The notes beneath the pieces were generated by a model. The model saw only the letters and a program-made list of their open reading frames with translations. It did not search any database and was not told where the DNA came from. A stretch of 42,989 nt of DNA from Treponema sp. Lineage in GTDB: Bacteria; Spirochaetota; Spirochaetia; Treponematales; Rectinemataceae. The stretch's first letter is position 1, and every line of letters begins with the position of its first letter. The stretch covers positions 1 to 42,989 of the forward strand of contig JAAYWE010000211.1 in assembly GCA_012516755.1 (NCBI GenBank). The letters are read 5' to 3'. Made by a program: the position numbers and the translations under genes. This document shows, piece after piece, positions 1-42,989 of the stretch.

Positions 1-2139
1 CAATCCGGATCTCAGCAGTTTTCTCGTGGAAATCGTCCTTCTGGTGGCTTTCAGAGTCAAGGTGGAACAGGCTCTGGTGGTAGGATAGCATATCCTTATG
101 CAAAAACAGGTCAGCCCGGAAGCGGCCAAAGGCCGGGTGGATATATTGGAGCAAGACAGGGCCCTGCAGGCGGCAGATACGGATTACGTCAAACTCCCGC
201 ACCGGTTCCTTCCACTGGGAACGAAAGGCCCGCTTCGCGTAGAGCACCGGTCAAAAAGAAAGGAGTATTCAACAAGCGCGAGGAAGAAACGGAGCTCGAG
301 AAGCAAATTCAGCTCAAAAAAAAGGCCGAAGCCAAACTGGCAGCTGTTCCGAAATCAATTGACATCATGGAGAATATCAGCATTTCAGAGCTGGCAAAGA
401 AAATGAATCTAAAACCTGCTGACCTGATAAGTAAATTGATGTCACTTGGCGTTATGGCGACTATCAATCAAAAAATAGACGCCGATACAGCCGCAATTCT
501 AGCTGCTGAATATAGCTGCGAAGTCAAAGTAGTAAGCCTCTATGATGAGACAGTAATCGAAAAAGCAGTGGATAGACCAGAAGAACTCAGGCCAAGACCT
601 CCAATCGTGACTGTAATGGGACATGTCGACCATGGAAAAACCAAACTCCTGGATGCGATTCGCAAAACGGATGTAGTGTCTCAAGAATTTGGTGGTATTA
701 CTCAGCACATCGGTGCATATATGGCTGAATACCCTAATGGAAAGATATCTTTTCTTGATACTCCAGGCCATGCTGCATTCACAAAAATGCGAGCTCGAGG
801 AGCAAATATCACAGATATCGTAGTACTAGTAGTTTCAGCTACAGAAGGCGTCATGATGCAGACCAAGGAGGCGATAGATCATGCAAAGGCTGCAAATGTT
901 CCAATTATTGTTGCGATTAACAAAATCGATCTGCCGGAAGCCAACCCAGACAGAGTAAAAACGCAGCTCTCTGAATTGGGCCTTATTCCTGAAGAATGGG
1001 GAGGTCAGACACAGTTCGTCGAAGTCTCCGCTCTCCAAAAGATAGGCATTAGGGAACTCTTTGATGCAATTCTCCTGCAAGCTGAAATGCTCGACTTAAA
1101 AGCAAATTACGACAGGCTCGCTGAAGGCAAGATCATTGAATCCCGTATAGACCAAGGCCGTGGAATTGTCGCCACACTTATGGTACAAAATGGAACTTTG
1201 CATGTCGGGGATCCTTTTGTTGCGGGTATTTTCCCAGGTCGAGTCAGAGCCATGTTCGATGATAAAGGAAATCGCATAGAACAGGCTACGCCTTCGATGC
1301 CAGTAGAGGTAATCGGGTTCGAGGGCATGCCCGAAGCTGGCGATCCATTCGAAGTGGTGGAAGATGAGAAATTTGCGCGTCAAATCTCAACCAAGCGCCA
1401 AGAATTGAAGAAATACGAAGAAGGCCGCAATGTCAAAAAAGTGACTCTGGATAATCTCTACGAGACCATAAGCCAGGGAGAGATCAAAGAGCTGAAGGTC
1501 ATAATAAAGGGAGATGTTCATGGTAGCGTAGAAGCTCTAAAAGGCATGCTTGAAAAGCTATCAACAAAAGAAGTTCATTTAAATGTTATAAGAGCGGCGG
1601 CAGGCGCTATCACAGAAGATGATGTCATGATGGCCTCGGCATCCAATGCCATCATCGTCGGATTTAATGTCCGCCCGACATCCAATGCAAAGCAGCTAGC
1701 TGAGCGCGAAAAGGTCGATATTCGCAAGTACAATCTTATATATCGCGCCCAAGAAGAGATAAAACGCGCAATGGAAGGCTTGTTAGCTCCTGAACTCAAA
1801 GAACAAGAAGTCGGAAAAGCTGAAGTACGAAATATCTTCAGAGTGCCAAAAGCTGGCATCGTTGCAGGTTGTTTTGTTTCAGAGGGTATAGTCAAGCGAA
1901 ATTGCCAAGTCAGAGTTATCCGCGACAATATCGAGATATTCCAAGGCAATCTATCTTCCCTTAAGCGATTCAAGGATGATGTCAAAGAAGTAGCCGCAGG
2001 TTACGAATGTGGTATCGGCATAGAGAACTGCAATGATCTTAAAGAAGGCGATGTCCTTGAATTTTATGAGACAATTGAGGTTGCTCGAACGCTCGAATCG
2101 GGAGATAAAAATGAACCAGGTGCGCAAACGTCGTCTTGA
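1..2139 (+). CDS. infB: Translation initiation factor IF-2 (5' truncated by window edge)
   Basis: Frame 1 is open from base 1 through the 367..2139 ORF. IF2_N helix ([29 protein letters not shown]), G1 [16 protein letters not shown] and NKID motifs. Upstream part is Gly/Arg/Gln-rich. Confidence 0.97.
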
Positions 2140-2461
2140 AGAATTAATTCGAGAGGAAATTTCTAAGATGATCACCTTTGGTGAGATTAAAGATCCTCGT
2201 GTCAATAGTTTTTTATCAATCACAAGGGTTGAGGCAAGCCAGGATGGATCGCATGCGAAAGTATTTGTAAGTAGTCTTGATGATATAGAGGGGCATCTTG
2301 ACGAAGCAATCGTCGGCCTATCTCATGCGGCTGGTTTTGTTCAATCTCTCATCGCAAAACGCGTTCGTCTGCGATTGACTCCTGTTCTCACCTTTGTGGC
2401 TGATCACAGCCTCAAAGAAGGATTCGAGCTTACTGAAAAACTGAAGGATCTTCTGAAATAA
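2111..2461 (+). CDS. rbfA: Ribosome-binding factor A
   Basis: In-frame ATG at 2111 gives [31 protein letters not shown]..., a typical RbfA start. Sits between infB and truB. The listed start 2033 lies inside infB. Confidence 0.92.
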
Positions 2462-3396
2462 TGCAGCATAGCGGTTTTTTCCTCGTGGATAAACCTAAAG
2501 GCTTCACTTCGAATAGAGTATTGCAGGACATTCGAAAAAGCTTATCGGTTCAATCCTCTGCGTATCCTCAGAAGTATGGGCATGCTGGTACGCTGGATTC
2601 TTTTGCTTCAGGTTTATTGATCATACTCACTGGCAAGATAACACGTCTTAGTCGATGGTTCATGCATCAGAACAAGGAATATGAAGCAGTTTTCAGATTC
2701 GGAGAAGAGACAGATACTCTCGATCCTCAAGGCAAAATCATGGCCATAGGTGAATTGCCCGCGAGAGAAACCCTCGAAAGAATTATTCCTTCTTTTTGTG
2801 GAAATATTGAACAGATACCTCCATCATATAGTGCTGTGCATGTCGGCGGGGAAAGATCATATAAAATAGCCAGAGCCGGTAATAAACCCGAAATATCGCC
2901 GAGATCCATAATAATACATGATATAGAGTTAGAGAGTTTCCAAGAGAAAGAAGCGACTCTTAGAATTCGCTGCTCTTCTGGCACTTATATTCGTTCTCTT
3001 GCAAGAGACATCGGCCATGCATGCGGCTCATGTGCAACGGTGATATCGTTGAGAAGGACAGTAATTGGACCTTTCTCCATAAGCGAAGCACATTCTCCGC
3101 AAGAGTGCAATGAGAAGAGTATCAGAGTCTTCTCACCGGATATCGCGCAGAGCTTAGGTCTTGCAACAGCAGTAATCAAATTGGATTTTGTTGAGCATTT
3201 TATTCATGGAGGGACATTGCCAGCTAAAGCCGTAACATTAGATTGTGACCAGATGACATTATTTAGAAACCCAGACTTTTCTTTTGAATCAAAACCAGTG
3301 GCGCTTTTTTCCGAAAAAGGGGAGCTTCTAGGTATAGCAGAGCAAAAGGATAAAGAATACGCGCCGAGAGTGGTAATGGCAGAGGAGCCTCGATAG
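2461..3396 (+). CDS. truB: tRNA pseudouridine(55) synthase
   Basis: GFFLVDKPKGFTSN, KYGHAGTLDSFASGLLIILTGKITR, SGTYIRSLARDIG motifs. Start overlaps rbfA stop (TAATG). Confidence 0.96.
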   Translation: MQHSGFFLVDKPKGFTSNRVLQDIRKSLSVQSSAYPQKYGHAGTLDSFASGLLIILTGKITRLSRWFMHQNKEYEAVFRFGEETDTLDPQGKIMAIGELPARETLERIIPSFCGNIEQIPPSYSAVHVGGERSYKIARAGNKPEISPRSIIIHDIELESFQEKEATLRIRCSSGTYIRSLARDIGHACGSCATVISLRRTVIGPFSISEAHSPQECNEKSIRVFSPDIAQSLGLATAVIKLDFVEHFIHGGTLPAKAVTLDCDQMTLFRNPDFSFESKPVALFSEKGELLGIAEQKDKEYAPRVVMAEEPR

Positions 3397-4202
3397 TGAA
3401 AGTTCTGACCTGGCAGGAATTTCAAAATAATCACTCTCAGGAAAAGCTTGCAGCTACAGTCGGCGTCTTTGACGGACTCCATTATGGGCACCAAGTACTG
3501 ATAGATACTATAAAGTTACAGAGCCCCGCCCTGAAGCCGTGTATTATCACTTTTAAGGAAAATCCCAAGAAAATACTCAATCCATCGAGCTATAAAGGTA
3601 GCCTCTTGACTCTAGAGCAGAAATTATCAGGTTTTCAGCATATGGGTATAGAATATTGTGTGATGATTGACTTTTCTGATAATTTCGCTAAACTCTCGGG
3701 AAGGGAATTCCTTGCTGCACTGTATATTGCTAATGTACAGTTTATAGCGGTGGGTGTGAATTTTCAGTTTGGGCACAACCTCGATACCAATGCTGCCAAA
3801 GTTGAGAAGCTGAGTGAAGAGATTGGCTTGCGTTCATGTATTGTAGAGAATGTCATGTACCGAGGCCACGCAATAAGCTCTAGCAGAATTCGCCATGCCG
3901 TGCTCGAGGGAAGGCTTGGAGAAGCCGCAGAAATGATTGGTAGGCCATATCAAGTACTAGCCAGACGGGAGACAAGCGTTATAGACGAAAAAGCAGAATT
4001 CTTTTTGCCCGAAGATGATTTGCTTATACCACCGGAAGGGCAGTATGAGGTGTTCATAAAGGATAACGATACGGTGCAGAAGACCAAAGTGAACGTTGTT
4101 CACAATTATATAGCATTGAGTTTACGCATGCGATCGGATAATATCCGGTTGGCGTTCGTTGATAAGGCTGTTCAACAGAAGGAGAATGTAGTATGGCTTT
4201 GA
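3396..4202 (+). CDS. ribF: RibF-family FAD synthetase (FMN adenylyltransferase domain; flavokinase domain degenerate)
   Basis: VGVFDGLHYGHQ and ISSSRIRHAVLEG nucleotidyltransferase motifs; C-terminal GRPYQVLARR... lacks GR-x-GFPTAN. Lies between truB and rpsO. Confidence 0.85.
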   Translation: MKVLTWQEFQNNHSQEKLAATVGVFDGLHYGHQVLIDTIKLQSPALKPCIITFKENPKKILNPSSYKGSLLTLEQKLSGFQHMGIEYCVMIDFSDNFAKLSGREFLAALYIANVQFIAVGVNFQFGHNLDTNAAKVEKLSEEIGLRSCIVENVMYRGHAISSSRIRHAVLEGRLGEAAEMIGRPYQVLARRETSVIDEKAEFFLPEDDLLIPPEGQYEVFIKDNDTVQKTKVNVVHNYIALSLRMRSDNIRLAFVDKAVQQKENVVWL

Positions 4203-4462
4203 GCAAAGAAGACAAGGCCCAGTTAGTGCTCGAGTATGGCAAGGATTCAAAGAATACAGGTGCGATTGAGACCCAGGTTGCAATTATATCTGCGAGGATC
4301 GCATATCTGACCGAGCATTTTAAGACTCATAAGAAAGACACGAATTCAAGAAGGGGGCTTCTTAAGCTTGTCGGTCAGCGTCGAAAGCTCTTAAAATACC
4401 TACAGAGAACCGATCTTGAATCTTATCGTGCAATTATGGAAAAATTGCAGATCCGAAAATAA
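4193..4462 (+). CDS. rpsO: 30S ribosomal protein S15
   Basis: 89 aa, ALSKEDKAQLVLEYGKDSKNTGAIETQVA...HKKDTNSRRGLLKLVGQRRKLLKYL; directly upstream of pnp. Confidence 0.97.
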   Translation: MALSKEDKAQLVLEYGKDSKNTGAIETQVAIISARIAYLTEHFKTHKKDTNSRRGLLKLVGQRRKLLKYLQRTDLESYRAIMEKLQIRK

Positions 4463-4530
4463 TAATCCAATCCGAGCAATATTAATTGATCCGGATTAAA
4501 TCGGATATGCGAATCTAGAGAAGGAATGTA

Positions 4531-6711
4531 ATGATAAACAAACTTGAATGTAAAATTGGCAACGAGAATCTTGTATTTGAAACAGGAAGAATGGCAAAAC
4601 AGGCAAATGGAGCTGTTTTTGCGACTTATGGTGGTAGTGCTGTTATAGCAACTGTTTGCTGTTCCCCCACGCCAATAGAAGGTTTGGATTTTGTTCCGCT
4701 GACTGTTGAGTATTCTGAGAAATACTATGCGGCAGGCAAGATACCAGGCGGTTTCATAAAAAGAGAAACAAAGCCCAAAGATAGAGAAATCCTCGTTTCC
4801 AGGATAATCGATCGGCCTATGAGGCCATTATTTCATAAGGAATTTGGACGAGAAATTCAGATTGTGCCAACCTGCATCTCTGCCGACCAGATAAATCCGC
4901 CTGATGTTATAGCGGCAAACGCAGCAAGCGCCGCAATCCATATCTCCGATATACCCTTTGATGGGCCTGTGGGATGTGTACGTGTGGCGCTTGTTGAAGG
5001 TTCCTATATTCTTAACCCCACTTATGAACAGATAGACCATGCCAAGCTGGAAATCGTAGTTGCCGGTACAGCTCAAGGTATAACTATGGTGGAAGGTGGA
5101 TCTCATGAAGCTTCGGAAGAAGAAATGATTCAGGCTATCGAGATGGCAAGAGAACCTATTTCGCAAATTTGTTCGACTATAGAAGAGCTGCGTCGGATTG
5201 CCGGTAAAGAAAAACTAGCACCAGCACCATTTTCCATAGAGTTGAACAATAAAGATGAAATTCGCAAATGCGCTTATGAATTATTATCAAGAGCTCTTTT
5301 CACGAAAATAAAGCAAGAGCGTGCAAAAGCCGTATCAGAGGCAATATCTGCCGTCAAGGAAAAATTCGCGGATGATCTTGACGAAGAAATTCAGATGAAG
5401 CTTTTTTCAAAATTGATGGATGATCTGCAGTACGAAATTCTACGGTCCTCGATACTTGACAAAGGGTTGCGTGTCGATGGTCGCGGTCTGGAGGAAATAA
5501 GGCCAATAACTTGCGAAATCGGCGTATTGCCACGAACCCATGGTTCTGCATTGTTTACTCGTGGAGAGACCCAAGTGCTCGCGGTGACAACTCTTGGCAC
5601 TGTATTCGATGAGCAGATATTCGATGATATCGAAGGAGATCGACGCGAGCGATTTATGCTTCATTACAATTTTCCTCCCTTTGCCGTGGGAGAAGTTGGC
5701 AGGCTTGGAACCGGAAGGCGGGAGATTGGACATGGCGATCTAGCTCGCAGATCTATCGAACCGATGTTGCCGCCAAAGGAGAGATTTCCATATACTATTC
5801 GCGTTGTGGCAGAAGTGCTCGAATCCAATGGTTCTTCCTCTATGGCCACGGTGTGTTCTTCATCCATGTCGCTTATGCATGCTGGTGTGCCATTTACCAA
5901 ACCTGTTGCAGGTATAGCCATGGGTCTAGTTACTGATGATACGCGCTATGCTGTACTTTCGGATATCCTGGGTGACGAAGATCATCTTGGTGATATGGAT
6001 TTCAAAGTAGCAGGCACAAAAGATGGTATCACCGGCTTTCAAATGGATATCAAGATATCAAGCGTTTCGACAGAGATTCTTCGCAAGGCTCTAGACCAGG
6101 CCAAACGCGGCCGACTTCACATTCTCTCTATTATGGAAAAGACTATCGCTGAACCACAAAGCGAAATATCTCCCTATGCCCCTCAGGTGATTAACGCGCG
6201 AATCGATCCCGAAAAAATCGGCCTCGTGATCGGCCCTGCAGGCAAGAATATCAAGGCACTCTCTGAGAAATACGATGTTCAGATCAATATCGATGAAGAT
6301 GGGTACCTTACAGTCTACGGCAAAGACCAGAAATCTACCTATAGTGCTCGCGATGCCATCTTGGGAATGGTAGAGGAACCGGAAGTCGGAAAGATTTATA
6401 ACGGCACGGTAAAGCGGATCATGGATTTCGGCGCTTTTATAGAAATACTTCCGGGTCGCGAGGGATTATGTCATATTTCGAAACTCTCAAAGGAACATGT
6501 AGACAAGGTTAGCGATCTGCTTAAAGAAGGCGATATCATAAAGGTTAAGCTTATGGAAATCGATCATCTTGGAAGGCTCAATCTTGCTGCAGTGGATGCG
6601 CTTGATGACAAGGGACAGATAGCGCAGCGAGATGCTAGACGGAATGACAGGCCTTCTGATCGCCAGAGAGACATGAGGTCATCTCGCCGGGATTCGCATT
6701 GGGATAGGTAA
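4531..6711 (+). CDS. pnp: Polyribonucleotide nucleotidyltransferase
   Basis: Two RNase PH domains (AAGKIPGGFIKRETKPKDREIL; RRERFMLHYNFPPFAVGEVGR), KH (IGLVIGPAGKNIKAL) and S1 (GKIYNGTVKRIMDFGAFIEI) domains. Confidence 0.98.
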   Translation: MINKLECKIGNENLVFETGRMAKQANGAVFATYGGSAVIATVCCSPTPIEGLDFVPLTVEYSEKYYAAGKIPGGFIKRETKPKDREILVSRIIDRPMRPLFHKEFGREIQIVPTCISADQINPPDVIAANAASAAIHISDIPFDGPVGCVRVALVEGSYILNPTYEQIDHAKLEIVVAGTAQGITMVEGGSHEASEEEMIQAIEMAREPISQICSTIEELRRIAGKEKLAPAPFSIELNNKDEIRKCAYELLSRALFTKIKQERAKAVSEAISAVKEKFADDLDEEIQMKLFSKLMDDLQYEILRSSILDKGLRVDGRGLEEIRPITCEIGVLPRTHGSALFTRGETQVLAVTTLGTVFDEQIFDDIEGDRRERFMLHYNFPPFAVGEVGRLGTGRREIGHGDLARRSIEPMLPPKERFPYTIRVVAEVLESNGSSSMATVCSSSMSLMHAGVPFTKPVAGIAMGLVTDDTRYAVLSDILGDEDHLGDMDFKVAGTKDGITGFQMDIKISSVSTEILRKALDQAKRGRLHILSIMEKTIAEPQSEISPYAPQVINARIDPEKIGLVIGPAGKNIKALSEKYDVQINIDEDGYLTVYGKDQKSTYSARDAILGMVEEPEVGKIYNGTVKRIMDFGAFIEILPGREGLCHISKLSKEHVDKVSDLLKEGDIIKVKLMEIDHLGRLNLAAVDALDDKGQIAQRDARRNDRPSDRQRDMRSSRRDSHWDR

Positions 6712-6821
6712 TCCTCGATCGATATGATATAATTTAATATCAATTCGCTCTTTGTAGTCGATCTCTATGGATCGGATATATCATGAGATGATCTTGATTT
6801 AGTGATTAAGGATATTTTGAC

Positions 6822-7277
6822 ATGGTGAAGCCCGAAGATAGAGCGATAGAAGTACTAATAGCGCTCTCCGAAGGAGCACGAATTCCTCAATATGCTACAG
6901 ATAATGCTGCAGGAGCGGATCTCCATGCTGTTCTTCAGAAGCCTCTGGTGCTCGAACCTCTCTCAAGGGCATTGATATCGACGGGTCTTAGAATTGCTTT
7001 ACCTTCGGGCTATGAAGCTCAAATCAGGCCTAGATCAGGCTGGGCGTATAGGCATGGTATCACTTGCCTAAACGCTCCTGGCACTATTGATAGCGATTAT
7101 CGTGGAGAAATCAAGGTTATTCTCATCAACCTGAGTGACAAACCGTTTGTCATCGAGAATGGTGATCGAATTGCACAGTTGGTCATTGCTCCTGTTGTTC
7201 GCGCTGATTTCTCGATTTCCTCTCATCTCGATGATACTACTCGTGGGGCTGGCGGTTTTGGATCAACTGGCCGCTGA
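6822..7277 (+). CDS. dut: dUTP diphosphatase
   Basis: [57 protein letters not shown]: the five dUTPase motifs. Confidence 0.96.
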
Positions 7278-7302
7278 GGATAAGACTGAGATGTGAGCTG
7301 AG

Positions 7303-8640
7303 ATGAAAGAGCGACCCTCCTTCACACTCTGGCGAATAACGATTTCAGAGATAATGACTTCTTTCTTGGGCACATTTCTATTCTTCTTTATTGTATTTCT
7401 TATCAATCAAGTCTTGCTCTTTGCCGAGGATATCCTATCCAGGGGTGCTGATCTTCTATCGGTTGTCAAGCTACTTTTTTATTCTCTACCTACTATACTC
7501 GCAATCACCATTCCTTTTTCCATTTTAGCGGCCACTCTCATGACATCATCGCGACAGAATTCCGATAACGAGCTTCTGGCAAGTTCTTCCTTGGGTATAA
7601 GACCTCTTTGGTTATATGTTCCTTTTCTGATAATTGGATTAGCCATTTCTATTGGATCTTTTTGCTTCAATGAATGGTCTATACCCCGTGCCGCTCAAGG
7701 CTTCAAGAATGAATATGCAGAGCTTATTAAGAAATCTGCTAAAATTGAGCTAGCTCCTTATTCAATCAGTAAATATGGAGATAAACTGCTTGTCACCGGT
7801 GGATCGGAGGAGGGTTCTTCCGCAAGTCGATTACAAGATGTACTAATTATCGATCAGTCTGGAGGGTATGATTCTGATACCGTGATAGCGGATGATGTGG
7901 GAATAGAATTCTCTAAAGATTCTCTGATGGCTATTCTAAGCATGAATAGTCTTACAGAACTAAAGAGACTAAATGATGCCTCTGCGGGAGATTTTTCTGT
8001 GACTATGGCAAAGTCCGCTGAAATTCGAATTAGGATCCGCGAACCCTTAATGAATTATAGTAGTACGGCTCCTTCTGAGATGTCTTTGACAATATTGGCA
8101 AAAAAAATAAAAGAAAAAGAGCGGATTCTTGATGATCGGATTAAAAAAAAGGATTTTCAAAAGGATACAGCGCTTGATAGATTAAGGCTGAATTATGATT
8201 TGCTTGCCATTGAGACTCAGCAAGAGAGATCATTGAAGACAAAAGACTCACTGACCTCACTGACCTTGTTACAAAATGATCTGATATCTCTTACCAACAA
8301 GATAAAGTCACTTGAGAATCAAAAAATCAACGATACATCACTTCAGATTTATCGCCTTGAATATGAGAAAAAATTGGTCCTGCCTTCCGCTTGCTTTTTC
8401 TTTGCACTTTTAGCACTCCCATTAGGAATTGGATCAAAAAGAGCAGGGCGCGCAGCCGGTTTTGGTATTGCACTGCTTCTTTCAGTAATCTATTGGGCAT
8501 TGTTATTCCTAGGTCAGACTCTGGGTTACCGCCAAAATGTCAATCCCGTGTTTTCTATGTGGATGCCGAATCTTGTCATGTTGCTTGCCACAATTTCTCT
8601 ATGGGTTGTCAGAAAAATAAAAACCGGGCATTTTTTATGA
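7303..8640 (+). CDS. LptF/LptG (YjgP/YjgQ) family permease
   Basis: N-terminal FLGTFLFFFIVFLINQVLLFAEDILSRG, SILAATLMTSSRQNSDNELLASSSLGI (YjgP/YjgQ signature), C-terminal membrane helices; tandem with a second family member. Confidence 0.85.
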   Translation: MKERPSFTLWRITISEIMTSFLGTFLFFFIVFLINQVLLFAEDILSRGADLLSVVKLLFYSLPTILAITIPFSILAATLMTSSRQNSDNELLASSSLGIRPLWLYVPFLIIGLAISIGSFCFNEWSIPRAAQGFKNEYAELIKKSAKIELAPYSISKYGDKLLVTGGSEEGSSASRLQDVLIIDQSGGYDSDTVIADDVGIEFSKDSLMAILSMNSLTELKRLNDASAGDFSVTMAKSAEIRIRIREPLMNYSSTAPSEMSLTILAKKIKEKERILDDRIKKKDFQKDTALDRLRLNYDLLAIETQQERSLKTKDSLTSLTLLQNDLISLTNKIKSLENQKINDTSLQIYRLEYEKKLVLPSACFFFALLALPLGIGSKRAGRAAGFGIALLLSVIYWALLFLGQTLGYRQNVNPVFSMWMPNLVMLLATISLWVVRKIKTGHFL

Positions 8641-9782
8641 TGCCTAAAAAGGAAGTGGAATCGAACATGGCTCAACAATCATCAGCTTATAAACAAGACA
8701 CTCGATTTTTGCCGATTATTCTCTGGAGAGCCCTGTTGGAAAGAGTATTTATCTGGACTATTGGAGGAACTTTATTTCTTTCGCTTGTAATTTCTCTTGT
8801 AGAACTTTTTTCTCTTTTATGGAAATTTCTTGCTCAAAATGCTCTTTTTTGGGATATCATCTTTTGGATTAGCCTGGGAATTACTGATCATATTGTAGAT
8901 GCTTTGCCGGTAGCTTTTCTTTTTGCAATAGTCTTCGTTTTGAGCGATTGGCATGCAAACCATGAACTTGAAGCTGTCTTTAGTGCAGGATTATCACTGC
9001 AACGCTTGTTGATTCCTATTCTAAGTATTTCGATATTGTTTTGTGCTGCTGAGTTTTACTTGACAGACTTTGCATCCATTCCATTTTCTAGATCGAGAAA
9101 TGATCTGCAGTCTAGAATACTCAAAGAATCCGCAGGAAAACAAACAGTGCCTGGGCTGATCGTTGATTCAGGAAAACAGGTCTATACTTACAGATATTTC
9201 GATGAAAAGAATCTTCGCCTATATGATGTTTCTGTAATCGAAAGAGATGCCTATGGAAACCTAACAAGAAAAATCTCGGCAGAAAGTGCGAAATGGGAGC
9301 AAGGAACATGGGTTTTTGCAAATTCGATAATATATAGCAGGCAAGACAACGACTGGACATTCTCAAAATTCGAAGAGTATTCCGAACCAGTGATAAATGA
9401 ACCTCCTTCGAGCTTCACAAGACCAAGCATGAATCCTCGTTTTCTGACCATGAGAGAGCTCAACAATCATATCGAATTCTTAAAGGCTTCCGGGCTTCCC
9501 GTTGTGGATGCAGAGGTTGAAAAGCAAAAAAGGCTATCTTTTTCCTTGACTCCTCTGATTGTGGTTGGTCTTGCAGCCGCTTTCTCAGGCCGTTTCAAAA
9601 AGAGCGTTTTCTTACTGAGCTTGCTTCTTAGCCTTTGTAGCGCAACTCTATACTATGTTGCGCAGATGATAGCTTCCGTATCTGCTAGATCAGGCTTGAT
9701 CAGCCCGAGAATATCCATGTGGGCGGTAATTATTGTCTTTGGTGCTTTATCAACAATCTCTTATTTGAGTGCAAGAACTTAA
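8637..9782 (+). CDS. LptF/LptG (YjgP/YjgQ) family permease, second copy
   Basis: In-frame ATGs at 8637/8640 overlap the stop of the previous gene. ISLGITDHIVDALPVAFLFAIVFVLSDWHANHELEAVFSAGLSLQRLLIPIL and C-terminal TM helices. The listed start 8391 is inside the upstream CDS. Confidence 0.85.
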   Translation: MMPKKEVESNMAQQSSAYKQDTRFLPIILWRALLERVFIWTIGGTLFLSLVISLVELFSLLWKFLAQNALFWDIIFWISLGITDHIVDALPVAFLFAIVFVLSDWHANHELEAVFSAGLSLQRLLIPILSISILFCAAEFYLTDFASIPFSRSRNDLQSRILKESAGKQTVPGLIVDSGKQVYTYRYFDEKNLRLYDVSVIERDAYGNLTRKISAESAKWEQGTWVFANSIIYSRQDNDWTFSKFEEYSEPVINEPPSSFTRPSMNPRFLTMRELNNHIEFLKASGLPVVDAEVEKQKRLSFSLTPLIVVGLAAAFSGRFKKSVFLLSLLLSLCSATLYYVAQMIASVSARSGLISPRISMWAVIIVFGALSTISYLSART

Positions 9783-9821
9783 ATATGTATTATTTTGAAT
9801 AATATTGGAGTAGCCCTATAG

Positions 9822-10973
9822 ATGATTAAATCGATCTTTCAAGAGAAGCACAGAGATCCTTCATGTTCTGCGAGAACCGGTTTAATATCGCTTCCGCATG
9901 GAGATGTTCAGACTCCTGCTTTCATGCCCGTAGGTACAAATGCCACGGTCAAGGCAGTGGAACCAAGGGATCTAGAGTCGATGGGATTTTCTTTGATTCT
10001 TTCTAATACATATCATCTTTTCCTGAGGCCAGGTCCGGAAGTCATATCCAAGGCTGGCGGTTTGCATGGTTTCTCTGGCTGGCAAAGAAATTTCCTTACG
10101 GATTCTGGTGGGTTTCAGATATTTTCACTGTCTCAATTCAGAAAGATTCTAGATGATGGAGTGCGCTTTAGATCGCATATCGATGGTTCTTCTCACATTC
10201 TAACTCCAGAGAATGTGGTCGATATTCAGACTGCATTCAATTCCGATATACAAATGGCATTGGATATTTGTGCGCCTTGGGGTGAAAGCGAGAATAAGGC
10301 ATATAAAGCAACAGCCTTGACTTATGATTGGGCAAAGCGAGCCAAAACTCAGTGGCTTTGTCAGAGAGAGCGTGGGTATCAAGGTTATCTTTTTGGTATC
10401 GTTCAGGGCAATTTTTACAGAGAGCTTAGAAAAATGAGTGTGGAACAAATCGCTTCCTTGGATTTGCCAGGTATTGCGATAGGGGGACTTTCCATCGGAG
10501 AACCGAAAGAAGCATATATGGAATACCTTGACTTTACTGCGGCTCTTTTGCCCTCAGATAAACCCCGATATATTATGGGCATTGGAACACCAGATTACAT
10601 CATAGAGGCAGTGCGGAATGGTATAGATATATTCGACTGCGTTTATCCTACCAGAACAGCTCGGAATGGTTTATTATTCACTTCTAGGGGCCAAATTGTA
10701 ATCAAGAAAGCTATATATAAAAAAGATTTTAGGCCTATAGATACCGATTGTAGTTGCCGAGTGTGCAAGACATATAGCCGTGCTTATCTGCACCATCTAT
10801 TCAGGAACAACGAAATTCTATACTCAATGCTTGCAAGTCAACACAACCTGCATTTTATGGCAGATTTTGCTTCGAAGATTCGTCAAGCAATCCAAGAAGA
10901 TGGCTTTGAATCATTTGCTCGAGCCTTTCTTGATCGCTATACTGGCATGGAAGAGAAAGAAGAAGCGCAGTAA
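9822..10973 (+). CDS. tgt: Queuine tRNA-ribosyltransferase
   Basis: HGDVQTPAFMPVGTNATVKAV, LTDSGGFQIFSL, GIVQGNFYRELR, GGLSIGEPKE, DCVYPTRTARNG, Zn ligands CSCRVCKTYSRAYLHHL. Confidence 0.97.
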   Translation: MIKSIFQEKHRDPSCSARTGLISLPHGDVQTPAFMPVGTNATVKAVEPRDLESMGFSLILSNTYHLFLRPGPEVISKAGGLHGFSGWQRNFLTDSGGFQIFSLSQFRKILDDGVRFRSHIDGSSHILTPENVVDIQTAFNSDIQMALDICAPWGESENKAYKATALTYDWAKRAKTQWLCQRERGYQGYLFGIVQGNFYRELRKMSVEQIASLDLPGIAIGGLSIGEPKEAYMEYLDFTAALLPSDKPRYIMGIGTPDYIIEAVRNGIDIFDCVYPTRTARNGLLFTSRGQIVIKKAIYKKDFRPIDTDCSCRVCKTYSRAYLHHLFRNNEILYSMLASQHNLHFMADFASKIRQAIQEDGFESFARAFLDRYTGMEEKEEAQ

Positions 10974-10985
10974 TAACAAGAAACC

Positions 10986-13673
10986 CTAAAAATCCGCTTT
11001 TTCCACCTTTACGACTTCATAACTGAATTTACGCTCATTGATTGTGAAGTTCAGCTTTTCGCCCGTCTTATGATTGAGCAAGTGCTTGCCTAGTGGAGAA
11101 AGATAAGAAATTACCTGGTGCTCAGGATCGGATTCCCATGGTCCGAGAATAGTAAAGAATTCATCTTCGCCGGTGATTAGATTCTTGAGCGCAATTTTTG
11201 TACCAAAAGAAATACTGGTGCTGTCTACCTGATCCGAATCGATGATCTGGGCTCGATCTAGTTCGCTTTTGAGTTTGCCCACTTTGGCGTTGAGTTCGTC
11301 TTGCCTTTCCTTTGCAGCTTTGTATTCTGCATTTTCTCGCAAATCGCCCAGTGAGAGGGCATAGGCTATTTCTTTCTGGTTTGCAGGAACCTCTACTTCC
11401 ATTATATGTCCAAGGAGGCGCTTTTTCTCGTCAAACTTGTTTGCAGTTACCATAAGACCTCGCGACACAGTAAGCCGTTCGTTGCCATCATAGAATTTGA
11501 TGTTAGGAAAGCGCTCACCGATTTTCTTCTTCAAATCTAATTTGATCACAGGATCGACTTCCTTGATGTCAGAGAGCATTGAATAGACTCTTTCTGCTAC
11601 TGGTTGAGGGGCTTCATTAAGGAATTCCTCTAAATCATTTTCCTTAAAGAGAATATTTTGTACAAGCTTATTGATCTTTCGGTTTTCTGTTGTATCTTTA
11701 TGGATATCGATTTCCTTGAAGGTTATATCAAGGATGTGCAAAAGAGTAAGAATGATCTTTTCTCGCACAATGCCAAGCTCCTTCATCCAAGCCTTGTCTT
11801 TTAAATCTTTTGCAAGCCAGATGAAGGCTTCTCGCATGTCCTTATAGTTCTCGACTATATACATAGCCATTCGCTTGAGTTTTTCTTCATGCCCATTGGA
11901 CTCCAGCGCATCAATCATCTTGGCAGATCTGGCATAAGGCAAAAGCTGAATATAGATGTCCGGCCAATTTTGAATATAGAGCTTTATATTCTGAATAAAC
12001 TGGTTCTTAAGCTCTGTATCTTTCAATCCAAGATATATTCCAACGATATCGTCTTCGATCTGCTCAAAAAGGTCGACAAATCGCATCGTCACGTATTGCT
12101 GCATTCTTGGGTAACGCCCGGACAGCTCTTTTAGGAGTAGGTAAGAACCTACGACAAATTCGTTCACCTGCGTCAACTTTAGGAATGATACAAAATATGA
12201 TAGCATTTCCTCAAAATAATCGGTGTCGACTTCCTCGCTCATTTCGAGGTAGTCCCTAAAGTATTGAACCCTTGAAAAGAAATTCTTTTCCGCCTTGAAT
12301 TGTGTATAGATTTTTTCTTCGAATGAGAGAGGTCTGTCCCGCACGATGAAGGTGGAAATATCATCCTGGGCATTGCCGAACATAGGATCTGTCTTGAGTA
12401 TTTCTTTGGCGCGAGTGCTCCATGAATTCCACTCAGATATGGAGAGAATAGATGGTACGAGCTCCGCTTTGATGCGTTTCATATCCGCGCGATTATCGAA
12501 GCTCTTGATTATGATTTTGATTGTCCAGGCCGGATCTGTCTTTACTTTTTCTCTGAGCTTATCGCGAGGCCAGGTTGCTTTTAGAACCCATATATGATCC
12601 TTGGAAAGAGTAATTAGACTATCAAAAGCCATTTTAAGCGACATGTGATGATTCCGCGATTTTGCGAAATCAATGACAACTTCATCGTTGGTTATATTTG
12701 AAATCCTTCCAATATTCCAGGTTCTATGGAAGACATAATTTCCTCTATCAAAAGCGATGCGTTTTTCAAAGTCAGGGATGGTTTCATGCAGCGAACGATA
12801 GGATTGTGTTAGGGTTGAAAGCCTTACACATTCATCGAACATCGAATGTCCGCTATATATCTTTGAATAACATTCAAGGAATTCTTTGCGTAAGGCAGGA
12901 TTGCGCTCATCATATTCCACAATAAGCTTCAGTATGTTCAATGCGGTATCCCACTTTTCGTTTTTCTTATACCAATCATATAAGTCCATTAGAATTGTGG
13001 CGGCTTTTTCCGGCGAAACCTGTTTTGCTATTTTTTTCTGCGCGTGCAGAAAAAAGTCATAATCCTCTGGCGAAAGTTGAATCAGCTTATGCCATAATTC
13101 CTTTATATTTGAAAATAGTCCCTTATTGATGTAGCGAATGAGTGCCTTCTTATAGAAATCGATGGCTTCTTCTATTAGGCCATTCTTTTCCTTCCATTCT
13201 GCAATAAGCTGTGCTAGTTCGGCTTCTTCAGTGTCGATTCGGACAAGACTCTCCCATACCGTGTATCGCTGCTCGATTTTGTTCTCTGCAGTATAGCATT
13301 CTGCTAACCTAACGAGAGCAATGCGGTTTTCTCCAAAGTCTAGCATCCGGTTGCATATATACTCGACAATATTGCTTTTTTTGCTTTCTGCAAATAAATC
13401 CATTAACTGAATAAGATAAGTTTCATCGGCCGGCTGGCGCATTATATTTAGCATTCCGGCGACATATAGCGCAATAACGCTATTTTTTGTTTGAGATAAG
13501 TGCTCTATGCAAAGCTTGATGATATCATCAGCCACATTCTGGGCAGTTATTTCCTCAATAAAGCGATCGAGTTCTTTCAGGTTGGCGATAGAGTAGTTCG
13601 CCATTAGGGTTCTGGTCCATTTCTCTTCATTCAACATGAGCTGTAGTTTTTCACTTAATGGAGACTGATCCAT
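10986..13673 (-). CDS. greA: GreA-family transcription elongation factor fused to a ~740-aa helical/TPR-like N-terminal region
   Basis: C-terminus carries a GreA coiled coil (EIAYALSLGDLRENAEYKAAKERQDELNAKVGKLKSELDRAQIID) and GreA/B C-terminal domain (FTILGPWESDPEHQVISYLSPLGKHLLNHKTGEKL). N-terminal region rich in helical repeats. Confidence 0.9.
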   Translation of the reverse strand: MDQSPLSEKLQLMLNEEKWTRTLMANYSIANLKELDRFIEEITAQNVADDIIKLCIEHLSQTKNSVIALYVAGMLNIMRQPADETYLIQLMDLFAESKKSNIVEYICNRMLDFGENRIALVRLAECYTAENKIEQRYTVWESLVRIDTEEAELAQLIAEWKEKNGLIEEAIDFYKKALIRYINKGLFSNIKELWHKLIQLSPEDYDFFLHAQKKIAKQVSPEKAATILMDLYDWYKKNEKWDTALNILKLIVEYDERNPALRKEFLECYSKIYSGHSMFDECVRLSTLTQSYRSLHETIPDFEKRIAFDRGNYVFHRTWNIGRISNITNDEVVIDFAKSRNHHMSLKMAFDSLITLSKDHIWVLKATWPRDKLREKVKTDPAWTIKIIIKSFDNRADMKRIKAELVPSILSISEWNSWSTRAKEILKTDPMFGNAQDDISTFIVRDRPLSFEEKIYTQFKAEKNFFSRVQYFRDYLEMSEEVDTDYFEEMLSYFVSFLKLTQVNEFVVGSYLLLKELSGRYPRMQQYVTMRFVDLFEQIEDDIVGIYLGLKDTELKNQFIQNIKLYIQNWPDIYIQLLPYARSAKMIDALESNGHEEKLKRMAMYIVENYKDMREAFIWLAKDLKDKAWMKELGIVREKIILTLLHILDITFKEIDIHKDTTENRKINKLVQNILFKENDLEEFLNEAPQPVAERVYSMLSDIKEVDPVIKLDLKKKIGERFPNIKFYDGNERLTVSRGLMVTANKFDEKKRLLGHIMEVEVPANQKEIAYALSLGDLRENAEYKAAKERQDELNAKVGKLKSELDRAQIIDSDQVDSTSISFGTKIALKNLITGEDEFFTILGPWESDPEHQVISYLSPLGKHLLNHKTGEKLNFTINERKFSYEVVKVEKADF

Positions 13674-13686
13674 TCTCTTCTCCTCT

Positions 13687-14643
13687 TCATCCTATATATG
13701 ATTCATAGATGGATTGATCGATAATCTTGATCTTAAGCAGCACCGAATGCAATTCTTTGGTATCCTCTCGGGCCTTCAGATAATCCGCCATCCAAAAATA
13801 TTTCTTTAGAAGGCGGGGTATAAGGCTCGATCTTTGCTGATGCGATTCTCTTAATTGAATCTCAAGTTGACGTGCAGAAGCTGAAATTCGGTTATATTCA
13901 GCACCGCTCAATTCTCTCTTAATATTGAATACGCCCCAGATTTCTGCATAAACTGGTATCCATTCAGCAATATCACTTCCAGAATACCCTAGTTTTTGTA
14001 TATTTTCAATAATCTTAAAGATCAATTCGGACTCTAAGAAATCAATTTCTATGGCTTGTGCATCAATAAAAAAGGCTTCTCTGAATAAGGCCTTAGAAAG
14101 GCGCGCTTCTCCTGACATAGCATATACATCAGCCAATTCGGCAAGAATGTTTGCATCATTCCGTCTGGCTTGGGCTGCCCGCTCAAGGTGAATAAGAGCA
14201 GTTTCTATATCTCCGGTGGCTTTTCTGGCTCTGCCCAACCTCAGATCTAACAATGGCCCAAAGGCCTCCTTTTCTTCGTCCGGAATGGCAAGATACTGAT
14301 CCAGAGCAAGTCCAAATATGAATCGCCTGTAAACGTAGCGAGCAGTATCGAATGAGTCTCCTATATGAGAAAGGAATAATATGAACTTTTTCCAGGAACC
14401 ACAGAGAAAATCTCCACGCTCTAAAAGACTTCCTGTTTCTGGCATTTGAGAGATGAGATCCTTCCAGAAATGAAGGCATTTCATCGCAAAGAGAACTTCC
14501 GGGTGCTCAAAATCCGCTTTCAAAGCATTCTCGAGAAAAGAATCTGCGCTTTGAATATCCGCATTTTTTAGGCTTTCATAAGCCAGATAAAGATTTTCTT
14601 CTGCTATGGTTGCTTCTTCTTTTGGACGAGGCTGATGGGCCAT
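13687..14643 (-). CDS. TPR-like hypothetical protein, upstream of greA fusion in same orientation
   Basis: 318-aa ORF with TPR-like segments (LGRARKATGDIETALIHLERAAQARRNDANILAELADVYAMSGEARLSKALFREAF); 13-nt gap to the greA fusion. Confidence 0.75.
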   Translation of the reverse strand: MAHQPRPKEEATIAEENLYLAYESLKNADIQSADSFLENALKADFEHPEVLFAMKCLHFWKDLISQMPETGSLLERGDFLCGSWKKFILFLSHIGDSFDTARYVYRRFIFGLALDQYLAIPDEEKEAFGPLLDLRLGRARKATGDIETALIHLERAAQARRNDANILAELADVYAMSGEARLSKALFREAFFIDAQAIEIDFLESELIFKIIENIQKLGYSGSDIAEWIPVYAEIWGVFNIKRELSGAEYNRISASARQLEIQLRESHQQRSSLIPRLLKKYFWMADYLKAREDTKELHSVLLKIKIIDQSIYESYIG

Positions 14644-14799
14644 TAGAATGTTCTTCTCCTTTAACTACTATTCAAATAGTACCCGAGCCTTGAATTTTGC
14701 GTCAATGGCTATTCTATGTGCTATTTCCAATTAGATTGACATTAGGCCTAAAAAAGGAGTCTGGAAAAACTAGACGAAACAAGTTATCATATACAGCAT

Positions 14800-15480
14800 A
14801 TGAAAGAACCAATAATTGCGCCCTCGATTCTGTCGGCTGATTTTTATGACATTGGTTCAGCTATAAGGCATGTGGAAGAGAGCGGGTGTCCTTGGCTACA
14901 CCTGGATATCATGGATGGGCATTTTGTGCCGCCTATCACATTCGGGCATAAGATGATCGCGGATATTCGAGCGAAGACAGAATTGTTCTTGGATGCTCAT
15001 CTCATGATAGAAGAACCCGAGCGCCACATAAATGCTTATATAGAGAGTGGTGCTGATGCAATTACTTTTCATTTAGAAGCCTGCGTGCACTCACACCGTC
15101 TAATCCAGAGCATATCACGTGCGGGCATTAAGGCTGGAATATCGATAGTGCCTTCAACCCCTGTCTCTAATATAGTACCGCTTCTTGAATTCTTAGACCT
15201 TGTGCTTGTTATGACCGTAAATCCAGGTTATGGGGGTCAGAAGCTTATACCTTTTTGCCTACAAAAAGTGGAAGAACTCAGAAGAATTAGAGAACAAAGG
15301 GGCCTCCATTTCTTGATTGCCATCGATGGTGGAGTAAATGCGAAATCGATCTCCGACATCGTGATTCAGCAGCCAGATGTCCTCGTAATTGGGAGCGCTT
15401 TTTTTAATGCTCAGGATAGAAAGCAGTTTGTTGCCGATTTTAGGAATGCCTGGACAAGCCCAATCGGAAATATCGATTGA
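14800..15480 (+). CDS. rpe: Ribulose-phosphate 3-epimerase
   Basis: APSILSADF, HLDIMDGHFVPPITFG, LDAHLMIEEPERHI, VMTVNPGYGGQKLI, AIDGGVNAKSI. Confidence 0.97.
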   Translation: MKEPIIAPSILSADFYDIGSAIRHVEESGCPWLHLDIMDGHFVPPITFGHKMIADIRAKTELFLDAHLMIEEPERHINAYIESGADAITFHLEACVHSHRLIQSISRAGIKAGISIVPSTPVSNIVPLLEFLDLVLVMTVNPGYGGQKLIPFCLQKVEELRRIREQRGLHFLIAIDGGVNAKSISDIVIQQPDVLVIGSAFFNAQDRKQFVADFRNAWTSPIGNID

Positions 15481-15540
15481 CCTGGATATGGGCTTTCCAA
15501 GATTCATATATTATAAATATTATAAAGGGAAGATCTAAGT

Positions 15541-16395
15541 ATGAAAAAGTTGATAATGAAAATGTTTGCGGTTATTATGTTTATTCTTGCATCTTTCTCT
15601 TATGCTCAAGCTAACAAAACATCAGATGAATTCTCCTATGCATTCGATATTTTCAGAAATGGAGATTTTGGGCGTGCAGGAGCCGCTTTTGCAGATATAT
15701 GCCAGACCGAGTCAAATATGGAAATCTTGGCTGACAGCTGCTTCATGGCTGCATTATCTTATTTTCAGGCAGCTGACTTTCCCACTTCCTATGAATTTTG
15801 TGAAAAATTCATGCAATCATTCCCCTCTCATCCCAATATGCCTGATATGCAATTCCTGCAAGGCAGAATTTTGTTTAAGCTAGGACTCTATGCGGATGCT
15901 ATATCGGTTTTCGACATTTTCATTAATAGATATCCTGATAGTCCGTTTTGTTCTTCCGTGTTGTTCTGGAAAGGAGAGAGCTATTACCAGCTTGGGGATT
16001 TCGCTCAAGCTCTATCCATTTTTAATAAAATCAAAGAGGCATGGCCCAACACGGAAGCCACTTCTCTCACCGCCTGGAGGATTACCGTGATGGCTTCAGA
16101 ATCTAGAGAAGCCAAATATGCTCGCCTTGCTGAATTTGAGTCTCGAAGAAATATCTATAGAGATGTGCAGCAGATGCAGGAAGATGTATATGGAGAACAA
16201 CGACATCTAAGAGATTACCTATGGTCAAAAGCAATCAGAAAGTATTCTGCAAGGCCAAATATAGAAACTCGAGAATTGAGCGCGGATGAGACTTCAAGGA
16301 ATAATAGGCTCAATATGCTTCTTGAAGCCAAAGAAAGGGCTTTGAACCTGCTCATATGGAAAATAGACAACTATCTTAAGGATATAACACCATGA
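15541..16395 (+). CDS. Exported TPR protein (YbgF/BamD-like tetratricopeptide repeats)
   Basis: Signal peptide MKKLIMKMFAVIMFILASFSYAQA; repeats YADAISVFDIFINRYPDSPFCSSVLFWKGESYYQLGDFAQALSIFNKI. Confidence 0.75.
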   Translation: MKKLIMKMFAVIMFILASFSYAQANKTSDEFSYAFDIFRNGDFGRAGAAFADICQTESNMEILADSCFMAALSYFQAADFPTSYEFCEKFMQSFPSHPNMPDMQFLQGRILFKLGLYADAISVFDIFINRYPDSPFCSSVLFWKGESYYQLGDFAQALSIFNKIKEAWPNTEATSLTAWRITVMASESREAKYARLAEFESRRNIYRDVQQMQEDVYGEQRHLRDYLWSKAIRKYSARPNIETRELSADETSRNNRLNMLLEAKERALNLLIWKIDNYLKDITP

Positions 16396-17456
16396 AAAAA
16401 CCAGTATGCTTTTTCATCTTATTGTTCATAGTTATAGGCGCTCTATTTGCTATTGATATACGCAACGGGCTTGTTAGAATTGCTACTGATGATCTGACAC
16501 TGCAGCCAGCGCTTTATCGCCTTGTAAATATATCTGGAAAATCGAAATATGAACCATTATGGTTTAGTGGGGATCCAAGGACGAGTTTTATTGTACTGAA
16601 TATCGACAACCGCATATATAGGATGGGAGCTTCCAAGGAGTATAAGACTAGCCAGCGACAAATAAAGAATGGCATTGAAATCGAATATAGATCGGTTACA
16701 AATAGATTGACTCAGAGATTGCTTTTTTTTACAAGCCCCTTTTCTCGGGTAGCAGATGGTTTTGTCATCGAAATAGAAATCGAAAACTATACAACGCGAG
16801 AAATGAAAGTGATGATAAAAGAAGTATGCGATACGGTTCTCGGCGAGAAAGAAGGCTTTCATTTTGCTACAAGTTTAAATGCCAGGGTTACCGACGAAAT
16901 GATTCTTGCATCAGATTCCGATGAAAAATACGTTGTTTCTCCAGGACAGGCTGCTTCCCTTGCGCTACTCCTCGATGAAGATCAAAAGCCAGATATGGTT
17001 GTAATTGCAAACTGGAAGCGACTGAGCGATTCAAAGTTCTATTATGATTCTCAACTCATGAAAGGCTTCACTCTCTCTTCTTTCTCTATCAATGATTCCG
17101 CTCTAGGCCTTTATTGGAATGAGAGAATTATCCCACCAAAGGGAAGCATAAAAGTGGCAAGCACTTGGCTCACCGGTGGATCAGGTAGCGAATTCATCGA
17201 TTGGCTATCGCTAAATTATCCTTTCCCCCGCCAGGAACCCCAACAAGTCTTGGAGAGTCCTCCTGTCGTATTGGAGGAGCAATCTATAGTCAATACGCCA
17301 ATACTCGATATCAAAGCCATTCAAGATCTTATCTCTGAAATAGACAGGGCTATAGATAATATCGAAAACCTCACCGACAATGAACTGCAGGATATTATGA
17401 CAAAACTCAATTTACTTGAACAAAGCGAAGGGCTTGCCGCCCCTCAATCGAACTAA
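16392..17456 (+). CDS. Hypothetical exported protein
   Basis: ATGA overlap with upstream gene; N-terminal hydrophobic signal MKKPVCFFILLFIVIGALFAIDIRNG; no family recognised. Confidence 0.7.
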   Translation: MKKPVCFFILLFIVIGALFAIDIRNGLVRIATDDLTLQPALYRLVNISGKSKYEPLWFSGDPRTSFIVLNIDNRIYRMGASKEYKTSQRQIKNGIEIEYRSVTNRLTQRLLFFTSPFSRVADGFVIEIEIENYTTREMKVMIKEVCDTVLGEKEGFHFATSLNARVTDEMILASDSDEKYVVSPGQAASLALLLDEDQKPDMVVIANWKRLSDSKFYYDSQLMKGFTLSSFSINDSALGLYWNERIIPPKGSIKVASTWLTGGSGSEFIDWLSLNYPFPRQEPQQVLESPPVVLEEQSIVNTPILDIKAIQDLISEIDRAIDNIENLTDNELQDIMTKLNLLEQSEGLAAPQSN

Positions 17457-17467
17457 GGGTGCTTTAG

Positions 17468-17929
17468 ATGAGAGCCGTAATACAGCGAGTATCCGAGGCT
17501 TCTGTGACATATAGAACATCCAGAGAAGAGAAATTCTGTGGAAGCATTACTAAAGGGATACTAATCTATCTCGGAATTGCATCGGATGACTCAGATGACG
17601 ATGCTGAATATCTCGCTGATAAAATAGCTCACCTCCGCATTTTTATGGATAGTAATGATAAAATGAATCTTTCGATTCTCGATCTTGGCTATGAAGCCCT
17701 TGTAATTTCCCAGTTCACCTTGCATGCGGATGTCCGAAAAGGCAGACGGCCTTCCTATTCTAAGGCCGCTGGTTCCGAAAAAGCCTTGATGCTATTCGAT
17801 TTATTCTGCACAAAATTGCTGGAGAACGGAGTCCATATCCAAACTGGCAAATTCCAAGAGATCATGCGGATTCATTCAATTAATGATGGGCCTGTCACAA
17901 TTTTGCTTGATTCGAAAAAAGCCTTTTGA
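17468..17929 (+). CDS. dtd: D-aminoacyl-tRNA deacylase
   Basis: MRAVIQRVSEASVTY, LADKIAHLRIFMD, VISQFTLHADVRKGRRPSYSKAA, and INDGPVTILLDS, a variant of the usual NxGPVT motif. Confidence 0.96.
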   Translation: MRAVIQRVSEASVTYRTSREEKFCGSITKGILIYLGIASDDSDDDAEYLADKIAHLRIFMDSNDKMNLSILDLGYEALVISQFTLHADVRKGRRPSYSKAAGSEKALMLFDLFCTKLLENGVHIQTGKFQEIMRIHSINDGPVTILLDSKKAF

Positions 17930-17950
17930 CATTTATTGAGGTTGGAAACA

Positions 17951-17987
17951 AAAGAATAGGAGCGCTAAAATATCGCTCCTATTCTTT
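17951..17987. terminator. Bidirectional intrinsic terminator between convergent dtd and ppdK
   Basis: Perfect 14-bp inverted repeat AAAGAATAGGAGCG-(ctaaaatat)-CGCTCCTATTCTTT flanked by A/T-rich sequence, between two convergent genes. Confidence 0.8.
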
Positions 17988-18019
17988 ATTTTGAACATGG
18001 AAAATATTACAAGATTTGG

Positions 18020-20809
18020 TTATTTATTTTTAGAACCGCGTGGTCTGCCCCGAGGGCGTTTTGCCTTGGACGATGCGGCGGCCTTTGGAGGTCTACCAGG
18101 TTTTCTTGTAGATTTATGAGCGGCCTGAGCATCTTCAATCACCGCCTGTGCAGCAGCGAGTCTAGAGACGGGCACCCTGAAAGGAGAAGAGGATACATAG
18201 TTCATGCCTACTCGATGACAGAATTTTACCGACTCTGGATCTCCACCATGTTCACCGCAGATACCTACCTTGAGTCTAGGCCTCGATGAGCGGCCTTTTT
18301 CTATTCCCATTCGTATAAGCATACCTACGCCATCCTGGTCGATATTCTGAAATGGGTCTGCTTTGAAAATCGCTCCCTTCTTTTCATCGATATAGTCTGG
18401 CAGAAACCTACCGGCATCATCGCGGGACAAACCGAGGGTCATCTGAGTCAGATCATTTGTACCAAAGGAGAAAAATTCAGCGACTTTTGCTATTCTATCT
18501 GCGAGCAAAGCGGCTCGTGGAACCTCTATCATCGTACCGATCATATATTTCAATGGCACTTCTGATGCCGCTATTATGGCAGCCGCTATTTCACGTGCTC
18601 TTGACTCAAGAATTTTTAGCTCTTTGTCATCTATAACCAAAGGGATCATAATCTCTGGAAGAACTTTTATACCATTCTTGGTCATATTGCATGCGGCGGT
18701 GATTATTGCCGTAACCTGCATATCCAGGATTTCTGGATAGGTTATGGTCAAACGGCAGCCTCTATGACCTAGCATTGGATTTAGTTCATGCAGTTGCTCT
18801 ACTCGCTGAATTACCTTTTCAATAGGAACACCAATTGCATCGGCAAGCTCGCGCTGACCTTCTTCATCGTGTGGAACAAATTCATGAAGAGGTGGGTCGA
18901 TTAGGCGGATAGTTACAGGTAGACCATCCATCACTCTAAATATGCCCTCGAAATCTTTGGTCTGAAATGGGAGGAGTTTAGCCAGGGCTTTTTTACGGCT
19001 TTCGGTATCATCCGCTATGATCATCTCGCGAATTGCAAGAATACGCTCTTCTGAATCGAAAAACATATGCTCAGTTCGGCATAGTCCTATTCCTTCAGCA
19101 CCCAACTCCCTGGCCTTTTCAGCATCATAAGGAGTGTCGGCATTGGTGCGAACTTTGAGCTTTCTGGTCCTGTCTACCCAGGACATAAGAGTTTTATACG
19201 CTTTAGGAGGCTCGGGCTTAACAAGTTTGAGCTGCCCAAGATATACATTTCCGGTATTGCCATCCAGAGTGATATAATCTCCTTCTTTTACGATCTTATC
19301 TCCAACGGCAAAATGGCGGTTTTCATAGTCTATTTCGAGCTTTTCGCAGCCCACAATACAGCATTTACCCCATCCTCGCGCAACAACGGCGGCATGGCTT
19401 GTCTTGCCACCGGTAGCTGTCAGAATACCTTGAGCTGCATGCATGCCGCCTACATCTTCGGGACTGGTTTCCTTGCGAACAAGGATGATTTTTTCACCCT
19501 TTTCTTCCCATTCCTCAGCGACCTTTGCATTGAATACAACCCTGCCTACTGCGGCTCCTGGAACAGCATCGATACCTTGCACAAGAAAAGATTTCTTAAG
19601 CGCTGTAGCATTCGATTTATCGATCATTGGATAGAAAATTCCCTCTATATCAGAGGCTTTGATACGAAGTATCGCTTCTTCTTTAGTAATCAGCTTTTCT
19701 TTTACAAGATCTACTGCGATGCGGAAGGCTGCAATAGGGCTACGTTTTCCCGTACGGCACTGCAGCATATAGAGCTTACCTTCTTCCACGGTGAATTCCA
19801 GATCTTGCATATCTCTATAATGTCTTTCAAGCTTTCTGCGGATATCGACAAGCTGTTTGTATACTTTTGGGTCAAGCTTTTCGAGCTCTGCAAGCTTTAT
19901 AGGCGTCCTAATTCCCGCAACAACGTCCTCGCCCTGAGCATTAATGAGATAATCACCGTAGAAGATATTTTCGCCAGTATTTGGGTCCCTGGTAAAACAT
20001 ACGCCGGTGCCCGAACTGTCACCTTTGTTACCAAAAACCATCTGAACGATATTTACGGCGGTCCCTTTAATTCCCACCAGCTTCTCTACTTTTCGGTATG
20101 TCACGGCTTTTTCTGCCATCCAAGAATCGAAGACCGCATTGATAGCGCCTTTTAGCTGTTCCCATGAGTCTTGCGGAAAATCTGTCCCAATATGATCGCG
20201 ATATATCTTCTTGAAGGATTTGATAAGCTCACCGAGTTCTTCTTCGTTCACATCGGTATCGTTTACTTTTTGTTCGGAGGGTATTCCTATGCGTGGCCTT
20301 GTCTTTGTCTCTTTGATTTCCTCAAAGGCTTTATCGAATATTTCCCTATCTATTCCCATGGCTATAGAGCTATACATCATAATAAAGCGCCTATATGCAT
20401 CCAGAGCAAAGCGCCTATTTCCGGTCTTAGAAGCAAGACCCTCGACCGAAGCATCGGTAAGACCGAGATTCAAGATAGTCTCCATCATACCGGGCATCGA
20501 AACAGGTGCCCCGGATCGAACAGAGACGAGAAGCGGATCCCTTGGATCGCCAAGGGTCTTTTTTGTCACCTTTTCTAGATTCTTTATATGCTTTTGGATC
20601 TCTGCTTCAAGCCCTTCCGGCCATTTTTTCCCATTCTTGTAATAAAGCTCACATACTTCTGTGGAGATAGTGAAGCCGGCGGGAACTGGAAGTCCAATTT
20701 TGGTCATCTCGTGAAGGCCTGCTCCCTTGCCACCGAGCAGCTCTTTCATTGAGCCATCTCCTTCGGCAAGGCCTGCACCAAATGCATACACGAATTTTCT
20801 TCTTGGCAT
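18020..20809 (-). CDS. ppdK: Pyruvate, phosphate dikinase with basic AT-hook-like C-terminal tail
   Basis: GGKGAGLHEMTKIGLPVPAGFTIS, SVRSGAPVSMPGMMETILNLG, GGKTSHAAVVARGWGKCCIVGC (phospho-His), KVGICGEHGGDPESVKFCHRVGMNYVSSSPFRVPVSRLAAAQA (catalytic Cys). Tail STRKPGRPPKAAASSKAKRPRGRPRGSKNK. Confidence 0.97.
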   Translation of the reverse strand: MPRRKFVYAFGAGLAEGDGSMKELLGGKGAGLHEMTKIGLPVPAGFTISTEVCELYYKNGKKWPEGLEAEIQKHIKNLEKVTKKTLGDPRDPLLVSVRSGAPVSMPGMMETILNLGLTDASVEGLASKTGNRRFALDAYRRFIMMYSSIAMGIDREIFDKAFEEIKETKTRPRIGIPSEQKVNDTDVNEEELGELIKSFKKIYRDHIGTDFPQDSWEQLKGAINAVFDSWMAEKAVTYRKVEKLVGIKGTAVNIVQMVFGNKGDSSGTGVCFTRDPNTGENIFYGDYLINAQGEDVVAGIRTPIKLAELEKLDPKVYKQLVDIRRKLERHYRDMQDLEFTVEEGKLYMLQCRTGKRSPIAAFRIAVDLVKEKLITKEEAILRIKASDIEGIFYPMIDKSNATALKKSFLVQGIDAVPGAAVGRVVFNAKVAEEWEEKGEKIILVRKETSPEDVGGMHAAQGILTATGGKTSHAAVVARGWGKCCIVGCEKLEIDYENRHFAVGDKIVKEGDYITLDGNTGNVYLGQLKLVKPEPPKAYKTLMSWVDRTRKLKVRTNADTPYDAEKARELGAEGIGLCRTEHMFFDSEERILAIREMIIADDTESRKKALAKLLPFQTKDFEGIFRVMDGLPVTIRLIDPPLHEFVPHDEEGQRELADAIGVPIEKVIQRVEQLHELNPMLGHRGCRLTITYPEILDMQVTAIITAACNMTKNGIKVLPEIMIPLVIDDKELKILESRAREIAAAIIAASEVPLKYMIGTMIEVPRAALLADRIAKVAEFFSFGTNDLTQMTLGLSRDDAGRFLPDYIDEKKGAIFKADPFQNIDQDGVGMLIRMGIEKGRSSRPRLKVGICGEHGGDPESVKFCHRVGMNYVSSSPFRVPVSRLAAAQAVIEDAQAAHKSTRKPGRPPKAAASSKAKRPRGRPRGSKNK

Positions 20810-20981
20810 GAGGTTTTTCCTCCGATATATAGAAAACGGGCTGACGAATAAGTAATTCGCTGCGGTGGAAAACTAATCGAAACGGCAAAATTAGTCAAGC
20901 TATGTATAAATAACGTTGTTAATTATCTTATTATTCTGCTTAAAGGAATTAAGACATTGCTTTATATCGTTATATCTATCG

Positions 20982-21626
20982 TCATCTCCAAACGATTTCG
21001 ATTTGGGGGGAAGAGCTCACAGTTAAAAGATCAGCCATTGCGCATTCCAGGATGGTCTTTTTGCCAGAGCTTGTTTTACGAATAAAATCCCCATATTTAA
21101 TAGAGACCTCAGGAGCGGGAGATTTTGCGGTCTCAATGATCAGGATAAATCGATAAGATGAAAACTGTTCAAAAATGTACTTCTTCATATCTGGATCAAG
21201 AGGCGGAATGTCATTACCAAAATCGAATTTCAAAGAATAGCTGCCATTTTCTTCGCTGAATCTAGTATAACTTCGGGTAGGATCGAGGTAGTCTATAAGA
21301 TTCTCTGGAGAAGCGAAATTCAACGCAAAAGAAATAATTGTATTGTTGGCGTTATTTGTTTTTGAGTACGATTTCAGGGAAATACCTTCTGAGCCCTGTA
21401 ATCCTCGCTCGATATCTTCGCGAGAGAGGGCAAGGGGTAGGGAAGGGGTGGTTTCTTCTGATCCGAAATCCACAAAGTCCTTAGATATTTGATATACAAC
21501 AGAGAATGTTCCCGCACCTTTGGAATCGATTTTGGTTGAAGCTTCAATCCCGATACAAGAGATGAAACATAAAGTCAGAGAGATAGTAAAAGCCATAAAG
21601 AGCAATATTTTCCCGAGACTTTTCAT
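20982..21626 (-). CDS. Putative lipoprotein
   Basis: In-frame Met at 21626: MKSLGKILLFMAFTISLTLCFISCIG, a signal peptide with relaxed (spirochaete-like) lipobox FISC. Confidence 0.7.
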   Translation of the reverse strand: MKSLGKILLFMAFTISLTLCFISCIGIEASTKIDSKGAGTFSVVYQISKDFVDFGSEETTPSLPLALSREDIERGLQGSEGISLKSYSKTNNANNTIISFALNFASPENLIDYLDPTRSYTRFSEENGSYSLKFDFGNDIPPLDPDMKKYIFEQFSSYRFILIIETAKSPAPEVSIKYGDFIRKTSSGKKTILECAMADLLTVSSSPQIEIVWR

Positions 21627-21639
21627 TGGATTAGCCCTC

Positions 21640-21930
21640 TCATCCGTATATCTCGTAATGCATCTGTACTTCAAAGAGTTCTACCGGATAATGGTCCTCT
21701 ATGAACGTTACAGCATCTTGCAGTACTTTTTCTCCGTACTGTGCGGAATTAGATACTAGCGCAGCTCCTATTTCTGCAAAAACAAGTGAATCAAGCAAGT
21801 CAGTTTCGGCGCAAGAAAGTCGGTATCTGTGCTGAAGTCTGTCCTTTATTCCGGAAACTACTCTTCTTTTATCTTTGATAGTGGATGTCTCATTCAATTT
21901 GAGCACCAATCGCAACATTGAAACAACCAT
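21640..21930 (-). CDS. DUF503 / YlxP-like protein
   Basis: MVVSMLRLVLKLNETSTIKDKRRVVSGIKDRLQHRYRLSCAETDLLDSLVFAEIGAALVSNS matches the DUF503 pattern (SLKDKRRVxxSlkdRlrnrfnvsvAE). Confidence 0.75.
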   Translation of the reverse strand: MVVSMLRLVLKLNETSTIKDKRRVVSGIKDRLQHRYRLSCAETDLLDSLVFAEIGAALVSNSAQYGEKVLQDAVTFIEDHYPVELFEVQMHYEIYG

Positions 21931-21996
21931 TCTATATAATATTATCACTTGAGCCTGTCCTTGACAGCCCCTTTCTACGGGGATATTGTCCAAGCC

Positions 21997-24246
21997 ATGA
22001 AAAGAAGACTCATTACCTCAGCCCTTCCATATGTAAACAATGTTCCTCATCTTGGCAATCTGATTCAGGTCTTATCTGCAGATGTGTTTGCTAGATTCTG
22101 TAGACTTAGTGGATATGAGACTTTGTATGTCTGTGGTACCGATGAATATGGCACCGCAACTGAGACAAAAGCTCTCGAGGAAAAAGTGAGTCCGCGTGAG
22201 CTCTGTGATAGGTTTTATGCAATTCACCGCGATATCTATGAATGGTTTGAAATATCTTTTGATACTTTCGGTAGAACATCGACTCCAGAGCACACAGAGA
22301 TCACGCAATCCATTTTTCTAGATCTAGACAATAATGGCTATATTTCAAGTCAATCCATAGATCAACTCTATTGCGATACTTGTGGCCGTTTTCTTGCCGA
22401 TCGATATGTAAGAGGAACTTGTCCACATTGTGGTTATGATGGAGCACGTGGCGACCAATGTGAGATGTGCGGGAAATTGCTCGATCCAATGGAGCTTTTG
22501 AATCCCAAATGCATAAGTTGCGGAGGTACTCCAAGACCACGTTCAACCAGACATCTATATTTGGATCTGCCTGCAATACTTCCTAAGCTGGAAGCCTGGA
22601 TGAAAGACGCAAGTGTAAAAGGCTTTTGGGCAAACAATGCAATACAGATGACACAGGCTTGGATACGAGATGGGCTGCATCCACGCGCTATCACCAGGGA
22701 TCTAAAGTGGGGGATTCCCGTACCCAAAGAGGGATTTAAGGACAAGGTCTTTTATGTATGGTTTGATGCGCCTATCGGTTATATTTCAATGACAGCAAGA
22801 TTGGCAAAGGAAAGGGGGTTCGACTGGAAAAGCTGGTGGCAGAAACCCGACGAAGTAGAACTTTTCCAGTTCATAGGTAAAGATAATATTCCATTCCATA
22901 CTGTCATTTTTCCTTCCAGCCTTCTGGGCACCGGAAAAAAATGGACTATGCTGCATCATATGTCCAGTACCGAATATCTCAATTATGAAGCTGGCAAGTT
23001 TTCCAAATCCAAGGGTATTGGCGTTTTTGGAAACGACGCTATGAATACTGGGATTCCTGCTGATATTTGGCGCTTTTATGTATTTTGGAATAGACCTGAG
23101 ACTTCAGATCATACATTCACATGGGCCGATTTCCAGGAAAAGGTAAACGGAGAACTAATAGGCAATTTGGGAAACCTTGTAAATAGGACACTAACTTTTA
23201 TTTCGCGCTATTACAAAGGAATTATCCCCGATGGAACTCCAGATGAAGCCTTCTGGAAGGAGGTTACGGATCGCGAACAAGAGACTTCAAAGCTTCTGGA
23301 ACTGGCTGATCTTCGAGATGCATTCAGAACCATTTTTTCCATAGCAGATTTGGCCAACAAGCGTTTCCAGTATGAAGAGCCATGGAAAGCTAGAATAGAC
23401 AATCCCAAAAAAGCCAGCTCCCTTATGCGCGACCTATGCTATGTGCTGAAAGATCTAGCAATAATGACCTATCCCTATATGCCAAGGACAGCCGAGAAAC
23501 TTGCATCTTTTTTAGGGATAGAAATAGGACAGGGGAAGCTTGGCTGGGCTGATCTTGGTCTAAGAGGAGACCTTAAAAGAATAGAAAAACATGAGGTTCT
23601 TTTTAATAGACTTGAGGATGAGCTGATTGCCTCCCTTCGCGCTCAATATTCTGGCTCTCAAAAAGAAAGAGAAGAAATGGCAGAGCAGAATCGCAAAAGC
23701 GAGGGGCAGCTCCCTGTTTCTGAAGAAGAAGATCACAATGATCGATTAGATCAGATAATAGATCTATGCGTCGCTCGTATTATAAAGATCGAGCGACATC
23801 CCAAAGCCGACAGACTATATATAGAGACCCTGGACGATGGCAGTGGCTTAGAAAGAGTTATTGTTTCAGGACTTGTGCCCTTTTATAGAGAAGATGAGCT
23901 TCTTGGCAAGAATATTATAATTGTTAACAACTTAAAGCCAGCAAAATTGCGTGGGATTGAGAGTAAAGGCATGCTTCTCGCGGCATCGACCAAAACCCCA
24001 GAGGGAAACGATATCGTCGAAGTTCTGACCGCTCCAAAGGCAAATCCTGGTGAAAGAGTATTGCCAGAAGATATAGACATGGAAAATCCGGCAGAGACGG
24101 TACCAAAGGAGAGCATCGATATCGAAACATTTTTAAGAATACCAATGTATGCAAAAGATGGATATGCTTGGATAAAAGGCCAGCGTCTTATGGCTCATGG
24201 CGAACCTATAAGGCTCGAAAAAGTTATGGATGGGAAAATTGGCTAA
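21997..24246 (+). CDS. metG: Methionyl-tRNA synthetase with C-terminal tRNA-binding (EMAP/Trbp) domain
   Basis: ITSALPYVNNVPHLGNL (HIGH), CxxC zinc knuckles, FSKSKGIGVF (KMSKS), C-terminal IIKIERHPKADRLYIETLDDG domain. Confidence 0.97.
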   Translation: MKRRLITSALPYVNNVPHLGNLIQVLSADVFARFCRLSGYETLYVCGTDEYGTATETKALEEKVSPRELCDRFYAIHRDIYEWFEISFDTFGRTSTPEHTEITQSIFLDLDNNGYISSQSIDQLYCDTCGRFLADRYVRGTCPHCGYDGARGDQCEMCGKLLDPMELLNPKCISCGGTPRPRSTRHLYLDLPAILPKLEAWMKDASVKGFWANNAIQMTQAWIRDGLHPRAITRDLKWGIPVPKEGFKDKVFYVWFDAPIGYISMTARLAKERGFDWKSWWQKPDEVELFQFIGKDNIPFHTVIFPSSLLGTGKKWTMLHHMSSTEYLNYEAGKFSKSKGIGVFGNDAMNTGIPADIWRFYVFWNRPETSDHTFTWADFQEKVNGELIGNLGNLVNRTLTFISRYYKGIIPDGTPDEAFWKEVTDREQETSKLLELADLRDAFRTIFSIADLANKRFQYEEPWKARIDNPKKASSLMRDLCYVLKDLAIMTYPYMPRTAEKLASFLGIEIGQGKLGWADLGLRGDLKRIEKHEVLFNRLEDELIASLRAQYSGSQKEREEMAEQNRKSEGQLPVSEEEDHNDRLDQIIDLCVARIIKIERHPKADRLYIETLDDGSGLERVIVSGLVPFYREDELLGKNIIIVNNLKPAKLRGIESKGMLLAASTKTPEGNDIVEVLTAPKANPGERVLPEDIDMENPAETVPKESIDIETFLRIPMYAKDGYAWIKGQRLMAHGEPIRLEKVMDGKIG

Positions 24247-24257
24247 GTAAAAAACCA

Positions 24258-25544
24258 ATGTCCGATGTATTAGAGCAGAGTGCCATGGATGTTTTACCAA
24301 GAATAGAAATAAGCCCCATTCTATCGGCAATCGATTGTTTGCCTGAATGCTGTGATCAGGGCTTTTTGCAATCCAAGTTCTGGGGACTTTTTAAATCTCG
24401 CACCGGCTGGCAAGCCTATTCATGCACATACTCTTTCTATAATAAGGATTTGAGTGGTAGGATCCTTGTTTTGAAGAGGAAATTTGCAAAACTTTTTTCT
24501 TTTCTTTATGTTCCTTTTGGAGCAGCGGAATTGAGTTCTATTCCAGAGCGTTGGATTACTCTGGCTGCACTTGGGCGAGCTTTGGGCGAAGCTTTTGGTG
24601 GCAGAGATGTTTTCATACGTTTCGATTTGCCATGGGAGTGCGATGTAGATCCAGCAAAGACTAAGGAAGAAAAAAAGCCTGATATAGAAAATTCTTTGGG
24701 ATTCCATATTTCGGGCTTGTATAAAGGAACCGACGTTCAGGTGCCAGACACCGTCATCTTAGACCTGCGAGATGAAGAACAAAGAATATTAGCTAAAATG
24801 AAGCCTAAATGGCGCTATAATATAAGACTATCTCAAAAGAAAGGCATTTCTGTAGCAGACGAAGGTTTCTCCAGTCTTCCATTATTTATGTCTCTTTATA
24901 AAGAAACAGCTAGGCGAGATAGAATAGCTATTCATCCGGAGAGCTACTACAAGACTCTATTCGAAACAAGCTCTGAGATCTCAGAAGTTGCTCAAGAAAA
25001 TTCTATAACTACCACCAGGCCCCGTTTGTCTCTATATGTTGCTCGGCATAAAGATGAGGTTCTTGCATGCATAATTGTCTTGCATTTTGGAAATACCTCG
25101 ACCTATCTCTATGGGGCATCATCGAGCGAGAAACGAAATCTAATGCCTACTTATGCATTGCAATGGCAAGCTATTCTCGATGCAAAGAGATTCGGGGCAG
25201 ATAAATATGATTTCTTTGGTATACCGCCCGATGATAAAGATGCGTCTCATCCTATGGCCGGACTCTATCTCTTTAAGACGGGCTTTGGGGGAGAAATAAT
25301 ACATCGTTATGGAGCCTATGATATCAGTTTAAGGCCTTTTCTCTATTTTGCTTTTAGAACAGCAGAAAAGATGCGAAGCTTCTGGCACAAAAGGATCAAA
25401 AAATCTCTGAATAAAAAGACAGTTGGACTATCTGGTAAGGCCACAAAAGAGTCAACAATTCGGAATGTACATCAAGGGCAGGTATCCGAAGAGCTAGCTT
25501 CTTTAAGCTCCGATTCAGAAAACACGAAACCCTCGAATCCATAA
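24258..25544 (+). CDS. FemAB-family peptidoglycan interpeptide-bridge / lipid II aminoacyltransferase-like protein
   Basis: In-frame ATG at 24258; MKPKWRYNIRLSQKKGISV, YLYGASSSEKRNLMPTYALQWQAILDAKRFGADKYDFFGIPP are FemX/FemAB-like motifs. Confidence 0.82.
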   Translation: MSDVLEQSAMDVLPRIEISPILSAIDCLPECCDQGFLQSKFWGLFKSRTGWQAYSCTYSFYNKDLSGRILVLKRKFAKLFSFLYVPFGAAELSSIPERWITLAALGRALGEAFGGRDVFIRFDLPWECDVDPAKTKEEKKPDIENSLGFHISGLYKGTDVQVPDTVILDLRDEEQRILAKMKPKWRYNIRLSQKKGISVADEGFSSLPLFMSLYKETARRDRIAIHPESYYKTLFETSSEISEVAQENSITTTRPRLSLYVARHKDEVLACIIVLHFGNTSTYLYGASSSEKRNLMPTYALQWQAILDAKRFGADKYDFFGIPPDDKDASHPMAGLYLFKTGFGGEIIHRYGAYDISLRPFLYFAFRTAEKMRSFWHKRIKKSLNKKTVGLSGKATKESTIRNVHQGQVSEELASLSSDSENTKPSNP

Positions 25545-26050
25545 AGTCGCGCAAGAGGAGATTTCCATATATTGGAAGGGAGACCCGCCTTCCAGCAGAG
25601 CTGCTCTAAGAAAGTTTCTTTATCCCATCCAAATTCTATTGGCACTTGTGGAAGCAGTATTCCAGATCTTCCATTAGCATAGATGAGAAGACCATGTTTC
25701 CCTATCACAATTTCCTCTGGAGAGATCGGGTATAAGGGAGAGAGGAGGGTGATTTCTATCTCGATCAATGGAAGCTCCTCCTCGTGCAAGGGCGGAAAAC
25801 GTGGGTCTTCGAATGCAGCCGCAAGCGCCATCTGTTTTATAGTGCTAGGCAAATTAGCGTCGCCCTGGATTCTACCAATACAACCCCTAAGCGATCCATT
25901 TTTTTTCAATGTGACAAAGGCTCCACATTTTAGAGATGTAGAAAGGTGCGGAGGATCGATTTCCTTTTCGCCTTTCAACGAAGCATGTATTGTGAGGCGC
26001 GCATAATTCAATAGTTTCTTTTGATCCTCTGGAGATATTGCAAATTCCAT
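25472..26050 (-). CDS. AMMECR1-domain protein (AmmeMemoRadiSam system protein A)
   Basis: GAFVTLKKNGSLRGCIGRIQ, AAAFEDPRFPPLHEEELPLIEIEITLLSP motifs. Confidence 0.92.
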   Translation of the reverse strand: MEFAISPEDQKKLLNYARLTIHASLKGEKEIDPPHLSTSLKCGAFVTLKKNGSLRGCIGRIQGDANLPSTIKQMALAAAFEDPRFPPLHEEELPLIEIEITLLSPLYPISPEEIVIGKHGLLIYANGRSGILLPQVPIEFGWDKETFLEQLCWKAGLPSNIWKSPLARLYGFEGFVFSESELKEASSSDTCP

Positions 26051-26053
26051 AAT

Positions 26054-26875
26054 TTACCTCTTAAAACCTATTGCTCCATAGCCTACCACTAGCTCATCAC
26101 AGTATTCTCTGTGTTTCGAAGAATTATCATAATCTAGCAATTCTGCTCTTGCCTCTGGAAATGCAATCCTGAAGGCTCGAATAACTGCCTCTCCACAAAA
26201 GGAATTATAACAAGCTCTTACGTTTCCAGTAAATTCGGCAACTGGTCTGGAAAGAGAATAGATGAAATCCTTAGAAAGCAAATCACATTCTTCCGGAGAA
26301 TCGCTTACCGCAAGATTCGAAGATAGTACAAAGACAGCATAGTTTCCGATATATCTGCTTATTTCTTCAAACAATCTCGTGGCGGTCTCAATGGTCAGAG
26401 GATTCTTACCCGATATGATGCAAGGCAATATGGGCACCCCTGGGAAAAAATGAGATGCAAATGGCAATTGAAGCTCTATCGAGTGTTCTTCCAAATGTGG
26501 CAGATCATCTTTTTTCAACATGGGTATCTTGTTAAGGAGATAATCCCTGAGGTTCAAATCTATATTCAAGCAGGCACCCGGAATATCGAATCTTGTGGAT
26601 TCAGGAAGAAAAACACCATCTTCATAGGGCAGATGAGAAGGCCCCATAATGACGATAATTGAAGGATTCGAACCCAGAATTGCACCCCACGATTCCATGC
26701 TGATCTTCCCGCTGTAGAGAAAGCTTCCATGGGGAGCAATAATGCCAAATGCAGGGCATGGTATTCGCTTTGCATATAGACTAAGACCGTCTATTTCAGA
26801 CATTAGCATCTGCGGTTCAGATGGATAGAAAATTCCCGAAAGCAAAGGGCTTCGTGCGATTTTTTTTTCGCTCAT
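26054..26875 (-). CDS. MEMO1-family protein (AmmeMemoRadiSam system protein B)
   Basis: AGIFYPSEP-like start (SGIFYPSEP), APHGSFLYSG, GPSHLPY, EEHSIELQLPF, CG-containing C-terminus; adjacent to AMMECR1. Confidence 0.88.
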   Translation of the reverse strand: MSEKKIARSPLLSGIFYPSEPQMLMSEIDGLSLYAKRIPCPAFGIIAPHGSFLYSGKISMESWGAILGSNPSIIVIMGPSHLPYEDGVFLPESTRFDIPGACLNIDLNLRDYLLNKIPMLKKDDLPHLEEHSIELQLPFASHFFPGVPILPCIISGKNPLTIETATRLFEEISRYIGNYAVFVLSSNLAVSDSPEECDLLSKDFIYSLSRPVAEFTGNVRACYNSFCGEAVIRAFRIAFPEARAELLDYDNSSKHREYCDELVVGYGAIGFKR

Positions 26876-26894
26876 TTTAGTGCTCTAATGTATA

Positions 26895-26922
26895 AGTATA
26901 TTGCCAAATCTCGAAAATGCAA
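26895..26922 (-). promoter_or_regulatory. Candidate sigma70 promoter for MEMO-AMMECR1 pair
   Basis: On the minus strand TTGCAT (26922-26917), 16-bp spacer, TATACT (26900-26895). Confidence 0.3.
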
Positions 26923-26953
26923 GAAATGTGAGTTATGATTTTTTGGCGAGAAA

Positions 26954-26983
26954 TTGATTGCGCATAGACTGTCGTCATATTAT
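26954..26983 (+). promoter_or_regulatory. Candidate sigma70 promoter for small ORF 26995-27315
   Basis: TTGATT, 18-bp spacer, TATTAT just upstream of the GTG start. Confidence 0.35.
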
Positions 26984-26994
26984 TATTTAGCTAA

Positions 26995-27315
26995 GTGGAA
27001 ACAGTTACTCAAGCTCTTCTTTATGAAGAAAAATTGCTTAGAAATCGCCTTCAGAGAGTCGAGAGCGAATGCGCATCGAGACCCAAGGGTAGTATTGTCC
27101 TGAAACGCAGATATAACCAAGTATATGCATATTTACAATGGAGGGAAGGCAATAAAGTATGCAGCCGGTATCTTGGTAGAGCAGATTCCTGGCAATGCAG
27201 ATCGATCCAAGCAAAGATTTCAGAAAGGCGAAAATACATGGAAGAGGCAAAGGAAATAAGAAAGAAGCTTGAGGCGACAAGGCATCTTCTAGACGAAGTG
27301 AGAAAATTCGGTTGA
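26995..27315 (+). CDS. Small conserved-type protein (KGSIxxKxxxxxxYxYLQWREGxKVxSRYLG motif)
   Basis: 106-aa ORF from GTG; RPKGSIVLKRRYNQVYAYLQWREGNKVCSRYLGRA resembles a widespread short family of unknown function. Confidence 0.6.
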   Translation: METVTQALLYEEKLLRNRLQRVESECASRPKGSIVLKRRYNQVYAYLQWREGNKVCSRYLGRADSWQCRSIQAKISERRKYMEEAKEIRKKLEATRHLLDEVRKFG

Positions 27316-27338
27316 AAATGCAGCACGAATAGGATACA

Positions 27339-28496
27339 ATGTCTGCAATGAAAGATATTTTTATAATGCACCACGCGGAGTATGATACAGCTCCAGACTG
27401 TACATCAGCTGCGCCAACTATAGTAAAAATATTAGGAGAGCACACTGATTTTGCCGATGGTCTTGTGCTTTCAGCTTCTCTTTCATTTGAAGTTCGAGTC
27501 GCGATATCTTTTAGAAAAGACAATTCTCTCCGTTTTTATGCAGCTGATTTCAATGAACGTAAGCGCGCAAATGTTGCCACATTTAAGTACAAAAGAGAAG
27601 ATCGCTGGGCTAATCATGTAAAGAGTGTGTGCGATTATTTTTGGCGCGTATTTAATCTTGATCCTCGTGGCCTCAATGTAACCATCCAGAGCAATGTGCC
27701 ACTGGGGCTTGGTTTGGGTATCAGCAGTGCGATAAATATGGCAACTGCGCTTGACTTAAAAACCCTATACGATTTAGACCTTAAACTTGAAGAATTAGCC
27801 TTTCATGCTTGGAAAGCGCAGAGTTTATTCTTTGAGAAAGAATTACCTCTAACAAATTATCTTGGGATTACTGCGCCTGCAGGAAGAAGTTTTTCGATCA
27901 TAGACTTGCATGATAAAAAGCGCAGAGGAGTGCAATTCTTACCTGAACGCTGGGAAATGCTTCTCACTGATTCCAAAGTGCCTCGCTCTTCGGTGGACGC
28001 AGAACTAGAACAGCGAATCGCAGATTGCAAAGCATGCCTTTCGGTTCTTGTCCCCTATCATAATCGTTCCATTCGCGATATAGCGCCTCAAGAACTCGAC
28101 GAATTGCTAGGAATAGTGCCTGAACGCAAACGCCGACGATGTCTACATGTGCTAGAAGAAGTAAGAAGAGTCATTGAAGCGGAAGAGAGTCTCTCGCGTC
28201 AGGATTATATAGGCTTTGGTCGAATCGTAAACAAATCCCATGCTTCTCTAAGGAGCCTTTATGAAATTTCCTGTCCAGAGATAGACTGGCTTACAAAGAG
28301 AGCGCTTGAGCTAGACGATGTTCTGTGTTCTAGACTCGTTGGTCAAGGGTTTGGCGGAAGCACGCTTACAATCCTCAATAATGAAAAAAAGCAAGCCTAT
28401 CGCAACAAGCTGGAAGATTATGAGAGAATATTCGGCTTTAAACCTATTATCCACGAAGTCTCAACAGGTGCAGGCCTTCGAATTCTGGAGCATTGA
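27339..28496 (+). CDS. Galactokinase-like GHMP-superfamily protein
   Basis: APTIVKILGEHTDFADGLVLSASL (GalK signature-like), VPLGLGLGISSAINMATAL (motif 2-like), GQGFGGSTLTIL (motif 3-like). Confidence 0.82.
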   Translation: MSAMKDIFIMHHAEYDTAPDCTSAAPTIVKILGEHTDFADGLVLSASLSFEVRVAISFRKDNSLRFYAADFNERKRANVATFKYKREDRWANHVKSVCDYFWRVFNLDPRGLNVTIQSNVPLGLGLGISSAINMATALDLKTLYDLDLKLEELAFHAWKAQSLFFEKELPLTNYLGITAPAGRSFSIIDLHDKKRRGVQFLPERWEMLLTDSKVPRSSVDAELEQRIADCKACLSVLVPYHNRSIRDIAPQELDELLGIVPERKRRRCLHVLEEVRRVIEAEESLSRQDYIGFGRIVNKSHASLRSLYEISCPEIDWLTKRALELDDVLCSRLVGQGFGGSTLTILNNEKKQAYRNKLEDYERIFGFKPIIHEVSTGAGLRILEH

Positions 28497-28534
28497 TTCT
28501 AATATACCAATCCTATTCTAGAAATGGAGATTAC

Positions 28535-29296
28535 ATGAGAATTCTGCTGACAAATGATGATGGTATTCAATCGGATGGCCTTTTTGCTTTAATCGATACA
28601 ATTGCCGCAATGAAAGATTTCAATGGAAAAAGCTTGCACCAAGTATGGGTGGTTGCGCCTGAACATGAGCGATCCGGCGTGAGTCATGCCATGACTTTGA
28701 AAAAGCCGGCTAAGCTGCGTAGGCTTGGTGACTCGCGCTATAGCTGCTCTGGCACACCGGTGGATTGCATAATAATTGCGGGACTTGCTATTCTCCATGA
28801 AAAACCGGATCTAGTCATTTCTGGTATCAATAGAGGACCAAATCTTGGCACGGATATTGTATATTCTGGAACCTGTGGTGCAGCACGACAAGCCGCATTG
28901 CAAGGAATTCCGGCAATTGCCATATCATGTGCAGCTCATTGTGATAATTTGGAATATGAAGGTCTAACATCTTTTTTATCAGCTAATCTGAAAGAGCTTG
29001 TGGCCTTATGGAAGCCTGATTCCTTCATCAATATAAATGGTCCTTCTACAAAATCGAGAGATCTAAAGGCAGTATGGACTGTTCCAGGAAAAAATAAGTA
29101 CATTGACAACCTCAAGTGCTTTGACGGATCGGATGGATATACTTATTGTTTTCTCACCGAAGGCGCCGAAGAACGAATGCCCGATGCTCTCTCAGACCAT
29201 CATGCAATTTCTCAGGGTTATATTGCCGTAGGCTTAGTTGAAGTTCATCCCAGGGCATTCCACGAGCCATCTCTTAATGGGCAATTCGTATTCTGA
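28535..29296 (+). CDS. surE: 5'/3'-nucleotidase SurE
   Basis: MRILLTNDDGIQSDGL, VVAPEHERSGVSHAMT, YSCSGTPVDCI, VISGINRGPNLGTDIVYSGTCGAARQAAL. Confidence 0.96.
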   Translation: MRILLTNDDGIQSDGLFALIDTIAAMKDFNGKSLHQVWVVAPEHERSGVSHAMTLKKPAKLRRLGDSRYSCSGTPVDCIIIAGLAILHEKPDLVISGINRGPNLGTDIVYSGTCGAARQAALQGIPAIAISCAAHCDNLEYEGLTSFLSANLKELVALWKPDSFININGPSTKSRDLKAVWTVPGKNKYIDNLKCFDGSDGYTYCFLTEGAEERMPDALSDHHAISQGYIAVGLVEVHPRAFHEPSLNGQFVF

Positions 29297-29343
29297 GAGC
29301 TATACTCAGCTGTTCCTCTTTATTCTCGGAATCCTCAAAGGCC

Positions 29344-29373
29344 TTGACCAAACCATCATCTTTCGTATATAGT
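29344..29373 (+). promoter_or_regulatory. Candidate promoter of tRNA-Thr/tRNA-Tyr operon
   Basis: TTGACC at 29344-29349, then TATATA (16-bp spacer) or TATAGT (18-bp spacer), ~17 nt before tRNA-Thr. Confidence 0.5.
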
Positions 29374-29389
29374 GCCGTTCGTTGTGCAC

Positions 29390-29462
29390 GCCATCTTAGC
29401 TCAGTTGGGAGAGCGCGTGACTTGTAATCTCGAGGTCCCCGGTTCGATTCCGGGAGATGGCT
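29390..29462 (+). tRNA. tRNA-Thr (anticodon TGT)
   Basis: Cloverleaf GCCATCT..GCTC..GAGC..CGTGA-CTTGTAA-TCTCG..CCCGG-TTCGATT-CCGGG..AGATGGC-T; 73 nt. Confidence 0.95.
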
Positions 29463-29485
29463 CGAGGGACTTATGGTCCATCAAT

Positions 29486-29568
29486 GGGGAGATTCCCGAG
29501 TGGTCAAAGGGGGCAGACTGTAAATCTGTTGGCTGTAGCCTTCGAAGGTTCAAATCCTTCTCTCCCCA
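29486..29568 (+). tRNA. tRNA-Tyr (anticodon GTA)
   Basis: GGGGAGA acceptor pairing TCTCCCC, CAGA-CTGTAAA-TCTG anticodon arm, long class II variable arm, TTCAAAT T-loop; 83 nt. Confidence 0.95.
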
Positions 29569-29571
29569 CAA

Positions 29572-29604
29572 GGGGTTGTCCTGAGAGATGGGCAGCCCCT
29601 TTTT
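29572..29604 (+). terminator. Rho-independent terminator after tRNA-Tyr
   Basis: GGGGTTGTCC-(tgagagat)-GGGCAGCCCC-TTTTT, 10-bp stem allowing two GU pairs, then a U-run. Confidence 0.85.
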
Positions 29605-29667
29605 GTTTGTTGTGCGCAAAGGCCTTTTTTGATTATCTCTTCAGACCACTTGCAGGATGGTGGTAAT

Positions 29668-30150
29668 ATGAATCCTGAATTGCCAATAAAAGACATCTAT
29701 TTCCAATGCATGCGCTGCAATGCTTGCTGTAGCGGCCAACCTGGTTTTGTCTGGCTTTCTAAGAGAGATCTTATGGCTTTAAGCGAATATTTTGATCTTT
29801 CGATACAGAGATTTGCACTGACTTTCTGCAGGATTGTCGATCTAGGCATAGTGACTACATTAAGCCTAAAGGAAAAACAAAACAACGACTGTATTTTTCT
29901 AGAAAATGATGGATGTAGCGTTTATCCGGTTAGGCCAGTTCAGTGCAGGACATATCCATTTTGGGAAACAATCTTAGAAAATGAACAAAGCTGGATAGAA
30001 GAGGGCAAACAATGCCCCGGTATCGGAAGGGGCTCTCTGATATCATCAGATAGGATATTAGATGCTTTTTTTGAAAGGCGACAGAATGCTCCTCTGTCAA
30101 TCGATGAAATCGCCGCTCTAGCAGCTTTAAGGAATAATTGGGATATATAA
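29668..30150 (+). CDS. YkgJ-family cysteine cluster protein
   Basis: FQCMRCNACCSGQPGFVWLS and CIFLENDGCSVYPVRPVQCRTYPFW. In-frame ATG at 29668 is the likely start. Confidence 0.88.
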   Translation: MNPELPIKDIYFQCMRCNACCSGQPGFVWLSKRDLMALSEYFDLSIQRFALTFCRIVDLGIVTTLSLKEKQNNDCIFLENDGCSVYPVRPVQCRTYPFWETILENEQSWIEEGKQCPGIGRGSLISSDRILDAFFERRQNAPLSIDEIAALAALRNNWDI

Positions 30151-31166
30151 TGAAAGCAAATCACATCAGATCCATTATGCAGAATCTCTTGATTCTGTTC
30201 TTGATATTGTTGCTGGCTATAGTGATTTTGATTTTGACTCCTCCTTTCAGAAGCGAAAGTGTCGAAGTGAAGATAAAAAGTGGATCCAGCCTCAGAGACA
30301 TCGCCAAAGAGCTCCACAATAATCATGTCATACCTTCCTCCCGGGTATTCGAGCTATATGTGCGTGCCAGAGGTTCTGAGCGCAACATCAAATCTGGGAC
30401 CTATCGATTTATGCCTTTAGAATTGCCTATTGTTGCAGCAAATAAATTGATAAAAGGAAATTACATAACTCAAAAAGTAGTCATTCCGGAAGGCAGGACT
30501 GCGCGCCAGATTGCCTTGATTTTGGAATCGAACAATGTCACAAGGGCAGAAGCTTTTTTGGAAGCGGTTAATGATATAGAGCTTGCTAGATCATTAGGCA
30601 TTCCCGCTTCAAATTGTGAAGGTTATCTTTTTCCGGATACATATTTCTTTGATCCACAAAGCGACTCACGAGAGCTCGTTTCACAGATGGTCAGAGGTTT
30701 TTTTGCCGCAATAGAAAGAATCGAAGGGTCCAAAACAGAGATTCTGAATCCTCAGTCTCTTCATCAAAGGGTAATTCTTGCCTCTATTATTGAAAGAGAA
30801 TATCGATTGGCCGAAGATGCACCATTAATTGCTTCTGTATTTCTTAACCGGCTTCAGAAGAATATGCCTCTTCAGTCTTGTGCAACCGTAGTATATGTAA
30901 TGACCGAACATCTGGGAAAAGAAGCGCCTTCGGTAGTGCATTATGGAGACCTAAAGATCCAGGATCCATACAATACTTATATCAACCGAGGGCTTCCTCC
31001 TGGACCAATCTCCAATCCGGGAGAAATCAGCTTAAAAGCTGCACTATTTCCCCCTAGGACAGATTATTTGTATTTTAGATTGGAGGATATTAATACTGGA
31101 AAACATCGCTTCTCTCATACTTTGGAAGAACACAACTATTCGGAGATAATTCCCAAGGGGCTATAG
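30150..31166 (+). CDS. mltG: Endolytic transglycosylase MltG (YceG family)
   Basis: N-terminal TM; EGYLFPDTYFF, ILASIIEREYRLAEDAPLIASVFLNRLQKNMPLQSCATVVYV, YNTYINRGLPPGPISNPG. ATG at 30150; the listed start 30138 is TTG. Confidence 0.95.
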   Translation: MKANHIRSIMQNLLILFLILLLAIVILILTPPFRSESVEVKIKSGSSLRDIAKELHNNHVIPSSRVFELYVRARGSERNIKSGTYRFMPLELPIVAANKLIKGNYITQKVVIPEGRTARQIALILESNNVTRAEAFLEAVNDIELARSLGIPASNCEGYLFPDTYFFDPQSDSRELVSQMVRGFFAAIERIEGSKTEILNPQSLHQRVILASIIEREYRLAEDAPLIASVFLNRLQKNMPLQSCATVVYVMTEHLGKEAPSVVHYGDLKIQDPYNTYINRGLPPGPISNPGEISLKAALFPPRTDYLYFRLEDINTGKHRFSHTLEEHNYSEIIPKGL

Positions 31167-31172
31167 AAAAGA

Positions 31173-32963
31173 ATGGCGAGAATATCACCACAGATTAGGC
31201 AGGAAATTCTCGATAAGACAGATTTCTTATCAGTATATCAGGAGCATGTCCGCCTTCAGAAAAAAGGAGCTTCTTTTTGGGGACTTTGCCCTTTTCATTC
31301 GGAAAAGACGCCGTCCTTTTCTGTAAGCCCTGACACAGGCCTCTTTTATTGTTTTGGGTGTCATAAGGGTGGTTCAATTATTCAATTTATTATGGATATA
31401 GATAAGTTGAGCTATACAGAGGCAATGCAAGAACTGGCTCAACGATGCGGTGTGCAGATTCAATTCGAAGAGTCCGAAAAACTAGGGGAAACTGAAAAGG
31501 AACGTCAAACTCTTCTCGAGCTAAACGAAAGGCTATCCAAGAGTTTTCATTGGTTTTTGACGAACCATGATTGTGGTCGCATAGCTTTGGAGATTCTTCA
31601 TAGAAGAGGTTTATCGGATCAACTAATCGAAAGATTCAGCATAGGTTATGCTCCTGCAAATAGACAATGGCTATATTCCTTTCTCAAAGCAAAGGGGTAT
31701 TCGGATGATTTTCTGAAACATAGCGGCCTTTTTTCAAAGAAGGATCTGTCATATCCTCTATTTGCCGATCGAATAATATTTCCCATTGGAGATGCTAAAG
31801 GAAGAATAATAGCCTTTGGTGGCAGAGCCATGACGGAAGATGGTCCAAAGTACATAAACAGCTCCGAGACGGCAATCTTTAGGAAACAAGAGACACTATT
31901 TGGCTTCTCGCAAGCGATTGATTCTATCAAGAATACAGATAACGCCATTGTATGCGAAGGATACATGGATGCGCTTTCATTTCACGCGGCTGGACTGACA
32001 AATGCAGTTGCCCCTCTGGGGACGGCATTCACTAGTCAGCAAGCTGTGGTTATCCGCCGAAGATCATCGAATATAATACTCTGTTTTGATACGGACGAGG
32101 CCGGGTTGCGTGCTGCCGAGAGATCTTGCTCGATCGCGACGGCTGCCGGCTTAGAGACTCGAGTGCTTCTTCTCGAAGAAGGCAAAGATGCTTCAGAGAT
32201 ATTGGAAAAGAGGGGGGCAGGGGAGTTGACGAGAATGGCTAAAAATACTATAAACGCTGGACAATTTCTGCTTGCACGTGCCAACCAGCTTTTCGATATA
32301 TCAACAATGGAGGGAAAGGCGAAAGCGGTTTCGTTTCTGTTTCCCTTCCTTGATGCTCTCGATTCCGATGTTAAGAGACAAGAATACATCAAGGAAATAG
32401 GAAGAAGCATTGGAGTCAGCACTCATGCGGTCGCTATGGACTACGCTAAAGCGAAAGTATCCGGAGTACGCCGCGTTAGGGATTCCTACAATCTTTCTAA
32501 TGTGCCATATAGCAGCTCGAATTCTGCCCGAACTTCCGATCTTTTATTTATGGCAGCAGTCATTTTGTCCGAAGATCCATTCCAGTTTGTAGATGAGAAT
32601 TTGAATATAGAAAATCTCGACGATCCAAGGGCAAAAGATCTGTTTTCAGCCCTTCAGGAAGCGCATAAAGAAGGGATTTTGGATGTGGAAGGGATTCTGT
32701 CTCTCTGTACTGATGAGGCTGCCGCGCGCTTTGTCAGAGAAGTCGATACCTCCGGTGAACTACAGGGCAATCTAGAGAAGATCATAAAGGACGGATTGGA
32801 TCAGAAAAAGAAAGCTGCTTTAGAAAGAAAGCGGAGAGAGCTTGTAGCTCGTCTCAAATCATTTTCGGCGGATACAGATCCGCTACAAGAAAAGCTGATC
32901 CTCGAAGAAATAATTAAGGTCGATGGAGAACTCAAAACTACGGGAGGAGATATTGATGAATGA
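31173..32963 (+). CDS. dnaG: DNA primase
   Basis: Zinc motif [74 protein letters not shown]. Confidence 0.97.
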
Positions 32964-34683
32964 TATGGAACTCGATCCCGCAATTGCAAAGCTACTCGAA
33001 TATGCAAAAGAAAAAAAGACCATAAGTTTTGATGAGCTCTCTGATATGTTGCCTGAACAAATACTCAATTCGGATAAAATGGAAGCTATCATCAACCTTC
33101 TAGTAAACAACGATGTAAAAATAGAAGAAGAAGTCCAGATTGAAGAGGAAGCTCTTCCCAAACTCACTTCGATTCCCTTGAAGAGCAAGATGGTCTCAAG
33201 TGAAAAGGAGATATCAAGCGACGACCCAGTTAGGCTTTATCTGAGAGATATCGGGAGAGAAAATCTCTTAACTGCCGAGCAGGAAGTCGAGCTCTCGAGA
33301 ATGATGGAGCAAGGCGAGAATATAATCAAGAACACACTACGAAGATCCGGAATGCTTATCCCAGAGTTCCATCAAATAGTAGTTAAAGCGACTCGCAAAG
33401 AGCCAAAAGACATGTCTCTGCAAAAAAAGGAAAATACAGAGAAAATTGCAGAACGAAGAAGATTAAACCAATTTTATAGAGAGCTCATCGATTCAAGCGC
33501 CGCTGATCTTAGGTTCTATATCGAGTCTAAAAAGAACATAATCGCAAAAGGCGGGAACATCTTTGAAGATCCACATTTAATAAGGATCAGGGAACCTCTG
33601 CTTATAATTGTGAACGAGACTGATATTCATCCTGAGGAAATAACAATCTTTTCGGAGAAATTCATCGTTGCTGCAAGAAAGATCATCCGCTATAGAAAAG
33701 AGCAAGATAGAATACAGGGGATTTTGCAGGTCTCATCTTCCAAGGATCTAAGAACCCTTGGAAGAAATCTAACTATAAAAGAAAAACGAGAGGAAATTGA
33801 GCAACGCCTTGGCCTTAGCGCTGAAGAGATCAAAGATAAAATTCGACAGCTTCAAGTCAATGAGAAAAAACTGCAGGATATCGAGAATAATTTCGAGACC
33901 CCTATCGACGATATAATATCTATGGCTAGAGAAGTGAATCGTGGCCGAAAAATGATGAAGAGCGCAAAAGATAGGCTAATCAAGGCGAATCTAAGACTCG
34001 TTGTCTCGATAGCGAAAAAATACACTAATCGAGGCATGCAGTTCTTTGATCTGGTTCAGGAGGGCAATATCGGTCTTATAAAGGCCGTTGAGAAATTCGA
34101 ATATCGTAAGGGCTATAAGTTTTCTACCTATGCAACCTGGTGGATACGTCAGGCAATAACTAGATCGATTTCCGATCAAGCCAGGACCATAAGAGTCCCT
34201 GTTCATATGATCGAGCAGATAAACAAGGTTGTTAGAGAATCCAGACAGCTCATGCAGAAGCTCGGCCGCGAGCCTACGGATGAGGAGATCGCATCGCAAC
34301 TTGGCTGGGAGATTGAGAGAGTAAAAGCGGTAAAAAACGTGGCTCGTGAACCTGTTTCGCTCGATACACCAATCGGAGAAGACGAAGATTCACTTCTACA
34401 AGATTTTATCGAAGATAAAGAAGTAGAAAATCCAGCCGTTCAAACCAATTACAATCTGCTACAGGAGCAACTGCGAATGGTGCTCTCCACGCTGCCAAAA
34501 CGCGAGCAAGAAGTATTGAGAATGCGTTTTGGACTCGATGAGGGGTATTCATTGACATTGGAAGAGGTTGGCTTGTATTTTAATGTCACTCGTGAGCGCA
34601 TCCGACAGATAGAGGCAAAAGCTCTTAAAAAATTGCGACAATTCAAGCGAAGCCAGAAGCTTCGTGACTATATAGATCATTGA
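32956..34683 (+). CDS. rpoD: RNA polymerase primary sigma factor (sigma70)
   Basis: [33 protein letters not shown] (region 1.2), [53 protein letters not shown] (region 2), [18 protein letters not shown] (region 4.2). Confidence 0.97.
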
Positions 34684-34695
34684 TAGAGGTGACCC

Positions 34696-35619
34696 ATGCC
34701 CATGAGAATGGATGATTTATTCGAGACTCTCAGGGAGTACCAAGAGCTGCTCAGCAATCGTGTAGAACTAGAAAAACAGCTGGAAGCCATGCCCAAGACT
34801 ATTGAGATCCAGAATCAAATGCTTTCCAGAGAAAAAAAATCCTTGGTGGATGCAAAAGAACAGTTTACTACGACAGAAGCAAATCTTAAGCAGCTCCGTC
34901 AGGCACTCGCCGAAGCAGAAATGAGGCGCGAAAATGCTGAAAGGCAGATGGACGGCATCCAGACTCAGCGAGAATATGATGCTGTAAACAAGGAAATCCG
35001 TGAAGCTTCAGAAAAAGAACAGGATCTTAGGCATCGAATCCAAGAAGAAGAACGCCGTTTTGCCGAGATCGATGATAGGTTGCATCGTATAGAGATCTCT
35101 GTTTCCGCTCTGGAATCCGAAATAGAGCAAAAACGAGCAGAGATAGACCAGAATAGTAAAGAGATTATCGAAGAGATTGAGAATCTTCGAACCAAGGAGA
35201 ATAGCCTGACTCAGGAACTTGAAGATGATTTGATGTTCAAGTTCGAGCGCATCATTCGAAGTAAATCAGGCATGGGCATTGTGCCGATCCATGGTGTTGT
35301 ATGCACTGGTTGCCACATGATTCTTCCCGCAAATTTTGTAAACGAGGTCCGTCAAGCTGATAAGATAGTTTTTTGCCCATATTGTTCGCGAATCCTATAT
35401 TATGAAGAGACGGAGATTGAAGGATCGATCGAAGAAATACTCACTGGTTCTCTTGTGGACTTGGGAGACGAAGATAGCGAAGATGCAGATGATGCTGAGT
35501 CGGAAGACGAATCCGAAGACACCTCGGATTCGTCTAAAAAAAGCTCTTCCAAAAAAAGAAAGAATCAGACTGAGCCGCTTATTGACAATGATTTTCTTAT
35601 CGATAATATGGAAGAATGA
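34696..35619 (+). CDS. Coiled-coil C4 zinc-ribbon protein (zf-RING_7/CT398-like) with acidic low-complexity tail
   Basis: Long coiled coil, then GVVCTGCHMILPANFVNEVRQADKIVFCPYCSRILYYEE; C-terminal DEDSEDADDAESEDESEDTSDSSKKSSSKKRKN. Confidence 0.85.
   Translation: MPMRMDDLFETLREYQELLSNRVELEKQLEAMPKTIEIQNQMLSREKKSLVDAKEQFTTTEANLKQLRQALAEAEMRRENAERQMDGIQTQREYDAVNKEIREASEKEQDLRHRIQEEERRFAEIDDRLHRIEISVSALESEIEQKRAEIDQNSKEIIEEIENLRTKENSLTQELEDDLMFKFERIIRSKSGMGIVPIHGVVCTGCHMILPANFVNEVRQADKIVFCPYCSRILYYEETEIEGSIEEILTGSLVDLGDEDSEDADDAESEDESEDTSDSSKKSSSKKRKNQTEPLIDNDFLIDNMEE
35582..35609 (+). promoter_or_regulatory. Candidate rnpB promoter inside the 3' end of the zinc-ribbon CDS
   Basis: Perfect TTGACA (35582-35587), 16-bp spacer, TAATAT (35604-35609); RNase P RNA P1 begins ~21 nt downstream of the -10. 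Confidence 0.5.
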
Positions 35620-35629
35620 TTTTGTTTTA

Positions 35630-36034
35630 GGCGGGCTGGGTTGCCGCAGGTAATTCCTGAGGAAAGTCCGGGCTCGGAAGGGTTCGATGCCGGATAACAT
35701 CCGGGGCAGGAAGGATTTTCAATTCCGAATGCTCGGAACGCAAGTTCTCTCCTGTACAGAAAGTGCCACAGAGAATATACCGCTGCGCTAATACGCAGCA
35801 AGGGTGAAAAGGTGAGGTAAGAGCTCACCGCATTTCCGGTAACGGGAATGGCATGGCAAACCTCATCGCGAGCAAGGTCAAACAGCGATGGATGACCCGT
35901 CCAAGTCGCCATAAGCGACAAAATCGCGGGTAGACCGCTGGAATGCATCAGTAATGATGCATCGAGATAGATGGTAACCATGTTGAGAGCGCGAAAATCG
36001 CTCAGACATACAGAACCCGGCTTACAGGCCCGCC
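35630..36034 (+). ncRNA. rnpB: RNase P RNA (bacterial class A)
   Basis: GCGGGC...GAGGAAAGTCCGGGCTC, AGGGTGAAAAGGTGAGGTAAGAGCTCACCG, CGCGGGTAGACCG, AGATGGTAACCA, ACAGAACCCGGCTTACAGGCCCGCC; P1 closure GGCGGGC/GCCCGCC followed by T-run. Confidence 0.96.
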
Positions 36035-36056
36035 TTTTTTTGATATATTATTTTTA

Positions 36057-36998
36057 ATGCTGGATAGATTCTTTAGAGGAAAAGCTCATCACACAAAAAA
36101 GAAGAACCCTTGGCTTTTCATAGCGATAGCATTGATTGCTGTAGGTGTTTTCCTTGGTTTCTATTTTGCCATCAGAGGCAGAAGTGCTAAGAATAGCATA
36201 TCCCGATCCGCTTTGGCTAAAGTCTGGAATTCCGGAAATAATATAGAACAGACACTGTCCGAAGCACAGAAAGCTATAGAAAGCTATCCTTTCGACGAAT
36301 ATTATCTTAGTATTTGCGGTATAGCATATTATTATTCCGCTCTCAACGCTCAGGAAGAGGAAATTCGACAACAAGAGTTGGAAGAAGCGGTTATTGCTCT
36401 CAGAAAAGCCCTCGCCGTTGGACTTCCCTCAAGGATGAAGGGACAAGTCTATTATATACTGGCAAAAGCTTATTATCAGAAAGGTGAACCATGGTTCGAT
36501 CTTGCTGAACGTTATTTCTTGCTTGCAAAAGAAAGCGGAAGCAAAGAGAAAGACATTCCACAGTACTTAGCAATCGTATATGCTGGCAGAAAAGACTATA
36601 GTCGAGCTGTTTCCTGGTTTGAACTAGCTCTTGAGAATAACACTTCTGACGCTCTTTTATTGTCAGCTGCCATAAGTTACATGAATACAGACCAGATTGA
36701 GAAGGCAAGAGACTTGCTTTTGCGCCTGGAGAGCTCGGCATCCGATGCAAAAATCAGACTCAAAGCTACGCTCTTGCTGGCTCAGGACAACTTCAATTCC
36801 GGCGATATTCAATCCGCACAGGATAGATATCAGGGAGTACTAAAAGAAGATCCGGTCAATGTGGACGCATGGTATGGTCTCGGCCTCATATATGCAAAGT
36901 TGAACGACCAGCTTGGTGCTCGGGCAGCTTTCAGAAAGGTTGTTCAAATCGACCCCAATCATGCGGATGCAAGAAAGCGATTGGCCGAAAAATTATAG
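36057..36998 (+). CDS. Membrane-anchored TPR protein
   Basis: TM segment [21 protein letters not shown]; repeats [78 protein letters not shown]. Confidence 0.82.
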
Positions 36999-37014
36999 GA
37001 AAAGGAGAAAGGAA

Positions 37015-38049
37015 GTGGGTATCCTTGACATGTTCAGCCCTGATATTGGCATCGATCTCGGGACATGCAATACACTGATCTATATGAATGGCAAAGGCAT
37101 TGTGCTCGACGAGCCATCTGTAGTGGCGGTGGAGAGGGGGACAAACCGTATTGTAGCAGTTGGTACCGAAGCCAAGAGCATGCTTTCGAGAACCCCGACT
37201 GATATTATAGCAAAGCGTCCGCTGCGGGATGGTGTAATTGCCGATCCAGATATGACTGAAAAAATGATCAAATATTTTATTCAGAGGGTATTTCCCAAGA
37301 ACCTTTTTTTCAAACCAAGGATAGTAGTTGGCGTTCCAACATGCATTACAAAGGTCGAAGAAAATGCGGTTATAGACTCCACTTATAAGGCCGGTGCCAG
37401 AATGGTGAAGGTAATAGCAGAATCGCTTGCTGCGGCAATTGGAGCAGGCATTCCCATAACAGAACCTGCTGGGCACATGATATGTGACATCGGTGGGGGC
37501 ACTACCGAAATTTCGGTTATATCATTAAAAGGCATGGTAGTGACAAATGCAATTCGAGTTGGTGGCGATGAATTCGACGAAGCTATCGCAAAACACATTC
37601 GAAATATACATAACCTGATAATAGGTGAGCAGACCGCCGAGAGGCTCAAAATAGAAATTGGAAATGCAAATCCAGAAAGAACAATAGAAAAAATCGAAAT
37701 AAAGGGCACAGATGCAATCACTGGGCTTCCTCGCCGTTTCGAAGTCGATTCCGTAGAAATACGCGAAGCGCTAATGGATTCAGTAAATCTTATAGTTGAG
37801 GAAATAAAGAAAACGCTAGGGAAAACCCCACCCGAACTGGCATCCGACATTGTGGAACGCGGTATTGTGCTTTCGGGAGGAGGAGCTCTTCTTAAAGGAC
37901 TGCCAAAATTGATAGCAAAGGAAACCGGTGTTCCCGTAATTCTTTCAGAGCACCCTCTTGAATGCGTTGCCATTGGCGCTGGAAAGTATTTTGAGATTAT
38001 GCAGAAGAATATCGGAAGCAGCAGTGTTTACGAGAGTCTAAATCTCTGA
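37015..38049 (+). CDS. mreB: Rod shape-determining protein MreB
   Basis: GTG start at 37015 preceded by AGGAG-like [52 protein letters not shown]. The listed start 36913 lies in the upstream TPR gene. Confidence 0.95.
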
Positions 38050-38065
38050 TACTGGCAGGTTGAGC

Positions 38066-38944
38066 ATGAAGACTGGCAGCCAAATCCATGGACCTGCTCG
38101 AGCGATGCACAAGAAAGCTGGAATTTGTCTGGTGCTGTCAATTATTGTTCTATTTATATCAACAAAGACAATAGTCAAAGTGCCTGGTTTTTTCAATGGT
38201 TATATAATTGGAGGAATTCAAAAGGGCTTATCTGCAATTGGCTCCTTCTTTACTGGAACCATAGGTGCAGTATCTGAGCTTCGAAACATTGAGAGAGACT
38301 ATGAAGCACTACTGGAGAAAGTCCAGGATTATGAGCTAAAGGTACGAGATTACACAGCACTGAGAGAAGAAAATCAACGCCTCAAAGAGCTCTTAGGGCT
38401 TAGCACATTGCCAGATGCAAAGAAAATTGCTGCTCATGTCATAGCTAGAGATCCTACCAATATGTATTCCTCACTGGTGATAGATAAGGGATATATAAAT
38501 GGTATAAGGAAATATATGCCAGTTGTGGCTTATCAGAATGGTGTTGAGGGTTTGGTTGGTAAAATAATCGAAGTAAAGGCCTCGACAAGTATACTCCAAC
38601 CTCTCTATGATCAGCGATTCTTCGCAGCTGCCAGACTTGCAAAAACGCGTGCCGAAGGAATGCTAAATGGCCAGGGATTTCGGGATGTCCCACTTAATCT
38701 GCTTTATGTCCCCAAGGCCGAGGCGGATCTCCTCAAACGAGGAGATATCGTTGTTACCAGCGGCTTGGATGAGATCTTCCCATCAGAGATCATTATAGGA
38801 CGAGTGGAGGATTGGCGACTCAATGAACTCTCCAGCTCATTAGTGATAAGTGTGCAACCGGCAATTGACCTCAGCAGGATAGAGTATGTGTTCGCAATAG
38901 ATATTGAACCTCTTTCCTCGCCTAAAAAAGAGGCAATTCAATGA
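38066..38944 (+). CDS. mreC: Rod shape-determining protein MreC
   Basis: N-terminal TM, coiled coil LREENQRLKELLGL, VIARDPTNMYSSLVIDKGYINGI, GDIVVTSGLDEIFPSEIIIGRV. Confidence 0.93.
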   Translation: MKTGSQIHGPARAMHKKAGICLVLSIIVLFISTKTIVKVPGFFNGYIIGGIQKGLSAIGSFFTGTIGAVSELRNIERDYEALLEKVQDYELKVRDYTALREENQRLKELLGLSTLPDAKKIAAHVIARDPTNMYSSLVIDKGYINGIRKYMPVVAYQNGVEGLVGKIIEVKASTSILQPLYDQRFFAAARLAKTRAEGMLNGQGFRDVPLNLLYVPKAEADLLKRGDIVVTSGLDEIFPSEIIIGRVEDWRLNELSSSLVISVQPAIDLSRIEYVFAIDIEPLSSPKKEAIQ

Positions 38945-39450
38945 AAAGTATCTTTATTTCAAGCATTGTTGCGACACTTATGCTTTTCATACAATCAACA
39001 TGGTTGTCGCGCGGGATTATCATGGGCATTATTCCTGATCTGGCTCTTGGTGTGCTTCTCTTTTGCTCTTTTATCAACAGAGAAGGGCAGGGTATCATTG
39101 CTTCATTCTTGGTGGGGATTGCGGCGGATATTCTCAGCGCATCTCCGCTCGGATATTATGCCTTTCTATATACAAGCTGTGGCTACTTTGCAACGCTTAT
39201 AAGCTATGTTACAGAGAAGGACATTTTTATTGTTCCTTTCCTTCTTGGAGCGGGAGCGACGATTATAATGGCGTTATTATCTAAAGTAATCTATCTTCTG
39301 TTTTCGGCTGGCATTCATTATTATCATATTTTCAGTATGGAATTCGGTATTGAGCTGATGTTGAACGGATTATTTACAATACTGCTGTTCTTTCTACTTT
39401 CTTTTATTAGGCAGTTGTTCGAGCATAATCCCAAGAAAGCTATGCCGTGA
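38941..39450 (+). CDS. mreD: Rod shape-determining protein MreD
   Basis: Multi-TM 169-aa protein between mreC and PBP2; IIASFLVGIAADILSASPLGYYAFLYTSCGY. Confidence 0.88.
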   Translation: MKSIFISSIVATLMLFIQSTWLSRGIIMGIIPDLALGVLLFCSFINREGQGIIASFLVGIAADILSASPLGYYAFLYTSCGYFATLISYVTEKDIFIVPFLLGAGATIIMALLSKVIYLLFSAGIHYYHIFSMEFGIELMLNGLFTILLFFLLSFIRQLFEHNPKKAMP

Positions 39451-39478
39451 GCATTATCATCGCAAGAGGGCAGATATA

Positions 39479-41338
39479 ATGGCTATGCTTCCAAAAAAAA
39501 TCACACTTCGCATGCGCATTTTGAAGGCTCTACTGATATCGCTTCTATCTGTCTATTCAATAAATCTATTCTCTATGCAGATTTTGAGAAAAGAATTATT
39601 TGTAAGCGAAGCACAGCGTATCTCCATCCAATCAACAAGAATTCCTGCCCCCAGGGGCGAAATATATGATAGATCAGGACGAGATCTTCTTGCAGGTAAT
39701 AGAGAAGCCTATTCGGTATATATTACGCCTTCCGAATTACCTGATTCGAAAAAATCCGATGTTATTAAGAAACTCAGCCTGCTTTTGGGCATTCCTACAG
39801 AGGATATAGAGAGCAAGTTTCCTGATTTGAGCTTATATTCATATGGAAGAGTGGTGGTAGCCAAAAATGCAAGCCTGGAAGCCGTGACACAGATTGCAGC
39901 CAGAATCGATGAATTTCCAGGCGTTTCTTGGAGTTCTAAACCCCTTAGGAATTATGCTGATCTGAGATCGCTTTCTAATGTCATTGGTTATGTAGGAGCA
40001 ATCACTCGAGATGAATATAAACTGCTATATAATAAAGGCTATATATTAGAAGATCTTACCGGAAAAGCAGGCATAGAATTAGAGCATGAAGAACTTCTCA
40101 AAGGTAAGGATGGCTGGATATCTAAAGCCGTCGATGTTTATGGAAAAGATATTTCGAGCAATGCTGCAGAAATACAAGAACCGATTCCCGGTAAGCGATT
40201 GATTCTGAGCATAGACGGCAATATTCAAAGAATTGCAGAGGAAGCTCTTGGCTCTCGCGAGGGATCCATAATTGTACTTAAGCCATCGACAGGTGAAATT
40301 TTAGCAATGGTCACCTATCCTTATTATGATTCCAGAGTTTTCATGTCGGACAATATCGGAAAGGCATACATTGATCTTCTGAATGATCCAAAAAAACCTA
40401 TGCTCAATCGGGCCTATCAGTCATCCTATCCTGTGGCTTCGACATTCAAAACAGTCTTAACAGCCGGTATTCTCGAAGAAGGTTCAATTTCTCCAGATAA
40501 AAAAATCTATTGTAGCGGTGAGCTGATATATGGTGGTCGTTCATGGAGCTGCCATATTAAGAGGCCTGGGCATGGAGCTCTGGATCTTAAGAATGCCCTT
40601 GCACAATCATGTGATATCTATTTTTGGATTGCTGGTCGGGATTATCTAGGAATAGAGAATATTGTCAGTTATGCGCAAGATTTTGGCTATGGAAAGGCAA
40701 CCGGCATCGATTTGCCTGCGGAGAATGCTGGTCTTTTACCAACACCGACATGGAAAGAAGAAAAGTATAACGATACCTGGACACATGGCGATACCATGAA
40801 CCTCTCTATAGGACAAGGATATCTGTTAGCGTCTCCTCTTCAGCTCGCAAATATGATGGCCATGATCGTCAATGATGGAATCATTTATAAGCCTCATATT
40901 CTAAAAGAAGTTAGAGATCCGACTACAAGCGCTCTTATCGATGAAATACAGCCAGAAATCCTTCATCAGTCTTCAATTTCAGCCAAGACATTTGAAACTC
41001 TGAAATCTTATCTGCGCGATGTCATTGTCCATGGCACGGCTAGAGTGCCAATAAACACAAAAGTGGTTCAGGTTGCCGGAAAAACTGGAACAGCTGAAGT
41101 GGGTCTCAAGGATAGATGGCATTCATGGTTTGTATCTTATGGACCCTACGATGCGCCGGCTAAAGATCAGATAGTCGTGACCACCATGATAGAAGCCTCG
41201 AATCCTTGGGAATGGTGGGCTCCTTATGCTGCTAATGTAATCTATCAAGCAATATATGCTAATCAAAATGCCCATGACGCGGCGAAAGCTGTCGGGGTGC
41301 GTCTGGAGGGTTCTTCCTTGATAGGGAGAAGAGAATGA
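39479..41338 (+). CDS. mrdA: Penicillin-binding protein 2
   Basis: APRGEIYDRSGRDLLAGN, SxxK in SSYPVASTFKTVL, SCDIYF (SxN-like), KTGTAE. Confidence 0.95.
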   Translation: MAMLPKKITLRMRILKALLISLLSVYSINLFSMQILRKELFVSEAQRISIQSTRIPAPRGEIYDRSGRDLLAGNREAYSVYITPSELPDSKKSDVIKKLSLLLGIPTEDIESKFPDLSLYSYGRVVVAKNASLEAVTQIAARIDEFPGVSWSSKPLRNYADLRSLSNVIGYVGAITRDEYKLLYNKGYILEDLTGKAGIELEHEELLKGKDGWISKAVDVYGKDISSNAAEIQEPIPGKRLILSIDGNIQRIAEEALGSREGSIIVLKPSTGEILAMVTYPYYDSRVFMSDNIGKAYIDLLNDPKKPMLNRAYQSSYPVASTFKTVLTAGILEEGSISPDKKIYCSGELIYGGRSWSCHIKRPGHGALDLKNALAQSCDIYFWIAGRDYLGIENIVSYAQDFGYGKATGIDLPAENAGLLPTPTWKEEKYNDTWTHGDTMNLSIGQGYLLASPLQLANMMAMIVNDGIIYKPHILKEVRDPTTSALIDEIQPEILHQSSISAKTFETLKSYLRDVIVHGTARVPINTKVVQVAGKTGTAEVGLKDRWHSWFVSYGPYDAPAKDQIVVTTMIEASNPWEWWAPYAANVIYQAIYANQNAHDAAKAVGVRLEGSSLIGRRE

Positions 41339-42654
41339 AATTCCAGAATTTTAAAAGACTGTTTGGAGATATTGATTATTATCTACTTTTCTCATGCTTT
41401 TTGCTCTGCGCACTGGGAATAATAGCCATATATTCATCGGGGATCGATGCAGAAGGAGCCATTATTTCTAACGAATACCTAAAGCAAATCTTATGGTTTG
41501 GTATCGGAATCTTCTTACTAATTGCAGCAGCGCTTTTCGATTTTTCCAGATATAAGGATATTGTATGGGTATTCTTTGCTTTTGCAATATTGCTGCTTAT
41601 AATTACGCTGCTGGCAGGAAGAGTGGTCAATGGAGCCAGATCATGGCTTGGAATTGGCGGCATCGGCATTCAACCAGCCGAATTCACAAAAGTAGCAACA
41701 GTTTTGATGCTCGCACGCTACCTGGAATCCGCGGAATTTGATTCAAGCTTTAAAAAGCTCTTGATAACCGGCATTATTATGATTATCCCATTGGCCTTAA
41801 TTCTGGCGCAACCTGATTTCGGTTCCGCACTAGTATTTGTTCCTGCTGCTCTTGTAATGCTTACATTGGCGGATGTTGATTTTCGATATATTCTATTTGG
41901 AGTTTTATCGATATTTGGAGTTTTTCTATTTCTGAGTCTTCCATTGTATGCATCTAATCACCCCAACCCTGAAAATATCATCTACACTGCGATCACTCAT
42001 GAAAATGTACTGATTGCTATACTTATCTTTGTGCTTGTGATTTCGATCATTTCCGGAATCGGATGGCTTAAGTTCAAGAAGCGATACTATTACTGGTTCT
42101 CATATAGTATGGCCATTTTGGCCATTTCGATGATTGGAGCCGTTGCAGCTCATAGCATCTTAAAACCATATCAGATAATGAGGTTACTCGTATTTATCGA
42201 TCCTAGTATCGATCCAAAAGGCTCAGGATGGAACATTCTTCAGAGCATCACTGCTATTGGATCTGGAGGCTTTTTAGGGAAAGGGTTTTTACAGGGCACT
42301 CATAGTCATGCAAGATATATCCCACAGCAGAGCACAGATTTCATTTTTTCTATAATAGCTGAAGAATTTGGATTTATTGGTTGTCCTGTGCTCTTTATTC
42401 TATATGGAATTCTATTCTTTCGATGTGTTTTTCTCATAGAAACATGCAAGGATCGCTTTAGTCAATTCGTCATCGGAGGGCTGTTAGGCATATTTGCCTT
42501 TCATTTTATGATCAATATTGGAATGGCAATGGGAATAATGCCAGTAACTGGAATACCCTTGTATTTCGTGTCTTATGGTGGTTCGTCTCTCTGGACAGGC
42601 TTGATTTCTATTGGCATCCTAACCGGAATTTCTGCGCGCAGGTATTCCGCATGA
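41335..42654 (+). CDS. rodA: Rod shape-determining protein RodA (SEDS glycosyltransferase)
   Basis: VNGARSWLGIGGIGIQPAEFTKVATVLMLARYLE, GSGWNILQSITAIGSGGFLGKGFLQGTHSHARYIPQQSTDFIFSIIAEEFGF, GIMPVTGIPLYFVSYGGSSLW. Confidence 0.97.
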   Translation: MKFQNFKRLFGDIDYYLLFSCFLLCALGIIAIYSSGIDAEGAIISNEYLKQILWFGIGIFLLIAAALFDFSRYKDIVWVFFAFAILLLIITLLAGRVVNGARSWLGIGGIGIQPAEFTKVATVLMLARYLESAEFDSSFKKLLITGIIMIIPLALILAQPDFGSALVFVPAALVMLTLADVDFRYILFGVLSIFGVFLFLSLPLYASNHPNPENIIYTAITHENVLIAILIFVLVISIISGIGWLKFKKRYYYWFSYSMAILAISMIGAVAAHSILKPYQIMRLLVFIDPSIDPKGSGWNILQSITAIGSGGFLGKGFLQGTHSHARYIPQQSTDFIFSIIAEEFGFIGCPVLFILYGILFFRCVFLIETCKDRFSQFVIGGLLGIFAFHFMINIGMAMGIMPVTGIPLYFVSYGGSSLWTGLISIGILTGISARRYSA

Positions 42655-42989
42655 ATATTGAGTTTATCGATCCTCTGAGAGATATCGGAGAAGGGCTTCT
42701 TAAAGTACAAAAACCAGCTCGCTATACTGGAGGAGAGTGCGATGCTTTTCCACCAATAGACCCTTTGGATTCACGACTGAGAATTGCCCTTTCTTTTCCA
42801 GATCTATATGAGATTGGAATGTCGAACAACGCTCTTAGAATTATCTATGCGATGCTCAATGAACGAAGGGATGCTCTCGTTTGTGAAAGAGTCTTTGCTC
42901 CTGCTCGGGATTTCGAACATTTGCTTATAGATAAACACATTCCTCTTTACACGCTTGAAAGCGGAATCCCACTTAAGGAAACAGATGTA
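42651..42989 (+). CDS. B12-binding radical SAM protein, TIGR03960-like (3' truncated by window edge)
   Basis: ATG at 42651 overlaps rodA stop; reads MNIEFIDPLRDIGEGLLKVQKPARYTGGECDAFPPID...LRIALSFPDLYEIGMSNNALRIIYAMLNERRDALVCERVFAPARDFEHLL, matching the N-terminus of that family as I recall it. Confidence 0.8.
   Translation, partial: MNIEFIDPLRDIGEGLLKVQKPARYTGGECDAFPPIDPLDSRLRIALSFPDLYEIGMSNNALRIIYAMLNERRDALVCERVFAPARDFEHLLIDKHIPLYTLESGIPLKETDV

Follow-up and report, generated by a model that had tools for sequence, protein, structure and literature searches.

A surE-linked galactokinase homologue of Spirochaetia that probably lost its catalytic site in place and retained a second function

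What can be the role of a galactokinase homologue whose catalytic residues seem to have been lost, and why is such a gene retained? The question is raised by an ORF at positions 27339–28496 (forward strand) of the window, the whole 42,989-nucleotide stretch from Treponema sp. analysed here, for which a first-pass annotation had proposed a pseudokinase, a sugar sensor or a GHMP kinase with a new substrate. As characterized by ORF call, Pfam/NCBIfam scans, profile-profile alignment and an AF2 model, it encodes a putative galactokinase-like pseudoenzyme of 385 aa; in most orthologues translation starts at the ATG equivalent to position 27348.

Fold and active site of the window protein

The window protein scored above the cut-offs of the three Pfam domains GalKase_gal_bdg, GHMP_N and GHMP_C, and it carries both GHMP N and C domains within a GalK fold. 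NCBIfam GalK models were matched at E ~1e-56, far under every equivalog cut-off (TIGR00131, 178.9 bits vs 226.65; PRK05322, 186 vs 385). Its closest solved chains are those of human galactokinase. The AF2 model, built from a 41-sequence alignment, reached a pLDDT of 90.2 and a pTM of 0.90, and its best PDB matches were all galactokinases (TM 0.87 for human 6zfh and 0.90 for L. lactis 1pie). The predicted structure is thus a galactokinase fold. In fold, length and domain order the protein resembles the GalK of the Leloir pathway (TIGR00131), but it differs in its low score, in the loss of 10 of 14 active-site residues and in belonging to a genome in which no galT was found.

Arg and Asp are the catalytic residues of GalK. 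The first-pass annotation had read the Arg as replaced by Ile and the Asp as missing, and had proposed an alignment of homologues; in both the profile-profile and the 156-sequence alignments, Ile28 and Asn173 fall on the two catalytic columns. Ile28 (codon 27420–27422), within the degenerate galactokinase signature APTIVKILGEHTDF (residues 25–38, 27411–27452, +), occupies the position of E. coli R28 and human R37. Asn173 (codon 27855–27857, within TNYL) occupies that of the catalytic base, E. coli D174 and human D186, where LPLTNY (residues 169–174, 27843–27860, +) replaces CGIMDQ according to the profile-profile alignment and orthologue columns. The ATP phosphate loop VPLGLGLGISSA (residues 120–131, 27696–27731, +) is also degenerate in the alignments, though not by an additional residue as had been claimed: it has a GalK-like length and aligns without gap to GalK VPQGAGLSSSAS, and two of three serines are gone (SSS to GIS), so that GLGISSA stands where GalK has GLSSSA. 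A GHMP pattern also fails on this loop, but little weight is placed on it, the PROSITE-style patterns used being too strict (only 11 of 22 normal GalKs pass).

In total, 4 of 14 canonical GalK active-site residues are left. Arg, Asp, two P-loop serines, the loop Glu and the sugar-contacting Tyr were lost in the window lineage; E34, H35 and D37 are retained in the window genus, GEHTD being unaltered, while Tyr223 is changed to Leu and Tyr38 to Phe. All window-genus orthologues read (L002–L008) are devoid of both Arg and Asp, and dN/dS lies at 0.03–0.09 among close relatives where computable, many pairs being saturated. Chance or a sequencing error is therefore excluded, and the window gene is under strong purifying selection. 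On the evidence of the alignments, the view that the window protein lacks a canonical active site and would be a catalytically dead GalK homologue is supported, with losses exceeding those first listed.

Loss of catalytic residues might equally be read as a decaying pseudogene or neutral remnant. This is hardly credible, since the frame is open in nearly all orthologues sampled, the gene is retained class-wide and it carries invariant new residues (see below); the dN/dS values, far below 1, led us to reject it.

Linkage to surE and relation to the galactose pathway

Searching 148 genomes of class Spirochaetia with a profile yielded 111 hits that were carried forward. Orthologues are present throughout the class, most of which retains the gene; in family f7, with small and, judging by their size, Borrelia-like genomes, the profile search found no match to the GalK-like protein. 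All 59 sampled relatives gave a match at E 0.001, with a strong orthologue in only about 52 and other GHMP proteins in the rest. Rectinema subterraneum (80% identity) and MAG UBA8197 (96%) are among the named relatives, and the window genome groups with Rectinema. An 80% identical window-genus orthologue is also carried by contig JQDQ01000136 (L137), filed as Smithella sp. SCADC, pointing to a contaminated or misbinned record.

By comparison with an independent SurE search, surE lies directly downstream on the same strand in 94 of the 111 hits, with a median gap between profile ends of 31 bases. It is the most constant neighbour of the orthologues even across very diverged families, the feature that they share with SurE 5′/3′-nucleotidase loci, and it was found at none of 22 other galactokinase loci compared. 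The first-pass annotation had noticed surE as a neighbour in the window; the pair is conserved class-wide, which lay beyond its view. In the window, surE (28535–29296, +; Pfam/NCBIfam scans and neighbour comparison) starts 38 bases downstream of the galK-like ORF, and the NDDG and SGINRGPNLG motifs of its product are intact by eye. Directly upstream, a 106-aa YLQWREG protein is encoded (26995–27315, +) that has no Pfam/NCBIfam match; its gene adjoins the galK-like gene in only part of the window's family, although in many members. No class-wide regulator gene, whose product a Gal3p-type sensor would bind in a ligand-dependent manner, was found among the neighbours of the orthologues. Adjacent minus-strand genes (25472–26875) encode AMMECR1 and Memo family proteins (AmmeMemoRadiSam A and B), and tRNA-Thr and tRNA-Tyr genes lie just 3′ of surE (29390–29569), the ORFs listed there being chance frames over the tRNAs.

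Galactose genes are absent from the surE operon. Consistent with the earlier remark that galT is not nearby, none accompanies the gene; the window genome gave no galT (PF01087) match above cut-off, and only 5 of the 57 relatives did. Six genomes with galT carry, on the contig of galT, a second ORF with the GalK signature. Thus the surE-linked copy is uncoupled from the Leloir pathway, and where a separate galT-linked GalK exists it would be relieved of its enzyme role.

Other galactokinase-signature proteins were met in the course of this survey. The other match in the window genome (L067, contig C331) is of a different GHMP type with GGNHTDH and CGLMDQ; its Arg and Asp are intact and it is truncated by the contig end. 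L120 and L122 (family f25), which are without surE link, are altered galactokinases: they read GELIDYS, have SLASSSS as loop and carry TSLSDH or TSLTDH where GalK has CGIMDQ, Arg and Asp being kept. L120 is sister to the ordinary GalK L115 in the tree described below, and substrate or function may have changed independently in these two proteins.

The sugar-sensor part of the initial proposal fared less well than the pseudokinase part. A sensor of the type of yeast Gal3p, the galactose co-inducer, would agree with the intact GEHTD of the window genus and has a real precedent, Gal1 and Gal3 deriving from a bifunctional galactokinase ancestor whose roles were split after duplication (PMC5089864). 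However, D37, Y38 and Y223 of the sugar site are relaxed across the surE-linked family, and galactose genes are missing from the operon and galT from the window genome. Moreover, the inactivity of yeast Gal3 is tied to a Ser-Ala dipeptide that was lost once the gene had been duplicated (PMC5089864); in spirochaetes, it is a single orthologue that decayed at its own locus. We thus regard such a sensor as very improbable.

Clade, graded decay and a second residue set

A tree of surE-linked and other GalKs was computed without the motif columns. The surE-linked proteins form one clade of 94 rows (SH-aLRT 99), in which four canonical members, L223 and L251 (family f80), L228 (f77) and L232 (f78), are basal and the remaining 90 rows constitute a subclade (SH-aLRT 98); one of the 111 hits, G396, was placed outside. 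The window protein falls in this clade, next to surE and with the second residue set described below. The four basal members carry 13–14 of 14 GalK active-site residues, and their genes lie upstream of surE and of TPR and TPR/NHL genes (at L277, the TPR gene was not detected). The three that were scanned pass the NCBIfam galactokinase cut-offs (TIGR00131, 372–389 vs 226.65 bits), and in f78 and f80 the surE-linked canonical copy is the only galactokinase-signature match of the genome. Basal members of the clade are thus canonical galactokinases residing in the same surE operon, although their basal position could be inflated by slower evolution.

In the rest of the clade, decay is graded. Active-site residues kept number 1–10 of 14 in 128 degenerate members, vs 13–14 of 14 in other GalKs. 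Among 163 members, a set that over-samples Treponema-type genomes, both Arg and Asp are kept in 76, only Asp in 42, only Arg in one and neither in 44. The tree requires at least 5 state changes at Arg and 15 at Asp, or 7 and 17 losses if no regain is allowed. For the lineage of the window, loss of Arg precedes the split between families f1 and f4, and Asp changed to Asn in the window's genus. The replacements vary, with I, V, L, T, S, C or K at Arg and N, E, Q, A, S or I at Asp.

These figures also bear on the proposal of an active GHMP kinase with a rebuilt catalytic site, whose substrate, a sugar or another small molecule, would be new. It may draw on the retained GEH, on the 76 members with both residues and on the invariant charged residues that the family has of its own. 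The window lineage, however, has lost both catalytic residues together with the loop serines, loop Glu and sugar Tyr, and the variable replacements suggest that constraint was relaxed, not that a new site became conserved. For the window protein such a kinase is therefore unlikely, with only a small chance of being correct; it may apply rather to other branches, which keep Arg and Asp. Many Treponema-type relatives (f3, f5, L026) do so, and L049, from G039, which may be T. pallidum, keeps both while other sugar-site and loop residues are lost. Pseudokinase status would hence not be general, and the term 'dead' may not hold for these relatives.

Conservation comparison revealed a second set of residues, near-fixed in decayed members and not in GalKs. 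It comprises H11, E14, ERK73-75, K83, EDRWAN87-92, K95, P215, E262, R265 and R266, and further SCPE.DW311-317, K320, R321, E324 and YE.IFGF361-367. In the window, parts of this set lie in a family-specific conserved block ERK..KYKREDRWANHVK (residues 73–95, 27555–27623, +), in SCPEIDWLTKRALE (residues 311–324, 28269–28310, +) and in YERIFGF (residues 361–367, 28419–28439, +). At 32 second-set sites, degenerate members show 97% agreement, compared with 89% for the canonical surE-linked proteins and 28% for the other GalKs, bearing in mind that the set was picked for conservation in degenerate members and that its presence in the four canonical ones is partly shared ancestry. Since the latter agree at 89% of sites while being only 36–40% identical overall to the window protein, the second set most likely predates the decay of the catalytic site, as far as comparison of sequences can tell.

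Constant adjacency to surE suggests a process shared with SurE. In its strictest form, the protein would be a dedicated regulatory subunit of SurE, in line with the short gap and the directly downstream surE in very diverged families. Nevertheless, the protein persists in 12 genomes where a surE match is absent, and those read keep 33–38 of 39 second-set residues; reciprocally, surE is present without a listed clade member in 15 sampled genomes. Persistence without surE makes a strict SurE subunit unlikely, and we would give it about one chance in several.

A proposed history of the gene and its meaning

Among these readings, we favour as the probable one that an ancestral bifunctional GalK lost its enzyme activity repeatedly in place while its second function was retained, the window gene being the Rectinema-lineage orthologue. 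That galT is missing from most relatives and that, in six genomes with galT, a second GalK-signature ORF lies on its contig supports both the bifunctional ancestor and the repeated enzyme loss. The ancestor would have been a galactokinase in which the separate conserved residue set served a second function; kinase activity would then have been lost many times at the same locus, helped in some lineages by the separate galT-linked galactokinase. Most likely, the decayed protein would bind a ligand or a protein without catalysis, as a regulator or scaffold that works together with the surE operon. As the hyperconserved ERK...KREDRWAN segment may, we presume, sit in the former GalK pocket on the side of the nucleotide base, a nucleotide-responsive partner or regulator could be a first guess for this function.

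Such a history recalls yeast, where the enzyme role was lost and the second kept from a bifunctional ancestor (PMC5089864). Unlike yeast Gal3p, the spirochaete protein is bacterial, needed no duplication, would have undergone many repeated losses by a mechanism that is not the same, has relaxed sugar-site residues and is encoded next to surE, not gal genes. We found no description of a surE-linked galactokinase-like partner or family in open-access papers, the scope of our search (subscription papers and preprints lay outside it).

Database 'galK' labels in spirochaetes would mislead, some carriers being apparently without galT or another galactokinase-signature match. The clade offers a natural graded series from enzyme to pseudoenzyme at one fixed locus, repeated many times, in which a moonlighting-first route to pseudoenzymes is directly testable, and its conserved residues without catalytic role point towards a cellular function so far undescribed. 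More tentatively, with a chance that we place slightly below even, an early Spirochaetia GalK may have had an important second function predating decay, and retention of the gene in most of the class, Treponema pallidum apparently among them, would be due to that function alone, the canonical-to-dead series surviving in living species.
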